Source of the DNA: Chloroflexota bacterium
GTDB taxonomy: Bacteria > Chloroflexota > UBA11872
Direction: 5' to 3'
NCBI GenBank assembly: GCA_022825895.1
Contig: JAJDVX010000022.1
Span: forward strand, 124,001 to 188,000
DNA: 64,000 nucleotides
Shown here: in pieces, positions 1 to 64,000 of the stretch
How positions within the stretch are numbered: the stretch's first letter is position 1
How the letters are laid out: each line of letters begins with the position of its first letter
Made by a program: the position numbers and the translations under genes
The notes under the pieces: generated by a model
Database searches by the model: none
What the model was told of the DNA's origin: nothing
What the model saw: the letters and a program-made list of their open reading frames with translations, nothing else

Positions 1-1
1 G

Positions 2-442
2 CGGGCGCTGGAGATGCTGAGTCCGTCGGATTGGGAGCTGATGCAGCGGACGAACCTGTGGGGGCTGTATGACGTGACGCAGGCGGCGCTGCCGGCGCTG
101 CGCGAAGCCGGGGCGCGGGTGGTGGTGATTTCGTCGGCCGCCGTGCAGCTTCCGGACATGTCGGGCGTGGCCTACCAGAGCACGAAGCACGGGGAAGCCG
201 GGTTCGTGTACGGAATGATGCACGAGGAGGCCGGAAACGGGATCCGGGCAACGATGATCTTCCCGGGGCTGACCGAGACGCCGATGATCGACCGGCGGCC
301 GGCGCCGACGCCGCCGGAGATGATTGCGAACGCGCTGCAGCCGGAAGACGTGGCCGAAGCGGTGCTGTTCGTGACGTCGCTGCCGCCGCGGGCGTACGTG
401 CCGGAGCTGGTTCTGCTGCCGGCGGCGATTCAGCAGCGCTGA
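2..442 (+). CDS. SDR family oxidoreductase, C-terminal part (5' end outside window)
   Basis: The reading frame is open to the left window edge, so the track start at 14 is internal. The visible part is the C-terminal half of a short-chain dehydrogenase/reductase: the strand ending in a catalytic Ser (VVVISSAAV), the YQSTK catalytic Tyr-x-x-x-Lys, and the GLTETPM loop after the sixth strand, as in classical SDRs. The NAD(P)-binding TGxxxGxG motif would lie upstream. Substrate cannot be inferred. The next gene follows on the same strand after about 67 bp. Confidence 0.9.
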   Translation, partial: RALEMLSPSDWELMQRTNLWGLYDVTQAALPALREAGARVVVISSAAVQLPDMSGVAYQSTKHGEAGFVYGMMHEEAGNGIRATMIFPGLTETPMIDRRPAPTPPEMIANALQPEDVAEAVLFVTSLPPRAYVPELVLLPAAIQQR

Positions 443-509
443 CCCGCAAGCGGCCGCCCGGCGCGGCTGCGTATGCTGGCGGGGCGGTTTGAGGTCGCGA
501 GGTTTAGCC

Positions 510-1892
510 ATGCCGTACGACCCTTCGCTCCACTTGTTTTGTCACCCCTGGGAACTGCAGACGGTGGTGCACATGCGCCGGACCTGGAATCGTCCGGGGC
601 GGGTGCAAATGGACCCGGTGCTGTCGCCTACCGAACCCTGGGAAGGCACGTCGGTCGTGACCTGGGGGACGGCGCACTACGACCCGGAGACGAAGCTCTT
701 CAAGCTCTGGTACGAGGCATGGAACGCCGAACGGCCGGAGCCGCTGGACTCAATGGTCTGCTATTCGACCTCAGCCGACGGGGTGACCTGGGACAAGCCG
801 GATCTTGGGCTATTCGAGTGGGAGGGGAGCCGCGCGAACAACATCTGCTGGGTGATGCGGGAGAGCGCACCGTGGAATTACCTGGACAGCCCGCGGGTGT
901 TCGTTGACCCGGAAGCCCCGGGCGACGAGCGGTACCGGATGGTGATCTATGCGCGTGACCGGGCGGCGCGACGCCATGCGTTTTTCGTGTTGACCAGTCC
1001 CGACGGGTTGCATTGGACCTGGCGCAACGAGCCGTTCCTGACCGAGTCGGGCGATCGGTTTCACTGCGTTCATGACGACAGGCGGGGGGAGTACTGGCTG
1101 ACCTCACGCCGCGCGCACATGGACCGGGATACCCAGGCGGATCCGCCGCTTCCGCGCATTCGCAGCGTGGAGCGCTGGCGCAGCCCGGACCTGCGCGAGT
1201 GGACGGGTCCGGAGATCCTGATGCGGCCGGACGATGCCGACCCGGTGGACACCGAGTTCTACAGCATGTATCCCATGACGGCGGGGAACGGCTACCTGGG
1301 GTACCTGGAGTTCTACGACCGGTTCGTGGAGCGCCTGCACACGGAGCTGATCGTGAGCCGGGACGGAGACCACTGGCAGCGCGTGGAGCGGACGCCGTGG
1401 CTGGACCGGGGCACCGAGGGGGCGTGGGATGACATGTGGGTGTTTCCATCCAGCAACGACCCGCTGGTCGTGGGGGACCGGATGCTGGTGCCGTTTGGCG
1501 GGCGCGGGACGGCGCACGCGGGACGGCGCTACCGGATGCGGCCGGCGCGGTGCCGCATTGGGCTGCTTGAGTTCGGGCGCGACCGCTGGGCGGCGCTCAC
1601 GGCGGGGCAGGACGGCGGGGAGTTCGTAACCGAGCCGGCGGAGGTACGCGGCGACCGTCTGACACTCAACGTGGATGCGGAGTTCGGGGACGTGCGAGTG
1701 GCGGTGCTGAACGAGCATGGCGGGGCGCTGGAGGGGTTCGGCCACGATGCGGCCGTGCCAATTGAACGCGACGCGATCGAGGCGCGGGTTTGCTGGGACA
1801 CCGGCGATTCGCTGGAGGCCTTGCGTGGCCGTCGGGTGCGCCTGCACGTCACGGCGGCGCGAGCCAGCGTGTACGGCTACAGGTTCGACTAG
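510..1892 (+). CDS. Beta-propeller glycoside hydrolase-like protein (GH32/43-like)
   Basis: About 460 residues without signal peptide. Repeated blades carry W/Y-rich strands such as YDPETKLFKLWYEAW and STSADGVTWDKPDLG, the Asp-box-like pattern of five-bladed propeller glycosidases (GH32/43/68 superfamily), including the uncharacterised forms common in marine Planctomycetes and Chloroflexi. A role in sugar or polysaccharide turnover is inferred; the catalytic acids were not assigned. The track starts at a TTG (489), but ATG 510 has GAGG seven bases upstream and begins MPYDPS, so it is preferred. Could also be a non-catalytic sugar-binding propeller. Confidence 0.75.
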   Translation: MPYDPSLHLFCHPWELQTVVHMRRTWNRPGRVQMDPVLSPTEPWEGTSVVTWGTAHYDPETKLFKLWYEAWNAERPEPLDSMVCYSTSADGVTWDKPDLGLFEWEGSRANNICWVMRESAPWNYLDSPRVFVDPEAPGDERYRMVIYARDRAARRHAFFVLTSPDGLHWTWRNEPFLTESGDRFHCVHDDRRGEYWLTSRRAHMDRDTQADPPLPRIRSVERWRSPDLREWTGPEILMRPDDADPVDTEFYSMYPMTAGNGYLGYLEFYDRFVERLHTELIVSRDGDHWQRVERTPWLDRGTEGAWDDMWVFPSSNDPLVVGDRMLVPFGGRGTAHAGRRYRMRPARCRIGLLEFGRDRWAALTAGQDGGEFVTEPAEVRGDRLTLNVDAEFGDVRVAVLNEHGGALEGFGHDAAVPIERDAIEARVCWDTGDSLEALRGRRVRLHVTAARASVYGYRFD

Positions 1893-2014
1893 CCCGGGCT
1901 TGCCGCACGGCGCGGATGCCCTAACATGGGGTCGGGTGGCACTGTGACTTCGCCGGGAGGGCCGGTGGGCGGGGTCTTGCCGCAGAGGAGCGTGTAACCA
2001 TCTCACGCCAAGCA

Positions 2015-3067
2015 TTGAACGAGAGCGCCCGTAGTTCGCGACGCGCCTTTCTTGGTCGCCTGTCGGTCGCGATTGGCGCAGCCGTGGGCGCCGGGGCGGG
2101 AGTGGTGCGAGCCGATCCGGCGACGCCGGATGTTCCGGTACCGGCGATTTACCTGCGCGAGACCGGCCATCACGTCGGCGGGCCATTCCTGGCCTGGTGG
2201 TTGCAATACGGACGCGATCGCGGGCTTGGCTGGCCGATTACGGAGCAGTTGGAAATCCGCGGCCGCCTCATGCAGTACTTCGAGCGGGGTGCGGTGGCGC
2301 TGACGCCAACGTCACGTGATCCGCTGGGCGTCATTCCCGTGAACCTGGGCCGCCCGTACGCGAGCCGGACCTCGGTGCCGCAGCCAGCGCCCGAGTCGGC
2401 GCACTTCTTCGCGCAGACAGGCACCGGAGTGCATCCCGCGATTTGGCCATTTCACCGAGAGAACGGGGGCGTTTACCGCTTCGGTTATCCGCTGGCGCCG
2501 GCGGTCATTGGCAGCGGTGGACTCTGGCAGGTATTTGAACGCGCCGTGCTCTCCGAAAGCGGCGGGCGGGTGACGGACCTGCGCCTTGGCCTGATGGAGG
2601 CGGAGCGCCAGCGCTTGCCCACGGCTCCAGTGAGGCAGGCCCGGCATGCACCGATCGTTGACCTGGCGGCATTGGAGCCGGTGCACGGGCCGCAATCCGA
2701 CCGGCACGCCAAAGTGGACCTGACGCGGCAGGTTGTGACGTTCTTCGACGGTGATGACCCGGTGCGGATCGCCGCGACCTCGACCGGTGTGTACCCGGAC
2801 TTCACGCCGCAAGGGCGCTATCGGATCTTCGTGCGGATTCCCCGCGCGCGGCTGATTTCGAACGGCAGCACGCAGGCCGTATACAACCTGGACGACGTCC
2901 AGCACATCCAGTACTTCACGGAGAGTTGGATCGGATTCCATTACGCCTATTGGCATGCCGAGTTCGGTACGGAGCGGAGCGCGGGCTGCGTGAATCTACG
3001 GCTGCACGATTCCCAGTGGGCGTGGAATTTCTGCGACCACGGGACGCGGGTGGTCGTTCACTACTAG
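2015..3067 (+). CDS. Tat-exported L,D-transpeptidase (YkuD domain)
   Basis: N-terminus SSRRAFLGRL followed by an Ala/Gly-rich hydrophobic stretch is a Tat signal. Residues about 45-190 hold two copies of an aromatic/Gly repeat (WLQYGRDRGLGWPITE, later FHRENGGVYRFGYPL) common in Chloroflexi cell-surface proteins. The C-terminus is a YkuD domain with the SAGCVNLRL catalytic motif, Cys near residue 325. Predicted to cross-link or tether peptidoglycan outside the membrane. The start is uncertain: TTG 2015 is the only canonical start, but the only good Shine-Dalgarno (GAGGAG, 1985-1990) is better spaced to an in-frame ATC at 2000. Confidence 0.85.
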   Translation: MNESARSSRRAFLGRLSVAIGAAVGAGAGVVRADPATPDVPVPAIYLRETGHHVGGPFLAWWLQYGRDRGLGWPITEQLEIRGRLMQYFERGAVALTPTSRDPLGVIPVNLGRPYASRTSVPQPAPESAHFFAQTGTGVHPAIWPFHRENGGVYRFGYPLAPAVIGSGGLWQVFERAVLSESGGRVTDLRLGLMEAERQRLPTAPVRQARHAPIVDLAALEPVHGPQSDRHAKVDLTRQVVTFFDGDDPVRIAATSTGVYPDFTPQGRYRIFVRIPRARLISNGSTQAVYNLDDVQHIQYFTESWIGFHYAYWHAEFGTERSAGCVNLRLHDSQWAWNFCDHGTRVVVHY

Positions 3068-3136
3068 ACCGCGCCGACGATCCTGGAGTCGCGCCTATGA
3101 TGGCGCGGCGACGAGTTTCAACTCCAGAGTGAATCG

Positions 3137-3571
3137 GTGACCGCATCCCTTGAGGAATTGCCCCCGACGTCGTCGGTCATCTTTGTCTGCGTGCACAACG
3201 CCGGGCGCAGCCAGATGGCCGAGGGCTTACTGCGGGCAGCCGCGGGCGGACGAATCAGCGTCAAGTCGGCAGGTACGGCCCCCGGGGAACGCGTGAATCC
3301 GATGGCAGTTCGGGCGATGCGGGACGTGGGCATTGAGATTGGCGACGCGTCACCATCTCGGTTGACAGACGAGGACGTAGCCGCGGCCGACCTCTGCATC
3401 ACGATGGGGTGCGGCGATCGGTGTCCGCTGGTGCCCGGGACGGAGTACCGCGACTGGCCGGTGGACGATCCGTCGGGCCAGGCGATCGATGTGGTTCGGC
3501 GCATCCGCGACGACATTTCCGCGCGCGTGCAGGCCCTGGTGGCCGAACTGGCGCCGGATATCGCGGGTTGA
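3137..3571 (+). CDS. arsC: Arsenate reductase ArsC / low-molecular-weight phosphatase family
   Basis: 144 residues, the usual length. The P-loop CVHNAGRS gives CX5R with Cys18 and Arg24; the general-acid Asp lies in DWPVDDPSG. The MGCGDRCP segment supplies the extra cysteines used for the intramolecular disulfide relay in thioredoxin-coupled ArsC, favouring arsenate reduction over plain tyrosine phosphatase activity. GTG start at 3137. TATGAT at 3096-3101 is a possible -10 element in the gap after the L,D-transpeptidase. No arsenite pump is nearby. The stop overlaps the next gene's TTG as TTGA. Confidence 0.88.
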   Translation: MTASLEELPPTSSVIFVCVHNAGRSQMAEGLLRAAAGGRISVKSAGTAPGERVNPMAVRAMRDVGIEIGDASPSRLTDEDVAAADLCITMGCGDRCPLVPGTEYRDWPVDDPSGQAIDVVRRIRDDISARVQALVAELAPDIAG

Positions 3572-4149
3572 GCCGGAACTGGCTCCTGGCGGGGCTGGCG
3601 TCGGCGCTGATCGCGGCGGCCGTCGTGGTCGTGGCGATTGACGTGGACGAGTCCACGCTGGCCCCCACGCAAGCCGGGCCAACGCCTACGCCCGAGGAGC
3701 GCGCCGCCAGGTTGATGCGGACGTTCGTGTCGCGGGTCATCGAGCAGGAACTGCGGCCACGAGTGGTCGAACTGGAGGGCACCCGAATCATCGATGGCAG
3801 CAGCGGCACGGCGACGGTGCAGCGGGTCGTGGACGGCGATCGGGTCGACGTACGAATCGCGTTCGACGGCTATGCGTTGCTGCTGGATCCCAACGTGACG
3901 GTTGAGAACGAGATCCAGGCCGACGGCACGGTGCACTACACGCGCGGCGGGGACGGCGGCGGGATGCGGGTGAGCGGGACGGACGTTCGCCTTGGCGTCT
4001 TCGACGCGCAAGGGCGCGATCCGGGCCGTGACGCGGCCGGACGGTTCACGTTTGATCTGCGCGGCAACGACATTGCGACGCTGGCCGGCGACGCGGTGCG
4101 AAACGGTGAAGAGGAGTTGAAGATTCGGCCGGCGACGCCCGCGGCCTAG
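3568..4149 (+). CDS. Single-pass membrane-anchored protein of unknown function
   Basis: The track ORF begins at 3409, but the coding signal starts at LSRNWLLAG; TTG 3568 overlaps the arsC stop as TTGA, a typical coupled start, giving about 193 residues. A signal anchor (residues 5-23) is followed by a Thr/Pro linker and a soluble beta-rich domain with a conserved-looking VQRVVDGDRVDVRIAFDGY segment. No family recognised. Likely outside the membrane. Translational coupling to arsC is seen; a functional link is not established. Its stop shares CTAG with the convergent HD gene. Confidence 0.65.
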   Translation: MSRNWLLAGLASALIAAAVVVVAIDVDESTLAPTQAGPTPTPEERAARLMRTFVSRVIEQELRPRVVELEGTRIIDGSSGTATVQRVVDGDRVDVRIAFDGYALLLDPNVTVENEIQADGTVHYTRGGDGGGMRVSGTDVRLGVFDAQGRDPGRDAAGRFTFDLRGNDIATLAGDAVRNGEEELKIRPATPAA

Positions 4150-4730
4150 TCCTCGACGAGTTGGCCGCCGGCCTGCAAGACGCGCCAGAAGGCGTAGTCG
4201 GCCTGGTGGACGATCTGGTTGATGAGGCTGCGTTGAACCAGTTCGCCTTCGCCGGAGTGGCCGCCGGCGACATGGGCGACTTCCTCTGGCAAGCCCACGG
4301 TGAGACAAATGTGGACGCCGTAGCCGGGGTGGCGGACGGAAGGCCAACCGGTTCGGCCCCGTTCTGACGCCCAGCGGGCCTGGTTTTCGGGATCGAACTC
4401 CCAGGGCTTGCCGACGTCATGACAGAGGGCGGCGGCGATCAGCAGATCGCGGTCGTATTCCAGGCCAGGGAACAGACTTCCCAGTTCGTTCGCGATGGCG
4501 ACGGCGAGCCGGGTGACGCCGCGGATATGGTCGGTCTGCGTGCCGTCCTCGAGCGGTGGGGTGTCGGGGTTGCCGGAGCCGCGAATGTCGGCGATGGCGC
4601 CGAAGGAACTTTGCGAGAGGGCCAGCGCCCAGGCCTCAACGACTTTGACCGCCAGGTCCGCGTCTTCGATCCACTCGACTTCGGGCAACTCGGCCCGCAC
4701 TCGCGCGCGTTGCGTGTCGTCGACGGTCAC
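4146..4730 (-). CDS. HD-domain metal-dependent phosphohydrolase
   Basis: 194 residues, GTG start with GGAGAG eight bases upstream. HD-superfamily metal ligands are visible: His68 in TDH, His104-Asp105 in CHDVGK, and His134/His140 in RHPGYGVH. This is the pattern of nucleotide or small phosphoester hydrolases. Substrate unknown. Tail-to-tail overlap of 4 nt with the preceding plus-strand gene. Confidence 0.82.
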   Translation of the reverse strand: MTVDDTQRARVRAELPEVEWIEDADLAVKVVEAWALALSQSSFGAIADIRGSGNPDTPPLEDGTQTDHIRGVTRLAVAIANELGSLFPGLEYDRDLLIAAALCHDVGKPWEFDPENQARWASERGRTGWPSVRHPGYGVHICLTVGLPEEVAHVAGGHSGEGELVQRSLINQIVHQADYAFWRVLQAGGQLVED

Positions 4731-4800
4731 GATGCACTCTCCGGGTACGGGTGGGCAGGAATCAAGTGTATTCCCGACGCTCGGCCCGGCGTGGTCGTGC

Positions 4801-5136
4801 CTAGCTGATCTGGTAGACGAGCGTCTGCACGTGAATCAGGTCGTCGCTGATGATGAAGGTGTCCACGCCCTGGGCGGTACGCCCGTCCTCGTGGGTACCC
4901 GACCAGGTGAGCAGCACGGCGTCGCCCTCCACGGTGACGGATTCCTGCCGTGCTGCAAACCCCGCAAGGTCGGAAAACAGCGCCTCGAAGAAGGCGCGAC
5001 AGCCGGCGTGACCGATATGCACCTGCCCGGGCTGCATGAGCCTGGCGTCGGCCGCGTAGTCGGCGGCGATGGCGTCAAAATCGCCGGACTGCACCGCGTC
5101 CCAATGTCGCTGAAATACCGCTTCGGGGTTCGCCAT
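4801..5136 (-). CDS. SnoaL-like / NTF2-fold protein
   Basis: About 111 residues with the cone-shaped SnoaL/DUF4440 pattern: VFQRHWDAVQSGDFDAIAADYAADA helix, strand with HIGHAGCRAFFEALF, and C-terminal beta strands. Members are small isomerases, hydrolases or ligand binders; function unassigned. The track starts at TTG 5160, but ATG 5136 is preceded by GGAG at good spacing and matches the family N-terminus (MANPEAVFQ). Confidence 0.8.
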   Translation of the reverse strand: MANPEAVFQRHWDAVQSGDFDAIAADYAADARLMQPGQVHIGHAGCRAFFEALFSDLAGFAARQESVTVEGDAVLLTWSGTHEDGRTAQGVDTFIISDDLIHVQTLVYQIS

Positions 5137-5254
5137 GAGTTCACGCTCCGGGTGAGCCAAGCCGTGTGTACCCTACGGCATCCCCGCAGCCGAGAGCCGC
5201 GCGACGCCGCCGACCTGCCTCGCTACAACCAGGCCGGCGGCGCCCGGAGGCGGC

Positions 5255-6283
5255 TTACTCGATTCCTTCGTACCAGCCGACGCCGAAGATCAGGTCGCCG
5301 ACCCGCACGACCCAGGAGTGCTTGGGCGCGTCCTCGCGGGTCTGCGGATGGGTGAACAGGTAGCTCACCCAGGCGCCGCCGCTCTCCTCGGTTACGGCGG
5401 CCATGGCTTCACCGTAGTTGAAGCCGTTGGCGTCAATGCGCTCGCGGGTCGTGCCGACGATGTCCGGGCGGTTGGCGTTCGCCACGGAGTAGAGCACGCC
5501 GTCCCGGTCTTCGATGACAAAGACGTACCAGGGGCCGTCCGCGCTCTCCGGCGTGTTGTAGTAGGCCAGCGTTTCATCACGGCCTATGGAGTCGTGAAGA
5601 TCGACGGCCCGCTGCACCAGGGCCTGCGTGTAGCCGGGCAGGTCGGCCTTGGACGGGCCTGGCTCGTACCAGCCCGAGCCGAAGACCAGGCCGTCGTGCC
5701 GGACGACCCAGGAGTGCTTGGCCTGGGGTTCGCCAGTCTCGGTGTTTACCCACGAATAGGACGACCAGGCGCCCTCGGGCGTCGCATCCGCCAGGACTAC
5801 GAGGCCAGCCGGAAAGCGGTCGGGACCGACGACGTCGCGCGCATGGAGTCCCACGATCGCGGGGGTGGGCGCGTGTGCGATGAGCACATCGCTCTCGTCG
5901 AAGATGAAGACGTACCACGGCCCGTCTGTGCTCTCCGGGGCGTTGTAGTAGTCGAGCGTGGCCTGGAGGCCCTGGGTGTTGTACCGGTTGATCGCGCGTT
6001 CGACGAAGGCCTGGGAGTAGGCCGCGGGATCGGACCTGGCGGGAAGCTGGTACGGCCGGGCGCCGAACCGGAAACCGGAGTCCGCGTGTTCGCTTCGACA
6101 GACGGCCTCGGCCTGGTCGCCGTGGACGCGCTGGTAGATCCCGACGTTGTGATGATTGCCGCGTCCGGCTTCGATGAGGTCGTTGATTTCAACGCAGGTG
6201 GTCGGCCAATCGGCCAACGCCGCCGCGGCTGTGATTCCAAGGAGTGAGACGACACCAACGATCGCAAGAACCACGCGCTTCAT
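5255..6283 (-). CDS. Secreted protein with two Cache-like domains
   Basis: 342 residues. An N-terminal Sec signal (MKRVVLAIVGVVSLL, cleavage after ALA) is followed by two tandem homologous modules of about 125 residues, each with YNTPES/YNAPES, DGPWYVFxxDE, a VGxxxR segment and KHSWVVRxxxLxFGxGWYE. This matches extracellular Cache sensors, but no transmembrane segment, HAMP, kinase or methyl-acceptor domain follows. It may act as a soluble periplasmic ligand-binding protein. Strong RBS (GGGGAGG) six bases before the start and a TATATT -10 upstream. Confidence 0.8.
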   Translation of the reverse strand: MKRVVLAIVGVVSLLGITAAAALADWPTTCVEINDLIEAGRGNHHNVGIYQRVHGDQAEAVCRSEHADSGFRFGARPYQLPARSDPAAYSQAFVERAINRYNTQGLQATLDYYNAPESTDGPWYVFIFDESDVLIAHAPTPAIVGLHARDVVGPDRFPAGLVVLADATPEGAWSSYSWVNTETGEPQAKHSWVVRHDGLVFGSGWYEPGPSKADLPGYTQALVQRAVDLHDSIGRDETLAYYNTPESADGPWYVFVIEDRDGVLYSVANANRPDIVGTTRERIDANGFNYGEAMAAVTEESGGAWVSYLFTHPQTREDAPKHSWVVRVGDLIFGVGWYEGIE

Positions 6284-6314
6284 GCTTTACCTCCCCGCCC
6301 GAGAAGCCTGAACA

Positions 6315-6345
6315 AATATAGGCCACAGGGATGGCTGTCGGGCAA
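6315..6345 (-). promoter_or_regulatory. Candidate sigma-70 promoter for the Cache protein
   Basis: On the minus strand, TTGCCC (-35, 6340-6345) and TATATT (-10, 6315-6320) are separated by 19 bp, 32 bp before the start codon. Spacing is slightly long; the AT-rich -10 stands out in this GC-rich DNA. Confidence 0.45.
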
Positions 6346-6391
6346 TTGAGACGGCTGTCGCGGTTCCGACCGACTCGAGCGTCTGCGGCGC

Positions 6392-8587
6392 TCAGCCGCC
6401 GTCCCTGGTTCCGAAGTCGCGCCAGCCCCAGTCGAGACGCAGGCGGGGCATCGAAAACTCGAAGTACCAGCGAATGGAGATCGGCTCCCGCGCGTCGCCC
6501 AGGGAGGCGTAGAAGAGCGCGGCGCGGCCGGGGACCTCGTTCACGATGCGGACCGGCGTAATGTCGTGGAAGTGCCTTGGGTCCTCGTTGGCAGCCAGGT
6601 ATTCGAGCAATTGCACCTCGTGGGGCTCGGCGTCGTTGGGACGGACGGCCGCCAGGTCGATGGGTTCGTGTTGATTCCAGGCGGGCAGGTCGCCGCCGGC
6701 ACCCGAAGTTGCGACGCTGCACGTGACCCAGATCGGAGTGCTCCAGGCGTACTCGCCGTCGACCTGGCGCAGGCGGACGTAGTAGGCGGCCTCGGGGCGC
6801 GGATCCGAGTCGTGGAACTCGAGGGCGGCGTCCAGGGTGTTGGGATGCCACGCGGCCAGGGCACGATCGTCGCGGAGCAGGTCGATTCGCTCGATCGGCG
6901 CGCAGGCGTGGGCGGTGATTGCGATGTGGGGATTGTCGTCGACTTCGACTTCGGAGCCGGCCGGGTGGCCGTTGGCTCGAACGTCCAGGATGATGCGGGC
7001 GCCGGTGGTCGCATACGTGCGGCGGCTGATCACCGCGTTCCAGATGGCGTGGCGCTCGCAGTGCTCGGCGCGGACCGCGGCGACCGGACCGCAGCCAATG
7101 GCGCAGTCGCGGATGTTCAGGTGATTGCCGAACCGTCCGCGAAAGAGGTGGGCGGCCATGGGCGCGGCCAGCAGGGGAAGGTGGGTGTCGCCGGAGGCGA
7201 TGACGGCGGGGCGATGGCCGTGACGGAGCGCGCGTTGCAATATCCATTCGGCCGAGCCGTGACCGCTGGCCACTTCGACCACCGGCTCGTGCGCGGTCGG
7301 GTAGGCCTCCCAGTCGGCCGGGCCACCGCCGACGTGGGCTTCGAGCAGGACGTCGGTGCGCTCGCCGTAGGCTTCCACCAGGTCGTCCATTTCGGCCCAG
7401 GCCGGTGCGTGGCGCTCCTCCCAATCGCGAAATATGACATTGCGGTCGCCGCCGACACTGGGATGCGCCTCCCCGGCCAGGTACGGGACGTAGGTTCCGG
7501 GCTCATCGTTGGAGCGGTAGGCCGCCTGGTGGGCTTCCCAGACCGCCGGCCGGTGCGTCTGGTCGGGCGGGGCCATGGGGCCGGGGGCGGCAAAGTCGAG
7601 GCGGGCCTGGCCGCGCGCCTGGGCGTGCCGGCCGGACGGATGGAGGATCGGCGTCGGGTCGTCCATGAGCCCCATGCTGACGTCGCCCCAACTGTGGGAG
7701 TGCAGGTCGCCCCAGAGCACGAGCGACTCGGGATTGGACTGGACGAGGATCGGGTTGCTGAGCGCGGAGAGCCCGTGCTGGCAGTCGCGTGCCTTGATGC
7801 GGATCAGGCCGGGCGCCTGGGCGTTGACGCCTTCAATGATGGCGAGGCCTGAGTTCTCCGGACCGAATTCGACGCGGCTCGGGAGGCCGGTAAGCGACGC
7901 AGTCTCGTCGCGCAGCGCCACCGCTCCGGTGTACTGCGTGCAGACGTTGTGGTTGCGGTCGTAGACGGCGAGGTGCAGGGCAAACGGTTCGCCCGGACGA
8001 GCGATGGAGGGGCCCAGGAGGCGCAGGAGCGTTGGTTGGGGGTCCGATTCCACCTGAATGCGAGTCTCGCCGTTCCTCAGCTGGCGATAGGCGAGGCTGC
8101 CGCTGCGGTCAACCGAAAGGACGATGCGGCCCTGGCAGGTAACGTCGTAGACCTCGCTGCCGGGACCGCCGCGGCTGGTGTCGCCGACCACCAGGCATAG
8201 CTGGTCGCCTGGCAGCAGCGTTCCGCGTTCGACCACGATGCGAGCAATTGGCGGCGAGTTCGCCTGGTTGAGTTCGTTGAGCTCCAACCGCACCCGTGCA
8301 TCCGTCCTGGTCCGCAGCGCGACGAAGTCGCGGCCGCGCGGGCGGGCGTCCTGGATGCTGTGCGACAGCAGGAAGCCATAACGCTCGAAAAAGAAGCCGC
8401 CGCCTGCGGCCACCGGGGCTTCGACTTCGATTCGAAACTCCCAGGTTCCGACGGCGCCGGCGGTGAGCCGGAGGTCCGGCCCCCTGACGCTCGGTCCGTC
8501 GGCCGGATGAAAAGTGACCTCGAGACGGCCCGGTTCGTTGCCGCCTCGTACCCGGTACGGAAGCGTTGTGGGCGTGCCCGGCGTCAC
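6392..8587 (-). CDS. DUF3604 family protein (PHP-like fold)
   Basis: About 731 residues. The track ORF extends upstream into the aminotransferase gene; GTG 8587 overlaps that gene's TGA as GTGA and gives a sensible N-terminus. Residues about 1-290 are beta-rich; the central part starts at LWGDLHSHSWGD, the PHP-like metal motif, and continues to ASGHGSAEWILQRAL and ASGDTHLP. Family DUF3604 is widespread in marine bacteria and probably hydrolytic; substrate unknown. No signal peptide, so probably cytoplasmic. Last gene of the run icd-purE-aminotransferase-DUF3604. Confidence 0.85.
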   Translation of the reverse strand: MTPGTPTTLPYRVRGGNEPGRLEVTFHPADGPSVRGPDLRLTAGAVGTWEFRIEVEAPVAAGGGFFFERYGFLLSHSIQDARPRGRDFVALRTRTDARVRLELNELNQANSPPIARIVVERGTLLPGDQLCLVVGDTSRGGPGSEVYDVTCQGRIVLSVDRSGSLAYRQLRNGETRIQVESDPQPTLLRLLGPSIARPGEPFALHLAVYDRNHNVCTQYTGAVALRDETASLTGLPSRVEFGPENSGLAIIEGVNAQAPGLIRIKARDCQHGLSALSNPILVQSNPESLVLWGDLHSHSWGDVSMGLMDDPTPILHPSGRHAQARGQARLDFAAPGPMAPPDQTHRPAVWEAHQAAYRSNDEPGTYVPYLAGEAHPSVGGDRNVIFRDWEERHAPAWAEMDDLVEAYGERTDVLLEAHVGGGPADWEAYPTAHEPVVEVASGHGSAEWILQRALRHGHRPAVIASGDTHLPLLAAPMAAHLFRGRFGNHLNIRDCAIGCGPVAAVRAEHCERHAIWNAVISRRTYATTGARIILDVRANGHPAGSEVEVDDNPHIAITAHACAPIERIDLLRDDRALAAWHPNTLDAALEFHDSDPRPEAAYYVRLRQVDGEYAWSTPIWVTCSVATSGAGGDLPAWNQHEPIDLAAVRPNDAEPHEVQLLEYLAANEDPRHFHDITPVRIVNEVPGRAALFYASLGDAREPISIRWYFEFSMPRLRLDWGWRDFGTRDGG

Positions 8588-9864
8588 GAGCCTTCCGGGG
8601 CCAGGCTGCGGAGGCGCTCGCCCTGTGACGCCACCTTCTCGAAGGCTTCGGCTACTTGCTCGACCCAGGCGTCCGAGGGATCGATGGGAGTCGGCAGCCA
8701 GACGCAGGTCTCGTTGAGACGTTCGCTGACCGGCAGGGAGCCAGGGCCGAAGGGCGGCCGGACGTCGGCGGGCAGGTCGCCCCACGGTCCGCCAAGGCCG
8801 TCGAAGGGAAAGTCGCCAAACAGCGGTTGCCGGTGCATGGCGCCGTAGAGGGCGGAGGGCTGGTCGGGGTGGATGCCGACGCCCTCGGCGGCCAGGGCGT
8901 CAAGGATGGCCTGGATTGGAGCGCCGATTTCGTCCGGGTCGATGCGCGCGGTGTAGAGCAGATAGCCGCCGCGTTCGGCCTGGGCGTAGGGGCGTTGCGG
9001 ATAGACGCCGGGGACGTCGTCCAGCAGGGCGTCCAGGCGGGCGAACCAGCGGCCGCGGCGCTCGTTCAAGTCCGGGAGACGTTCAAGGCCGGCGCGGGCC
9101 AGAGCGATGCCGAGGGGATTGGCGCGGTATTTGACGCCCAGGCCAATGCGCCCGAGATCGCGCAGCGCATCGGTCTGAAGCAGCAGGTTGACGCGACCAT
9201 AGTGGCCCAGCGCGGCCATGCGGTCGTAGAGGTTCGGATCGTTTGTCGTCGCAACCCCGGCTTCGACCCCACTGATGGGTTTGCTGGCCTGCATGCTGAA
9301 GCAACCGATGTGCCCGACCGACCCGACCTGATGTCCGCGCCACATCGCGCCGTGGGCGTGGGAGGCGTCCTCGATCAGCGTGATGTCGGTACCGTCGACG
9401 ATGTCGAGCAGCGCATCCATGTCGGCCGGATTGCCATAAACGTGGGTGGCGACGATGGCGCAGGTGCGGCCGGTCAACTTGCGGCGCACGTCGGCCGGGT
9501 CGATGCAGAAGGTCTCCGGATCGGCGTCGGCGAATACGGGCGAGGCGCCGCAGTGCAGGGCAGGCGAGATGGAGGCGTGCCAGGTGACGGACGGCACGAT
9601 GACCTCGCGTCCGAGCGACGCGCCGGCGGCGAACATGGCCGAGTGCAGGGCGGCGGTACCGTTGCAGACGGCCAGCGCGAAGCGGGTGCCGACGAACTCG
9701 CGGAACTCGGCCTCGAACTTCTCGATTTCGTCGTAGACCGCGGAGCCGGCTTCGAGCGCGTCGTTGACGAGCGTGCGCTCGCGCTCGGTGACCGCCTCCC
9801 AGCGGTCGTCAATAGGCGCGGTTACGGCGGGTGGGCTGCCTTCGATGGCGAGATGCCGGTCCAT
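8584..9864 (-). CDS. DegT/DnrJ/EryC1/StrS-type PLP aminotransferase
   Basis: 426 residues, full length. The PLP site is clear: NGTAALHSA phosphate-binding region, Asp166 in EDASHAHG, and Lys195 in [10 protein letters not shown]. The family makes amino sugars or acts on keto-sugars and cyclitols. Here Lys is followed by Pro, and the neighbour is a DUF3604 protein rather than a sugar-nucleotide enzyme, so a substrate outside the usual LPS amino sugars is possible. ATG start; stop overlaps the next GTG. Confidence 0.9.
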
Positions 9865-9949
9865 GCAGATCTGCCGCGGGCGGTCAGGCGCTTGAGTATG
9901 TTCAGCGGCCGCCGCGGTGTCGAGTTGGCAGGCGGCGCGTATGCCCGGC

Positions 9950-10447
9950 TTACTCCAGCGAAGACCCCAGGATTTCTTCGGCCTGCTGCGCCCGGAAGTC
10001 GAGCAGCTTCTGGCGAAGCCCGGCGTCGCCCAGGGCCAGGATCTCGACAGCCAGCAGCGCGGCGTTGACGGCGCCGGCGCTGCCGATGGCGAGGGTGGCG
10101 ACAGGGATCCCGCGGGGCATCTGGGCCATGGCCAGCAGCGAGTCCAGGCCGTCCAGCGACCAGGCCTGCATGGGCACGCCCAGCACGGGCAGCACCGTGT
10201 GCGCGGCTACCACGCCGGCCAGGTGGGCCGCGCCACCGGCGGCCGCGATCAGGACGCGCATTCCGCGCTCGTCGGCGCTGCGCGCCCACTCGGCCGTCTC
10301 GTCAGGCGTGCGGTGGGCGGAGAGCACGCGAACCTCGTAGGGCACGCCGAAGTCGCGCAGGGTGGCCGTGGTGCGCTGCATCACGTCCCAGTCGGACGTG
10401 CTGCCCATCACGATGCCGACGCGCGGGGTCTCGTTGGAATCCGTCAT
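9950..10447 (-). CDS. purE: N5-carboxyaminoimidazole ribonucleotide mutase PurE
   Basis: 165 residues with the class I signature: [27 protein letters not shown] and [13 protein letters not shown]. Converts N5-CAIR to CAIR in purine synthesis. Start ATG 10447 has GAGGAG overlapping the icd stop codon (TAGAGGAG), so it is probably translated from the icd message. No purK lies in the window, although class I PurE needs PurK. Confidence 0.95.
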
Positions 10448-10462
10448 GGCCGTCTCACTCCT

Positions 10463-11905
10463 CTAGGCCTGCGAGTAGGCGGGCCTGCCGTCGAACGTGC
10501 AGAGGTTTTCGGTCTTGATGAAATCGAGGCCGGCGCCGCCGATGCGACCGAGCAGGGCGACGATCTCGGCATGGTCGACGGCCGCACCGTTGTCGGCCAC
10601 GAATCGGGCTCGCCAGTGGTCCACCAGCAGCCCGCCTGCCATGGTTTGCGGCCAGACGATCGCGCCGCGGTTGCTGATCAACTTCAGGTCGAGACCGTTG
10701 CCCGCAATGGCCTGCAGGCGTTGCGCCAGGTCCGCCGCCGTGCCGTCATTCCAGTCCAGGAAGACGTCCACGCCCACGGTCTGTTTTTCGGGTTTCGTTG
10801 CGCGCTCGCTTGCTCGGATGACCGGCATTGGCCCACCGATCCCAAAGGCCGCGGGACGCAGGGTCCTGGGCATTTCGCCCAGGCGGTCGGCGACGGCCAG
10901 TCCGAACTCGCGTGTTCCCACCTTTGACGCACTGTGAGCGTCGCTGTGGATGTCGTAGGTGTGAACGCCGTCTTCGAGCGTCCTGAGCCAGGCGTTCTGG
11001 ACACGTGCGGCCACCTCGGCCTGGCCGACGTGATCCAGCATGAGGACTGCGGCCGTGAGCAGGCCGGAAGGGTTGGCCAGATTCTGACCGGCCCGGCGCG
11101 GAGCTGATCCGTGTACCGCCTCGAACATCGCGGCGCTGTCGCCGATATTCGCGGCGCCCGCCAGGCCAACCGAACCGGCAATCTGCGCGGCCACGTCGGA
11201 CAGAATGTCGCCGTAGAGGTTGGGCAGCACCACCACGTCGAACATCTCCGGCGTGTCCGCCAGCTTGGCGGCCCCGATGTCAACGATCCAGTATTCGTTC
11301 TCCAGGTCCGGATAGTCGGCCGCCACTTCGTCGAAGACTTCGTGGAAGAGGCCGTCCGACAGCTTCATGATGTTGTCCTTGGCAAACGCAGTGACTTTCT
11401 TGCGACCGTGATGAGTGGCGTATTCGAAGGCGAAACGAATGACGCGCTCGCAGCCCGGACGGGTAATCAGCTTGAGCGACTGCATCACGTCGGCCGTCTG
11501 CCGGTGTTCGATGCCGGCGTACAGGTCTTCCTCGTTCTCGCGAACCAGCACCACGTCCATGTCCGGGTGGTGCTTAGTCTCGACGTAGGGGTGGTAGGTC
11601 ACCGCGGGCCGCACGTTGGCGTAGAGACCCAACGCGATTCGGGTGGCGACATTCAGGCTCTGGTAGCCGCGCCCTTGCGGGGTGGTTATGGGGCCCTTCA
11701 GGAAGACGCGGGTGCGATAGATGGACTCCCAGGCCGCGTCATCGATGCCGGCTGGATTACCGCGCAGGTAGACCTGCTCGCCGATGTCGATGGTCTCGAT
11801 ATCAAGCCGCGCGCCCGCCTTGTCCAGGATCTCCAGCACGATGGGCATGATCTCGGGGCCGATCCCGTCGCCATGCGCGACGGTGATGGGGGTGGCTTGA
11901 TTCAT
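10463..11905 (-). CDS. icd: NADP-dependent isocitrate dehydrogenase, long form
   Basis: 480 residues, the length of the Rickettsia/Thermus-type enzyme with an extra C-terminal region. Motifs: HGDGIGPEI, the substrate-phosphate segment TTPQGRGYQSLNVATRI, ENEEDLYAGIEH, and NLYGDILSDVAAQIAGSVGLAG with its metal-binding aspartates. Decarboxylates isocitrate in the TCA cycle. ATG with GGAG eight bases upstream. First gene of a four-gene minus-strand run. Confidence 0.93.
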   Translation of the reverse strand: MNQATPITVAHGDGIGPEIMPIVLEILDKAGARLDIETIDIGEQVYLRGNPAGIDDAAWESIYRTRVFLKGPITTPQGRGYQSLNVATRIALGLYANVRPAVTYHPYVETKHHPDMDVVLVRENEEDLYAGIEHRQTADVMQSLKLITRPGCERVIRFAFEYATHHGRKKVTAFAKDNIMKLSDGLFHEVFDEVAADYPDLENEYWIVDIGAAKLADTPEMFDVVVLPNLYGDILSDVAAQIAGSVGLAGAANIGDSAAMFEAVHGSAPRRAGQNLANPSGLLTAAVLMLDHVGQAEVAARVQNAWLRTLEDGVHTYDIHSDAHSASKVGTREFGLAVADRLGEMPRTLRPAAFGIGGPMPVIRASERATKPEKQTVGVDVFLDWNDGTAADLAQRLQAIAGNGLDLKLISNRGAIVWPQTMAGGLLVDHWRARFVADNGAAVDHAEIVALLGRIGGAGLDFIKTENLCTFDGRPAYSQA

Positions 11906-11924
11906 CAGTTAACTCCAGGCTGAG

Positions 11925-11945
11925 CGCTGACACGGCGCGTCAGCG
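11925..11945 (-). promoter_or_regulatory. Hairpin in the icd upstream region
   Basis: CGCTGAC and GTCAGCG form a perfect 7-bp stem around a 7-nt loop, 20 bp before the icd start. It could be 5'-leader structure or an operator; no T tract, so not a terminator. Confidence 0.35.
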
Positions 11946-12473
11946 TTGAATCGAACGATGCGGCGGACACGTCAGTGGCTACGACGGCGTTCGGGGCGAG
12001 GTGAGAGCGATGGTCGTCAGAGACGCAGGCCGTGGGCCCACGCCGTGGAACGGTGAGCGGCGCGCGAGCCCGGACCCTGGAAGCGTATGGGTAGATGGGT
12101 CGGTGGGCGGGATGCGCGGAAACTCCGGAACGTGTTCCGTCGGCAAGGATACGCAACCTAGGCAGAACGCGGACGCCGCACGCGGGGCCTCGGGGGCATG
12201 ACGACCGCGACGTTCCCAAAACTGGCTCGGTCATTCCTACTCCGAAGTGGCGCTAGATTCGGTCCGGGCCGAGTGGATGCTGCCAGCGGAGGCCCGGAAA
12301 GCGGCGGAACCGCGCCTCGTCGTCCTGGACTTCGAGCTCCTGCGGCCGGTCGAGATCGACGCCGGGACGCGGTCGAACGCCGCGCACCGTCACCAACCGG
12401 AATGGGGGCGGCCCTGGCGGGTCGTGGCGCTTCAACGCGTCATCCGACCTCTTGGGAGTCAAGGCGCTCTCTC
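11946..12473. other. Intergenic region without a recognisable gene
   Basis: About 530 bp between icd and the FMN reductase. ORFs on both strands here (12001, 12198, 12247, 12253) give Arg/Pro-rich translations without recognisable motifs. Part around 12247-12470 could be decayed coding sequence, but no homology could be seen. Confidence 0.5.
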
Positions 12474-13049
12474 TCAGGCGAAGCGGAGCGTCGGGTCCAC
12501 GCGGCAATGTCGGATCCACTCGTCAAAGGCCGCCATGAACTCGCGAATCCGCTCCAGTAAGTCATCGTCGATGACGTTGCCGTCGGGGTCTTGTCGCCGG
12601 CGCGAGCGCACCAGCAGCAGTTCGGGGTCGATCATCACGCGCATGCTGTTGTGCAGGGCGATCTGGCGCATGTGCATCTGGGCGCGCACGGTGCCGGAGC
12701 GACCGCCGACGCCCATGATGGCCGCCGGCTTGCCGTCAAGGGTTGAGGGCCGGCCGCGGGAGGCCCAGTCGAAGGCGTTCTTGAGCACGCCGGTGATGGA
12801 GTAGTTGTACTCGGGCACGGCGAACAGCAAGCCGTCGGCGGCCCCGATGGCCTCTTGCAGGGCGGTGACCGGCGCGGGGTTGCCCTGCGCTTCGACATCG
12901 GCGTTGAAAAGCGGGATGTCGTGCAGGGGGAAGGTCGTCATCTCCATGTTCGGCGGGACCACCGTGGCGGCGGCGCGCAGCAGCCCGCTGTTGAACGAGC
13001 CCGCGCGCAGGCTGCCTGAGATGCCCAGGACTTTGATCGCGTCGGCCAC
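12474..13049 (-). CDS. NAD(P)H-dependent FMN reductase family protein
   Basis: 191 residues, flavodoxin-like fold: GISGSLRAGSFNSGLLRAA binds the FMN phosphate, and PEYNYSITGVLKNAFDWASR is the diagnostic second motif of the NADPH-dependent FMN reductase family. Possible quinone or azo-type reductase. GTG start with AAGGAG eight bases upstream. Confidence 0.92.
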   Translation of the reverse strand: MADAIKVLGISGSLRAGSFNSGLLRAAATVVPPNMEMTTFPLHDIPLFNADVEAQGNPAPVTALQEAIGAADGLLFAVPEYNYSITGVLKNAFDWASRGRPSTLDGKPAAIMGVGGRSGTVRAQMHMRQIALHNSMRVMIDPELLLVRSRRRQDPDGNVIDDDLLERIREFMAAFDEWIRHCRVDPTLRFA

Positions 13050-13129
13050 CGGCAGGTCTCCTTAGAGCATGAAGCGTGGGCGCCCCGAGGCTCTGGGGCC
13101 TGGGCGCGATGGGGGAAGCTGCTGGCGAG

Positions 13130-14023
13130 CTACGACGCCGGCTCCACCGTTACGCCGTGCAAGTCTTCCAGCGGGCGGATGATGGCGGAGGTGTTCTGGC
13201 CGCCGTAGCCGCGGGCCTGGGCTTCTTTGTAGAGCTCGTTGACGGTGCTGGTGACCGCCAGGCGCACCCCCGTCAGCTTGCCCAGGTCGGCGGCGAGCTG
13301 CTGATCCTTGGCGTGCAGGTCCAGCGCGAACTTGGGGTCGAAGTCGCGGGCCAGAACGCTGTCCTTGACCATGCGCTCGTGGCCGGGGCTGGCGGCGGTG
13401 GCGCTTTGCAGCGTGTCGTACATGGCGGCCGGGTCGATGCCGTACTTGACGGCGGCCACGTACGCCTCGGAGATCACGGCGTTGGTGGCGGCGCCGATCA
13501 GGTTGTTGCAGAGCTTGACCACGCTGCCGCTGCCGGACGCGCCAAAGTGGCGGATGTTCTCGCCGACGGCGTCGAACACGGGTCCGCCCCGCTCGAAGTC
13601 GGCCGCCTCACCGCCGACCATGATGGCCAGCGTGCCGGCCTCCGCGCCCCAGACGCCGCCGCTGATGGGGGCGTCCAGGTAGCCGCAGCCCTTTGATGCC
13701 GCCGCGTCGCTGATGCGCTGCGAGGTGTCGGGACCGTTGGTGCTGAAGTCGATCCAAAGCTGGCCTTCGCTGGCGCCTTCGATGACGCCGTCGTCGCCCA
13801 GAAAGACCTCGTCGCAGACCGGCGGAATGGGCAGGCAGGCGCAGACGACGTCCACGCGGCTGGCCAGGTCGGCCGGGGTGCTGGCGGCCTCGCCGCCGGC
13901 GGCCACAAAGTCGTCGACCTTGCCCCGGCTGCGGTTGTGGACGACGACGTCAAATCCTGCGGCTCGCAGGTTGCGGGCCATCGGGAGGCCCATGGCCCCC
14001 AGGCCGATAAATCCGACTCTCAT
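13130..14023 (-). CDS. Beta-hydroxyacid dehydrogenase (3-hydroxyisobutyrate dehydrogenase family)
   Basis: About 297 residues from ATG 14023 (MRVGFIGLGAMG); the longer track start is unlikely because the Rossmann motif begins right at this ATG. GLGAMG cofactor site, HNRSRGK (Arg after strand 2 suggests NADP), DAPISGGVWGAEAGTLAIMVGG substrate loop, and KLCNNLI with the catalytic Lys. Acts on 3-hydroxyisobutyrate, tartronate semialdehyde or similar acids. A paralogue lies at 38241-39140. Followed upstream by an HpcH/HpaI-type aldolase, a pairing typical of sugar-acid breakdown. Confidence 0.9.
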   Translation of the reverse strand: MRVGFIGLGAMGLPMARNLRAAGFDVVVHNRSRGKVDDFVAAGGEAASTPADLASRVDVVCACLPIPPVCDEVFLGDDGVIEGASEGQLWIDFSTNGPDTSQRISDAAASKGCGYLDAPISGGVWGAEAGTLAIMVGGEAADFERGGPVFDAVGENIRHFGASGSGSVVKLCNNLIGAATNAVISEAYVAAVKYGIDPAAMYDTLQSATAASPGHERMVKDSVLARDFDPKFALDLHAKDQQLAADLGKLTGVRLAVTSTVNELYKEAQARGYGGQNTSAIIRPLEDLHGVTVEPAS

Positions 14024-14090
14024 GGCGTGTGCCTCGTTGTAGTGGTCAGGGCGCCAGCTTGCCACTCTTGACCGGAAGCCGCCTGAGAGG

Positions 14091-15008
14091 TCAGGGCGTC
14101 GGCCGGCCGGTGATCTGGTGGCCGATGCGCGCCATCTCCTCGCCGCCGCTGACGATGCGCGCCCCGACGTTGTGCAACAGGTGACGGATGCGGGCGTCGT
14201 CGTCCATGTTCGGATCGGCCCAGCTGCAGAGAAAGGCCAGCCCCTCCGCTTCGCAAGCGGCCTGGATGGTGTTGCGGGCGTGATCCATCTCCGGGCCGTA
14301 GGGCGGGTCGTGCCAGTCGGGGTTGCCGTGGGAGACGCCCATGTCGCCCGGACCCCATTCGCTGAAGAAGAGGCCGGGGACGGCGGCGATCTCGAAGGCG
14401 CGGTGCATGCCGTGGCGGTCTTCGATCTTGAGGCCGAGGATCAACTCGCCCTCGGGGTTGAGGGGCCAGGGGTCGGCCTTGCGGATGTAGTCCATGGGGT
14501 CCAGGCCCCAGATCTCGGCGGCAACGCCCTGGCCGCCCATGCCGCGGGTGCCTTCGCCCAGGCCCTCGCCGACGCCCAGCCGGGCGTGCGGATACCGGAC
14601 CGCTTCCACAAAGGCGCGCACCGCTTCCGGGGTTCGGGCGTGGCAGAGCACCAGGCCATGCACGCCGGCGGCCAGGATGTGGCGGATCTGCCAGTCGTTG
14701 GCCTGTACGACCTCTTCGGAGAGTCCGTTGACGGGCAGCGTGCAGAGGACGGTGGGCGTGAGGTGGCCGCTGGGAGTGGGACCGGCGTCGCGCAGGCCGC
14801 GCATGAAGTCAACGAGACCGCGGGTATCCAGGCCGTGGTGCTCGAACTCAACGAGGATGAAGTCGGCAAACGTCCCGACCATCTCGCGGCCGCTCTCGTA
14901 GGTCAGGCGCTCGGACATGCCGGTGTAGTACAGCGGTTCGCCGGATTCGTAGAGCTCGATGCAGCGGTTGATGCGGGGCGATGACCGCTCCTGCGTACCC
15001 TCGGTCAT
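14091..15008 (-). CDS. HpcH/HpaI aldolase / citrate lyase family protein
   Basis: 305 residues, TIM-barrel class II aldolase family: FILVEFEHHGLD, an internal Arg/His-rich strand, LILGLKIEDRHGM with metal-site Glu, and FSEWGPGDMGVSHG with metal-site Asp. Cleaves or forms 2-keto-3-deoxy acids with pyruvate in known relatives. The downstream HIBADH-type gene would handle a tartronate-semialdehyde-like product; that pathway is inference. Confidence 0.82.
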   Translation of the reverse strand: MTEGTQERSSPRINRCIELYESGEPLYYTGMSERLTYESGREMVGTFADFILVEFEHHGLDTRGLVDFMRGLRDAGPTPSGHLTPTVLCTLPVNGLSEEVVQANDWQIRHILAAGVHGLVLCHARTPEAVRAFVEAVRYPHARLGVGEGLGEGTRGMGGQGVAAEIWGLDPMDYIRKADPWPLNPEGELILGLKIEDRHGMHRAFEIAAVPGLFFSEWGPGDMGVSHGNPDWHDPPYGPEMDHARNTIQAACEAEGLAFLCSWADPNMDDDARIRHLLHNVGARIVSGGEEMARIGHQITGRPTP

Positions 15009-15079
15009 TGAAGTCGGCAGTTCATTCAGCTGTTTCTCCCTGTCGATTAAGACTGGCTCGCAGCCGGTGTCAAAGAAGT

Positions 15080-16210
15080 CTAGCTCTCGCCATCCTCTTC
15101 ATCCTCGTCGGTGGCTGACTCCGGAGTCAAGGAGAAGTACCTTCGGTCCTCATCTGGTTGTAGTCCGGTGCCCAGTTTAGGGTCGTAGACAACGATCGGA
15201 TCAGTGTCGCTATCAACTTCAAGGAGAACCCAGCCCTCAAACGATCCGCCCTGGAACAACGTCACCTCCAGTCTCTCTCCGGGCAGTTCAAGAAAGGGAC
15301 TGGCGGCGGCGCCCTTGGTCAAGTCTGAACCACTGGCCTGACTGCCGGTAGTACCGGCAATCAGCGTAGATACGGATTCCACGAAGCCATCGGCAGAGAA
15401 CTGGGTCGACGAGATCGAGGCCGGAGAGTTGCCGCTGGCAGTATTTGTAACCTTAACTTTGAACAGGAAGAAGGTCATCCCATCTCGAGGATCGGGGTTG
15501 AGAAAACTGGTCGAGCTGAGTAAATCTTCGGCCTCCGCGTTAAGATAAGCTTCGGCAATCTCGATTTGAAACGCTGACGTGACCGCGGACTCACCAAGTT
15601 CGACCGGCGAGTCGATTTCGGTACCGTTCGTGGTTGCCCTCTTCACTTCGGATCGGTCCCTTGAAATGTCTACGCCGCTTTCCAACTCGAAGTACAGAAA
15701 GCTCGCATCGCGAGCAAGGATCGAGGCTGACTCACGGACAGCAAGCACAAAGTCGTCGTCATCCTCGTGAACGTCTTTGAAGGTAAGCCAACCGTTGCGG
15801 ACTTCATCCTCGCCGTATCCGTCTCCAAATACCGGGGAAGGGCCGTCGTCGCTGGTGGTGTCAGTCGAAGCTAGATATAAAGAGTGTTGCGATCCAGCCA
15901 AGCAGAATTTCAGGCTGTCGAGATCACCTGGCTCGTCATCTTCAGAGCCAGAGAACTCGACTTCGACGCGTACATACACAATGTCGGATGTCTGAGAAAA
16001 ATCAACGATACTCAGATCCCAATCCGCGTATGTGGACACTTCGCCAAACTCGACGGGATTCTGCCGGGTGGCACCATCGTTGGATGAACTTATGCTCGTC
16101 ACTCGACGAACATGTGGTGGATTCGAGCAGGACTGGTCTGGAATACATGCTGTCAGCATGGCTGCCAACACAGCCAATATGGCGAGCATTCTGAGTGATT
16201 TGAGAATCAA
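15080..16210 (-). CDS. Lipoprotein with two DUF4352-like domains, low GC
   Basis: 376 residues. Lipobox LTAC near residue 22 follows a hydrophobic signal. Two Ig-like repeats start at NPVEFGEVSTYADWDLSIVDF and SPVELGESAVTSAFQIEIAEA, the DUF4352 (telokin-like) pattern. Asp/Glu-rich with an acidic C-terminus. TTG 16210 is favoured because AGGGAG lies nine bases upstream, while the internal ATG 16189 has no such site. The gene looks clearly less GC-rich than its neighbours, suggesting recent transfer. Probably surface-exposed; ligand unknown. Confidence 0.78.
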   Translation of the reverse strand: MILKSLRMLAILAVLAAMLTACIPDQSCSNPPHVRRVTSISSSNDGATRQNPVEFGEVSTYADWDLSIVDFSQTSDIVYVRVEVEFSGSEDDEPGDLDSLKFCLAGSQHSLYLASTDTTSDDGPSPVFGDGYGEDEVRNGWLTFKDVHEDDDDFVLAVRESASILARDASFLYFELESGVDISRDRSEVKRATTNGTEIDSPVELGESAVTSAFQIEIAEAYLNAEAEDLLSSTSFLNPDPRDGMTFFLFKVKVTNTASGNSPASISSTQFSADGFVESVSTLIAGTTGSQASGSDLTKGAAASPFLELPGERLEVTLFQGGSFEGWVLLEVDSDTDPIVVYDPKLGTGLQPDEDRRYFSLTPESATDEDEEDGES

Positions 16211-16270
16211 CGTATCAATCTCCCTCTTTACTGCGGTAAACGACTTGATCTCCAGTTAGGTCTAAAGATC

Positions 16271-16346
16271 GGTGCGGTTCCCGCACCTCAACGGTGCGAT
16301 CAAATGACGACCTAGCCTCAAGGTGTGCAGAACATCGCGATGTTCT
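16271..16346. promoter_or_regulatory. Hairpin and 18-nt perfect palindrome upstream of the lipoprotein
   Basis: A 7-bp hairpin (GGTGCGG / CCGCACC, 16271-16287) and a perfect 18-nt palindrome with half-site AGAACATCG (16329-16346) lie between the nucleoside phosphorylase end and the lipoprotein start. The palindrome could be an operator for the lipoprotein gene; the hairpin could end phosphorylase transcription. Confidence 0.4.
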
Positions 16347-16398
16347 TACGCGGCTGAGTCTGAATGGCTGGGAAGCTATCACACCCAACACGCTAACT

Positions 16399-17280
16399 TC
16401 AGGGCCTCGGAAATTCCTCGCGAGCGGCAAGCAGCGCGCGAGCGGCGCGTACCACGATGCCCGCCATGTCCGCACAGTTTGCCCGGTATTCGTCGGTGCC
16501 GAAGATGTTCGGCCAGTCGGGGCGGTAGACCAGGTCGCTGACGGTGAGGATCAAGCCCAGGTCGGCGCCGCGGAACTCGGTGACGATCATCAGCGCAGAG
16601 GCTTCCATGTCAACGCTGAGGACGCCCTGTTCGCCGTAATGCCGGACCTTGCCCGTGAACTCGCGGTACGGAGCGTCCGTGCTCCAGACGCGGCCGGCAT
16701 GCGATGCGTGGTCGCTGTTCCTGGCGGCCTCGATCAGCGCGCGGGAAGCCGGCCCGTCGGCGCGGGCCGGGTGGTCGGGCGGTCGGTAGTGATACGAGGC
16801 GCCCTCTTCGCGCAGGCCGCTGGTGGCGATGACGTAGTCGCCGACCTTGATCCCCGGCCTCAGGGCACCGGTGGCGCCGGCGATCAGGAAAGTGCGTGCG
16901 CCGAGCGCCATCAGCTCTTCCAGGGTCATGACCGAGCGCGCCCCGCCGACGGGTATGCGAGCTACGCCGATTGGGTGGCCGTCCAGTTCTCCAATGCGCA
17001 GGCCGGGGCGCAGGGAATCGGCTTCAACGGCCGCGCCTTGCGAACGATCGATGGTCTTGGGGCCTTGCAGGCCAAGGCGAACGTCGGACTCGGCGGCGCC
17101 CACGGCCTCGGCCAGGGGCTCGACCATGAGGTTGATGAACCCGCCGATGACGAGCGAGGGGCAGTTCTCGTTGGGATCGCGGCCGCGGCGCTCGGCGTAC
17201 TCGCGGACATGCGATTCCGGGTCGATGACCGGCGTGGCATCGCCGTGCGCGTTGAGCCAGTCGGGTGGTGACGAGGGCAT
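16399..17280 (-). CDS. Nucleoside phosphorylase (PNP/UDP family)
   Basis: 293 residues. VARIPVGGARSVMTLEEL covers the phosphate-binding Arg, FLIAGATGAL is the GxxG turn, YVIATSGLREEGASYHY the base pocket, and SVDMEASAL the conserved ribose-binding Met-Glu motif. Phosphorolysis of a nucleoside, uridine-like by the motif set; specificity not certain. A long N-terminal extension (about 60 residues) precedes the usual start of the fold. Confidence 0.85.
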   Translation of the reverse strand: MPSSPPDWLNAHGDATPVIDPESHVREYAERRGRDPNENCPSLVIGGFINLMVEPLAEAVGAAESDVRLGLQGPKTIDRSQGAAVEADSLRPGLRIGELDGHPIGVARIPVGGARSVMTLEELMALGARTFLIAGATGALRPGIKVGDYVIATSGLREEGASYHYRPPDHPARADGPASRALIEAARNSDHASHAGRVWSTDAPYREFTGKVRHYGEQGVLSVDMEASALMIVTEFRGADLGLILTVSDLVYRPDWPNIFGTDEYRANCADMAGIVVRAARALLAAREEFPRP

Positions 17281-17389
17281 CGGAGTGGCGCGCCGGGGGC
17301 CTGGCCTCGCCAGGCCCCTGCGAACGCCTATCTAGAGACCCTTGCGTAATCCGATGGACAGGTGTGCGGTGTCAATCCCCTCGTGAAGC

Positions 17390-17480
17390 CGCCGTTCTTC
17401 CCCTCTCCAAGGGGAGAGGCAGATTCGGGCGTCTTCGGCCGAAATCGGTGAGGGGTCTTCCGGGCACCCAACCCTGGGTA
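17390..17480. repeat. Interspersed palindromic repeat-like element
   Basis: In the 223-bp gap between katG and the phosphorylase. It has a 7-bp hairpin (CCTCTCC / GGAGAGG), a TTCGG/CCGAA inverted repeat and a GGTGAGGGG end, resembling the dispersed intergenic elements of many GC-rich genomes. Only one copy is present, so repetitiveness is inferred. Confidence 0.4.
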
Positions 17481-17503
17481 ACGCAAAGGACTCCACCTGG
17501 CGA

Positions 17504-20194
<2,691 letters not shown>

Positions 20195-20560
20195 ATGGCG
20201 AACAGCGTGGTGCATTGGGAAATCAACGCCAAGGACGGGCCGGCAATGCAGAAGTTCTACGGCGATCTCTTCGATTGGGAGATCAGCGTCGCCAACCCCA
20301 TGGGCTACGGAGTGGTCAGCGCGCCCAGCGAGGGTCCGGGCATTGGCGGCGGCATCATGGGCATGGGGGATGTCGAGCCGCCGACCAGGGTCACGTTCTA
20401 CGTGGGCGTGGACAACGTGACCGAATATCTGGAGAAGGCCGCGAGCATGGGCGGCAGCGTGATCATGCCGGAGATGGAAGTGATGGACGACGTGGTCATC
20501 GGGATCTTCGCCGACCCCGAGGGCCAGGTGATCGGCTTGGTGAAGAACGTCCCGATGTAG
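20195..20560 (+). CDS. VOC (glyoxalase/bleomycin-resistance) family protein
   Basis: 121 residues. VVHWEINAKDGPAMQKFYGDLFDWEI is the first beta-alpha-beta-beta-beta unit, and VTFYVGVDNVTEYLEKAASMGGSV with FADPEGQVIGL the second. Substrate unknown. The track start 20009 is too early; AGGAG lies one base before ATG 20189 but seven before ATG 20195, so 20195 (MANSVVHW) is chosen. Confidence 0.9.
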   Translation: MANSVVHWEINAKDGPAMQKFYGDLFDWEISVANPMGYGVVSAPSEGPGIGGGIMGMGDVEPPTRVTFYVGVDNVTEYLEKAASMGGSVIMPEMEVMDDVVIGIFADPEGQVIGLVKNVPM

Positions 20561-20706
20561 GACGCCGCGACTTGACTCCCTTCAAAAAAGAGTAGGGGCG
20601 GTTAGCGGACTACCCACGCGGAAGCAATGGTGTCGTAGCCGCTGGCCGCCACCAGCGGCTGGAGCGGATTGACGACGCGGTGGATTGAGAGCGACTCCGC
20701 ACGTGG

Positions 20707-20728
20707 CCCAGGCTGCGCGCAGCCTGGG
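20707..20728. repeat. Perfect 22-nt palindrome (CCCAGGCTGCG half-site), copy 1
   Basis: CCCAGGCTGCG is followed by its exact reverse complement. The same hairpin, with one base changed in the centre, recurs at 21138-21159, and a half copy lies at 20818-20827. Both full copies sit exactly 55 bp before a PhyH-like ATG. Confidence 0.8.
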
Positions 20729-20782
20729 ATCCGCGGCGCACCCACGCTCGGCAGCCCCACCCGGCCGCAACAGAAACTCGCA

Positions 20783-20812
20783 ATGAACGCCGAACCGCCG
20801 GCCGTTCAGCCA
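20783..20812 (+). pseudogene. Remnant of a PhyH 5' end
   Basis: ATG plus nine codons (MNAEPPAVQP) closely match the start of the intact PhyH gene at 21214 (MSADPPAGQP), about 26 of 30 bases identical by eye. The 55-bp leader back to the hairpin is also recognisably similar. Coding stops at the junction with the HicB cassette. Confidence 0.65.
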
Positions 20813-20827
20813 TGTGGCCCAGGCTGC
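20809..20827. repeat. 19-bp direct repeat, left of HicB-like gene
   Basis: GCCATGTGGCCCAGGCTGC is identical at 21129-21147. The two copies bound a 301-bp segment holding the HicB-like gene, so they look like cassette ends or a target duplication. Confidence 0.75.
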
Positions 20828-20846
20828 CCACCCTGACCCGATTTCC

Positions 20847-21098
20847 TTACGACGTGATAGGCACCGGGACCGCGTGCACTGAGACCTCGACCGAATCACC
20901 AGCCGCATCGGTCGAAGGGAACGGCTGCGGAAGCGGAAGACCCTGTCGAAGCATCCCGTCGAAGTGGAATGCCAGGGCTTCGGCCATGTTGTAACGGCAC
21001 TCATCCTCCGTTGCTCCGGTGGCAACGCAGCCATCGACATCAGGGGAGTACGCCGAGAAGTTCCGCGGCCCCCGTTCAATCTCAATTCGGTAGCGCAT
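20847..21098 (-). CDS. HicB-like antitoxin family protein (no HicA seen)
   Basis: 83 residues from ATG 21098. MRYRIEIERG, FSAYSPDVDGCVATGATEDECRYNMAEAL is the HicB fold, in which the DVDGCVATG segment is the usual family hallmark. The C-terminus lacks a recognisable ribbon-helix-helix or HTH extension. Type II HicA toxins normally adjoin HicB, but no HicA-like ORF is visible on either side, so it may be an orphan. AAGGGA lies upstream of the start. The earlier track start runs into repeat sequence. Confidence 0.8.
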   Translation of the reverse strand: MRYRIEIERGPRNFSAYSPDVDGCVATGATEDECRYNMAEALAFHFDGMLRQGLPLPQPFPSTDAAGDSVEVSVHAVPVPITS

Positions 21099-21128
21099 GT
21101 CGGTTCCCTTAGAGGCCAGCCTGATGCT

Positions 21129-21147
21129 GCCATGTGGCCCAGGCTGC
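21129..21147. repeat. 19-bp direct repeat, right of HicB-like gene
   Basis: Exact second copy of 20809-20827; it overlaps the left half of the second hairpin. Confidence 0.75.
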
Positions 21148-21159
21148 GTGCAGCCTGGG
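21138..21159. repeat. 22-nt near-perfect palindrome, copy 2
   Basis: Same arms as copy 1 (CCCAGGCTGC / GCAGCCTGGG) with centre GT instead of GC. It lies 55 bp before the PhyH start at 21214 and could form a hairpin in its leader. Confidence 0.75.
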
Positions 21160-21213
21160 ACCGTCCGAGCGGCTACCGTAGGCAGACACACCCTCCCGTA
21201 GCGAGAACGTGCC

Positions 21214-22059
21214 ATGAGCGCCGATCCTCCGGCCGGTCAGCCTGCCTGGGCTGAACTTGGCACGGGCGAACGCATCCGCAGCCTCGAGGTGGAGGGCTAC
21301 GTCGTCCTGCCTGGCACGCTGGATGCCGAAACCGTCGCCCGGCTCAAGGCACAGGCCGCCGCGTGGGACCCGACGCCGGTGCATTACAGCCCGAATCAAC
21401 GCACGCAGTCGGACGTGCAGTTTGCTGGCGGCGCGGTGACGGAACTCATCGTGCATCCGCCGGTAATCGACTTCCTTCGGGCGGCGCTGGGGCCGGACCT
21501 GGTGTTCATGCACGCGCACTACGCCATCTCGGCGCCGGGGCATCCGGGTATGAACCTGCATACCGACTCGCATCCCTACGGGACCAGCGACTGGGGCTAC
21601 GCCTTCAGCGCGCCGCGGCAGGTCCGGGTGCTGTATTACCTGGACGACCTGACGACGGACGTGGCGCCACTGCGCGTGGTCCCGCGGTCGCACCTGTCCA
21701 TGCACCCGGACGCGAATCCTTACAAGCGCTATCCCTCGCATCCGGATGAGGTCGTCATCACCGCGCCCGCTGGCACGGCGGTGGTGATCAACCTGGCGCT
21801 CTTCCACGCCAACGGCCCGAACACCGGCAGCCGGGCGCGAGAAATGATCGCGCTGTCCTACCGCCCGGCCTGGTGCGGACCGACCGTCCAGGACCTGGAA
21901 CCGTGGCCGGACGAAGTCCTGGCGAGTCTCCCGCCCGCTGTCCTCAAGCTCTGCGGCGACCGCAACCAGCGCGACACCCACGACCAGCCCGGCATGCCGC
22001 CCATCGATCCCCGAACCAACGCCCCCGGCATCAGCCCCCGCCGCTGGGAAAGCGCCTAA
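21214..22059 (+). CDS. Phytanoyl-CoA dioxygenase (PhyH) family Fe(II)/2OG oxygenase
   Basis: 281 residues. Facial triad His116-x-Asp118 (NLHTDSHP) and distal His198 (FHANGPN), followed by SRAREM with a 2OG-binding Arg. Hydroxylates an unknown organic substrate in the cytoplasm. The ends are notable: the 5' leader plus first ten codons, and the last codons plus downstream gene, are each duplicated nearby around an inserted toxin/antitoxin-like gene. Its stop shares CTAA with the convergent Gfo/Idh fragment. Confidence 0.9.
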   Translation: MSADPPAGQPAWAELGTGERIRSLEVEGYVVLPGTLDAETVARLKAQAAAWDPTPVHYSPNQRTQSDVQFAGGAVTELIVHPPVIDFLRAALGPDLVFMHAHYAISAPGHPGMNLHTDSHPYGTSDWGYAFSAPRQVRVLYYLDDLTTDVAPLRVVPRSHLSMHPDANPYKRYPSHPDEVVITAPAGTAVVINLALFHANGPNTGSRAREMIALSYRPAWCGPTVQDLEPWPDEVLASLPPAVLKLCGDRNQRDTHDQPGMPPIDPRTNAPGISPRRWESA

Positions 22060-22435
22060 ACCCGAACCGTCCGCCCGCTCTCAGCCGACTCATAGGCCGC
22101 ATGCACCACCCGCAATGCCGCCAGGGCTTCGAAGCCGGTAATCGGCGCCGGCTCGCCCAGGCAGGCGCGCAGCGTGCGCTCGATCCACGGGGTGTAGTTG
22201 GCGAAATCCGGGCCGCTGTAGGCGATGCGGCGGTTCGGGACGCCGCCCGGGTCCGGCGACGTGGAATGCCACTCCAGCAGGTGCCGGTCGGAGGCTCCGA
22301 ATCGCAGCCAGCCGTTGGAACCCCAGAGACTCAGGTCCAACTGGTAGGGCTTGTCCAGCAGGTAGCCGGACACCAGCGAGCCGTAGGCGCCGTTGGCGAA
22401 CCGCAGGTTCACCAGCGCCAGGTCCTCCACGTCGA
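22018..22435. repeat. 418-bp direct repeat, left copy
   Basis: Aligns without gaps to 24452-24869, about 29 mismatches by eye (roughly 93% identity). It contains the last PhyH codons and the C-terminal part of a Gfo/Idh gene. Between the copies lie 2,016 bp of unique DNA with a TA-like pair. Confidence 0.9.
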
Positions 22436-22451
22436 AGACCACACCTAACAT
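22056..22451 (-). pseudogene. C-terminal fragment of Gfo/Idh/MocA oxidoreductase
   Basis: 131-residue frame whose part from DVEDLALVNLRF to the stop nearly matches the C-terminal 126 residues of the intact gene at 24490-25518. The NAD(P)-binding Rossmann domain is missing, and homology ends abruptly at 22435. Almost certainly inactive. The reading frame has stayed open despite about 7% nucleotide divergence from the intact copy. Confidence 0.85.
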
Positions 22452-22758
22452 CTACGCACTCCACCTCTCGGCAGATGGCGACCGACTGTACGTGCGGTGT
22501 TCGGCCGAATCCGGCAGGCTGCGTCTCTTCGTGATGTTCGACGAACCTGGTTGATTGTTGGGGAACGAGAACGATGTGGCTGGTGCGTTCGTACGGCTGG
22601 ACGACGAGCCTCGCGTCGCCCAGCTTTGGGAGTTGTCCATTAGTCGCACGGAAATGTTTGCACCATCAGTTGCCGATCAGGCGTGGGCCCGTCACCTGCT
22701 AAACGCGCAGCAGCTGGCCACCGGGGCCTATCCCAATGCCGACGGCCAGTGGTGGTGA
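22441..22758 (+). pseudogene. Nonsense-interrupted coding remnant of unknown family
   Basis: One frame reads PNIYALHLSADGDRLYVRC to MFDEPG, a TGA near 22551, then continues in the same frame through NDVAGAFVRLDDEP and SISRTEMFAP to a stop at 22758. The composition is protein-like on both sides of the TGA. It resembles the substrate-binding beta proteins with RLDDxPxxxxxWxxSxSRT patterns, but no family could be assigned. Confidence 0.45.
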
Positions 22759-22971
22759 GCCGACGTCGACTGCCGATCCCCGGACGACACCACGCACCCC
22801 GTGGTTTGGGTGCTCACAATCTGCGGGCACGATGTCTAACCGTCCACCCGGTGCTCCCCACCGGCATCAGAATTGCTCACCGCTCATCACACATACCCAC
22901 CATCCAGCAATCTTCCTGGTAGCCGGCCTCAGTACACTTATCGAGGTTCGCAAGACCGTAGGGTAGCCACC

Positions 22972-23628
22972 GTGACACCGCCCGACGCCGAGAACATCCC
23001 GGTTCATGCGTTGACGGCTGAACAGGTGTGCCGTCTCACGGGGCTGTCCACGAGCCGCCTGCGGTACTGGAATAGGACCGGGTTCTTTCAGCCGGCGTCC
23101 AACCCATCGGTGCGTGGCCCGTATGGAGCGTTCTACTCGTTCCGCGACGTGGTTGGCCTGCGGACGCTGGCGGTGCTCCGGGGCAAAGCATCGCTTCAGT
23201 CGTTGCGAAGAATTGGGGAGTATCTCCAGGAGCACTTCGACGACCCGTGGGCCAGCCTGCGGTTCTATACGGCCGGGCGGGACGTGCTCGTCGATATCGG
23301 CGCCGGACCCGTGCTACTTGTAGAGGGTGGGGCCCAACACGCTTTTGACATCGGTCTCATTGAGGTAATCGGGGACATGCGAGATGCCGTCGAGGGGATG
23401 CGACATCGTCGACCCGAGCAGATCGGACACTTTGACCAGCACCGATTCACCGCCCACAACCAGATCGTCGTCGCAGGGACCCGAATCCCCATTGCGGCGG
23501 TATGGGCCTTTCATCAGGCGGGGTACAGCCCGGAAGCCATCGTGGACCAGTACCCACGGCTTGACGTCGCCGACGTTGAAGCCGTGGTCGCCCACTACTC
23601 GACCGACACCACCGCACGTGCCAGCTAG
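22972..23628 (+). CDS. MerR-like HTH + DUF433 protein (antitoxin-like)
   Basis: About 218 residues from GTG 22972 (AGGG eight bases upstream). N-terminal MerR-like HTH: LTAEQVCRLTGLSTSRLRYWNRTGFF, then FYSFRDVVGLRTLAVLR. C-terminal DUF433 at about 165-215: NQIVVAGTRIPIAAVWAFHQAGYSPEAIVDQYPRLDVADVEAVVAHY. DUF433 proteins are usually about 75-residue antitoxins beside DUF5615 PIN-like toxins; this one carries an additional N-terminal regulator. The PIN-like gene follows after 5-29 bp. A TACACT element at about 22932 could be its -10. Confidence 0.85.
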   Translation: MTPPDAENIPVHALTAEQVCRLTGLSTSRLRYWNRTGFFQPASNPSVRGPYGAFYSFRDVVGLRTLAVLRGKASLQSLRRIGEYLQEHFDDPWASLRFYTAGRDVLVDIGAGPVLLVEGGAQHAFDIGLIEVIGDMRDAVEGMRHRRPEQIGHFDQHRFTAHNQIVVAGTRIPIAAVWAFHQAGYSPEAIVDQYPRLDVADVEAVVAHYSTDTTARAS

Positions 23629-23657
23629 GTCGGGTGGTCCACGTGGCGCCACCACGC

Positions 23658-24035
23658 ATGCGGCTGCTCATGGACGAGTGTGTGCCGGACCTGGTGGCGG
23701 ACGCGTTTGGCGACCGGGGGCACGAGATTCACTTTGCTCGCGACGAGTGTCCCGAAACCCCTGACCACGGGGTCCAGCACCACGCCGACCAGATTGGTGC
23801 CATCGTGGTCACGTGGAATATCAGGCACTTTCGTCAACTTCCCCGGTCGCACCGGACCGGCCAGTTGGAAAGCCACCTGGGTCGAATCGACTTCAAGTGC
23901 GGGGAGGCGCTGGGTGCCGAGCGGGTAGTGGAGCTAGGCAAATTGATCGACACCGCGTACGCCATGCACCAAGAGGTTTCGACGGAACGGTTCTTTGTCC
24001 GCATCACGACCCAGTACATCACGTTCTTCCGGTGA
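23658..24035 (+). CDS. DUF5615 PIN-like toxin candidate
   Basis: About 125 residues. The start MRLLMDECVPDLVADAFGDRGHEI is the DUF5615/PIN-like N-terminus with the first catalytic Asp (MDE). A second acidic cluster follows in ARDECPETPDHG, and AIVVTWNIRHFRQL holds the usual TxNxxHF strand, with Asn where many relatives have Asp. Predicted RNase toxin paired with the upstream DUF433 protein. ATG 23658 matches the family start; GTG 23634, closer to the antitoxin stop, is an alternative. Confidence 0.78.
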   Translation: MRLLMDECVPDLVADAFGDRGHEIHFARDECPETPDHGVQHHADQIGAIVVTWNIRHFRQLPRSHRTGQLESHLGRIDFKCGEALGAERVVELGKLIDTAYAMHQEVSTERFFVRITTQYITFFR

Positions 24036-24451
24036 GAACCGCCGACCTAAGTCCCGCCCCCGGCCACGCCATGCGGACCACGCCCATCAGCCCGTAATCT
24101 TAGACTTGTACAGATAACGCAGCGTCTCGGAATCCTGGATTCTGCGGATATAGCGTGCGGACATTTTGGCCGACCTCTGACGCCGGGGCCTTGCTCGGCC
24201 TGAAGCGGCGCTCCGGTTTGCGTCACGATGATCGAAAAACCGACTCTCGGACTGTGCCCGACGTCGTCGGCTGGATCACGGCCAGGCGCTTCGACAATCT
24301 GCTTGATGCGGAGTCGACTGACGCGACCGTTCAGTGGACTGTTTTTCCGTGACATGCATATCGGGTCGCCGGGTACCGCGCTGCCGCGAATCTGTTTGAG
24401 CGCGTCAACCACCTACGCCGGATTCGCGAGGGAGGTGCGGTTACCTTTCTG
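24036..24451. other. Non-coding right part of the island
   Basis: About 416 bp, visibly less GC-rich than the flanks. Short frames (24155, 24228) have no recognisable motifs. No terminal inverted repeat or recombinase gene was seen. Confidence 0.5.
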
Positions 24452-24869
24452 AACACCCCCGGCATCAGCCCCCGCCGCTGGGACAGCGCCTAAAGCCGAA
24501 CCGTCCGCCCGCCGTCAGCCGACTCATAGGCGGCGTGCACAACGCGTAACGCGGCCAGGGCATCGGCGCCTGTGATTGGCGCCGGCTCGCCCAGGCAGGC
24601 GCGCAGCGTGCGCTCGATCCACGGGGTGTAGTTGGCGAAATCCGGGCCGCTGTAGGCGATGCGGCGGTCCGGCACGCCGCCCGGGTCCGGCGACGCGGAA
24701 TGCCACTCCAGCAGGTGCCGGTCGGAGGCTCCGAAGCGCAGCCAGCCGGTGGATCCCCACAGGCTCAGGTCCAGTTGGTAGGGCTTGTCCAGCAGGTAGC
24801 CGGACACCAGCGAGCCGTAGGCGCCGTTGGCGAAGCGCAGGTTCACCAGCGCCAGGTCCTCCACGTCGA
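24452..24869. repeat. 418-bp direct repeat, right copy
   Basis: Gapless match to 22018-22435. It begins with the last 13 PhyH codons and stop (24452-24493, PGISPRRWDSA), an orphan remnant here, and ends inside the intact Gfo/Idh gene. Confidence 0.9.
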
Positions 24870-25518
24870 TGGGCGCGCCGCCCACCACATCCGTCATGGC
24901 CTGGACTTCCACGACGGGCGATTCGGTGATAAAGGTCATCAGGTCGATCCAGTGAATGCCCAGCCAGACCAGGTGCCCGCCGCCGGCCAGCGTGCGCTTG
25001 AAGGTCCAGTCGCGCACCCCGTTCGCGGGCCAGATGCGCGTCTGGTCGGCGATCACCGCGCCGCGCAGCGCATAGGCCCGGCCCAGCGCGCCGCTGGCGA
25101 AGATGCGGCGGGCGTCCTGCACCCAGGGGCAAAGGCGCCGGGCCAGGGGAACGATCAGGTGCCGGTCGCGCTGCTCGGCGAGTTCGACCAGTTCAGCGAA
25201 CTGATCGGGATGCGTGCAGGCCGGTTTCTCCACCATCACGTGGCAGCCGGCTTCGAGACATTGACGAACTGCTGGCGGCGCGTTCACGGCGATCAGCGAC
25301 ACGATGGCCAGGTCCGGCGCGGCGCTGGCCAGTCCGTCAGACAGCTCGTGATGCGTGCCACGCAGCTTGCATCCAAGCGTCTCTCGCGCCTCGGCGAACG
25401 TGCCGCCGGACTCGTCCACAACGGTGACCGAGTCCACCAGGTCAAGATCGCGCAAGGCCTGCAGAAAGTACGCCCGGTGCCCCTGCTCGTCGGCCTCCAT
25501 CACCAGCGCAACGTGCAT
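24490..25518 (-). CDS. Gfo/Idh/MocA family oxidoreductase
   Basis: 342 residues. N-terminal Rossmann region (the GxGxxG is degenerate: VMEADEQGH), EKPACTH with the conserved Glu-Lys-Pro, and GGGHLVWLGIHWIDLM with the catalytic-region His and Asp. Oxidises sugars or cyclitols with NAD(P). Originally convergent with the PhyH gene, now separated from it by the TA island. -10 candidate TAGACT (25554-25559, minus). Confidence 0.88.
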   Translation of the reverse strand: MHVALVMEADEQGHRAYFLQALRDLDLVDSVTVVDESGGTFAEARETLGCKLRGTHHELSDGLASAAPDLAIVSLIAVNAPPAVRQCLEAGCHVMVEKPACTHPDQFAELVELAEQRDRHLIVPLARRLCPWVQDARRIFASGALGRAYALRGAVIADQTRIWPANGVRDWTFKRTLAGGGHLVWLGIHWIDLMTFITESPVVEVQAMTDVVGGAPIDVEDLALVNLRFANGAYGSLVSGYLLDKPYQLDLSLWGSTGWLRFGASDRHLLEWHSASPDPGGVPDRRIAYSGPDFANYTPWIERTLRACLGEPAPITGADALAALRVVHAAYESADGGRTVRL

Positions 25519-25553
25519 GCGTTTTCCCGGCTCGGTTCTACTCCCGACGTTCC

Positions 25554-25605
25554 AGTCTAGGCAGCCGTCGTCACACCGACGTGAATGGGCCCGTTGCTAG
25601 ACTGA
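25554..25605. promoter_or_regulatory. Divergent -10 elements between Gfo/Idh and rfbB
   Basis: Minus strand: TAGACT at 25554-25559 toward the Gfo/Idh gene. Plus strand: extended -10 TGCTAGACT ending 25603 toward rfbB, 26 bp before its ATG. The 16-nt string CCCGTTGCTAGACTGA (25590-25605) recurs exactly before the tRNA-Arg gene. The -35 regions are weak. Confidence 0.5.
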
Positions 25606-25629
25606 AATTCCAGCCCCCAGAGGTGCCCG

Positions 25630-26655
25630 ATGTCCGCGCGTCCCATCCTGTTGGTCACCGGCGGCGCCGGGTTTATCGGCGCCAATTTCGTGCATCACGT
25701 CCGGGCCGTGCGTCCCGACTGGGACGTGCGCGTGCTGGATGCGCTGACCTATGCGGGCGACCGTCGACGGCTGGCCGGCGCCGGCTGCGACCTCATCGTT
25801 GGGGACATCGCGGATACCGAAACCGCGCAGTCCGCGCTGGACGGGGTGACCTGGCTGGTGAACTTCGCGGCCGAAACCCACGTGGACCGCTCGCTGCTGG
25901 ACGCCGAGCCGTTTCTGCGAACCAACGTCACCGGCACCTACCGGCTGTTCGAGGCGGCGCGGCAGGCCGGGGTCTCCAAGGCCGTGCACGTGAGCACCGA
26001 CGAGGTCTACGGCGAAACCCGCGGCGCGGCCTTCGTGGAAACCGACCCGCCGGCGCCCCGCAACCCCTACTCGGCTTCCAAGGCGGCCGGCGACCTGATG
26101 GTCCTGGCGGCCTGGCAGACCCACCGGTTCCCGGTTTGCATCACCCGCGGCGTCAACACCATCGGTCCCTGGCAGCACCCGGAGAAGGCCGTGCCGCTAT
26201 TCACCATCAACGCCATGCGCGGCCAGCCGCTGCCCCTCTACGGTCGCGGCGAGCAGCAGCGGGACCGGCTGTACGTGGAGGACCACGCCAGCGCCATCCT
26301 GGCGGTGCTGGAGCGAGGCGAACCCGGCGAGGTCTACAACGTCGCCGCCGACAACAACCGCGACAACCTGAGCGTGGCGCGGCGCATCTGCGAACGCGTC
26401 GGGGCGCCGCAGGACCTGATCCACTTCGTGGAGGACCGGACCGGGCACGACTGGAACTACGCGCTGGACAGCGCCAAGCTCCGGTCGCTGGACTGGTCGC
26501 CTCGCTACGACTTCGAGTCGGCCATGGACGCCACCGTGGACTGGTACCTGGAGTTCCAGGACTGGTGGGGACCGATCGTGGACGGCGACTTCCAGGACTA
26601 CTACGAACGCCAATACGGCGAGCGGCTGGCCGGTGCGGAGGCCTTCCGCGGGTAG
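25630..26655 (+). CDS. rfbB: dTDP-glucose 4,6-dehydratase-like SDR
   Basis: 341 residues. GGAGFIGANF cofactor site, AAETHVDRS, STDEVYGE active site (Thr-Asp-Glu) and YSASKAAGD catalytic Tyr/Lys are all the RmlB signature; TRGVNTIGPWQHPEK supports it. Makes dTDP-4-keto-6-deoxyglucose for surface polysaccharide. No rmlA, rmlC or rmlD is nearby, so another NDP-sugar dehydratase is possible. The next gene overlaps by 23 bp. Confidence 0.88.
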   Translation: MSARPILLVTGGAGFIGANFVHHVRAVRPDWDVRVLDALTYAGDRRRLAGAGCDLIVGDIADTETAQSALDGVTWLVNFAAETHVDRSLLDAEPFLRTNVTGTYRLFEAARQAGVSKAVHVSTDEVYGETRGAAFVETDPPAPRNPYSASKAAGDLMVLAAWQTHRFPVCITRGVNTIGPWQHPEKAVPLFTINAMRGQPLPLYGRGEQQRDRLYVEDHASAILAVLERGEPGEVYNVAADNNRDNLSVARRICERVGAPQDLIHFVEDRTGHDWNYALDSAKLRSLDWSPRYDFESAMDATVDWYLEFQDWWGPIVDGDFQDYYERQYGERLAGAEAFRG

Positions 26656-27313
26656 CGAGGCCGAACCGGCCTCCCCCGGACAGGTGCGGCTCCCGCGCTA
26701 CACCTGGCGGGAGGCTTGGCGCTGGATGCGCTGGGACGTGCCGACCCGCGTCGCGTTCCTGATCGGCGCACCGCTGATATGGATTGCGGTAGCCGGGATC
26801 GACCCGTCGGCCATCGGCCTGCAACTGGGCCTGGGGCTGCTGGACTGGGTCCTGATCGGCCTATGGTCGGTCGGCGTGATGCTGGTGACACTCAGCTACC
26901 GCCGCTGGCTCTGGCCGGTGCGAGTCGCCGGGGACCGCTCGGCGCTGCTGCTGAACCTGCCGTTCTTCCTGATCCTGAACCCGGTGGCAGAAGAGCTCTT
27001 CTTCCGCGGCCCGGCCATGTTCGGCCTGGCCAACCTGATCGGGATGCCCTGGTCGATCGTCGTCACCTCGCTGGTATTCGGCCTGCACCACGGGCTGGAC
27101 CGGCAGTTCCCGCGTTCGTTCCTTGTGCTGGGCACGCTGGGCGGCCTGCTCTTCGGGATCGCGGCGGCGCACTTCGAGTCGGTCGCCCCGGCCATCGTGC
27201 TGCACATCGCGGCCGACGCCGTGATCTTCGTGGCCGCCGCGCCGATGCTCGAACGCCTGGGCGTGGGCATACGGCTTCCACTGCCGCCGTCGCCCGCCGA
27301 GCAAGCTTCATAG
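26633..27313 (+). CDS. CPBP family intramembrane metalloprotease
   Basis: 226 residues, about six membrane segments. NPVAEELFFRG gives the EExxxR motif, with FGLHHGL and AAHFES / VLHIAADA supplying the other conserved His residues. Prenyl-protease (Abi/CAAX) family; substrate unknown. GTG start inside the end of rfbB. Confidence 0.88.
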   Translation: MRRPSAGSEAEPASPGQVRLPRYTWREAWRWMRWDVPTRVAFLIGAPLIWIAVAGIDPSAIGLQLGLGLLDWVLIGLWSVGVMLVTLSYRRWLWPVRVAGDRSALLLNLPFFLILNPVAEELFFRGPAMFGLANLIGMPWSIVVTSLVFGLHHGLDRQFPRSFLVLGTLGGLLFGIAAAHFESVAPAIVLHIAADAVIFVAAAPMLERLGVGIRLPLPPSPAEQAS

Positions 27314-27315
27314 GG

Positions 27316-27341
27316 TTGCAAGGGCAACCCGTTGCTAGACT
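27316..27341 (+). promoter_or_regulatory. Candidate promoter of tRNA-Arg
   Basis: Extended -10 TGCTAGACT (27333-27341) ends 10 bp before the tRNA. TTGCAA (27316-27321) is a possible -35 with a short 14-bp spacer. The TTGC lies in a GGGTTGC/GCAACCC hairpin (27313-27330) that could instead end CPBP transcription. Confidence 0.5.
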
Positions 27342-27351
27342 GATTTTTCCT

Positions 27352-27425
27352 GACCCCGTAGCTCAGTTGGACAGAGCGTGTGGTTGCGGACCACAAGGCC
27401 GGAGGTTCGAGTCCTCTCGGGGTCG
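27352..27425 (+). tRNA. tRNA-Arg (anticodon GCG)
   Basis: Cloverleaf: acceptor GACCCCG/CGGGGTC, D-arm GCTC/GAGC with A20 (Arg identity), anticodon stem TGTGG/CCACA around TTGCGGA (anticodon GCG, reads CGC), T-arm GGAGG-TTCGAGT-CCTCT with one G-T pair, discriminator G. CCA is not encoded. Bacteria usually read CGN with tRNA-Arg(ACG) edited to inosine, so GCG is unusual. Confidence 0.93.
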
Positions 27426-27463
27426 CCCAACTATCTTCAGCTTGAAGGCGTCGCCTCATCCGC

Positions 27464-28450
27464 ATGACTGACGACCGGATCCCGCGTCGTCGCATCGGCG
27501 CCTCCGATCTTGAAGCCGGCGCCGTCGGCGTTGGCACCTGGCAGTGGGGCGACCGGCGGTACTGGGACGACCACGACGGCCGCGAACCCACCGACATCCC
27601 TGCCGCCTACGACGCGACGATGCACCGTGGCGCCGACTTCCTGGACACAGCGGAACTCTACGGCTTCGGCGAGTCGGAACGGGTGATCGGCAAGCTGCGC
27701 GCGGGCGACACGCGGTCGGCCGTGGTGGCGACCAAGTACATGCCGGCCCCCACGCGTTGGCGCTTGCGCTCGGTGGACGCGGCTATCGACGGCAGCCTCA
27801 AGCGCCTGGGCCAGGACCGGATCGATCACTACCAGGTGCACTGGCCGTACAGCGTCATCCCGCACCGCCGCCTGCTTGGGCGGCTGGCGCGGGCGGTTCA
27901 CGACGGACGGGTCGCCTATATCGGCGTCAGCAACTTCACCGAACCGCAGATGCGCCGCGCCCACGCGGTACTGGCCGATGCCGGCGTGCCGCTGGTCTCA
28001 AACCAGGTGTCTTACAGCCTGCTGCGCCGCGCGCCCGAGGTAAACGGCGTGCTGGACGCCTGCCACGAACTGGACGTGACCCTGATCGCCTACAGCCCGC
28101 TGGCCCAGGGACTGCTCAGCGGCAAGTACGGACCCGGAGGCCGCCAGCCGCGCTCGCGGCCGTTGCGGCGCGTGCTCAGGGCCAAGACCCCGGAAACGGT
28201 GATGCCCCTGCTGGATACCCTGCGACGAATCGGGGATTCCGTGGGGGCCACGGCCGGGCAGGTCGCCGTGGCCTGGACCCTGCGCGATTCGGCGGTGCTG
28301 CCCATCGTGGGCGCGCGCACCGCCGGCCAGGCGGAGTCCAATGCCGATGCCGCTTTGATCGAACTCGACGATGTGGCCTTGCGTGAATTGGACGCTACAT
28401 CCCGCGCATACTGCACGGCGAGCCCGTTGGCGCGCCGACTTCGAGGCTGA
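27464..28450 (+). CDS. Aldo/keto reductase
   Basis: 328 residues, (beta/alpha)8 NADPH oxidoreductase. Catalytic tetrad: Asp and Tyr in FLDTAELYG, Lys in VVATKYMP, His in YQVHWP. C-terminal cofactor region AVLPIVGARTAGQAESNADA. Starts 38 bp after tRNA-Arg. Confidence 0.92.
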   Translation: MTDDRIPRRRIGASDLEAGAVGVGTWQWGDRRYWDDHDGREPTDIPAAYDATMHRGADFLDTAELYGFGESERVIGKLRAGDTRSAVVATKYMPAPTRWRLRSVDAAIDGSLKRLGQDRIDHYQVHWPYSVIPHRRLLGRLARAVHDGRVAYIGVSNFTEPQMRRAHAVLADAGVPLVSNQVSYSLLRRAPEVNGVLDACHELDVTLIAYSPLAQGLLSGKYGPGGRQPRSRPLRRVLRAKTPETVMPLLDTLRRIGDSVGATAGQVAVAWTLRDSAVLPIVGARTAGQAESNADAALIELDDVALRELDATSRAYCTASPLARRLRG

Positions 28451-28535
28451 GAGCTTCCCAAAGCAGGAAAACCCACAAACTCGCCAGCCGCGGGGCACGT
28501 ATCCTGAGACCGAGGGCTCAAGGGGGAGCGCAAGC

Positions 28536-30110
28536 ATGTACGACGCTCGTAGAGGTTTAGGTCCCGTGCTCAGGCGCGAGGCGCGACCGGCGCTGGCCGG
28601 CCTGATTGCCGCCGGCGTGTCATTTGGAATCACCGAAATCTTCGCCGGACTCATTTCCGGCGGTCCGTCGCTCATCATCGCCGTGGGCTCCGGGGTCATC
28701 GACCTGTCGCCGAAGTTCGCCAAGGACTTCGCGATCGCCGTCTTCGGCACCAACGACAAGCTGGCGCTGCTGATTTCCATCGTCGTGATCGGTCTGGGCG
28801 TTGGTGCGGTTGTCGGCGTCGCCGGCACGCGCAAGTTCTGGATCGCCCAGCTTGGCTTCGTGGCGTTCGGGATCCTGGCGGCCGTCGCCGGAATCGCCGA
28901 ACCACAGCTCTCGCCCGTGCTGGCGCTGATCGGCGCCCTGCTGGCGGCCTCGGCCGGCATGTGGACGCTGGCGATGCTGCTGAAGCTCTTGGAAGCGCAA
29001 GCAATGCCCCAGCCCGTTCGCGACCCGCGGCTGATGGGACTCGGCCGCCGCTCATTCATGCGGATGGCCGGGGCGTTCGCGGTCTTGGCAGTCGGCACCG
29101 CGGCCGGCGGGCGGGTGATGCTGGAACGCGCGCGCACGATCGCGTCCAGCCGCCTGGACGTGATCTTGCCCAAGCCGCGCGACGCCGCGAGGCCGGTGCC
29201 CGAGGGCGCCATGGTCGACGCCGCGGGTATCGAGCCCATCGTCACCCCCAATGAGGACTTCTACCGCATCGACACGGCCCTGAGCATTCCCCAGGTCGAC
29301 CTGTCAACCTGGACACTCAAGATCGAGGGCCTGGTGGACCGGCCCTACCAGCTGACCTACGACGAGTTGCTGGACCTCTCGCGGGTCGAGCGCCACGTCA
29401 CGCTTTGCTGCGTCTCCAACGAGGTCGGCGGCGAATTGGTGGATAACGCCAAGTGGCTGGGCGTGCCGCTGACGGAGTTGCTGGACCGTGCCGGCCTGCA
29501 AGCGGAGGCCAGCCAGATCGTCGGAATGTCCGTGGACGGCTTCACCGCCGGGTTCCCGGTGGACACCGTCTACGACGGGCGCCAGGCCCTGGTGGCCGTG
29601 GGCATGAACGACGAGCCGCTGCCGCCGAAGCATGGCTTCCCGGCCCGGCTGGTCGTGGCGGGTCTTTACGGATACGTATCTGCCACGAAATGGCTGGACG
29701 CGATCGTGGTGAACCGGTGGGAGGAATTCGACGGCTACTGGATACCGCGCGGCTGGTCCAAGGAAGGACCGATCAAGACGCAGTCACGGATCGACGTGCC
29801 GCGTCGCGGTCAGACCGTGCAGCCCGGCCTGCAGCCCATCGCCGGCGTGGCCTGGGCGCAGGACCGAGGCATCACCAGGGTCGAAGTCAAGGTGGGCGAC
29901 ACCGACTGGCAGGAAGCCCAACTGGGCGAGGCGATTTCCAAGGACACCTGGCGCCAGTGGGTATTGCCCTGGGACGCAACCCCGGGCAGCCACATCATCG
30001 CCGTCCGCGCCACCGACACGTCGGGCGAACCGCAAACGGCCGTCGTCCAGCGCTCAGACCCCGATGGCGCGACGGGTCACCACACGATCGTCGTCGATGT
30101 GAGCGGCTAG
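28536..30110 (+). CDS. Membrane-anchored sulfite oxidase-like molybdopterin oxidoreductase
   Basis: 524 residues from ATG 28536 (strong AGGGGGAG upstream; track start 28371 is too early). Four membrane helices (about 20-40, 76-97, 105-122, 126-150) precede a Tat-like GRRSFMRMAG stretch with a fifth hydrophobic segment. The SuoX Moco domain follows, with the Mo-ligand Cys in LCCVSNEVGG (Cys291/292), then a C-terminal dimerisation domain. Probably a periplasm-facing oxidase of sulfite or another oxoanion/organic donor. No haem partner adjoins. Confidence 0.87.
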   Translation: MYDARRGLGPVLRREARPALAGLIAAGVSFGITEIFAGLISGGPSLIIAVGSGVIDLSPKFAKDFAIAVFGTNDKLALLISIVVIGLGVGAVVGVAGTRKFWIAQLGFVAFGILAAVAGIAEPQLSPVLALIGALLAASAGMWTLAMLLKLLEAQAMPQPVRDPRLMGLGRRSFMRMAGAFAVLAVGTAAGGRVMLERARTIASSRLDVILPKPRDAARPVPEGAMVDAAGIEPIVTPNEDFYRIDTALSIPQVDLSTWTLKIEGLVDRPYQLTYDELLDLSRVERHVTLCCVSNEVGGELVDNAKWLGVPLTELLDRAGLQAEASQIVGMSVDGFTAGFPVDTVYDGRQALVAVGMNDEPLPPKHGFPARLVVAGLYGYVSATKWLDAIVVNRWEEFDGYWIPRGWSKEGPIKTQSRIDVPRRGQTVQPGLQPIAGVAWAQDRGITRVEVKVGDTDWQEAQLGEAISKDTWRQWVLPWDATPGSHIIAVRATDTSGEPQTAVVQRSDPDGATGHHTIVVDVSG

Positions 30111-30122
30111 GGGGCTCTCGCC

Positions 30123-30992
30123 CTAGGCGTAGTCCCCGTGGGCCCCGGTCCCGCTCGGGTCGGCCAGTTCGTCCGCGCCGCAGAGGTAGCGCCACCAGTC
30201 GGCGCGTTCCTGGGCGACGGCTGAGGATTCGCCGGTGAGATTGTGGGCGTTCTTGTTCATGCGGAAGTAGCGCCGGATTTCCTCGCTGTCCCAGCCGTCG
30301 GTGTTGAAGATACCGCGCTGCGGGACTCGCGGGTTGTAGCGAATCTTGAACATGAAGCGCCACTGGTCGATCTCGTTGGTCTGGGCGCAGTGCCAGAGGG
30401 CCTCGTGCATGAAAACGATGCGCCCGGCCTTGCCGGACAGGCGCTTCTGACCGGCGATGTTCTTGTAGCGGGCCACGTCGGGACCGAGCACCGAGCGCAT
30501 GTGCGAGCCGGGCAGCACCAGCGTGGGGCCCATCTCGTGCGGGGTGTCGTGCGCGAAGTAGGCCGTCAGGATGTCGAACGACCAGGGATGCACGCCCGGC
30601 AGGCGTACCTGGCGCCGTCCGCCGGCGTCCACGTGCCACTGCTGCGCCGTCTCCTGGCGGGGCCCGGTGCAATGCAGGGCCGAATGGCTGGCGACGTGCC
30701 CGGGGCCCAGCAGGCTCTGCAGCACGGCTTTGACGCGCGGCAGGTTGTGCACGGCGCGCACGGCGGCGGAGCGCTCGTAGAACCCGTGCGGGTTATCCGT
30801 GATGTGCCAGCGCACCTCGGGAATGGGGCCGTCCTCGTTGACCGATGCCAGCTCGTCCGCGTAGACGGCCTCGCTCAATTCGTCGGGAATCAGGTCGTCG
30901 AACTCGATGAAGCCATCGATGACGAACCGCGCCATCTGGTGCACGTCCAGGAGTTCGTTCTGCGCCACGACCTCGGTTTCTGCGATCGCCAT
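30123..30992 (-). CDS. PhyH family Fe(II)/2OG dioxygenase
   Basis: 289 residues. His120-x-Asp122 (WHVDAGG), distal His in MHEALWHCAQTN and the SHMRS segment fit the PhyH double-stranded beta-helix. Only low similarity to the other two PhyH proteins of the window, so not a recent duplicate. Substrate unknown. Confidence 0.88.
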   Translation of the reverse strand: MAIAETEVVAQNELLDVHQMARFVIDGFIEFDDLIPDELSEAVYADELASVNEDGPIPEVRWHITDNPHGFYERSAAVRAVHNLPRVKAVLQSLLGPGHVASHSALHCTGPRQETAQQWHVDAGGRRQVRLPGVHPWSFDILTAYFAHDTPHEMGPTLVLPGSHMRSVLGPDVARYKNIAGQKRLSGKAGRIVFMHEALWHCAQTNEIDQWRFMFKIRYNPRVPQRGIFNTDGWDSEEIRRYFRMNKNAHNLTGESSAVAQERADWWRYLCGADELADPSGTGAHGDYA

Positions 30993-31036
30993 CGTTCGCC
31001 CCTTCCGTTTCGGCGCCCAGGCGGCGCCGGTCAGGT

Positions 31037-31321
31037 TTACCCCTCGACTTCGACGTTGCGCTCCAGCCAGAACTCGTTTGCCAACTGGCCGGTTCCCGTG
31101 GCCGCGCTGCGTTCGGGCTGCGGGCTGGCCTGGAACACGCGCCAGCCGTCGCGCATGGCATCCAGCACGGACTCGTACGGCGCCTGGTATTCGCTGCCGG
31201 TCTGCATCTGCACGGCGTCCGCCGGCAGCGCGCCGTCGTAGAGCGCCCAGGCGACGGTCTGCGATCCGAGGTCGCCCGATTGGAGATGCAGGATCAGAAT
31301 CTGCTGCCGAACTGGCGACAT
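31037..31321 (-). CDS. Small protein of unknown function
   Basis: 94 residues from ATG 31321 (AGAGG six bases upstream; the longer track start lacks support). QILILHLQSGDLGSQTVAWALYDG, then a Gln-rich stretch and an acidic end. No family recognised. It lies between two divergent PhyH genes. Confidence 0.55.
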   Translation of the reverse strand: MSPVRQQILILHLQSGDLGSQTVAWALYDGALPADAVQMQTGSEYQAPYESVLDAMRDGWRVFQASPQPERSAATGTGQLANEFWLERNVEVEG

Positions 31322-31384
31322 TCGAGCCTCTTGCGGCGAAGCGCGCGGCTCATGGTACCGAGGCTGTCGCTGACGCCGCCTCTT

Positions 31385-31390
31385 TATAAT
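31385..31390 (+). promoter_or_regulatory. Consensus -10 (TATAAT) before a PhyH gene
   Basis: A perfect TATAAT 35 bp before the ATG at 31425; no convincing -35. GGGGAGG gives the RBS. Confidence 0.5.
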
Positions 31391-31424
31391 CGAGAAGTGG
31401 GGCGAGTAGGGGAGGCGTGCGGCC

Positions 31425-32189
31425 ATGTTCACCCTGACCAACGATCAAGTCGCGTTCTACAACGAGCGCGGGTACCTGCGGCTGAGGAACGTCTTCTCTC
31501 CCGACGAGGTCGAATTCCAGTCGGTGGAACTCGAGCGGCTGATGCTGGAATGGGCCCAGCAGACGCCTGGCTGGCGCGGGCCCTGGCGCAAGGCGTACAT
31601 GACCGCCGAAGAGGACGAGCGCGCCCGCCTGACGGCCATGCACGAGCTGCAGAACTATTCCGAGGCCTTCGCGCGGGCGGTCGTCAACGACCGGCTCACC
31701 GGCGCCGTGGCCGATTTGATCGGGCCGGATGTTGAACTGCACCACACCACGCTGCACGCCAAGGCCCCGGACATGGGCACGCCGTTTCCCATGCACCAGG
31801 ACCACCCGTTCTACGAGCACGAGGGTCCGGCCTACGTGGACGCGATTGTGCATATCGATACGGCAAACGAGGAAAACGGCTGCCTACAATTTCTTGAAGG
31901 CAGCCACAAGTTGGGTCCGCTCCAGCACATCCGCGGCCCCGAATCGAGCCCGCACTTGCCCACGGACCAGTACCGCCTGGAGGACGCCGTGTCCGTTCCG
32001 GCCGACGCCGGCGACGTCGTGTTCTTCAGCTATTACACCATCCACGGCTCGGCGCCCAACCGCACGGACCAGTGGCGGCGCCTCGTCAGGTTCGGCTATC
32101 GCGACCCGGACAACGTCCAGTCGTCGGGCCAGGGACTAGGCCGCGACGGGCTGATGGTGCGCGGCCAGAAAAGGAACCGGGCGGCCTGA
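31425..32189 (+). CDS. PhyH family Fe(II)/2OG dioxygenase
   Basis: 254 residues. MHQDHPFY (His124, Asp126), CLQFLEGSHK and distal YTIHGSAPN are the PhyH motifs in order; LVRFGYRDP holds the 2OG Arg. Third PhyH of the window, best preserved in motif quality. Confidence 0.92.
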   Translation: MFTLTNDQVAFYNERGYLRLRNVFSPDEVEFQSVELERLMLEWAQQTPGWRGPWRKAYMTAEEDERARLTAMHELQNYSEAFARAVVNDRLTGAVADLIGPDVELHHTTLHAKAPDMGTPFPMHQDHPFYEHEGPAYVDAIVHIDTANEENGCLQFLEGSHKLGPLQHIRGPESSPHLPTDQYRLEDAVSVPADAGDVVFFSYYTIHGSAPNRTDQWRRLVRFGYRDPDNVQSSGQGLGRDGLMVRGQKRNRAA

Positions 32190-32253
32190 TCCATGAAGTG
32201 CCTTCGCACCGCTCGCGCGTCGCGACGCCCGTCGGCTTCGCAGGAGTGACCCG

Positions 32254-33585
32254 ATGACCGGCCGGCAGCGTTATGCGGCGCTGGCTCTTGTGGTCGTCGC
32301 GGTGATCGCCGCCATTGCGTTGATCGAGATCGTGGTATCGCCGCCCGATCCGACGGTTGGCGTCGGACTCCCCGGCGCGGACGAGGCTCAGACAGCTGCT
32401 CCAACCCAAGCCGTCGTGGCGAGTCCGCCCGCGGCTACCGCCGGTACGACCGCAGCTGCTACCAGCGCTCCCGCAGCGACACAGACTGCGCCGCTGGCAA
32501 CCAGTGTGCCCACCGCGCCGACAAGCGTCCCGGCTCCTGTCACCAGCGCACCCACGCCGGCTCCCACGCCTCAGGTCGTCGTGGGCCAGCTACCCGAGTT
32601 GCCGGTCATTGGCACCGCGCCGGAATTTGCGGGCGTCACCGCCTGGCTCAACAGCGAAGTGTTGACAATGGAGAGCCTGCGAGGGCGTCCTGTCCTGATC
32701 GACTTCTGGACCTTCGGCTGCATCAACTGCATCCGCACCCTGCCCCACGTTCGCGCCTGGCACGACGCTTACGCACCGCACGGGCTGGTGATCGTGGGGG
32801 TGCACACGCCGGAGTTCAGGCACGAGTACGAGGAAGCGAACGTGCGCGAATCGCTACCCTCGCGCGGCGTCATCTGGCCGGTCGCCATGGATAACGGCTA
32901 CAAGACCTGGCGCGCCTACAACAACCGCTTCTGGCCGCACAAGTTCCTGATCGACCAGGAAGGCCAGATCCGCTTTCACCACATCGGCGAGGGCGCCTAC
33001 CAGGAGACCGAGAAGGCCATCCGCGCGCTGCTGGCCGAAGGCGGAACGGACCTCTCGCACATCCCGCTTTCCAGCGCGTCCATCCCGCGCAAGACCACGC
33101 CCTCGCCGTCCATCGGGCCCCGGTCGCTCTTTGCGGGCAGCGGGTTCGCGTTCGGTTCGTACCTGGGCAATCCGATTGGGACGCCCGAGGATGGGGCGCG
33201 CCTGTTCACTGACGATGTCGCACACGATGCCGAGCGCCTCTACCTTGAGGGCCGCTGGGACTGGGTCCCAAACGCCGCGCTGGCGCAGCCCCAGGCCGAT
33301 GAGACGGCGCGGGTCAGCGTGCCGTTTCACGCCCAGAACGTCTCGGTCAGTTTCGGGGCGGCGGGTGAAGAACCGGTTCGCGTGCAAGTCACCGTCGACG
33401 GCGAGCCAATTCCGGCGGAACGCAGGGGCGGCGATGTCATGGTCGGGCCTGGGGGCCAGACGCACTTTTTCGTGGATCAGTTTCGGCTGTACGACATTCT
33501 GCGGAACGGTTCGGAGAGCGTTGGCGAATTGCAGTTCAGCGTTGGTGCGCCCGGGCTGGCGCTGTACGCCGTCTCGCTCACGTAG
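32254..33585 (+). CDS. Membrane-anchored thioredoxin-like protein, DipZ C-terminal type
   Basis: 443 residues; AGGAG seven bases before ATG. Signal anchor (8-27), a Pro/Thr/Ala linker (about 45-110), then a redoxin domain with CINC (Cys156, Cys159) in FWTFGCINC and FWPHKFLID with the cis-Pro. The C-terminal beta domain (GDVMVGPGGQTHFFVDQFRLYDIL) is that of DipZ. With the next gene it makes a split DipZ: a periplasmic thiol-redox protein fed by CcdA. Confidence 0.88.
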   Translation: MTGRQRYAALALVVVAVIAAIALIEIVVSPPDPTVGVGLPGADEAQTAAPTQAVVASPPAATAGTTAAATSAPAATQTAPLATSVPTAPTSVPAPVTSAPTPAPTPQVVVGQLPELPVIGTAPEFAGVTAWLNSEVLTMESLRGRPVLIDFWTFGCINCIRTLPHVRAWHDAYAPHGLVIVGVHTPEFRHEYEEANVRESLPSRGVIWPVAMDNGYKTWRAYNNRFWPHKFLIDQEGQIRFHHIGEGAYQETEKAIRALLAEGGTDLSHIPLSSASIPRKTTPSPSIGPRSLFAGSGFAFGSYLGNPIGTPEDGARLFTDDVAHDAERLYLEGRWDWVPNAALAQPQADETARVSVPFHAQNVSVSFGAAGEEPVRVQVTVDGEPIPAERRGGDVMVGPGGQTHFFVDQFRLYDILRNGSESVGELQFSVGAPGLALYAVSLT

Positions 33586-33615
33586 GTATTGGCCCGCCGG
33601 TGTTGGGCGCGTAGC

Positions 33616-34344
33616 GTGGAACAGCCGCTCAACGTCGGTCTGGCGTTCGTCGCCGGGATCGCCTCATTCATTGCGCCCTGCACGCTGGCGCTGGTGCCGG
33701 CGTACCTGGCCTATCTGGCCGGATTCACGCTGACTGATCCCGGTAGCACGAGCCCCAGGCGCCTGCAAGCGGCCACCGTGCTGAACGTGGTGCTGTTCGC
33801 CTCCGGGTTTACGGCTGTATTCGTGGTGCTGGGATCGTCGCTCGGCGCGCTCTCCAGCTTCGCCGGGGACCAGGCCGCGTGGCTCAACCGGGTCGGGGGC
33901 CTTCTGATCATCGGCTTTGGCCTGATGACGCTCGGTCTGCTCCGCATTCCGATCCTGGAGCGCGGGTTCACGGTAGACGACCGTTTCGCCCGGCGCGTGC
34001 GTTATGCGGGTTCGGTGGTTGTTGGCGGCACGTTTGCGGTGGGCTGGATCCCGTGTGTTGGACCCATTCTCGGGGCGATCCTGGTGCTGGCGGCAACCAC
34101 GGCCTCTGCCGCATCAGGCGCCGTCCTCCTGACCTCGTATTCGCTGGGCATCATGCTGCCGTTCGTGCTGGCGGGCGTATTCTCGGGCTGGACGCGCCTG
34201 CTGCTGCGGCGATACGGACGGGCGCTTCGGATTGCCGGCGCCAGTGGCGGCGTTCTTTTGATTGCCCTGGGTGTGATCGTGTTCACGAATCTCATGCCGG
34301 TTATTGCTTCGGCGGTACCGATGGGCGTTCCCCCGATCAGCTAA
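33616..34344 (+). CDS. ccdA: Cytochrome c biogenesis protein CcdA
   Basis: About 242 residues from GTG 33616. Six membrane helices; FIAPCTLALVPAYL holds the first catalytic Cys and GWIPCVGPILGAIL the second. Moves electrons across the membrane to extracytoplasmic thioredoxins. In the classic DipZ the CcdA part comes first in one polypeptide; here it is a separate second gene. Confidence 0.9.
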   Translation: MEQPLNVGLAFVAGIASFIAPCTLALVPAYLAYLAGFTLTDPGSTSPRRLQAATVLNVVLFASGFTAVFVVLGSSLGALSSFAGDQAAWLNRVGGLLIIGFGLMTLGLLRIPILERGFTVDDRFARRVRYAGSVVVGGTFAVGWIPCVGPILGAILVLAATTASAASGAVLLTSYSLGIMLPFVLAGVFSGWTRLLLRRYGRALRIAGASGGVLLIALGVIVFTNLMPVIASAVPMGVPPIS

Positions 34345-34450
34345 GTGGGGGCAAAGACGTTGACGCCCATGGGTCAAGCGGCCAGTTGTCGTACGATGCA
34401 ATCAAGAAGCACCGTGCGAGGGCGGTGCGTCGCTGGCTCACCTAACGTTT

Positions 34451-35677
34451 ATGTCACCCAAGACTGACTCAACAGCGGGCGGCGACGCCGGCGCGCGTCG
34501 GCGACAAGTCCTGGCCGCGCACGCCGAGTTGTTCAACGAAGCGCTGACAGAAGAAGCGGATCGCCTGGCCAAGCTGGCCAACGTGGTGGAAGCGCTGGCC
34601 ATGGCAGCCGACGCCGAACCGCTCGAGCCGCTTTCGGTGGTGGGCGACCACGTGGAAGGCGCCGTGCGCCTTGAGCGCGTGCGGCGACGGATCGCGTTGT
34701 GGTGGGAGAGCGAGAATCCCGGAGCGCTGGCCGAGGTGGCGCGCGAGCACCAGGTCGACATCCTGATCGTTGTCCAGGGCTTCCCGCTGTCAATGACGGT
34801 CGATCCCGACTGGGCCGACCATTTGGTCTTGCTGGACGGTCGGGACCTTTCGCTGCTCCTGGAGGGCCGCTGGACGCTGGGTCAAGCCGCACGATTCAAG
34901 CACAACGAACAGGCTGCGCACGGTCGCTTTATTTCCCTGCGCGTGGCTCCGCCAGCCGACTTGCCGGATCAGCCTGACTCTGAATTCCGGCCGGAAGACG
35001 GCGAGGTGTTGCGTTCTAACGTCGATGACATGCCGTCGCCGCGCGAGGAGGGCAACGTCGGGCGGGTCGACGATCCGGATGTCTGGGCGGTTGGTTCTGG
35101 TGGACACGATGATCCCGAGCCGATTCCATCGACGCTTCGATCCAATATCGAGTCGCACGAGCAGTCCTTCGCCGAGGCCGAGGCTTTCGAGCAGGCGGAA
35201 GTGCGCCGGCTGCGCCTTATTCGCATGGGATTCATGCTCGCCGCATTGCTGGGCGTGCTGATCGCGGTCGTCGTGGTTCGTGGCCGCCAGGATGCCGAGG
35301 CGGCCAGCCTGGACCGGGCGACCGATACGGCCGTGCGGGCCGCGCGGCTTGAGTTCGAGGCCTATCAGTCGCTCGACTCAAGTGCGCTGCGTTCGGTGTA
35401 TGACGAAGCCGTGGCGCAAGAGATCGAAGCACGGGTGCAGCAGTTACGCGCCAGTGGGGTCTACCTGGAAAGCGATGTTTCGATTCAGGTGATTGACGCC
35501 AGGCTGGACGGCGAGAGCGCCGGGGTTCTGGTTCGAGAGTCCGGAAACCTGGCTACGCGCCGCAGGGCGGACGGTGAGACCATTCAGCGCGGACCGCTGA
35601 GTCAGGATGTCGGCTTTTTCCTCGCGCGTACCGCCGATCAGCGATGGCGCGTGGTGCAGCGCGCCCCGGTGGGCTAG
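34451..35677 (+). CDS. Membrane protein: Mrr-like N-domain, one TM, NTF2-like C-domain
   Basis: 408 residues, no named family. Residues about 75-150 (VDILIVVQGFPLSMTVDPDWADHLVLLDGRDLSLLLEG) resemble the C-terminal strands of Mrr-type restriction-endonuclease-like folds, without a clear PD-ExK. One membrane helix at about 258-277. The C-terminus (LEFEAYQSLDSSALRSVYDEA...) looks like an NTF2/IMS-type domain. Preceded by a 100-bp gap after ccdA. Confidence 0.6.
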   Translation: MSPKTDSTAGGDAGARRRQVLAAHAELFNEALTEEADRLAKLANVVEALAMAADAEPLEPLSVVGDHVEGAVRLERVRRRIALWWESENPGALAEVAREHQVDILIVVQGFPLSMTVDPDWADHLVLLDGRDLSLLLEGRWTLGQAARFKHNEQAAHGRFISLRVAPPADLPDQPDSEFRPEDGEVLRSNVDDMPSPREEGNVGRVDDPDVWAVGSGGHDDPEPIPSTLRSNIESHEQSFAEAEAFEQAEVRRLRLIRMGFMLAALLGVLIAVVVVRGRQDAEAASLDRATDTAVRAARLEFEAYQSLDSSALRSVYDEAVAQEIEARVQQLRASGVYLESDVSIQVIDARLDGESAGVLVRESGNLATRRRADGETIQRGPLSQDVGFFLARTADQRWRVVQRAPVG

Positions 35678-35760
35678 CGGGCTCTTTCGAATCCCGGCCG
35701 CCGTGTGTTGGCCGCGGCGCGGTGCTCTGGATATCCTTTGATAAGCGCCGAACGCTTCTC

Positions 35761-35834
35761 GGCGACGTAGCCAAGTGGTAAGGCGGGGGTCTGCAAAACC
35801 CCTATCCTGGGTTCGATTCCCAGCGTCGCCTCCA
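35761..35834 (+). tRNA. tRNA-Cys (GCA)
   Basis: Acceptor GGCGACG/CGTCGCC, D-arm GCCAAGTGGTAAGGC, anticodon stem GGGGT/ACCCC with loop CTGCAAA (GCA), T-arm CTGGG-TTCGATT-CCCAG, discriminator T (Cys identity U73), followed by an encoded CCA. Confidence 0.97.
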
Positions 35835-35898
35835 GTACCCACACGCTGGCCTTGCACGCGGCGTCCATCGGCAGATGTCTGCGTGGGATCGTGACGCC

Positions 35899-37698
35899 TC
35901 ACCCAGCGCTGGCCGCCTGACGTACACGCCGCCACACGCGATCCACGAATGCTCGCGAAAGGTCGGGATCCCACGCGATCGCGTCCGGATCATCGGCATG
36001 CGTATGTAGCCAGGCGGTCACGATGTGCCGCTCGTGGTCGCTGGTGTCGGCGCGCGGGGCGTCCGCACGTCCAAGGCGTTGCAGAGCGGCGCGCAGCGCA
36101 GGCCGGCGTGGGCGGGCGACGGACTCGATGGCGGCGATAGCGCCGTTCTCGATCCGAACGAGTTCTGCATCTCCCGGGGTAGCGCCAGGTGAGATCGCCA
36201 GCACGGGTGCGGCGCCGAGACCACCGCGCAGTGGGTGCCGTAGGACACGCGCGCGCCGAACGCGGCGTGCAAACGCTCCGCGCTCGGCGCCCTCGGCGGC
36301 ATCCACGATTCGCAGGGCCGCCTCGCGGCCCACACCCAGGAATGCAACGGCCGCGTCGCGTCGCCACGCGGGAACTTGCTTGTCAATGCTGCGTCGCGAG
36401 GGCAGTTCGAAGATCCGCCGGGCCGCGTCGCTTGCCAGCCTCGCGTCCCGCGATGTCGGAAACGGCCCCAGGTAGTCGGCTCCGTCATCCCGGGGCACGG
36501 CGGCCGCATACGTCACCGCCGACTCCGCAGGACCGACTCGTACGAACCGCCGACCAATTCGCCAGCGCCGATTCCGGTTATACGTCGGGGATAGCGTGGT
36601 GATCAGCTCGGCTTCGCGCACCAGGGCGCGCAGTTCCGAGCCGGTAGGCTCCCACTCGATGGCGTCAATCTGCTCCAGCATCCCATCGCGCCGTCGAACG
36701 AATCCTGCTGAGTCCGTGAAGTGACTGCGCACGCGCCGTTGCAGGGACGTGGACTTGCCGACGTAGAGCGGCCGGTTTGCCGAGTCGCGAAAGATGTACA
36801 CGCCGGGCGACGGCGGAAGATTTCGGGATGCCCAGCGAGCCAGTTGACGAGCCCGTTGCGGATGGCGGCCTTCGGGCCCGGCTCTCGCCGCGAGTTGCCG
36901 CAGGTCGCCGAGGGTTCGGACATCCCGTTGGGCCGCGCGATCCAGCAAGTATTCGAGCAGCTTCGCGGTGACCCCGGCGTCGTCCAGCGCGCGGTGCGTG
37001 GGCGTGTCGGATATCTCGGCCGACGCCAGCACCGTGGCAAGCCCCGTGCCCGGCAAATCGGGCATCAATGCCGCGCTCAACTCCATAGTGTCCAGGCCGT
37101 CGCCAGGGAAGAGCGCGCGTCGCGACCACACGGCCTCGCGGTTCAGATAGCCCAGGTCCGTGGGCAGGTTGTGCGCGACCAGCACGCCACCCGCCTGAAA
37201 TTCCCGGAACTCGTCCAGCACTGTCTCGGTTGGCGGTGCGTCGGTAAGCATCTCGTCCGTGATGCCCGTGTAACGCGTCACGAACTTCGACACGCGGCCG
37301 GGCACGCGTACCAGCGAGGCGTAGCGCGAGATCTCTTTGCCCGCCCGCAGCCGCAGTGCCCCGACTTCGAGGATCCGGTGCCGACCGCCGCGCCCGCCGT
37401 TGGTCTCGATATCGAATACGACAAATTCGGTTTCATCGATGGCATCGGAGCGCTGCGACCATGCCGCCAGCCCCCAGTGTCCCGCGGCTACCGTTGCTAA
37501 ACGCATGTCGGCTTCCAGCAGTGGCGCCAGAATCCGAGCACCGATGTGGGCGCCGCCGGCCTCGACGTGCAGGACAGCGCGCGCCAGTTGCTGCAGGGTC
37601 ATGGGACGTCCCGCGTCTTCCAGCGTTGATACCGCCGCCTCGACCAGCACGCTGCGCCGGCCGGGCGCGGTCTCGTCGGTGGCCTTCGCCTCGCTCAC
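35899..37698 (-). CDS. DEDDh exonuclease - GIY-YIG nuclease fusion
   Basis: About 599 residues from GTG 37698, which overlaps the upstream TGA as GTGA. Winged-helix-like N-terminus (about 15-80), DEDDh exonuclease (FVVFDIETNG at about 96, VAHNLPTDLGYLN, HRALDDAG), then GIY-YIG at about 300-380 (PGVYIFRDSANRPLYVGKS, RRVRSHF), as in UvrC/Cho. A UvrC-like tail with several Arg-rich segments follows but no second nuclease is recognised. Likely DNA repair. Such exo-GIY fusions exist in Actinobacteria and Chloroflexi; the HTH-like head is less common. Confidence 0.85.
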   Translation of the reverse strand: MSEAKATDETAPGRRSVLVEAAVSTLEDAGRPMTLQQLARAVLHVEAGGAHIGARILAPLLEADMRLATVAAGHWGLAAWSQRSDAIDETEFVVFDIETNGGRGGRHRILEVGALRLRAGKEISRYASLVRVPGRVSKFVTRYTGITDEMLTDAPPTETVLDEFREFQAGGVLVAHNLPTDLGYLNREAVWSRRALFPGDGLDTMELSAALMPDLPGTGLATVLASAEISDTPTHRALDDAGVTAKLLEYLLDRAAQRDVRTLGDLRQLAARAGPEGRHPQRARQLARWASRNLPPSPGVYIFRDSANRPLYVGKSTSLQRRVRSHFTDSAGFVRRRDGMLEQIDAIEWEPTGSELRALVREAELITTLSPTYNRNRRWRIGRRFVRVGPAESAVTYAAAVPRDDGADYLGPFPTSRDARLASDAARRIFELPSRRSIDKQVPAWRRDAAVAFLGVGREAALRIVDAAEGAERGAFARRVRRARVLRHPLRGGLGAAPVLAISPGATPGDAELVRIENGAIAAIESVARPRRPALRAALQRLGRADAPRADTSDHERHIVTAWLHTHADDPDAIAWDPDLSRAFVDRVWRRVRQAASAG

Positions 37699-38105
37699 TC
37701 GTCGGTGGAGCGGCCGCCGAACACCAGCGACCCGAAGGCGCCGACCGCCGCCACAATCACGGTCCCAAGTAGAGCGGTTCCGAGGTCCACGATAGTGAAG
37801 TCGTCGACCAACATCGTCGCGCCCCAAAACACCAGCGCGCTGATGACGAAGTGCGAGAGCCCGAACGTTAGGAGCTTCAAGAGACAGCTAATCGGTTTGA
37901 GAACCAGTTCCAGCGCCGGGCGCACATAGGAATTCAGAATGGCGAGCGCCACGGCGAGCGCGAAGATTGCCAGCCAGAACCGCTCGCTGCCGCGCTCTGG
38001 CAGGACGATGCCGTCTTCCAGCAGCTGCGTCACCGCCAGAACCGCGAAAAAATTCGTGACGAGCCGGGCCAGCAGATAGCTGATTTCGCGACTAAGCCAC
38101 CCCAT
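37695..38105 (-). CDS. Phage holin superfamily IV membrane protein
   Basis: 136 residues with four membrane helices and the LNSYVRPALELVLKPISCLLKLLTFGL segment of the mycobacterial 4-TM holin family (PF04020). Common chromosomal protein of unknown role, not evidence of a prophage. Coupled to the nuclease downstream. Confidence 0.85.
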   Translation of the reverse strand: MGWLSREISYLLARLVTNFFAVLAVTQLLEDGIVLPERGSERFWLAIFALAVALAILNSYVRPALELVLKPISCLLKLLTFGLSHFVISALVFWGATMLVDDFTIVDLGTALLGTVIVAAVGAFGSLVFGGRSTDE

Positions 38106-38240
38106 ACGTCACAAGCCGAACCCGGCGAAGGCTGCCTGCCTGCCCTTTGGAGACCGGTCGTTCACCGCGCGAGCAGGACCGGATTGGTGAGGCTCTTCAC
38201 CCACAGTCCCTTCCCGCTTTCGGCCTCGTGACGGTTAAGG

Positions 38241-39140
38241 CTAGCCTGCGTCGGGCTCCGTCACTTCCACGCCGACGATCGTCTCCAGGCGCTTGAACGT
38301 GGCGGCCGCGTCCAGGTCGCCCCAGCCCATTGACCGGATTTCCTGGTAGATCGCGTCCGCCTGGGCCGTGGCCACCAGCGGAACCCCGCTCTGGCGACCC
38401 ACCTCGAGCGCCAGCCCCAGGTCCTTCAGCAACAGGTCCACGGCAAAGTTGGCGCTGTAGTCCTGCGGAAGGACCAGGTTCGGGATATCCACTTCCATGC
38501 AGCGGCTGGCGGCGAACGCGCCCATTAGCGTTTCGTAGAGCTGCCGCGGATTCAGGCCGTTCTTGACGGCCAGCACAAAGGCTTCGGCGTTGGCCTGGCG
38601 GACGCTGGCGATGATCATCTGGTTGGTCAGCTTGGCAATGCAGCCGGTGCCCGCGGGACCGAAGTGCTCGATCTTGCCGCCGATGATGTCCAGGATCTCG
38701 CTGCCCTGCGCGAACGACTCCTCGGTGCCCCCCACGAACACGGCCAGCGTCCCGGCTTGCGCGCCGCCCGGTCCCCCGCTGACCGGTGCGTCCAGGTAGT
38801 TCACGCCCTTGGCGGCGGCGGCCTCCGCGCAGGTTCGCGCCGTGTCCGGGCCGTTGGTGCCGAAGTCGATCCACAGCTGCCCCTCGCGAGCGCTTTCAAT
38901 CGCGCCATCCGCGCCCAGCAGCAACGCCAGCGAAACTTCCGGGGTTGGCACGTTGACGCACACCACGTCCGACTGCGCCGCCACCTCGGCCGCCGAACTG
39001 GCGGCCACGCCGCCGTCGGCCACGAAGTCGTCAACCTTGCCGCGGCTGCGGTTGTGCACGATCAAGTCGTGCCCCGCCGCGCGCAGGTTGACCGCCATGG
39101 GCATGCCCATCTTTCCGAGACCGATGTAGCCGATTCGCAT
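38241..39140 (-). CDS. Beta-hydroxyacid dehydrogenase (3-hydroxyisobutyrate dehydrogenase family)
   Basis: 299 residues: GLGKMG, HNRSRGKVDD (NADP-type Arg), DAPVSGGPGGAQAGTL and KLTNQM with catalytic Lys. Paralogous to 13130-14023. It is the last gene of a minus-strand run with a TIM barrel, a DapA-like lyase and an SDR, which together look like a sugar-acid catabolic set (inference). Confidence 0.9.
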   Translation of the reverse strand: MRIGYIGLGKMGMPMAVNLRAAGHDLIVHNRSRGKVDDFVADGGVAASSAAEVAAQSDVVCVNVPTPEVSLALLLGADGAIESAREGQLWIDFGTNGPDTARTCAEAAAAKGVNYLDAPVSGGPGGAQAGTLAVFVGGTEESFAQGSEILDIIGGKIEHFGPAGTGCIAKLTNQMIIASVRQANAEAFVLAVKNGLNPRQLYETLMGAFAASRCMEVDIPNLVLPQDYSANFAVDLLLKDLGLALEVGRQSGVPLVATAQADAIYQEIRSMGWGDLDAAATFKRLETIVGVEVTEPDAG

Positions 39141-39172
39141 GTCGGAGTGCTCCCTCGCTGCCCTGCCTGGCG

Positions 39173-40075
39173 CTAGACCTGCGCCCAGGCGAGTTGGAAC
39201 GTGCGCTTGCAGTTGCCGATTATCGCCGCTGCCGACTGGTCTGGGGCCGGCTTCATCTCTAACGAGACGAGCGGCATCGGCGTCGGCAGGTCGCGCTCGA
39301 AGTACCCTATCTCCAGCAGGGTCTTCAGGTACGCGGCCAGCTCCGGCACGTCGTTTTCGCCCGCCGGATCCCCGAACACCGGATGCTGGTCCCCGTACTG
39401 CGGGTGATTGCGGTCGCGCATGACGCAGTTGCCGATGTGCGCCTGGATCAGGTGCTCGCCGGCCGCCCGCAACGAGGTCGGCGGATCTTCGTCCAGCAGC
39501 GGCAGGTGGCTAAGGTCAAGGCATAAGCCGAAGTTCGGTGTGGACGCGCGTACCATCTCGCTGACGCGCACGCAAAGGTCAATGGGGCCAAGGAGAGAGT
39601 TCTTCTCGATGGCCCGGTCGAATTGCTCCAGCGCGATCCAGATGTCTTGCCGCCCCGCGTAGTCGCACAGCTCGGTCAGCGACTCCACGACGCTCGCCAC
39701 GGCGGACTCCTCGCCGCCTGGTGCCGGCGCCGAGTTCGGCCCGTCCAGCAGTGTCACCATTGTGATGCCCAGTTCGGCCGCCTGGTCGATGGCGCCCTTG
39801 ACCTGGGAAACAGCGTCCTGGCGTGCGCCCGCGTCGGTCGAGGCCAGGTTCAGCCCGCCGCTGAGAATCAGGGGATGGGCCCCGTAGCCCAGCGTCAGGT
39901 GTGCGGACTCGGCCAGCCGGCGCATGGCGGCGCGCTCCGACGGATCGTTGATGTGGGCGATCTCCAGCGCATGAAAGAACCCGTCGGCCGCCAACGCCTC
40001 GGCGGCTTCCACGGCGGGTCCGTCGCCGCTCTGGAGTTCGGGGTGCAGCATGAACTGCACGATCCCGATGTGCAT
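39173..40075 (-). CDS. Sugar phosphate isomerase/epimerase-type TIM barrel
   Basis: About 300 residues from ATG 40075 (GAGG five bases upstream); GTG 40114 is possible. AP-endonuclease-2/xylose-isomerase-like barrel: Glu in WIALEQFDRA, Asp-His in CLDLSHLPLL, HIGNC and the late Glu in VSLEMKP are metal ligands. Acts on a sugar or sugar acid; see the operon context. Confidence 0.85.
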   Translation of the reverse strand: MHIGIVQFMLHPELQSGDGPAVEAAEALAADGFFHALEIAHINDPSERAAMRRLAESAHLTLGYGAHPLILSGGLNLASTDAGARQDAVSQVKGAIDQAAELGITMVTLLDGPNSAPAPGGEESAVASVVESLTELCDYAGRQDIWIALEQFDRAIEKNSLLGPIDLCVRVSEMVRASTPNFGLCLDLSHLPLLDEDPPTSLRAAGEHLIQAHIGNCVMRDRNHPQYGDQHPVFGDPAGENDVPELAAYLKTLLEIGYFERDLPTPMPLVSLEMKPAPDQSAAAIIGNCKRTFQLAWAQV

Positions 40076-40193
40076 GTAGGCCTCGGGCGGTCGATTCACG
40101 GCGGCAAACCTCACTCAGGCGGGCGGACGCGCGGCAACCCTATGGTGACGCGAGCCCGCTGGGCGTGTCGAACGATTCCGTTGGCGACGGCGC

Positions 40194-41117
40194 TCAGACG
40201 CCTACCGCCGCCGGCTCGTACTCGGGCAGGTATTCCTTCACGGCCTCAAACGCAGCGTCGATAGCCGCGTCGTCCAGCGAAGTCTTCGGCGGCGCCACCC
40301 AGGGCTCCATGATCCCCAGCCGGTTCAATACACCCTTGGCCGTGGCTTGGAGGAATGGCGAATGGCCGGACAGCGCCCGCATGAACTCGTTCTGCCGGTT
40401 CTGGGCGGTCGCCGCGGCCTCCAGGTCCCCGTCGCACCAGGCGTTGTAGATAGCTGTGACCAGCTGCGGCGCCACGTTCGGCGCGGGACCTGTGGTTCCG
40501 GCGGCACCGGAGTTCAGCGCGTGCAGCAACGTCGCGTCGCCGCCCACGATCACCCGGAAGTCGTCACCGCGCATCGCGTCCAGGTAATCCAGCAGGTTCT
40601 GCGGGCTGCCCGAGCTGTCCTTGGTGCCCTGCACGCCAACGTCGCGCAGGCGCAGCAGTGTGGCCGCGTCCACCGACACCTTGGTCATGCCCGGGATGTT
40701 GTACAGCAACACCGGAACCGGCGATGCCGCAACGAGGTCCTCGAAGTAGCGAACCACCTCGTCGTCGCTCATCGGAAAGTAGAACGGCGGGTTGACCAGC
40801 AGGCCGTCGGCCCCCAGGTCGCCGGCCTGAACCGCCTGGCGGTGCGTGCGTTCCACGCACGGCTGGCCGCAGGCCACGATCACTGGAACGTCTCCGTCGG
40901 CTTCCTCCACCCCTGCGCTGATCGCCACGGCGCGCTCGTCGTCGTCGATCGCCGCAAACTCGCCCGTCGTGCCGAGGAGCACGTAGCCGTGGCAGCCGGC
41001 GTCCAGAACCCGCCGCGCCAGCCGACGCATGGCGGGACCGTCCACCGCCAGGTCCGCGGTCAACGGCGTGAGCAAAGCTGGAATCACGCCGTGCAGGCGT
41101 TCCTGGAATCGAGTCAT
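40194..41117 (-). CDS. DapA/N-acetylneuraminate lyase family aldolase
   Basis: 307 residues. GTTGEFA, Tyr139 (LLYNIPG) and Schiff-base Lys166 (GTKDSSG) are the class I aldolase signature. The context (SDR, TIM barrel, HIBADH-type) favours a 2-keto-3-deoxy sugar-acid lyase or dehydratase over lysine synthesis. TATACT on the minus strand (41151-41156) is a likely -10. Confidence 0.88.
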   Translation of the reverse strand: MTRFQERLHGVIPALLTPLTADLAVDGPAMRRLARRVLDAGCHGYVLLGTTGEFAAIDDDERAVAISAGVEEADGDVPVIVACGQPCVERTHRQAVQAGDLGADGLLVNPPFYFPMSDDEVVRYFEDLVAASPVPVLLYNIPGMTKVSVDAATLLRLRDVGVQGTKDSSGSPQNLLDYLDAMRGDDFRVIVGGDATLLHALNSGAAGTTGPAPNVAPQLVTAIYNAWCDGDLEAAATAQNRQNEFMRALSGHSPFLQATAKGVLNRLGIMEPWVAPPKTSLDDAAIDAAFEAVKEYLPEYEPAAVGV

Positions 41118-41150
41118 GGTATTGGCGCCCCAATCAGGTCGGCGACTCGA

Positions 41151-41156
41151 AGTATA
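41151..41156 (-). promoter_or_regulatory. -10 candidate (TATACT) for the DapA-like gene
   Basis: Minus-strand TATACT 34 bp before the ATG, in the 54-bp gap after the SDR. The best -35 match (TTGACG) is only 13 bp away, so just the -10 is proposed. Confidence 0.4.
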
Positions 41157-41171
41157 GAGACCGTGGTCGCG

Positions 41172-41945
41172 TCAAACGTTCGCGCGCGTCTGCCCGCCGT
41201 CCACGTTCAGGCAGGCCCCCGTGACCAGGCTGGCCTGGTCGGAAGCCAGGAACGCCACCACCGCCGCGACCTCCTCGGGGTGCCCGAAGCGCCCCATCGG
41301 AAAGTCCTGCCGCAGGAACTCCGCCATGCCTTCTGGATCCGCCTGCATCCGCTGTTCCCAGCCGCCGCCCGGAAAGATGATCGACCCGGGCGCCACCGCG
41401 TTCACCGTAATCCCCTCCGGCGCCAACTCGCGCGCCATGGTCTTGGACAGGCTGTTCATGGCCGATTTGGCCGCGTTGTAGGTCGGCGGACCGCCCTGCT
41501 CGCGCCCGTAGATCGACGTGATGTGAATAATCCGCCCGCCGCCCTGCGCCCGCATGTGCGGCAGGGCCGCGCGGCTGGCCCGGATGGCCGGCCACAGGTT
41601 CACGTCCAGCGTCGCCGCCCAATCGTCGTCCGTGGCCGCCTGAAACGTCCCACCGCCGGTCGATCCCCCCACGTTGTTCACCAGCACGTCCAGCCGTCCA
41701 AACGCTCCAACGGTCCGCTCGACCGCCTGCGCGGACGCCGATTCCTGGGCCATGTCCAGCTCGAACCCGGCCGCCCGCACGCCCGCAGCCTCGATCTCTC
41801 CCACCGTCTGCTCCAACCGCTCGCGTCCGCGCGCCGTAATCGCCACGTCGCAGCCCTCAGCCGCCAACGCCAGCCCAATCGACCGCCCAATCCCCCGGCT
41901 CCCCCCGGTCACCAACGCAACCTTCCCGCTCAATCCCAGGTCCAT
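41172..41945 (-). CDS. SDR family oxidoreductase
   Basis: 257 residues, classical SDR: TGGSRGIG cofactor site, NNVGG, HITSIYG with Ser, YNAAK catalytic, GGWEQRMQ insert and C-terminal NVDGG. RBS GGAG before ATG. Probably oxidises a sugar or sugar acid at the head of the catabolic group. Confidence 0.92.
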   Translation of the reverse strand: MDLGLSGKVALVTGGSRGIGRSIGLALAAEGCDVAITARGRERLEQTVGEIEAAGVRAAGFELDMAQESASAQAVERTVGAFGRLDVLVNNVGGSTGGGTFQAATDDDWAATLDVNLWPAIRASRAALPHMRAQGGGRIIHITSIYGREQGGPPTYNAAKSAMNSLSKTMARELAPEGITVNAVAPGSIIFPGGGWEQRMQADPEGMAEFLRQDFPMGRFGHPEEVAAVVAFLASDQASLVTGACLNVDGGQTRANV

Positions 41946-41957
41946 GTCTTCACTCCT

Positions 41958-43712
41958 TTAGCTTTGGTTCGTTTCGGGCTTCCAATGCCGCGGCTTCGGC
42001 GTTGCCAGCCACTCCAGCAGGTCGTCCAGCGACAGGGCGTTAATCACGTCCGCCGCGCGCAGCCACGCCCGGCGGGCCGTCAGCACGCCGTAGCGCATGG
42101 AGGCCAGGCTGTCGGGGTGATGGGCGTCGCTGTTGATGGAGATTGGAACGCCTAGTTCAGCGGCGCGTCGCGCCGTCGTGTCGTCGAGGTCCAGGCGCTC
42201 GGGCGCCGCGTTGATCTCCAGCGCCGTGCCGGTGGCGGCCGCGGCCTTCAGCACGGCCTCCACGTCAAACGTATAGCCGTCCCGCAGACCCAACATCCGT
42301 CCGGTTGGGTGCCCGATAATGTCCACGTGCGGGTTCTCGATCGCCGCGATCAGCCGCTCCGTCATCTGCTCTGGCGGCTGGTTGAAATTGCTGTGAATCG
42401 AGGCCACCACCACATCCAGCGAGGCCAGGATCTCTTCGCTGAAGTCCAGGCTGCCGTCGGTCAGGATTTCCACTTCGCTGCCGTGCAGCACGCGCACGTC
42501 CGGCGACGCCTCGCGCTCCCGTGCAATCTCCTCGGTCTGCTCCGCCAGCCGCTCGGGGCTCAGCCCGTTGGCCACCTGCAGGGTGCCCGAGTGATCGGTC
42601 ACCGCAAAGTAGGCCAATCCGCGCCGCCTGGCGGCAGCGACCATCTGGCCGATCGACGCCGCCCCGTCGCTCCACAGCGAGTGCCCGTGCAACTCGCCCT
42701 TGATGTCGCCAAGCTCGATCAGGTCCGGCAGCGCCCCCGCCTCGGCCGCCTCGATCTCGCCCCGGTTCTCCCGCAGCGCCGGGTCGATCCAGGGCAGCCC
42801 AACCGCCGCATAGACATCCTGCTCGGTCGCCGCCGGCTGCCGTTGTCCGGTTTCCGCATCCAGGAACCCGCGTTCGTTCAGCGACAGCCCCCGCTGCAGC
42901 GCCCGCGCCCGGATCTCGATGTTGTGTTCCTTCGACCCCGTGAAATACGCCAGCGCCGCCCCAAACTCGTCCGGCGCCACCACCAGCAGATCCACCTGGA
43001 ACCCGCCGCCCACCAGGACCGCCGTCTTGGTCCCGCCGGTACCCACCACCTCTTCCACATCGTCGGCCGCTACGAAGTGCTCCATTACCGGTCCGGGTTC
43101 GTCGGCGGCCGCCAGGATGTCCAGGTCGCCGATGGTCTCCCGTCCGCGCCGCAGGCTGCCTGCGTACTGCACGGTCTGAACCCCCGGCGCCGCCTCCACA
43201 TGCGCGATCAGCCGCTCCGCGATCGGCAGCACGTCCCCGAGCCGCCGCCGCGTAATCCGCTCTCGGAATCGGCCCAGTTCCCGCAACAGCCGCGCCTGGC
43301 GCTTCGCGCCAATCGTGCGGATACCGGCCAGTTTCCCCGCGCGTGCCGCCGCTTCCAGCGCATCCACGCTGTCGATCCCGTGCTTGTTGTACAGCGTCGC
43401 GGCCGTCTTGGGACCCAGCCCTGGAATCAGCAGCATCTCGAACACGCTGTCCGGAATCTCCGCCCGCATCTCCTCGTACTCGTCCACGCGGCCGTTCGCC
43501 ACGAACTCGCCCAGCACCCCCGCGATGCCCTTGCCTATTCCTCGGACCTTCGAGATTTCGCCGCTCTCCACCAGCTCCGCCACGTCCGTGGTCAGCGAAT
43601 TCACCCGCCGCGCCGCATTCCGAAACGCCCGCACGCGGAACGTATTGGCCCCCCGAATCTCCAGCGCGTCGGCAAAGCCCTCCAGAAGCTCGGCGGCAGC
43701 CTTATTCAGCAT
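41958..43712 (-). CDS. polX: Family X DNA polymerase / PHP-domain protein (PolX)
   Basis: 584 residues from ATG 43712 (GGGAG nine bases upstream); the 883-residue track ORF reads through into upstream DNA. HhH region (IRGIGKGIAGVL, IPGLGPKTAATLY), nucleotidyltransferase GSLRRGRETIGDLDIL with the catalytic Asp pair, and a C-terminal PHP domain (GELHGHSLWSDG, TDHSGTLQVANG, INSDAHHPDS). Gap-filling polymerase with PHP-based 3'-5' exonuclease/AP activity in base excision repair. Confidence 0.95.
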   Translation of the reverse strand: MLNKAAAELLEGFADALEIRGANTFRVRAFRNAARRVNSLTTDVAELVESGEISKVRGIGKGIAGVLGEFVANGRVDEYEEMRAEIPDSVFEMLLIPGLGPKTAATLYNKHGIDSVDALEAAARAGKLAGIRTIGAKRQARLLRELGRFRERITRRRLGDVLPIAERLIAHVEAAPGVQTVQYAGSLRRGRETIGDLDILAAADEPGPVMEHFVAADDVEEVVGTGGTKTAVLVGGGFQVDLLVVAPDEFGAALAYFTGSKEHNIEIRARALQRGLSLNERGFLDAETGQRQPAATEQDVYAAVGLPWIDPALRENRGEIEAAEAGALPDLIELGDIKGELHGHSLWSDGAASIGQMVAAARRRGLAYFAVTDHSGTLQVANGLSPERLAEQTEEIAREREASPDVRVLHGSEVEILTDGSLDFSEEILASLDVVVASIHSNFNQPPEQMTERLIAAIENPHVDIIGHPTGRMLGLRDGYTFDVEAVLKAAAATGTALEINAAPERLDLDDTTARRAAELGVPISINSDAHHPDSLASMRYGVLTARRAWLRAADVINALSLDDLLEWLATPKPRHWKPETNQS

Positions 43713-43848
43713 CGCTTGAGACTCCCAGAGCGTGTGGGCACTCCGCATTGTGTCCCATTCGGCAGGATTGTCTCCTGCAGTCGTCGGAGCCACTCGTCCG
43801 ACCAAGTGCGGAAGTCGTGATGCCTCATCGGCATAGCAGCCTTGCGGC

Positions 43849-43877
43849 CTGACAAAAAACGAACGACCTGCTAGGAT
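43849..43877 (+). promoter_or_regulatory. Sigma-70-like promoter giving a leaderless transcript
   Basis: CTGACA (43849-43854), a 17-bp spacer, then TAGGAT (43872-43877) with extended TGC. The expected start site (about 43883-43885) coincides with the ATG at 43883, so the small zinc-ribbon mRNA would be leaderless; no Shine-Dalgarno is present. Confidence 0.6.
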
Positions 43878-43882
43878 GCCGT

Positions 43883-44092
43883 ATGAATACCGAACGAACG
43901 TTTGCCGTACGGGTGGCGGGATACGCGGGGAGGCCGTCGTCGCCGGTGGCGACGGCGGCGCGTCCGAGGCCACCCTGGCGCGGTGAAGGGCGGGTTCGGG
44001 CGATGCAGGCGTGCCCGGACTGCGGGATCCCGCTGCGGCCGCTGGGTCGCTGCCTGAGCTGTCCGGCCTGCGGCTGGGGGGCGTGCGGCTAG
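43883..44092 (+). CDS. Small zinc-ribbon protein
   Basis: 69 residues. The C-terminal 28 residues have four paired Cys (CPDCG, CLSCPACGW) plus a final Cys, like the zinc-ribbon tail of class II ribonucleotide reductases. The N-terminal 40 residues are Arg/Pro-rich. No larger partner adjoins, so it is either a stand-alone mini-protein or a detached domain. The promoter supports expression. It ends with CTAG shared with the convergent TIM-barrel gene. Confidence 0.6.
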   Translation: MNTERTFAVRVAGYAGRPSSPVATAARPRPPWRGEGRVRAMQACPDCGIPLRPLGRCLSCPACGWGACG

Positions 44093-44973
44093 AGGGGCCG
44101 GTACCAACGGCGCGGCTTGTTGGACTGTCGGCGGACGGGTTTGGGGCCAAGGCGCCGGCGGACGAGGCGAAGGTCGTCGCGTAGCAGGTCGCGCGGGGCG
44201 GGCGACGCCTTTGGGTCGTGGCTCCAGACGGCGCCGGCGTGGTAGGGGCCTTCGAGGATTGCGAAGACATCGAGTTCGCGTTGGGTGACTTCGTGTAGCA
44301 AGTCGGGCCAGTCGGCCATGCCGTCGGTAAGGGAGGCGGGCGTACGCGACCAGCCGTCCGGCCCGGGTTGGATGGCGGTGTTGGAGATGCTGAGGGCCTG
44401 GACGTGGTCGTCCAGCGCGTCGAGGTCCAGGCGCCAGGATTCGGGATTGATGGGGCCAAGCTGGCCGGGCGCGAGGCAGATGCCGACGTAGCCGGGCAGG
44501 CGGCCGTGCAGCAGGGCGCCGGCGTGGCCGGATTGTTCCTGGAGGGATCCGGGGAGCTGGCGGACGAGGGCGCGCAGGTCGTGGCGGCGGCAGAGGGTTT
44601 CCAGCCCACGCAGTCCGGCGCGCGCGGCCTGTAGCGAGTCGAGGTAGGACGCGCCGTCGAGCCGGGACCACGCGCCGTAGCGGATGTAGGGGACGCGGGC
44701 TTCCTGGCAGCCGCGGTGGATGTCTTCGGCGTGGTCGTCGAAGGGGGAGGTCAGGTCGGTGGTGACCATTGCGACGTTGACGCCGGCGTCGGCGCAGTCG
44801 ACGGTGACTTCGATGAGGTCGATGGCCTCGGATGGTTCGACCTGCCCGCCCGCGGCGACGACTAAGTCGATGGCGTCCAGCTCAAGGGCGCGGGCTTCGG
44901 CGACGAGTTCGGTGGGTGAATGCCCCGGAAAGGCGGTGCCGGAGAGTACGTAGCGGGGGAATTTGAGGGCCAC
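44089..44973 (-). CDS. Sugar phosphate isomerase/epimerase-like TIM barrel
   Basis: 294 residues. VLSGTAFPGHSPTELVAEARALELDAIDL start, VTTDLTSPFD, a middle segment GICLAPGQLG, ALSISNTAI and FAILEGPYH with Glu fit the xylose-isomerase-like barrel. One expected metal-site segment is divergent. GTG start without a good Shine-Dalgarno. Confidence 0.78.
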   Translation of the reverse strand: MALKFPRYVLSGTAFPGHSPTELVAEARALELDAIDLVVAAGGQVEPSEAIDLIEVTVDCADAGVNVAMVTTDLTSPFDDHAEDIHRGCQEARVPYIRYGAWSRLDGASYLDSLQAARAGLRGLETLCRRHDLRALVRQLPGSLQEQSGHAGALLHGRLPGYVGICLAPGQLGPINPESWRLDLDALDDHVQALSISNTAIQPGPDGWSRTPASLTDGMADWPDLLHEVTQRELDVFAILEGPYHAGAVWSHDPKASPAPRDLLRDDLRLVRRRLGPKPVRRQSNKPRRWYRPL

Positions 44974-45005
44974 GTGGCGACTCGCGTGCGGGAAGTGACT
45001 TGAGC

Positions 45006-47786
45006 CTACGACCAGTCCGGCAAGGGACGGATGGGCATGTCGAAGACGTAGGCCTGGCGGAAGGGTTGGGGGGAGCTCAGGGCGCCGTCGTGCAGGCGGT
45101 AGTCCATCAGCAGGATCGCGAGGTCGTGGATGAGGCCGCGGGACAGCAGGAGACGCAGGCGGTAGTCGCCGGAGAGCTGGGTGTCGCGGGCGACCTGGGG
45201 CGGACGGGGCTGGCCGTCAGCGGTTTCGGTGAGGGTGCGGGTTGCCGGGTCGTAGCGAAAGTCGATCCGTTGGGCGGGCGCGGTGATGTGGGCGGCGCTT
45301 GACCAGAAGCCGTGGGAGGGGCGGGCGTTGTTGCGCGGGTCTTCGGCGTAGGCCATGCCGACGCTGCCGCCGGTGCCGGTGGGGTTGGCGGTGATGATGG
45401 CGCCGGTAATTGCGCCGTCGCGGGCGCTGACATCGACGGAGATGACGTGGCGGGGGATGTGTTCGGCGGTGAAGGTTTGCGTGGCGCCGGCGGGCACCAG
45501 GCGGGCGGCGACGATCTGGGGGCGGATGGCGTTTCCGCCCGAGCTGACCTGGAGCACTGCCCCGGGAGTGGACGGGACGATAATCCAGGTGAGGCCGGGA
45601 TTGACGGGGATTTCGGCCGGTCCCGCCCGGATCAGGCCGCGAGTCGAGGTGACGACGCCGAAGAGGATGGGCTGCTCGGCCGGTTGCAGATTGGGTCCGG
45701 CGGCCAGCCGCCCGTCACGCAGTCCAATCCGCACGCCGCCGCTGGCTGGGAGGTCCAGGACGCCGAGGGCTTGTCCCAGGTCGTTGGCGGTCAGCCGCTG
45801 TCCGGGCGCGTCGCGGTAGATCGTCCAGTAGGGCGTGATGTAGACCGCGTCGGACTGGAGGAGGCCGTGGGTGCGGGGATCGTCGGCAGTGTTGAGGACG
45901 AGGAAGTCGTAGGCCGGGTTAGCCAGGTTTTCGAAGGGATAGGCGGGGGAACTGGCCAGCCCGGCGAGTTGGCGTCCGACCAATAGCCCGGCCCACACGC
46001 TGGTGGCGCGCCGGGCCCAGGATTCGAATTGATGCCGAGGATAGTGGAAGGCCAGCACGTGGTCGCCGATGCGGCGGCGGGCCTCGGGCACGGGGTAGGT
46101 GAGGGTGGGCGCAAAGTAGACGCGGCTGCCGGGCGGCACCCGGTCGGCGACGGCGCGGGCGTCGTGGGCGATGCGGCGCTCGGCGTTCCAGCCGAGGCCC
46201 TGCCAGTTCCACCAGACGCTGAGGTAGGTGTTGTAGATGAGGGCGAGCGAGAGGATGACCATGATGGCGACGGCGACGCGGCCGAGGACGGGCTCGACGG
46301 GCGCGAAGCGGGCCTCGAGGCGTCGGGTGGCGGTTTCGCTCCAGAGCTTGAACTCGCCGTGGTAGATGTTGGCGATTCCCGAGGCCACCAGCACGGCAAC
46401 CAGAAAGGCCACGTAGGAGAGGTTTTTGAAGTGCCCGTAGTGGTAGCCGGCGCCGGCGGCGACCCAGAGCATGAAACCGGCGAAGCCGGCGGCCAGCGCC
46501 AGGGTCACGCGCTGATCGCCGCGCACCGTGAAGGCGCCCAGCAGGGCCAGGGCCAGCGTTGGCCAGAAGAGGGTGCCGAGGACTGATTGGAGGGCGTTGG
46601 TGCCGCCCGCGCCGAGGAGCAGTTCCAGGGGACCGTCGCGCGGGATGAGGCGGTAGGCCTCCAGCCCGAAGGCGAGTTCCACGTTGGCGAATTGGCGGTC
46701 GCCCCAGGCGTTGCCGAACTGGCCGTTGAGGTCGCCGGCGATGTCGACTAGCTGCGGCAGGGCCCACACGAGGAGCCAGACGATCCCGGGGGCGCCGAGG
46801 ACGGCGGTTCCAGCGCCTAAGGCCAGGGCGCGACGCATGGTGGCGAACCGCGAGCGGGCGGTGACGACAAGCACCGCCACCAGCGTGACCACCACGGCCA
46901 GGTAGACAGCCGAGATTGCCCAGAAGTAGGACACCAGGAGGGCGGCGCTGATCAGCGCGGCCAAGGTCAGTGCCCGCGGGCCGCCGCTCCGCAGGGCCAC
47001 GATGCCCGTCGCGGCCGCCAGCGGGAAAAGGGCGAAGGCGACGGCGTGGGGTCCGAAACCCATGCCGGCGAACCAGAGGGGCAGCCCGTGGAGCGCGTAG
47101 AGCGTGGCGGCCAAGCCGGAGGGGCGTTCGGACATTTGGAGACCAGTTCGGGCAAAGATGTAGACGGCGGGCACGCTGGCGGCGAGGAGCAGGTACAGAA
47201 GCGGGGCGAAGGCGTGGAAGGCGGGGGCGTTGGAAAGGATGGAGCCGATGGACAGCAGGTACGGAAAGCCCCAGCCGCGTGAGTGGTTGCGCAGGCCCTG
47301 GAACTCTTCCTGGAAGGGTCCTTCGGTCAGCCCGTGCATGAAGACGTTGTTCCACTTGAGGGCTTCCGCCAGGGGGACGTAGAGGTCTTCGTCAATGTTG
47401 AGGCCCAACATCGCGCCGGAGCGGCCGTGCAGGTGCGGCAGGAAGGCGGTGGCGAGGAGCAGGGCGCCGGCAACCAGGACGACGGTCTGCGGTTTGGTGG
47501 GCCGCGGCAGCCACCAGCCGTCGCGACGCACGGTCCAGGCGGCCAGCGCGGTTGCGGCGCCGAGCAGGAGCGCGGTTGCGACACGCAGATCGACGACCAG
47601 GTTGAGCGCGTAGGCGCCAACGATCAACACGGCCGCCCCGACCAGGGGGACCGGCAGCAGTCCCGCTACCCGAAGTTCCGGCGGCGCCAGCAGGCGAGTC
47701 AGCCCGTAGCCGGCAACCATGCACGCCGCCGACATGGCCAGGACCACGGTGATGGCTTCCAGGCCGACGGCCAGCAATTCAGGCAT
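45006..47786 (-). CDS. Large polytopic membrane protein, possibly GT-C-type
   Basis: 926 residues. About a dozen membrane helices fill residues 1-530; the C-terminal 350 residues are soluble and beta-rich. An acidic first-loop motif (NIDEDLYVPLAEAL) after the third or fourth helix recalls GT-C glycosyltransferases; that is inference. Like the YYY and Agl23 proteins further right, it probably handles lipid-linked sugars. The stop is followed by the TIM-barrel gene. Confidence 0.6.
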   Translation of the reverse strand: MPELLAVGLEAITVVLAMSAACMVAGYGLTRLLAPPELRVAGLLPVPLVGAAVLIVGAYALNLVVDLRVATALLLGAATALAAWTVRRDGWWLPRPTKPQTVVLVAGALLLATAFLPHLHGRSGAMLGLNIDEDLYVPLAEALKWNNVFMHGLTEGPFQEEFQGLRNHSRGWGFPYLLSIGSILSNAPAFHAFAPLLYLLLAASVPAVYIFARTGLQMSERPSGLAATLYALHGLPLWFAGMGFGPHAVAFALFPLAAATGIVALRSGGPRALTLAALISAALLVSYFWAISAVYLAVVVTLVAVLVVTARSRFATMRRALALGAGTAVLGAPGIVWLLVWALPQLVDIAGDLNGQFGNAWGDRQFANVELAFGLEAYRLIPRDGPLELLLGAGGTNALQSVLGTLFWPTLALALLGAFTVRGDQRVTLALAAGFAGFMLWVAAGAGYHYGHFKNLSYVAFLVAVLVASGIANIYHGEFKLWSETATRRLEARFAPVEPVLGRVAVAIMVILSLALIYNTYLSVWWNWQGLGWNAERRIAHDARAVADRVPPGSRVYFAPTLTYPVPEARRRIGDHVLAFHYPRHQFESWARRATSVWAGLLVGRQLAGLASSPAYPFENLANPAYDFLVLNTADDPRTHGLLQSDAVYITPYWTIYRDAPGQRLTANDLGQALGVLDLPASGGVRIGLRDGRLAAGPNLQPAEQPILFGVVTSTRGLIRAGPAEIPVNPGLTWIIVPSTPGAVLQVSSGGNAIRPQIVAARLVPAGATQTFTAEHIPRHVISVDVSARDGAITGAIITANPTGTGGSVGMAYAEDPRNNARPSHGFWSSAAHITAPAQRIDFRYDPATRTLTETADGQPRPPQVARDTQLSGDYRLRLLLSRGLIHDLAILLMDYRLHDGALSSPQPFRQAYVFDMPIRPLPDWS

Positions 47787-47824
47787 GGCGTGCTACCCGG
47801 GGGCGCTGCGGTTGGGTGGGTTGT

Positions 47825-48763
47825 TCAGTGGGTGGAATTGGCCGAAGCCCGCAGGAGGCCGGTGCCCCCGGCGACTCCGAACATGTGGCCGAGGCCAACA
47901 GCGGCGCCGATTGCCGCGCCCAAGCCGGTGAGGGCGATCACGACCGCCACGAAGTCGCCGACGGAAACAGCAAAGGATCCCTGGACCAGCGGCGCCCAGA
48001 AGCGGAGCAGGATCAGTTCGGTGGCGCCAGCGAGTTGGGTTGCGGAAACCGCGGCGAGTGCGAGGGCGACGCCGCCGAGTCCGACGCCGGTGACCATGCC
48101 GGCCAGAATGAGCACGCCGGCCATTGAGGTTGCGGTCCACGCCGGGCGTCGACGGAAATCGCCCAAGACCTCGTTGTAAGCCGCGCCGGCGGTCCGACCG
48201 GCCACAATGACCTGGGGAACCAGCGTCCAGAGCAGGACATTCGCGGCGGCCAACACGATCGCGTCGATCAGGAACAGGGCGACGTAAATCGCGGCGATGA
48301 GGGCCACCGGCCGCTCGGTGGTGATGTCGGTGTCCGGCGGCCGTGTGAAGCCAAAGACGGCGGTTTGCATGACGGCCAACGCGCCCACGACCAACAGGAC
48401 GGGGAGCGAGGCCAGCGCCAGGGAGGGTGCTTGTCGCCAGGCGTCCCGGAGTGCGCGCCGAGCGGAGGTGTCCCGCTCGTCGGTGGCGCGATCGGTGATC
48501 AGGGCCGCGGCGCCGAGGGCGCAGGGCCAGAAGAGGAAGAGCAGGACCGCGGCCACTGGCACGGCGGCCAAGGCGGCCGGCGAGCGGATGAAGGCCAGAC
48601 CACCGGCCAAGCCAGCCAAGGCACCGGCGAGCGCGCCAACGCCAAGCCCAACGGCCAGGGCTCCCGGCTGCGCCACGGTGGATACAGCCGCACCAAGCGG
48701 CTCCAGGAGGTGCAGGGGGTCGTTCAGCCTGTGGGCCGGCGGCAGCGGGTCGGGTCGAGACAT
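47825..48763 (-). CDS. Polytopic membrane protein of unknown function
   Basis: 312 residues, about six helices. The DRATDERDTSARRALRDAW cytoplasmic loop and the AGAAYNEVLGDFRRRP loop look like DUF4013-type proteins, but the match is loose. Lies 38 bp upstream of the 926-residue protein and probably shares its transcript. Confidence 0.6.
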   Translation of the reverse strand: MSRPDPLPPAHRLNDPLHLLEPLGAAVSTVAQPGALAVGLGVGALAGALAGLAGGLAFIRSPAALAAVPVAAVLLFLFWPCALGAAALITDRATDERDTSARRALRDAWRQAPSLALASLPVLLVVGALAVMQTAVFGFTRPPDTDITTERPVALIAAIYVALFLIDAIVLAAANVLLWTLVPQVIVAGRTAGAAYNEVLGDFRRRPAWTATSMAGVLILAGMVTGVGLGGVALALAAVSATQLAGATELILLRFWAPLVQGSFAVSVGDFVAVVIALTGLGAAIGAAVGLGHMFGVAGGTGLLRASANSTH

Positions 48764-48836
48764 TACTGAGTTCCCGGCAGTATATCGGCGGCGGGTAGGG
48801 ATACATTAGCGTCGAATTGACTATGGCCGAGATGCA

Positions 48837-49799
48837 ATGGCCGTGACGGACGGGCCGTCCAGGGGCGCCCGCGCCGCCGTGATCGGCGCGGGGCGCATGG
48901 GGCATGGCATTGCCCTGGAGGCCGTGCGCGGCGGCTTTCAGGTGGCGATCTACGACACGCAAGCGGGTCGGGCGGAGGCCGCCGTTGCGGAAGCCAAGGC
49001 GGACGCGAACGATCTGGTGGCGGCGGGCGTCATCCAGGCGTCCGACATTCCGACGATCATTGGACGGCTCACCCCAGCGATCGACCTGGAGAGCGCGGCG
49101 GCGGATACGGAGGTCGTCTTCGAAGCCGTGGCGGAGGACCTTGACGTCAAGCGCCGCGTGTTTGCTCGACTCGACCGCGCGGCTCCGCCCACGGCGCTGC
49201 TGCTTTCGAATACCTCCAGCTTGGCCATCAGCGATATCGCGGCGGCCTGCGAGCGGCCCGAGCGGGTGGCGCTGGCGCACTGGATTCTGCCGCCGCACCT
49301 GATTCCGGCGGTGGAGGTGGCGCCGGGGCCGCGCACCAGCCCGGCGACCATCTCGGCCGTGCGGGACCTGCTGGCGCGGCTGGGCAAGTGGCCGGTGGTA
49401 TTGGAACGGGAGATGCCGGGCTATCTGATCAACCGCCTGCAGTTCGCCCTGCTGCGCGAGGCGATGGACCTGCTAGGGCAGGGTGTGGCTTCGGCCGAGG
49501 AAATCGACCGCGCGGTTCGCGGATCGATCGCGCGCCGGATGCCCGTGACGGGCCTTTTCGGCCAAGCCGACCTGGCTGGGCTGGACGTGTACCGCCAGAT
49601 CTTTAGGTACCTGGCGGCCGACCTGAGCAGGTCCGCTGGACCTCCGCAAGCCCTGGACGATGCAGTACGAGCGGGCAACACCGGCGCCGCCGTCGGGCAA
49701 GGGTTCTACTCGTGGACCGAGGAGCGGCGCGACGAGGCGCTGCGGCGTCGCAATGCGGAGTTGATCCGGCTACTTCGAACTGATACGGGTGAGCGATAG
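48837..49799 (+). CDS. 3-hydroxyacyl-CoA dehydrogenase family protein
   Basis: 320 residues. AVIGAGRMGHGIA NAD site, Glu in VFEAVAEDLDVK, SNTSSLAISDIA, His in ALAHWILPPHLIPAVEVAP and the C-terminal MPGYLINRLQFALLREA fit the FadB/HBDH type. Candidates include beta-oxidation or L-gulonate/carnitine-type oxidation; the single domain and HWILPPH variation favour a non-fatty-acid substrate. Confidence 0.88.
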   Translation: MAVTDGPSRGARAAVIGAGRMGHGIALEAVRGGFQVAIYDTQAGRAEAAVAEAKADANDLVAAGVIQASDIPTIIGRLTPAIDLESAAADTEVVFEAVAEDLDVKRRVFARLDRAAPPTALLLSNTSSLAISDIAAACERPERVALAHWILPPHLIPAVEVAPGPRTSPATISAVRDLLARLGKWPVVLEREMPGYLINRLQFALLREAMDLLGQGVASAEEIDRAVRGSIARRMPVTGLFGQADLAGLDVYRQIFRYLAADLSRSAGPPQALDDAVRAGNTGAAVGQGFYSWTEERRDEALRRRNAELIRLLRTDTGER

Positions 49800-49868
49800 G
49801 CGCAGCCCGGCGCGCACCAATCGTGGCTGACCAGCATAAGTTGGCTTCCGGCGAGCGCGACGCGCTGA

Positions 49869-50063
49869 CTAGGCGCCTCGTCGGCGGTCCAGACGATCGT
49901 TGCGCGCGCTGGCGTTCCAGTCAGCCTTCCAATTCGCCTGCCGGTCTGTGCGCGCATCGTCCAAAGGCCGACGCTTTTCACCTTTCCAGTTTCTGCCCTC
50001 GCGCACGAAGGCCCAGGTGCTCGCCACGAATTCCGCCAGTCCTTCCATCACCTCTGACAACAT
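49869..50063 (-). CDS. Possible small protein, DUF5989-like
   Basis: 64 residues, ATG 50063. EGLAEFVASTWAFVREGRNW resembles the N-terminus of DUF5989 mini-proteins, but the usual membrane helix is replaced by a charged tail. The rest of 49800-50129 holds nothing else recognisable. Confidence 0.35.
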   Translation of the reverse strand: MLSEVMEGLAEFVASTWAFVREGRNWKGEKRRPLDDARTDRQANWKADWNASARNDRLDRRRGA

Positions 50064-50129
50064 ATCCAGCTCACTGAGCCTCGATAGTCGATTCTGTCAC
50101 GCGCATGGCCGTTTATTTTGGACGGGCGG

Positions 50130-51497
50130 CTACTTCGGGCGGACCGGGGCAGCTGAGGCGGACTTGCCGCCCACAGACCGGGTGGCCGGGTCCATGCCGA
50201 AGAAGCGACGGCCGACCAGGTAGGCGGCGCCGGCCTCGGTGCCCATGGCGGCGATGCGGGCCACGGCGCCCACGCCGGCGCCGGTCCAGCCCGCCAGCGG
50301 CGTGATCAGGAACAGGAACGAGGCCATCATCAACAGCCGCGAAAAGGCGGTGAAGGCGACGCGTCGCGTCCTGCGCTGGTTCATCGTCATTGACTGGTAG
50401 AACTGGCGCACGGCCATCAACAGGGGGAAGACCGAGAGAATCTTCAGGGCCGTGATGGCGTCGGGCACCAGGGCGTCGGGGGCGCCCACCAGATCAGCGA
50501 TGACGAAGCGGTTCAGCGGGGTGAAGGCTATGAGGGCCATGAAGCCGCCCATGCCCAGCCCCACGGCGTACACGAAGCGGCGGGCACGGCGCTGCTGATC
50601 GGCGTCGCGCCCGAGCACCAGGACGACCTGCCGCAGGGCCGCCATGGCGGTGAGCGGCAACATGCCGAGGCTGAAGGCAACGCGGAACGCGCCGACCGTG
50701 GCCTCGGGATCAGGGAGTCGCAGCAACCCCGCGTTGACCATGGGATGACCGATGGTGAGGGCGAACTGGGTGATGATGAGCGGGATCAGGAAGCCGGTGA
50801 GGTAGCGGAAGTCCAGCGGCGCTTCGCCGTCCGGATCGGCGGCGTAGGGGGCGGTGCGGTCGACCTGGCGGACGAGGAGCACGGCCAGCACGCCTTCAAC
50901 GACCGCCACGATGACCCACACGACCGCGGCGCTGTAGATGCCGGGGACCGGGAGCTGGGGGACCACCCCAAGACCGAGCGCCATCAACACCACCTGGCCC
51001 ACGGCCGGCGCTACCCAGATCAGGTTGGAGCGACGCCGGTGGGCCAGCTGGGCCAGGTTGAACACGCGCAGCAAGTTGAAGAGCGGGATGGCGAGCGAAA
51101 TCCGCATCATCGCCATCACTTCGGGCAGCAGGCTTTCGGGCGTGCCCATGGCGAATCGAAAAAAGGCCTCGCCGATTCCGGGAAGGGCAAACAAGGCGCT
51201 GATGCCCGTGATGACCGACATGTACAGGAACATGTAGCGCTGGATCACGGCGAAGGACTGGCGGCCGCGAACCAGCACCAGGTAGGCGCTCTGGATGGCC
51301 GTTCCGGAGGCACTCAGGATTTGGACGACGCTGGCCACAATGGCGAAGGCGGCCAGGGAGGTCTCGGGATCAGCCGCGCGGGAAATGCCGGCGTCGAGGA
51401 CCGGATTGCGCAGCGTTTGGAACACCTGCGCGGCGGCCAGCGGCAGAAAGAACACCGCCATTGCGCGGTAGGTTGTCGGGGCCGCGGTACTCGCCAC
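50130..51497 (-). CDS. MATE/polysaccharide-flippase-like membrane transporter
   Basis: 455 residues with about twelve helices in two related halves (FFLPLAAAQVFQTLRNPVLDAG and LIPLIITQFALTIGHPMVNAG). MOP-superfamily-like; drug, lipid or polysaccharide exporter. GTG start with AGGGAA eight bases upstream. The 536-residue plus-strand ORF across this gene is a shadow. Confidence 0.75.
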   Translation of the reverse strand: MASTAAPTTYRAMAVFFLPLAAAQVFQTLRNPVLDAGISRAADPETSLAAFAIVASVVQILSASGTAIQSAYLVLVRGRQSFAVIQRYMFLYMSVITGISALFALPGIGEAFFRFAMGTPESLLPEVMAMMRISLAIPLFNLLRVFNLAQLAHRRRSNLIWVAPAVGQVVLMALGLGVVPQLPVPGIYSAAVVWVIVAVVEGVLAVLLVRQVDRTAPYAADPDGEAPLDFRYLTGFLIPLIITQFALTIGHPMVNAGLLRLPDPEATVGAFRVAFSLGMLPLTAMAALRQVVLVLGRDADQQRRARRFVYAVGLGMGGFMALIAFTPLNRFVIADLVGAPDALVPDAITALKILSVFPLLMAVRQFYQSMTMNQRRTRRVAFTAFSRLLMMASFLFLITPLAGWTGAGVGAVARIAAMGTEAGAAYLVGRRFFGMDPATRSVGGKSASAAPVRPK

Positions 51498-51596
51498 GTA
51501 CGGATTCCCTGGAAGCGCCGCCCTGACTATGGCGAAGGGCAGGGGATTTGCTCAAACGCGGCGGGAGGCCCGGGCCTCCGGTGGTACGGTGCGGGG

Positions 51597-52355
51597 GTGA
51601 GCGGTTCGTTACCGGCGGCCGTGTTTTTTGATGCGTACGGCACGCTGATTCACTTTCCAGCCGACCCCTCGCCGTTCGACTACATGGCGGACGCGGTGCG
51701 ACGGGCGGGGGTGGACCTGCCGCGCGAGCGGCTGGATGCGGCGCTGCACGCCGAGATGCGGTATTTCAAGGCTCACTTCTCGGCGGTTCGGACGGCGGAG
51801 GACTTTCAGCGGCTGAAGTTCGACGACGCGCGGGTGTACGTGGAGGCGCTTGGCGATACGGGGCCGGTGCGCCTGGACGTTGCCGACATGGCCGCCGAAT
51901 TGCACGGGGCTTTTGCGACGCGGGTGCTTCCGGATGCCTGGCCGGCGATTGACGCAGTCAAGGCGGCGGGGGTGCGGGTCGGCGTGCTCAGCAACTACAG
52001 CTACCTGCTGCCGCTGGTGCTTGATGGGTTGGGACTGGCCGAGCGGCTGGACCCGATCGTGTTCTCGGCGGCGGTGGGCGCGGAGAAGCCTGATCGGCGG
52101 ATTTTCGAGACCGCGGCCGAGACGGTGGGCGCGGAGCTTGCCGACTGCGTGCTGATCGGCGACGACCTGGAGAACGACGTGGCGGGCGGGCGCCATTGCG
52201 GGATGCCGGTGGTGTGGATCGCCCGTGACGGTGCGACGGCTCCTCCGGGAGTGGCCGCGGCCCGCGACCTGGCGGACGCGGCGCAGATGGCGCTGGCGCC
52301 CGGGTGGCGGACGCTCTCGCTGACCGAGCCACACGGCGCCGGGGCGCACGCCTGA
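51597..52355 (+). CDS. HAD-superfamily hydrolase
   Basis: 252 residues from GTG 51597, well inside the long track ORF. FFDAYGTL (nucleophile Asp and acid/base as DAYGT), VGVLSNYSY motif II, GAEKPDRRIF motif III Lys, LIGDDLENDVAGG motif IV. Haloacid-dehalogenase-like phosphatase, substrate unknown. Followed 3 bp later by yjbQ. Confidence 0.9.
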   Translation: MSGSLPAAVFFDAYGTLIHFPADPSPFDYMADAVRRAGVDLPRERLDAALHAEMRYFKAHFSAVRTAEDFQRLKFDDARVYVEALGDTGPVRLDVADMAAELHGAFATRVLPDAWPAIDAVKAAGVRVGVLSNYSYLLPLVLDGLGLAERLDPIVFSAAVGAEKPDRRIFETAAETVGAELADCVLIGDDLENDVAGGRHCGMPVVWIARDGATAPPGVAAARDLADAAQMALAPGWRTLSLTEPHGAGAHA

Positions 52356-52358
52356 TAC

Positions 52359-52778
52359 ATGCTCCTTGCCAGGATTCGCGTCACCACCACGTCGCGGACG
52401 TCCGTGCATCCGATCGGGCGACAGATCCAGGCGGCGATCGAGGGCAAGGTTGGGCGCGACGGTTTGCTGCTGGTCAGCGTTCCGCACACGACGTGCGCGG
52501 TGACGATGAACGAGCCTGAGCCAGGACTGCTGGACGACTTTGCGCAGGCGTTGGAGCGGCTGGTTCCGTGGGACAGTCGGTACGCGCACAACGTCGGGTC
52601 CGAGGACAACGCGGCCGGTCACGTGCGGGCCAATCTGATCGGTCACCAGGTGCTAGTTCCGGTTGTTGACGGACGTTTGCAGGTCGGCGCGTGGCAAGAC
52701 GTGCTGCTGATCGAGTGCGATGGGCCACGAAGCCGAACGGTCGACGTTCGGCTGCTCGCCGACACCGCCGCCCGCTAG
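52359..52778 (+). CDS. yjbQ: YjbQ family (UPF0047) protein
   Basis: 139 residues. SVPHTTCAVTMNEP, AGHVRANLIG and VDGRLQVGAWQDVLLIECDGPRSR are the family signature. Thiamine phosphate synthase activity has been reported for some members. Convergent with the next gene, sharing CTAG. Confidence 0.93.
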   Translation: MLLARIRVTTTSRTSVHPIGRQIQAAIEGKVGRDGLLLVSVPHTTCAVTMNEPEPGLLDDFAQALERLVPWDSRYAHNVGSEDNAAGHVRANLIGHQVLVPVVDGRLQVGAWQDVLLIECDGPRSRTVDVRLLADTAAR

Positions 52779-54304
52779 AGTCCGCGTTCCTCCAGATCCG
52801 CCAGGAACCAGTTGCCGTACGGGAGCGGCTGGCGGTAGCCGGGACGGTCGGCGGCGGCCGACCAGCCGCGCAACCGCAACTGCCGGGTGATCAGAGCATC
52901 GGCTCGCTCCAGATAGGCGGCCGCGTCCTCGCTACCCCGCCGCACCGGCGCTATCGCGTCGCCGGTCAATGCGTGCCAGGCCTTGGCGCCTGGGTGCGCC
53001 GGGCTGAGCATGGCCCGGGTCGTCGCCTGGATCAGCGGGGTGCGGTTGTACGGCCGCCGGTTGGGGTTCAGAAAGGCGGGATCGTCCAGCGTCTCAGGCC
53101 TCGCGGGCGTCACCAGGCTGGTTCGGGCCAGGGCGCGCTGGGCGGGCGCGCTCAGCAGAAAGCGCGCGAAAACCCAGGCCGCGTCGGGTTCGGAACTGGC
53201 CGCAGGCACGGCCACGCAGAGTTCCTCGGCCTCGGTCAGGACGTCGCGGTCGTCCCAGGCCGGCAGTGGCGCCACGGCCCAGGGCACGCTGGCGCGGATC
53301 CAGCGTCCGACGTCGGTGCGATCGATGTGCATGGACGCCAGGCCTCCACTGAACGGCGCCACGAAACGAAACGAGATTGGTAATTCAATGGCCAGCGTGG
53401 TCTGCCAGCCAGTCAGACGCTGCAGGCGGGCCTGGCGTTGCGGAGTAGCCATCGTGGAGGCGCGTTGCGCGGCGTCCAGGAAACTGCCGTCGCCTGCCTC
53501 GGCCAAGACGGGGCGCGCGTAGGCTGGAATGGCGGTGAGACCGAATCGTTCAACCCGATCGCCGTCCGCGACCACGAGCCGACGGGCCGCTTCCTCGAAC
53601 TCCGCCACTGACCAGGCTCGGTTCCAGGTGACGGGCGCCTCGACGCCAGCATCTTCGAGGTGATCCTCGTTGTAGAGCACGCACTGATGCGCGGCGCCGA
53701 GGCTGAGCGCGGATCGCTCACCGCCGGCCCCGGTCCGAGACGCGGCGGCAGCCGGCGCCGCGCCCCGCAACTCGGCGTCGGCATCGATCCGCGCGCCCAG
53801 ACCGTGCAGAAAGCCCGCGGCCGTAAAGTCAAAGACGTCCTCCGGAGCGAGGCGCGAGACGTCGGGACCCTCGCCTACCCGGAGACGCGTGCGCAGTCCA
53901 TCGGAGTTCAGCGCGTTGTCAAGGCGAGCCTGGACGTCAACCCACGGGGCTTGCCGCCGGAACTCCCGCTCGATTCCGGGAAAGGCCTCCAACAGCACGC
54001 GTGGCCCCCAGGCTTCGAAGTGGATCGTGGCCGCGGCGGCGCACGGTACGCCGACCGCCGCCGGCATCGCCGCCGCGAAGGTCTCCGGTGTGGGCGTCGG
54101 TAGCGGCGGCGGCTGAACCACGGCTGCCGGAGGCTGCGTGACCGGCGGAAGCTCGCGGTCCATTCGATCCAAGGTGCAAGCCGCCAGGAGCCCGCCCGCC
54201 GCGGCAAGTGCGCCGCGCAGCAAGTCTCGTCGTGAGCGTGCTTCCGACCTGGCTGCAAGACGGTGCCGGCGACCTTCACGCGCGGCCGGACGACGCCGGC
54301 TCAC
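52775..54304 (-). CDS. ABC-type extracellular solute-binding lipoprotein (sugar type)
   Basis: About 509 residues from GTG 54304; TTG 54346 is possible. SRRDLLRGALAAAGGLLAAC is a Tat-plus-lipobox signal. The family-1 fold follows: FEAWGPRVLLEAFPGIEREFRRQAPWVDVQ, VLYNEDHLEDAGVEAPVTWNRAW and a C-terminal helix-rich lobe. Sugar or glycerol-phosphate uptake would be expected, but no permease or ATPase gene is in the window. Confidence 0.82.
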   Translation of the reverse strand: MSRRRPAAREGRRHRLAARSEARSRRDLLRGALAAAGGLLAACTLDRMDRELPPVTQPPAAVVQPPPLPTPTPETFAAAMPAAVGVPCAAAATIHFEAWGPRVLLEAFPGIEREFRRQAPWVDVQARLDNALNSDGLRTRLRVGEGPDVSRLAPEDVFDFTAAGFLHGLGARIDADAELRGAAPAAAASRTGAGGERSALSLGAAHQCVLYNEDHLEDAGVEAPVTWNRAWSVAEFEEAARRLVVADGDRVERFGLTAIPAYARPVLAEAGDGSFLDAAQRASTMATPQRQARLQRLTGWQTTLAIELPISFRFVAPFSGGLASMHIDRTDVGRWIRASVPWAVAPLPAWDDRDVLTEAEELCVAVPAASSEPDAAWVFARFLLSAPAQRALARTSLVTPARPETLDDPAFLNPNRRPYNRTPLIQATTRAMLSPAHPGAKAWHALTGDAIAPVRRGSEDAAAYLERADALITRQLRLRGWSAAADRPGYRQPLPYGNWFLADLEERGL

Positions 54305-54357
54305 ACCCGCGCCGCGCCGGGCCTTGGTCTCACAGATGATGGGCAAACCCTGGTCGA

Positions 54358-56610
54358 ATGTTGCTCACTGGCTATTCTGACCACAATCCTGTTACGACTC
54401 GCGAACTCGAAAGGCATCGCGCCATCGACCTGTTGCTCTGGGCAGGCGCCTTGGCGGTGTTGTCCATTCTCGGGGTGCCGTGGGCGTTTGTGTTGTGTCG
54501 CAGTCTGCCCTCGCGTGGTGTGCTGCTGGCTGCGCCGGTTGGGCTGTTCCTTGCCCATTATCTCGCCTGGCTTGGGCTTTTCACCGGGCTGTTTCCCAAT
54601 GGACGAGGTTATGCGGTTGGCGCCCTGCTGACGTTTGCCGCCCTCAGCGCCGCCCTGGCCTGGAAACTGCATCCACGACTGCCTGACCTCCGTGGCCGGC
54701 AGCGGCTGTGGCTGGCGGGCTGCATCGCGTTCCTCGGGCTCTTCGCGGTGGGCGCCGGACTGCGTTGGCTCAATCCCGAGATCAGCGGAACCGAAAAGCC
54801 GATGGACCTGGCGTTGCTCAATGCTGCTGCTCGCGCTACATCGTTCCCTCCGCCCGATCCATGGTTTGCCGGCGAGACAGTCAACTATTACTACCTCGGC
54901 TATTCCATGGCCGCCTTTGGGGTCCATCTCAGTGGCGCCGAGCCGGCCGTCGGCTACAACCTGGCCCTGGCTGCGCTTTTCGCGCTCGGCGCAGTGGCCG
55001 CCGCTTCGGCCGGTTACGACCTGGCCGTGCTCACCGGTGCCGGAAAGCGCGCCCGGCGAGCGGCGGCGGGGCTGGCGCTGGGACTGACCATGCTGGCCGG
55101 CAACCTAGCCGTGCTGCGCGACATCTTCTCCGACAGCGCGGACACGCCCACCGATTTCTGGCGCGGCATCGGGTGGAATGCCTCGCGGACGATTCAGCGC
55201 GAGGAGGCCGGCCAGGTGATCGACTACACGATCAACGAGTTTCCGGCCTTCTCCTTCATCCTGGGCGACCTGCACCCGCACGTGATGGCGCTGCCGGTCA
55301 CGCTGGTGGCCGTCTCGCTGGCGGTGCAGTGGGTGGTTGCCGGGTCGCAGCCGCAGCCCGATTCGCTGGCCGAGCGACTCGCGCGTGGCGCGCTGACCGG
55401 GCTGGTGCTGGGCGGTCTGTATGCGCTGAATGCCTGGGACGCGCCCACGTTTGCGGGCCTGGTGCTGGCGGGAGGCGTGGTCATAGCCTGGCGCAAGCGA
55501 TCACGGCTGCTGGCCCTCTTGCCGCCAACCGCCACGGCGCTGATCGTGGGCGTCGTCGCCTGGTTGCCTTATACGCTGGACTATTCACCCGGTCGTCGTG
55601 GGATCGGCGTGGTGGCGGTACGAAGCGAGGCGGTGGATTACGTCCAGGTCTTTGGGCTCTTGTTGGCCGCGGCTGTCGTGACGCTGGCTGTCTTGCTCTG
55701 GGATGTGCGACCGGATGGCCGCTGGATTCTGGTCGTGCTGTTTGTCGCCGGAATCGGGGCTACGCTGATAGCCCGTGGAGAGATTGTTGCGGCGCTGGCC
55801 GCTCTCTCCGTCCTCAGCCTCTACGCGCTCTGGTCGCACCGCGGAGATCCCGGCCTGGCGGCGCTGCTTTGGCTGCTGGTTGCGGGACTGGGACTACTGA
55901 CGGTTGTCGAGGCTCTTTATGTTGACGACTTCTTTGGGGCGCCCAACGAACGCATGAACACCGTGTTCAAGCTGCATTATCAGGCTTGGAGCCTGCTGGC
56001 CATTGCCGCCGGACCGGGCCTGGTTCTGGCTTGGCGACGTCTCGCCCAACCCGGCGGTCTACGCCTGACGTTGGCGCGCACGGCGGCGGTTTCGGCTTTC
56101 GTTCTGCTCGCGGTCCCGGCGCTGGCCTACCCGATTGTCGCTACCAAGGCCAAGACCGAGGCCAGCTTGGTTTCCGGATCGCTGGACGGGCTGGCCGCGG
56201 CACGGCTCAGTCGCCCGTCAGAGGTCGCGGCGGCCGAGTGGTTGCGGACGCACGCTCGGGGCGACTCCGTGTTACTGGAAGCGCCCGGCCGCCCGTATTC
56301 CAGCGACTCGCGTATGTCCACGTGGACCGGGATACCCACCGTGATCGGCTGGACGCAGCACGAAGAACTCTGGCGAGAGTCTGATCCCCGAATCGACGCT
56401 CGAACGGCCGACATCAACACCGCGTACCAAACCGAAGACTCCGAGTTGCGGCGTGCCGTGTTGGACCGCTATGGCGTCACGCATGTGGTGGTCGGCGATA
56501 GCGAGCGAAACCGATATGGGCCCGAGGTATACGAGCGCTTGCGCCAGGACTTCACCGTGGCCTACAGCAACGGTGGGACCACTGTTTTCCAGGTTGACGC
56601 ATCTCCGTGA
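54358..56610 (+). CDS. DUF2298 (Chlor_Arch_YYY) membrane protein
   Basis: 750 residues, about a dozen helices. WFAGETVNYYYLGYSMAA is the YYY hallmark, with INEFPAFSFILGDLHPHVMA and PNERMNTVFKLHYQAW further on; the C-terminus is soluble (STWTGIPTVIGWTQHE, VTHVVVGDSER). Thought to process lipid-linked glycans; biochemistry unknown. GTGA overlap with the next gene. Confidence 0.93.
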   Translation: MLLTGYSDHNPVTTRELERHRAIDLLLWAGALAVLSILGVPWAFVLCRSLPSRGVLLAAPVGLFLAHYLAWLGLFTGLFPNGRGYAVGALLTFAALSAALAWKLHPRLPDLRGRQRLWLAGCIAFLGLFAVGAGLRWLNPEISGTEKPMDLALLNAAARATSFPPPDPWFAGETVNYYYLGYSMAAFGVHLSGAEPAVGYNLALAALFALGAVAAASAGYDLAVLTGAGKRARRAAAGLALGLTMLAGNLAVLRDIFSDSADTPTDFWRGIGWNASRTIQREEAGQVIDYTINEFPAFSFILGDLHPHVMALPVTLVAVSLAVQWVVAGSQPQPDSLAERLARGALTGLVLGGLYALNAWDAPTFAGLVLAGGVVIAWRKRSRLLALLPPTATALIVGVVAWLPYTLDYSPGRRGIGVVAVRSEAVDYVQVFGLLLAAAVVTLAVLLWDVRPDGRWILVVLFVAGIGATLIARGEIVAALAALSVLSLYALWSHRGDPGLAALLWLLVAGLGLLTVVEALYVDDFFGAPNERMNTVFKLHYQAWSLLAIAAGPGLVLAWRRLAQPGGLRLTLARTAAVSAFVLLAVPALAYPIVATKAKTEASLVSGSLDGLAAARLSRPSEVAAAEWLRTHARGDSVLLEAPGRPYSSDSRMSTWTGIPTVIGWTQHEELWRESDPRIDARTADINTAYQTEDSELRRAVLDRYGVTHVVVGDSERNRYGPEVYERLRQDFTVAYSNGGTTVFQVDASP

Positions 56611-58310
56611 GCGCGGGCACGTCACCGATCCAGAGCTGGCTGGCGCGTCCGGCCTGGTTTGGCTGGTCGCGCGGCGAGTGGCTGCTGTACGCCCTCATCC
56701 TGGCGCTGGCCGCGAGCCTGCGTTTTTTTGACCTTGGCGAGCGGGTCTATCACCACGACGAAGCAATTCACGCCAAAGAGTCCAACGACATGATCAACGG
56801 CAAACAGTTCCGCTATGACCCCGCCTATCACGGTCCCCTGCTCTATTTCGGCAATGTGCTCGTGTTCCTGGCGGCCGGGGTCACCGATGCCATGGGGCGG
56901 GTGATCCCGGCGCTGTTCGGTGTAGCTTCGGTGGGTGCGCTGCTGATCTTCCGCCCGGAGCTGGGGCGCACCGGCACGCCGCTGGCCATGGCGGCCATGA
57001 CCCTCTCCACGTCGTTTCTTTACTACTCCCGATTCCTGCGCATGGACATTTACGTGGCGCTCTTCACCCTTCTGCTTGTCGGCTCGGTCATGCGCTATCT
57101 GGAGGCACCGCGACGGCGCTGGATTTACCTGGCCTGGGCGGCGCTGGGACTCTCGCTGGCGACGAAGGAGAACACCTTCATCCACGGCTTTGCGCTGCTG
57201 GTGGTTCTGATTGCCGCGGGTGGGCTGGCCGACCGCGCCAGACGCCGCGGCGCCAGCGCCTCTCCCTTGGGCGAACAGGCGCTCAACGCCTTTCGGTCGT
57301 TGGGCTACGACGTGGAGCACGTGGTCTACGGCGCCTTGACGTTCGTGCTGATCGTTTTCGCGTTCTATACGTCGTTCCTCACGCACCTACCGGGCTTTCG
57401 CGCCGCGTTTACCAGTTCCATCGAGTACTGGACCAGCGTTCATGAGTCCGAACGGGTCAATCAGCCGTGGTTCTACTACGCGATGTTCCTGGGTCTGTAT
57501 GAGCCCTTTGCGGTGGTCTTTGGCGTGGTCGCGTTGATCCGCGCGCGCCAAGCTCGTCACCTGCTGCCGCTGGTGCTGGGCGTGTGGATCGTGGTGACCT
57601 GGATCGTTTACTCCGGCGCTGGCGAAAAGGCGCCGTGGCTGGTTCTGCACCTGCTATGGCCGCCGCTGCTGCTGGCGTGTTGGTGGGTAGGCCGCTGGTT
57701 TGACGAACCCCGGCCTCGTGTTCCTCGACTCGTGGTGGGGCTGCTGAGCGCTGGGCTCCTGTGCTGGACGGTGTGGTACGCGATTCCGATCACGTACGAG
57801 CGCGGCAGCGTCCCCAACGATCTGGTCGTGTACGTGCAGACCACGGACGACGTAAAGGCGGTTGCCGCAATCGTTGATGAGGCCGCGAGGCGGACCGGAT
57901 TGGGCGACAAGCTGCCGCTGCTGATCGACAACAACTATGCGTGGCCGACCGTCTGGTACCTGCGCGACTACGCGGACGCGCTCTATACCAAGGACATGAA
58001 CCTCGAAGACGCCCAACAAGCGCAGATAGTGCTGATGTCCCCTTCGAGCGCCAACATCCTCGGCATTCAGCTTCCCGAGTACGTGGGCCGCGAAATGAAG
58101 CTGCGCTGGTGGTTCCCGGAACACACCTATAAGAGTTGGGGCCTGGGATTCCTGGGCGAGTTCCTGGCGGATCCGGAGGCGCGGCGTTCGTTCTTACACT
58201 GGTTGCTGACGCGCGAGGAGCCGCCCGTACCCAAGGGCTCGTATGACTTCATGCTGTATGTGCGGACGGACTTGCTGAAGGACGGGCCGCTGGGACCGTT
58301 CCGGCTGTGA
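56607..58310 (+). CDS. TIGR03663 family (Agl23-like) membrane protein
   Basis: 567 residues, about eleven helices. YHHDEAIHAKESNDMINGKQFRYDPAYHGP is the GT-C-like acidic motif of the Agl23/flippase-associated family. Usually beside DUF2298 proteins; role in glycan transfer or flipping is inferred. Starts at GTG within the preceding stop and ends in GTGA with the FAD enzyme. Confidence 0.92.
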   Translation: MSAGTSPIQSWLARPAWFGWSRGEWLLYALILALAASLRFFDLGERVYHHDEAIHAKESNDMINGKQFRYDPAYHGPLLYFGNVLVFLAAGVTDAMGRVIPALFGVASVGALLIFRPELGRTGTPLAMAAMTLSTSFLYYSRFLRMDIYVALFTLLLVGSVMRYLEAPRRRWIYLAWAALGLSLATKENTFIHGFALLVVLIAAGGLADRARRRGASASPLGEQALNAFRSLGYDVEHVVYGALTFVLIVFAFYTSFLTHLPGFRAAFTSSIEYWTSVHESERVNQPWFYYAMFLGLYEPFAVVFGVVALIRARQARHLLPLVLGVWIVVTWIVYSGAGEKAPWLVLHLLWPPLLLACWWVGRWFDEPRPRVPRLVVGLLSAGLLCWTVWYAIPITYERGSVPNDLVVYVQTTDDVKAVAAIVDEAARRTGLGDKLPLLIDNNYAWPTVWYLRDYADALYTKDMNLEDAQQAQIVLMSPSSANILGIQLPEYVGREMKLRWWFPEHTYKSWGLGFLGEFLADPEARRSFLHWLLTREEPPVPKGSYDFMLYVRTDLLKDGPLGPFRL

Positions 58311-59641
58311 AGGTTGTGATTGTTGGCGCCGGGATTACCGGGCTGGCGCTGGCGCATGAGCTGCTGAAGCGCAGGCACCAGGTGACGCTGGTGGAGGCGG
58401 CGCCGCGGCCGGGCGGAGAGCTGGCGACGGTGGAGGTGGGCGGGGAGCCGGTGGAGCGGTTCTATCACCACTTGTTCACGCACGACAGCTTCATGATCGG
58501 CCTGGCGGAGGAACTGGGGGTTGGCGACCGGCTGGAGTGGCCGGAGCCGGAGATGGGGTATTTCCTGGGTGGCCGGCTGTATCCGTTCACGTCGCCGCTG
58601 GATCTGCTGCGATTCGGAGCGTTGAGTCCGTGGGCGCGGCTGCGGCTGGGGCTTGGGTCGCTGCTGCTGCAGCGGCGATCGGACTACGGGCCATTTGAGG
58701 ACCTGACGGCGGCGGAGGTGTTGCCGCGATATATGGGGCGTGAGGCGTTTGAGGCGATATTCGCGTCAATGCTGCGGGCCAAGTTCGCGGGGCACTGGGA
58801 GTCGGTGTCGATGGCGTGGATGTGGGCGCGGCTGATGGCTCGGGCGCGCACGCGGACGCCGGACAAGCGGCGGGAGCGGCTGGGGTATTTCCGCGGAAGC
58901 TTCCGGGTGATCGTGGACGCACTGGCGGACTCGGTGCGGGCGCGCGGGGCGGACTTGCGGCTGGCTTCGCCGGTGCAGGAGATCACGATTGGCGAGCCCG
59001 GCGCGCCGGCGCTGCGGGTGAACGACGAGCCGCTGGAGGCCGACGCGGTGGTGGCGACGGTGGGATTGCCGATCATCCGGCGGTTGTTGCCGGCGTCACG
59101 TCGCGGGTTCACGGAGTCGCTGGCGGCTACGGCGTATGTGGGGGCGTGCGTGGCGCTGATCCAGATCCGGGAGCAGCTGTCGCGCTACTACTGGACGAAT
59201 ATCGGCGACCGGGATCTGCCGTTCGCGGGGCTGATCGAGCACACGAATTACGTGGATCGGGAGCGCTATGGCGGGAAGCGGCTGCTGTATGTGAGCAATT
59301 ACCTGCCGCCGGAGCACGAGTTCTTCCAGCTGGATGACGATGTGCTGATCGATCGGTTCGTGGATCCGATTGCGAAGGTGTTCCCGACGTTCCGGCGGGA
59401 GCATATCGAGGAGGCGTGGGTGTCGCGGGATCCGGTGGCGCAGCCGGTGATCGAGGCGGGATACCAGCGGCGGAAGCCGCCGTATGCGTCGCCGATTCCC
59501 GGGTTCTACATTTGCAATACGGCGCAGATCTACCCGGAGGACCGGGGGACGAATTACAACGTGCGGATTGCGAAGGAGTGCGCGGGGCAGCTGGAAGCGG
59601 ATGCGGCGAAGCTGGTGGCGCGGCGGGGTGTTGAAGGCTAA
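58307..59641 (+). CDS. FAD-dependent oxidoreductase (protoporphyrinogen oxidase-like)
   Basis: 444 residues. VVIVGAGITGLALAHELLKRRHQVTLVEAAPRPGGELATV is the FAD-binding Rossmann site with GG doublet, and EADAVVATVGLP plus the C-terminal FYICNTAQIYPEDRG complete the amine-oxidase-like fold. Translationally coupled to TIGR03663, so it may modify a lipid or sugar for that pathway. Convergent with comB, sharing CTAA. Confidence 0.88.
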   Translation: MKVVIVGAGITGLALAHELLKRRHQVTLVEAAPRPGGELATVEVGGEPVERFYHHLFTHDSFMIGLAEELGVGDRLEWPEPEMGYFLGGRLYPFTSPLDLLRFGALSPWARLRLGLGSLLLQRRSDYGPFEDLTAAEVLPRYMGREAFEAIFASMLRAKFAGHWESVSMAWMWARLMARARTRTPDKRRERLGYFRGSFRVIVDALADSVRARGADLRLASPVQEITIGEPGAPALRVNDEPLEADAVVATVGLPIIRRLLPASRRGFTESLAATAYVGACVALIQIREQLSRYYWTNIGDRDLPFAGLIEHTNYVDRERYGGKRLLYVSNYLPPEHEFFQLDDDVLIDRFVDPIAKVFPTFRREHIEEAWVSRDPVAQPVIEAGYQRRKPPYASPIPGFYICNTAQIYPEDRGTNYNVRIAKECAGQLEADAAKLVARRGVEG

Positions 59642-60366
59642 ATAGCGGGCCAGACCTGGATGCGGCCGTGGTGGCCGACTTCGGGGACTACCTGGGACGC
59701 GTCGACCTGGGCGCAAAAGGTCACGTCGTCCCAGAGGCCGACGGGCTTGAGCGCCAGGGCGCTGTGGGAGGCGGCGAGGGCTGCCTGGGTGGAGGGGTAG
59801 GCGTTGGTGACGTGGAGGGCGGTGAGGGCTGATTCGTCGAGGTTGAGGTCCGGTGACTTCTGTAGCAGGCGCTGGACGATGACGCCGGCGGTGTAGAGGT
59901 CGTCGAGGGCTAGGGCGCCAGAGCGGCCGGCGCAGGCGATGGTGATGGTTGGGACGTCGGGGTCGCCGAGCAGGCCTTCGGCGACGGCGCCGGCGTTGCG
60001 GAGGGCAGCGATGAAGATGCGGCGGGAGTGGCGCCAGCGTTCGATGGCGTAGGCGCCGTTGGTGGTGGAGAGGACGGCGCAGCGGCCGGTGAGGTCGATC
60101 TCCTGGAACCCGCGGGGGGAGTTGCCGTGGTCGAAGCCCTGGGGCGGGAGGCCGCCCCGTTCGCCGCAGAGGAGGGTGTTGGGGCCGAGTTGGTCTGCGG
60201 CCTGGCGGGCGGAGGCGACGTCGCCCGCGATCCAGACTTCGGGGTCGCCCGCTTCCGCCATGGCGATCAGGGTGGTGGTGGCGCGGATGACGTCGACGAC
60301 GGCGCAGACGCCGCGGGGATCGGGTTCGAGGGTTCCCGGTAGTAGTTCGACGCGGACGAGGGTCAC
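59638..60366 (-). CDS. comB: ComB family 2-phosphosulfolactate phosphatase
   Basis: About 242 residues from GTG 60366, overlapping the MATE gene stop as GTGA. VVDVIRATTT, CGERGGLPP and LSTTNGAYAI are the ComB motifs. Dephosphorylates 2-phosphosulfolactate in coenzyme M or sulfolactate metabolism; in bacteria often of unclear role. Confidence 0.9.
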   Translation of the reverse strand: MTLVRVELLPGTLEPDPRGVCAVVDVIRATTTLIAMAEAGDPEVWIAGDVASARQAADQLGPNTLLCGERGGLPPQGFDHGNSPRGFQEIDLTGRCAVLSTTNGAYAIERWRHSRRIFIAALRNAGAVAEGLLGDPDVPTITIACAGRSGALALDDLYTAGVIVQRLLQKSPDLNLDESALTALHVTNAYPSTQAALAASHSALALKPVGLWDDVTFCAQVDASQVVPEVGHHGRIQVWPAI

Positions 60367-61727
60367 AGGCGAATGGTCTTCCAGCGGCCGGAGGTGAAGC
60401 GGACGAGGGAGGCGATGGCGATGGTGACGTAGTTGACGCCGGCGCCGATCCACATGCCGGTGAGGCCGAAGCCGAGGACGAGGCCCAGGCCGAGGGCCAG
60501 GGGGACGCGGATGATCCAGAGGGCCAGCAGGGAGATCAGGAGCATGGCGCGGGTGTCGCCGGCGCCGCGGAGGGCGCCGGGCATGGTGGTGGCGACGCCC
60601 ACGAGCGGCATGAAGAGGGCGACGGTGCGCACGGGGAGTTCAGCGGCGTCGAGCACGGCGGGGTCGGTGGTGAAGGTGGATAGGAGGGCGCGCGGAAAGA
60701 GGAACATGAGCACGCCGACGGCGGTGGACACCAGGGTGGCGCCGATGGCGGCCTCGCGGCCATAGCGGTAGGCCAGTTGCGGATCGCGGGCGCCGAGGCT
60801 CTGGCCGACGGCGGTGGAGGCGGCGATGCCGAGGCCCAGTGACGGCATGTAGGCGAGCGAAATGATGGGGCCGACGACGTTCTGGGCGGCGAAGGAGACG
60901 GTGCCCAACTGCAGCCCGATGATGCTGAAGGCCATGATGCCGCCGACGGAGATGAACATCTCGCCGACGGCGGGGCCGGAGACCTTCATCAGGCGGCGTT
61001 GCATGATCCAGTCGGGGCGGTAGGAACCGAATGCCCCGGCGCGGTGGCGTGAGCGGTAGATGGTTGCGAGCATGAACACGGCGGTGGCCAGGCGCGCGAC
61101 GCCCATGGCCACGGCGATGCCGAGCAGGCCGAAGCCGGCGTTCACCAGGAGCAGGCCGATCACCAGGTCGACGGCGGCCATGAGCACGGAGCCGAGCATG
61201 GGGGTGCGGGTGTCGCCGACGCCGCGCTGGACGGCGCCGACCATGACCACCACGGTCTGCAAGGGGGCGCTGAGGGCGCTGATGGCCAGGTATGGGGCGG
61301 CCATGGCGACGATGTCCTCGGAGCCGCCGACCAGGCGCAGGATCGGGTCGGCCAGGAAGACCAGGACGAAGACGGAGATGAAGGAGGCGGCGACGGCGGT
61401 GAGCATGCCCTGGCGGCCGGCGGTGTGGGCGGTGTCGAGGTCGCGGGCGCCGTAGGAGCGGGCGACGAGGGCGAGGGCGCCGATGCTCATGCCGAAGAAC
61501 AGCGAGAAGGTGAAGAACATGAGGAAGTTGGAGATGCCGGCGGCGGCCAGGGCCTCGGCGCCGAGGCGGCCGGCGAGCGCCGTGTTGATCATGAACAGGG
61601 CGCTCTGCATCAGGTTTTCGAGCATGGCGGGCCAGCCGAGGGTGAAGAGGCGGCGGCGGATCTGGGGGAGGGTCAACTCGGGCTGGCCCCTGACGGGGGA
61701 CGATGCGACCGCGCGTGCGGACGGCAA
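60363..61727 (-). CDS. MATE family efflux transporter
   Basis: About 454 residues from TTG 61727, supported by GGGAG seven bases upstream; the 673-residue track ORF reads into non-coding DNA. Twelve helices in two related halves: LGWPAMLENLMQSALFMINTALAGRLG and SGPAVGEMFISVGGIMAFSIIG, with AAQNVVGPIISLAYMPSLGLGIA. Cation-coupled exporter. Confidence 0.9.
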   Translation of the reverse strand: MPSARAVASSPVRGQPELTLPQIRRRLFTLGWPAMLENLMQSALFMINTALAGRLGAEALAAAGISNFLMFFTFSLFFGMSIGALALVARSYGARDLDTAHTAGRQGMLTAVAASFISVFVLVFLADPILRLVGGSEDIVAMAAPYLAISALSAPLQTVVVMVGAVQRGVGDTRTPMLGSVLMAAVDLVIGLLLVNAGFGLLGIAVAMGVARLATAVFMLATIYRSRHRAGAFGSYRPDWIMQRRLMKVSGPAVGEMFISVGGIMAFSIIGLQLGTVSFAAQNVVGPIISLAYMPSLGLGIAASTAVGQSLGARDPQLAYRYGREAAIGATLVSTAVGVLMFLFPRALLSTFTTDPAVLDAAELPVRTVALFMPLVGVATTMPGALRGAGDTRAMLLISLLALWIIRVPLALGLGLVLGFGLTGMWIGAGVNYVTIAIASLVRFTSGRWKTIRL

Positions 61728-61824
61728 CCGGCTGCTCCCGTGCTTTGAGGTGGTGAAGGCGACCCATGCGGATTCTACGGCGGGGTGAGGAATGGGGCGG
61801 GGAAATGGGGGGCTCGCGCGCAAT

Positions 61825-61848
61825 AAGAGTTTCTTCCAAGAAACTCTT
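61825..61848. repeat. 24-nt inverted repeat upstream of MATE gene
   Basis: Arms AAGAGTTTCTT and AAGAAACTCTT are perfectly complementary around CC. AT-rich in a G-rich region; possible operator or hairpin in the MATE upstream region. Confidence 0.55.
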
Positions 61849-61983
61849 GAGGCGGCGCGGGGTGTGTTGGGGAAGGAGCGAGGGGGGAGTCGGAGGTTGG
61901 GAGCAGTTGGTCTGGTTGGGTGGCCAGGGGTGTGGTTCGACAGGCTCACCAGGGACGCCAGGTGAGGTTTGGTGGGTGGTTGC

Positions 61984-62398
61984 TGCTGGGTCCCCGCCCC
62001 GGATCGCGTCCCCTGGATCATGTCCAGGGCAGGCAGGGGCAGGCTCTCCGCGGGGATGACGGATTGGTTGCTGCTGCTTTGGCGAGGGTACGCGCGGCGG
62101 GCAGGGGGAGGGGGCGGGGCCGCGGGCGGGCGGCTGGCGGCGGACTTTGGTTTGGGGGTGAAGGGGGGAACTGTCTCCGGCTGGCCGGAGACAGTTTGGG
62201 CGGATTTTTTTGGCGGGTGGGGGTGTTGGAGAAGGGGAGAGGGTAGAGGGCAGAGGAGTGAGTGGGGGGAAAGGAGGTTGGGAGCATTTGGTCTGGCTGG
62301 GTTGCCAGGGGTGGCCTGGGTGCGCCGGGATTGCGCATGGTGCTGGGTCCCCGCCCCGGATCGCGTCCGGGGCAGGCTCTGCACGGGGATGACGGGTG
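61984..62398 (+). repeat. Dispersed repeat B, two copies
   Basis: GCTGGGTCCCCGCCCCGGAT starts both copies (about 61984-62064 and 62342-62398); both end CGGGGATGACGG. Copy 2 forms a GCCCCGGA/TCCGGGGC hairpin; copy 1 is interrupted by a smaller CCCTGGA/TCCAGGG hairpin. Related to 19871-19889. Confidence 0.75.
62169..62196. repeat. 28-nt hairpin, 13-bp arms
   Basis: AACTGTCTCCGGC and GCCGGAGACAGTT around TG, followed 8 bp later by a run of seven Ts on the plus strand. Could act as a terminator for plus-strand transcription or belong to a dispersed family. Confidence 0.65.
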
Positions 62399-62721
62399 GA
62401 GGAAGGGGCGAGGGCGGAAGGGGAAGGCGAGGAGTGAGCGTAGAGAAGTGAGAAGCGAGAGGCGGAAGGGACGGGAAGGAGAGAGCTGAGAGCAGTGAGA
62501 GGGGCAGGAAGGGGCGAGGGCAGGGACGTGAGATCGGAAGGGGACGGGCAGCGATGGGGAGAGGTTCAGGACGACGGCGAGCAGGGTGGCGAGGGGTGGG
62601 GGGAGCGGGAACGGGGCGGCGGCGAGGGGCATTGGGGGTGGGGCGGTATGTCTTACTCAGATAGAGTACGGCGTGGTACCGTGGAAGTCAAGGGCATGCG
62701 TGGGGACGGGTGGTGGGGGCT

Positions 62722-62782
62722 GGTGATGGGTGGTGGTGATGGGTGGCGGTGATGGGTGGTGGTGATGCGTGGTGGTGATGGT
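62722..62782 (+). repeat. 13-bp tandem repeat array, about 4.6 copies
   Basis: Unit GGTGATGGGTGGT in four full copies with single-base changes and a partial fifth. Likely length-variable. Confidence 0.85.
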
Positions 62783-63076
62783 TCGACTCGGTCCTTCGTG
62801 GAGTCCGGCCCGGCTGACCACGAACGGTTGAGGGCGGAGGTTGGGAGCAGTTGGTCTGGCTGGCTTGGCGGGGGATTGAGAGGCATCGAGCGCCTGGGGT
62901 GCTGGAAGCCAGGGGGCCTGGGGAAGGAGTGAGCTGAGAGTAGTGAGAAGTGAGAGACGAGGGGGACATGGGGAAGCGATCGGAGCCGGCGTCGCACGAC
63001 TTGGGGTGGGGGCGGCTGAGAGGGCGGGGGCTTGGGGAAGGAGTGAGCTGAGAGCACCTGTGTTGGGTGTCAAGGG

Positions 63077-64000
<924 letters not shown>

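Follow-up and report, generated by a model that had tools for sequence, protein, structure and literature searches.

The katG-glyoxalase-PhyH interval

The window, by which we mean the whole stretch of DNA that was analysed (64,000 nt), comes from the genome of an uncultured Chloroflexota bacterium (UBA11872; assembly GCA_022825895.1, contig JAJDVX010000022.1, positions 124,001-188,000, forward strand). Between a glyoxalase-family gene and a gene for a PhyH-family dioxygenase it carries a short hicB gene, which is flanked on both sides by PhyH leader sequence. The following features were located in this interval and downstream of PhyH:

19784-19870, + strand: remaining 3' end of vapB; a vapB gene, in some genomes together with vapC, occupies this place in relatives
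20198-20560, + strand: glyoxalase-family gene (PF00903); hicB lies on its opposite side in G005, G007, G008 and G012
20700-20811, + strand: P1, a PhyH leader fragment (palindrome, leader, ATG without gene body, ten PhyH-like codons) with a 112-nt match to P2
20707-20728, strand not assigned: palindrome 1, REP-like (CCCAGGCTGCGCGCAGCCTGGG)
20809-20827, + strand: left copy of the 19-bp repeat, the left half of a decayed palindrome on the 3' side of hicB; fuller versions occur at the same place in relatives
20847-21098, - strand: hicB, intact frame of 83 aa, predicted orphan antitoxin (PF15919); orthologs in G005, G007, G008 and G012
21109-21130, - strand: hicA stub, the stop codon and about seven last codons with a 7-nt internal deletion, as compared with the full 62-aa hicA of relatives
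21129-21147: right copy of the 19-bp repeat, at the left end of P2
21131-21242, + strand: P2, the PhyH gene's own leader and gene start, with the right copy of the 19-mer and palindrome 2 at its left end
21138-21159: palindrome 2 (CCCAGGCTGCGTGCAGCCTGGG)
21214-22059, + strand: PhyH-family dioxygenase gene, 281 aa (PF05721); orthologs in 10 relatives
22018-22435, + strand: left copy of a 418-bp duplication (the final 42 bp of PhyH and the C-terminal part of Gfo/Idh), 93% identical to 24452-24869
22873-23628, + strand: MerR-DUF433 gene (Pfam), which forms a toxin-antitoxin-like pair with the DUF5615 gene downstream of PhyH
23634-24035, + strand: DUF5615 gene (Pfam), partner of the MerR-DUF433 gene (insert 22873-24035)
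24452-24869, + strand: right copy of the 418-bp duplication

The window's genome (W) was compared at this locus with 10 genomes of the same genus that have an orthologous PhyH gene (89-94% identity), giving a set of eleven related genomes. The gene order in the 10 relatives is katG - glyoxalase - PhyH - Gfo/Idh. The protein encoded by the window hicB matches HicB_lk_antitox (PF15919) with an E-value of 4.8e-7 and 30.4 bits, above the curated cut-off of 27.

Leader units, palindrome and 19-bp repeat

Self-comparison aligned P1 and P2 ungapped over 112 nt with 83/112 identical positions (74%; E 4e-19). The repeat is far above chance, because the next best 112-nt match to the leader unit on both strands of the 64-kb window reaches only 55/112. 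The two ATGs, at 20783 and 21214, are 431 bp apart; each palindrome lies 54 nt ahead of its ATG, and the ten in-frame codons of P1 read MNAEPPAVQP as compared with MSADPPAGQP in PhyH. A first-pass annotation of the DNA had described two such palindrome-leader-ATG units, the degenerate PhyH codons, a HicB-like gene between them and exact 19-bp direct repeats at 20809-20827 and 21129-21147, and all of this held on re-examination. An assembly error is an unlikely source of the duplication, since the longest exact matches between the units are no more than about 20 nt and each unit differs from every relative. We also considered the leader as a special RNA and rejected this, as the fold of the 92-nt leader is no more stable than that of shuffled sequences (z -0.61); the palindrome itself forms a hairpin.

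In a tree of the leader units, P1 fell with the P units next to hicB in G007 and G008 (support 0.84), and P2 was grouped with the unit proximal to PhyH in G008 (0.90). Because the tree separates the two in this way, P1 probably did not arise simply by recent duplication of P2; our confidence in this is moderate, as the units are only about 110 nt long and mostly 70-86% identical, support in the leader tree is modest to moderate, and chimerism inside P1 lies beyond its resolution. In G007 and G008 a leader unit is followed by a decayed palindrome and then by hicB, which is the order of P1, 19-mer and hicB in the window. Alignment of the 3' flank of hicB showed that this junction is common to W, G007 and G008 except for a 6-nt difference. 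Pieces of the PhyH leader with its first codons were also found upstream of the glyoxalase gene in G006, G007, G008, G009, G011 and G012, whether hicB was present or absent. As G006, G009 and G011 have such pieces without hicB at the locus, leader duplication is independent of hicB.

A search of the genome for the 19-mer and the palindrome, as the first-pass annotation had proposed, detected the 19-mer GCCATGTGGCCCAGGCTGC exactly at its two sites in the window and nowhere else, and three copies of the palindrome core (GTGGCCCAGGCTGC-NN-GCAGCCTGGGA). The 19-mer consists of the palindrome's left half and its left flank. Across the genus the core is present in 11 of 13 genomes with 0-22 copies per genome (up to 2 mismatches allowed) and absent from a reversed control. 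We class the palindrome as REP-like on sequence grounds, because it is multi-copy throughout the genus, its sites mostly differ outside the palindrome and a few flanking bases, and most of them have neither hicB nor a PhyH leader beside them. The third copy in the source genome lies about 100 bp ahead of a DUF2283 gene on contig 33 (L011, G000:C33, 1501-1824), at a site flanked by two frames that resemble paralogous enolase-superfamily genes.

These results led us to discard the 19-bp repeats as the ends of a HicB cassette, as they had first been read: the 19-mer represents one half of the REP-like palindrome, most copies of which stand without hicB. REP elements lacking cargo at most sites, which the annotation had itself named as the finding that would speak against it, are largely what the genomes contain.

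Toxin-antitoxin genes at the locus in related genomes

The gap between glyoxalase and PhyH is free of hicB in all 10 same-genus relatives; nine of them have a single leader there, and G012 an extra PhyH fragment. Orthologs of hicB (89-91% aa identity) were found between katG and glyoxalase in 4/10 relatives (G005, G007, G008 and G012), in all four with a full 62-aa hicA directly ahead of hicB. The one hicA tested is a HicA_toxin (PF07927, E 1.4e-16). In the window, no adjacent full hicA toxin gene was found but only the terminal codons of the stub, which run into GCCATGTGGCCCAGG, the left end of P2; the relatives' hicA has GCCCATGT at the matching place and the P2 side has GCCATGT, a short shared motif. 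Because the hicA stub is fused to P2 at a motif shared with the relatives' hicA, the window hicB is best read as an orphan antitoxin left by a deletion that ended at this motif. Values of pN/pS for hicB were 0.31-0.34 in pairs with W as compared with 0.11-0.27 in other pairs, which suggests somewhat relaxed selection on hicB in W, although the gene is too short to decide.

Along the locus, hicBA takes three positions across the five genomes: the katG side of vapB/glyoxalase, the gap between vapB and glyoxalase (G012), and the gap between glyoxalase and PhyH (W). Neither the 10 relatives nor a wider scan of GTDB genomes yielded an example of a complete hicBA in the glyoxalase-PhyH gap. In that wider scan, close hicB relatives were confined to these Chloroflexota MAGs, and the next best sequences reached at most 65% identity. 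The hicB tree paired W with G005 (0.98), and a tree of katG, glyoxalase, PhyH and Gfo placed W beside G001/G005. As both trees agree in placing W near G005, hicB is most likely an old resident that was passed on within the locus. Beyond hicA, all four relatives with hicBA also have a conserved 52-aa frame without Pfam match (in L052 at about -1392 to -1233 relative to PhyH; also in L046 and L054, with a variant in L050), which may be a third member of the hicBA unit.

The katG-glyoxalase interval of the relatives contains a VapB-like gene, below the Pfam cut-off, and in some genomes a PIN-domain vapC (E 9.9e-11); in the window vapB is reduced to its 3' end. The window spacer between glyoxalase and P1 (20561-20699) is of the type found in G006, G007, G008 and G011, whereas the neighbouring core genes group with G001, G005 and G010. 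This mismatch is a possible trace of recombination between species.

Downstream of PhyH, neither the DUF433/DUF5615 insert nor the 418-bp duplication is present in eight relatives at that site, and the arrangement resembles an insertion that duplicated a long target. Contig 36 (L145, G000:C36) carries another DUF5615 gene, flanked by a 191-bp direct duplication (88.5% identity; 1162-1352 and 2209-2400) of the leader that precedes a gene for a putative solute-binding lipoprotein; this insert is also found in G004, and the leader without insert in at least five relatives. Both are better examples of long-target-duplication insertion than hicB. The first-pass annotation had proposed that PhyH acquired a toxin-antitoxin gene by duplication at each of its ends, which seems right for the DUF433/DUF5615 pair with its 418-bp duplication and not for hicB. 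At the same site, G011 (L049) carries other cargo between partial duplicates, a 251-aa frame of unknown family, and about 320 bp of non-coding insert is common to G011 and the window (22018-24869).

A general rule that toxin-antitoxin genes are bracketed by long direct repeats was not upheld. Bracketing repeats were counted at 4/27 DUF5615 loci in the genus and 3/28 PIN loci in the own genome versus 1/30 GFO controls and 1/19 other PhyH loci, no clear excess over controls, and the repeats at several HicB-like loci proved to be tRNA-gene-like duplications or paralogous toxin-antitoxin genes. Another hicB-like gene (L095 in G009, L098 in G000:C14, L106 in G010) lies between 62-85 bp repeats that resemble the 3' half of a tRNA gene, and in L098 an integrase-like frame adjoins it. 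The arrangement has the appearance of ordinary tRNA-gene integration.

Origin of the arrangement and comparison with known systems

The reading that we favour, with a probability of roughly 0.65, is that an old hicAB unit was relocated among repeated PhyH leaders and then decayed to an orphan antitoxin. Local rearrangement and decay fit best, rather than a newly inserted cassette, because related species keep the full hicAB elsewhere in the same neighbourhood. The katG-glyoxalase-PhyH interval would be a toxin-antitoxin-rich site of the genus, in which P units, each with its REP-like palindrome, are scattered as direct repeats. The hicA-hicB pair, accompanied by a P unit or by the palindrome of one, would already have stood between katG and glyoxalase in the common ancestor. 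In the window's lineage, or in a recombination donor, recombination between P units may then have placed [P-hicBA] beside the P unit of PhyH, past glyoxalase. A later deletion at the short motif, between GCCCATGT in hicA and GCCATGT at P2, would have removed hicA except for its stub, together with the sequence as far as P2, and spared the PhyH gene with its own leader. The data show directly the repeats, the stub of hicA, the complete orthologous hicAB at another place in the locus, and the groupings in the gene and leader trees; we infer the P-unit recombination, as the simplest account of how hicBA moved, and the order of events.

The insertion of hicB with target duplication of the PhyH leader, by contrast, appears unlikely. 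It would account for the 112-nt direct duplicates that bracket hicB and for the spot without hicB in all ten relatives, and two clearer cases occur in the same genome (the 418-bp DUF433/DUF5615 and the 191-bp DUF5615 duplications). But P1 groups with the hicB-adjacent leaders of other species (G007/G008) and not with P2, P fragments occur without hicB, and hicB itself was probably inherited within the locus. A cassette that brought its own 19-bp ends and duplicated the leader on insertion, as originally proposed, is not supported. The replacement of the whole glyoxalase-spacer-P1-hicB-P2 block by homologous recombination from an unsampled related species, in which the rearrangement had taken place, is likewise improbable: the spacer and P1 do resemble one group of genomes and the core genes another, but in the hicB tree W remains beside G005, and glyoxalase gave no clear donor signal.

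Palindrome halves on both sides of hicB, and the genus-wide repetition of the palindrome, could be taken to indicate a mobile palindrome-ended element, integron-like or REPIN/RAYT-like, with hicB as cargo. We consider this very unlikely, as most palindromes have no hicB nearby, the sites share the palindrome only and no longer ends, and no recombinase gene lies between the repeats. REPIN/RAYT mobility was rejected: a Y1_Tnp (RAYT-type) transposase gene was found in 0/13 genus genomes, which are incomplete, as compared with 5/14 control genomes.

With relocation and decay of an old hicAB unit as the preferred reading, these eleven related genomes provide a well-sampled example of a toxin-antitoxin pair that persists, changes its place within the locus and ends as an orphan antitoxin, without loss of a working start for the metabolic gene next to it. 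The DUF433/DUF5615 insert and the contig-36 case suggest that the long-target-duplication mode of restriction-modification genes may extend to toxin-antitoxin genes here. It is a speculative and rather doubtful extension that toxin-antitoxin modules of the genus spread, and change place, by picking up pieces of the starts or ends of the host genes beside which they insert; these pieces would restore the target gene and then serve as portable homology for ordinary recombination, with no transposase.

Among known systems, the window shares with hicAB type II toxin-antitoxin modules (PF07927/PF15919) a HicB family protein, and its relatives the hicA directly ahead of hicB; unlike in these modules, hicA in the window is cut to a stub and hicB is an apparent orphan. 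Orphan antitoxins of decayed toxin-antitoxin modules similarly have an intact antitoxin frame and have lost the toxin, but here fragments of a host leader bracket hicB, and its position is unlike that in relatives. As in REP/REPIN systems, the palindrome is short, GC-rich, present in few to about twenty copies per genome and often clustered; in contrast to these, no RAYT (Y1_Tnp) was found in the genus and the palindrome sits inside a gene leader that is duplicated. Integrons and other site-specific cassettes differ in that the sites here share the palindrome only and no recombinase frame was found between 20560 and 21214. Insertion with long target duplication has been described for restriction-modification systems (Nobusato et al. 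2000, as cited in PMC3031569). As far as it is described there, the direct duplicates of host sequence around a selfish gene pair and the empty sites in relatives are alike and fit DUF433/DUF5615, whereas hicB differs in that it was already in the locus and its bracketing copies are not mutual nearest relatives: P1 and P2 group apart, with moderate support, and not as two copies from one duplication.

What the first reader, a model, noticed from the sequence alone, without database searches (positions are those of the whole stretch)
61728..63076. 1.35-kb G-rich, repeat-laden gene-free region by IS110
It combines a polypurine stretch, a 13-bp tandem array, perfect hairpins with 11- and 13-bp arms, dispersed repeats and a 22-bp exact pair. 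Such density is unlike the rest of this compact window. It may be a structured RNA locus, a repeat sink, or the non-coding end of an IS element.
Basis: seen in the sequence. Interest (0 to 1): 0.55.

Follow-up and report, generated by a model that had tools for sequence, protein, structure and literature searches.

The report
Strand-polarised repeat mosaic beside IS110
This gene-free stretch of a Chloroflexota chromosome is a patchwork of short genus-specific repeats that also fill many other intergenic gaps, always facing the way set by the local G-over-C strand bias, and one of the repeats is where copies of an RNA-guided jumping gene tend to land.

Summary
27% of 61728-63076 lies in internally repeated 12-mers (rest of window 1.2%, shuffles 2.1%); GC skew is +0.49. 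It codes for nothing recognisable and matches no Rfam family.

It is a mosaic of at least seven dispersed modules (A-G) that recur across the genome (88 matches) and strongly in 10 of 12 examined congeners, plus a local 13-bp tandem array. Blocks differ between close relatives; distant relatives lack the mosaic upstream of the same gene. The last 22 bp are the right end of an IS110 element (63055 onward) that abuts module B. A sister copy (C17) has bridge-RNA guides matching its own target, and two relatives hold its empty site.

Unexpectedly, all module families are strand-polarised. In 73 clusters from three species none is mixed and 71 match the sign of the surrounding genes' third-codon GC skew. 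That skew is highest next to the clusters and alternates in domains tens of kilobases wide. G002, a nearly module-free single-contig congener, has weak skew.

Best reading: a REP-like repeat sink, remodelled by short-homology copying and loss inside a strand-asymmetric domain. The repeat kind is known; polarity and alternating domains are the new part. The mechanism is inferred.

The parts
60363..61766 (-). MATE-family gene; left neighbour of the mosaic (start codon uncertain; conserved similarity to relatives begins about here)
   Evidence: PF01554, E 7.6e-57; orthologues in 8 named MAGs
61805..61868 (+). Module A: 24-bp perfect palindrome (61825-61848) with conserved GC-rich flanks; left boundary of the mosaic
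   Evidence: 14 copies in this genome, 6-28 in 11 genus members, 0 in other genera and in the reversed control; alignment of 35 copies
61883..61932 (+). Module C, copy 1
61981..62062 (+). Module D, copy 1, in two pieces with an insert between
62140..62213 (+). Module F: perfect 13-bp hairpin (62169-62196), T-run 8-15 nt after it
   Evidence: no site passes the terminator scan
62225..62262 (+). Purine-rich B-type module, copy 1
   Evidence: block 62222-62409 absent from the orthologous site of G001
62264..62313 (+). Module C, copy 2
62308..62395 (+). Module D, copy 2 (CCCCGGA/TCCGGGG hairpin)
62430..62502 (+). Module B-type purine-rich repeats (47-bp period, 2 copies)
62575..62694 (+). Module G
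   Evidence: collinear in G001 and G005, which diverge after 62694
62709..62781 (+). 13-bp tandem array, mostly local to this site
62779..62832 (+). Module E (GGTTCGAC...CACGAACGG)
   Evidence: related core TTCGACNRGCTCANNNCGAACGG is widespread in the class
62835..62874 (+). Module C, copy 3
62910..62966 (+). Module B, copy 3
   Evidence: most frequent module: 56 of 56 copies polarity-concordant
63026..63054 (+). Module B, copy 4; directly flanks the IS110 end
63055..64000 (-). IS110 element from its right end; continues past the window to the contig end
   Evidence: eight element ends agree up to CAACACAGGTG, then diverge
63077..64000 (-). IS110 transposase gene (DEDD and Transposase_20 domains), interrupted by an in-frame TGA at 63398-63400
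   Evidence: PF01548 and PF02371; ORFs split there; sister copies open over 331-333 aa

Best explanation
61790-63054 is an intergenic mosaic of genus-specific, REP-like repeat modules that accumulated upstream of a MATE gene in one clade of the genus and then received an IS110 element. SHOWN: the modules are dispersed through the genome; they are gained or lost in blocks between relatives; all modules of a cluster point the same way, which is the local G/T-rich strand of the chromosome; other copies of this IS110 family are mostly flanked by module B or similar pyrimidine-rich sequence, and two complete copies carry bridge-RNA guides that match their own targets. INFERRED: copies arise and disappear by short-homology slippage or template switching, or by exchange anchored in existing modules; both keep copies in one orientation, the first because one strand of the domain is single-stranded more often. 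INFERRED: the mosaic has no coding or dedicated RNA function; module A may bind a protein, F may form a hairpin, and B acts as the IS110 landing site.
For: 88 dispersed matches in the genome, often clustered; strong matches in 10 of 12 congeners; block differences at this site in G001 and G005 with short homology at the joints, one of them a 15-bp direct repeat; no mosaic at the same site in L073, L075, L077; 73 clusters in 3 species, 0 mixed, 71 concordant with coding GC3 skew, p 6e-19, for A 23/23, B 56/56, C 31/33, D 23/25, E 48/49, F 11/12, G 5/5; skew peak around clusters; orthologous clusters share position and orientation; IS110 ends, guides, empty sites.
Against: No insertion or deletion of a single module with clean ends was traced, so the copying route is not shown. 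Clusters are not independent: many are orthologous between species. Module A is conserved almost letter for letter at 6-28 sites per genome, more than expected of idle filler. Coding status rests on my own gene caller and Pfam. MATE orthologues without the mosaic also have some skew, so the mosaic does not cause the skew. Targeting by the window's own IS110 copy is inferred, since its guide loop lies beyond the contig end.
Confidence: 0.62

Rival explanations
1. The modules are transposase-moved elements (MITE or REP type), for instance moved by a Y1/REP transposase acting on single-stranded lagging-strand template, which would give both dispersal and strand orientation.
For: Dispersed, palindromic, intergenic, many copies; the E core forms inverted pairs in the sister genus, as REPs do.
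Against: No Y1 transposase in this 94%-complete genome; modules occur at conserved sites in several species; no target duplication or common element end was seen, and module order varies.
Confidence: 0.15
2. The clusters have a chromosomal function, with module A as the binding site of a nucleoid, segregation or replication protein and the orientation selected for it.
For: A is a near-invariant 24-bp palindrome, absent from other genera and from a reversed control, next to functionally unrelated genes, uniformly oriented, at shared sites in different species.
Against: Absent from congeners G002 and G003, so dispensable in the genus; other modules vary in presence and order; no protein partner identified.
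Confidence: 0.15
3. The region is a structured RNA locus.
For: Two strong hairpins, A (z -2.9 and -5.5 on the two strands) and F (z -3.3); a symmetric double change in the A stem, T-A to C-G.
Against: No Rfam match to E = 1; no promoter- or terminator-like site by the scan; B, E and the + strand of D do not fold better than shuffles; module order and content change between relatives; the A core is conserved as sequence, with almost no other covariation.
Confidence: 0.05
4. The region is the non-coding end of the IS110 element.
For: It directly abuts the element.
Against: Eight copies share sequence only up to CAACACAGGTG; the complete C17 element is 1,170 bp with its non-coding part upstream of the transposase; the C17 empty site is intact in two relatives.
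Confidence: 0.02

Closest known systems
REP / BIME intergenic palindromic repeats (Tobes and Pareja 2006, PMC1525189)
   Same: Short, partly palindromic, extragenic, many copies per genome, clustered, lineage-specific, used as IS110 targets.
   Different: Several unrelated modules mixed in mosaics with non-palindromic purine-rich repeats; uniform orientation following local strand bias; no REP transposase found.
IS621 and other IS110 elements targeting REPs (Durrant et al. 2024, PMC11208160; PMC11187229)
   Same: DEDD plus Transposase_20 recombinase, non-coding region upstream of it folding into a 5' stem and two loops, guides matching left and right target, no long target duplication, repeat family as landing site.
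   Different: The inferred core is TG instead of CT; the target is a pyrimidine-rich strand of a non-palindromic repeat; guides vary between copies together with their targets.
Replication-linked strand composition bias of bacterial chromosomes (SkewDB, PMC8941118)
   Same: Excess of G over C and of T over A on one strand in genes of both directions.
   Different: About 0.5 at third codon positions at the peaks (SkewDB gives about 2.5% as the typical GC skew) and alternating every 50-100 kb in the stretch examined.

Membership tests
REP/BIME elements | Repetitive units of 21-65 bases in extragenic space | tested here: met
   A core 24 bp, E about 50 bp, many copies; intergenic here. Genome-wide, 45 of 128 hit midpoints fell in mechanically called genes, with over-extended starts as one visible cause.
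REP/BIME elements | Palindromic structure | tested here: inconclusive
   A and F perfect, D partly; B and C not.
REP/BIME elements | Associated REP (Y1) transposase, where present | tested here: not met
   No PF01797 match in the genome; the control genomes rang. Not all REPs have one.
MITE (transposase-mobilised) | Constant terminal inverted repeats with target duplications | tested here: not met
   No constant ends; block boundaries differ between relatives.
IS110 family, IS110 group | DEDD and Transposase_20 domains | tested here: met
   PF01548 and PF02371; the window copy carries a nonsense codon.
IS110 family, IS110 group | Bridge-RNA region upstream of the transposase with guides matching the target | tested here: met
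   Met for copies C17 and C4; the window copy's guide loop is not assembled.
IS110 family, IS110 group | Clean empty site in relatives | tested here: met
   C17 site uninterrupted in G001 (95%) and G004 (93%) over 600 bp.
Structured RNA family | Match to a described RNA family | tested here: not met
   No match to E = 1.
Structured RNA family | Expressed transcript | not testable with these tools
   No RNA data available.

The most novel reading that the evidence does not exclude
In one clade of this Chloroflexota genus the chromosome is divided into alternating strand-asymmetry domains tens of kilobases wide, with upward skew jumps sharper than downward ones, as expected of chromosomes with many initiation sites or of locally fixed strand exposure. 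Intergenic repeats spread only in the orientation of the exposed strand, so the mosaics record a local, strand-specific replication or repair process that I do not know to be described for bacteria.
Probability: 0.2. Interest if true: 0.85.

Novelty: new variant of a known kind. Interest (0 to 1): 0.55.

Why it matters
Intergenic repeats of this kind are usually treated as unoriented filler. Here several unrelated families are oriented by a local strand bias, so they can be read as a marker of which strand is exposed where. If the alternating domains are confirmed in closed genomes, they would challenge the expectation of a single skew switch at origin and terminus in a bacterium that has DnaA, and would make the cause of strand asymmetry testable. 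The same repeats are landing sites of a bridge-RNA IS110 group with several natural guide-target pairs.

Tried and rejected
Y1/REP transposase as driver: none found. DnaA loss as cause of unusual skew: dnaA is present in every genome of the genus examined. Two-replichore explanation: does not fit alternating signs in one contig, although a weak flip is seen near dnaA in G004. Replication-independent decay of skew away from clusters as a cluster-made effect: weakened when strong domains without detected modules appeared. Long intergenic gaps as the cause of skew: gap length and flanking |skew| are uncorrelated. Mosaic as the cause of MATE skew: orthologues without it also show 0.18-0.38. DnaA boxes at upward skew steps: none found. 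Module A as operator of a regulon: neighbouring genes are functionally unrelated. Literature search for repeats of such bacteria found nothing relevant. One family scan and one paper search failed on input errors.

Full report
WHAT IS THERE. In 61728-63076, 27% of bases lie in internally repeated 12-mers, against 1.2% on average and 12.4% at most elsewhere in the window and at most 7.4% in 200 dinucleotide shuffles. The + strand has 675 G and 231 C. The left neighbour is a MATE gene and the right neighbour an IS110 transposase gene. None of five ORFs tested within it has a Pfam match and no Rfam family matches to E = 1.

WHAT IT IS MADE OF. A search of the genome (3.54 Mb in 44 contigs; the window is contig C11:124001-188000) gives 88 matches. 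They resolve into modules: A, a 24-bp perfect palindrome with conserved flanks; B, purine-rich GAGTGAG-type repeats; C, GGAGGTTGGGAGCAGTTGGTCTGG; D, a CCCCGGA/TCCGGGG hairpin with GGGATGACGG; E, GGTTCGAC...CGAACGG; F, a 13-bp perfect hairpin; G, containing CTTACTCAGATAGAGTAC. The 13-bp array has only weak partial matches elsewhere. The order B-C-D recurs in other clusters.

DISTRIBUTION. Of 12 other genomes of the genus, 10 have 9-31 strong matches, G002 has one weaker match and G003 none. Sister-genus genomes have weaker matches, one genome of another family has three, and the rest have none. The palindrome of A occurs 6-28 times in 11 genus members including this one and never in G002, G003 or any other genus searched, with a zero control. 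The E core is more widespread: tens of copies, partly as inverted pairs about 31 bp apart, in the sister genus and in another family of the class. Named relatives found through the MATE gene are Chloroflexi/Chloroflexota metagenome bins; their titles do not state a host.

TURNOVER AT THIS SITE. In G001 (93.6% identical over the aligned stretch) the site is the same but lacks 62222-62409. G005 has that block but lacks about 90 bp between two GGAAGGGGCGAGGGC repeats. Both relatives continue differently after 62694. In more distant relatives (L073, L075, L077) conservation stops at 61740-61785 and no mosaic follows; L071 keeps only a degenerate module A. The mosaic is therefore an accumulation within one clade that changes by blocks.

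THE IS110 END. Eight element ends in the genome agree up to CAACACAGGTG and then diverge, which places the boundary at 63055. So 63055-63076 belongs to the IS. Five of the eight right flanks are clear module-B sequence (window, C4:1550, C7, C8, C40); C17 and C26 are similar pyrimidine-rich sequence; C4:5773 is not. The complete C17 copy is 1,170 bp, with a 203-bp non-coding region upstream of the transposase that folds into a 5' stem and two large loops. Its target loop reads ATCACTCCTTGG...GTAAGTGAGCA and its flanks are TCACTCCTTG and CTCACTT. The C4:5773 copy has another target (GACCCCTTG / CTCACCGA) and correspondingly other guides (TTGACCCCTGGG / GTCGGTGAGCGA). G001 and G004 hold the uninterrupted C17 site at 95% and 93% identity over 600 bp. 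This fits the bridge-RNA scheme, in which the left guide pairs with the bottom strand and the right guide with the top strand (PMC11208160). IS110 elements sitting in REPs are known (PMC1525189). The window's transposase frame is interrupted by a TGA, and its guide loop lies beyond the assembled contig, so targeting is inferred for this copy.

POLARITY. Within every cluster all modules point the same way. I compared that direction with the third-codon GC skew of surrounding genes, corrected for gene direction. In 73 clusters from this genome, G010 and G004, none is mixed and 71 agree; the two exceptions have skew near zero. Gene direction does not explain it: 112 nearby genes run against the module strand and 74 with it. 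In this genome the skew is about +0.4 in co-directional and +0.6 in opposing genes within 1 kb of modules and falls on both sides to about +0.05 and +0.1-0.16 by 10-20 kb. G010 and G004 behave alike. T exceeds A on the same strand near modules. Orthologous clusters keep position and orientation between species, so the 73 clusters are not 73 independent events. Gene skews correlate between module-bearing species (r 0.92-0.99) but not with G002 (r -0.38, only 9 genes).

DOMAINS. A 400-kb contiguous stretch of G010 shows alternating domains reaching 0.4-0.5 in either sign, tens of kilobases wide, changing sign every 50-100 kb. A 400-kb stretch of G004 with few modules shows weaker alternation, and all five module hits there agree in sign. 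Upward steps are sharper than downward ones: none of 500 surrogates reaches the observed value in G010, p 0.02 in G004, p 0.07 in this window. Strong domains without detected modules exist, so the modules more likely follow the domains than make them. G002, sampled at 20 places along one contig, has weak skew. DnaA is present in all genus members examined. Limits: my own gene caller, draft assemblies for all module-bearing genomes, and two 400-kb stretches. Many old inversions of a strongly skewed chromosome are not excluded, since an inversion carries its modules along; that model predicts equally sharp up and down steps, which these data do not favour.

INTERPRETATION. Best supported is a repeat sink of REP-like modules, remodelled by short-homology copying and loss in a strand-asymmetric domain, with an IS110 landed beside one module. 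Shown: composition, dispersal, turnover, polarity, IS boundary, and guide-target match in sister copies. Inferred: the copying route, the lack of function, and the cause of the strand bias.

Noticed in passing
L185-L204 (G010:C28:1-400000) and L211-L230 (G004:C16:1-400000): Coding third-position GC skew alternates in domains tens of kilobases wide, with sharper upward than downward steps; unexpected for a bacterium with DnaA.
   Followed up: partly
window 61825-61848 and 35 aligned copies (alignment A1): Near-invariant 24-bp palindrome, mostly just upstream of an oppositely oriented gene and at the gene-side edge of mosaics; neighbouring genes are unrelated (ClpC-like, valyl-tRNA synthetase, sulfatase, aldehyde dehydrogenase and others). 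Binding protein unknown.
   Followed up: partly
window 44609-45006: Abrupt upward skew step between a PHP/DNA polymerase X-like gene (41958-44609) and a 926-aa protein without Pfam match (45006-47786).
   Followed up: partly
window 63398-63400: In-frame TGA splits the IS110 transposase of this copy; sister copies C17 and C26 are open over 333 aa.
   Followed up: no
L079, L104, L242-L257 (IS110 copies in this genome and congeners): IS110 guide loops vary between copies, and several left guides resemble their own left flanks (for example TCTCCCCTTG in G009), giving natural guide-target pairs.
   Followed up: partly
L051:2311-2394 (end of G005:C32): The contig ends in a long inverted copy of its own sequence, probably an assembly artefact at the repeat mosaic.
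   Followed up: no
G000, G004 and G010 contig ends: Many contigs break inside or just beyond these mosaics or in the IS110 non-coding region, so the repeats limit assembly of these genomes.
   Followed up: no
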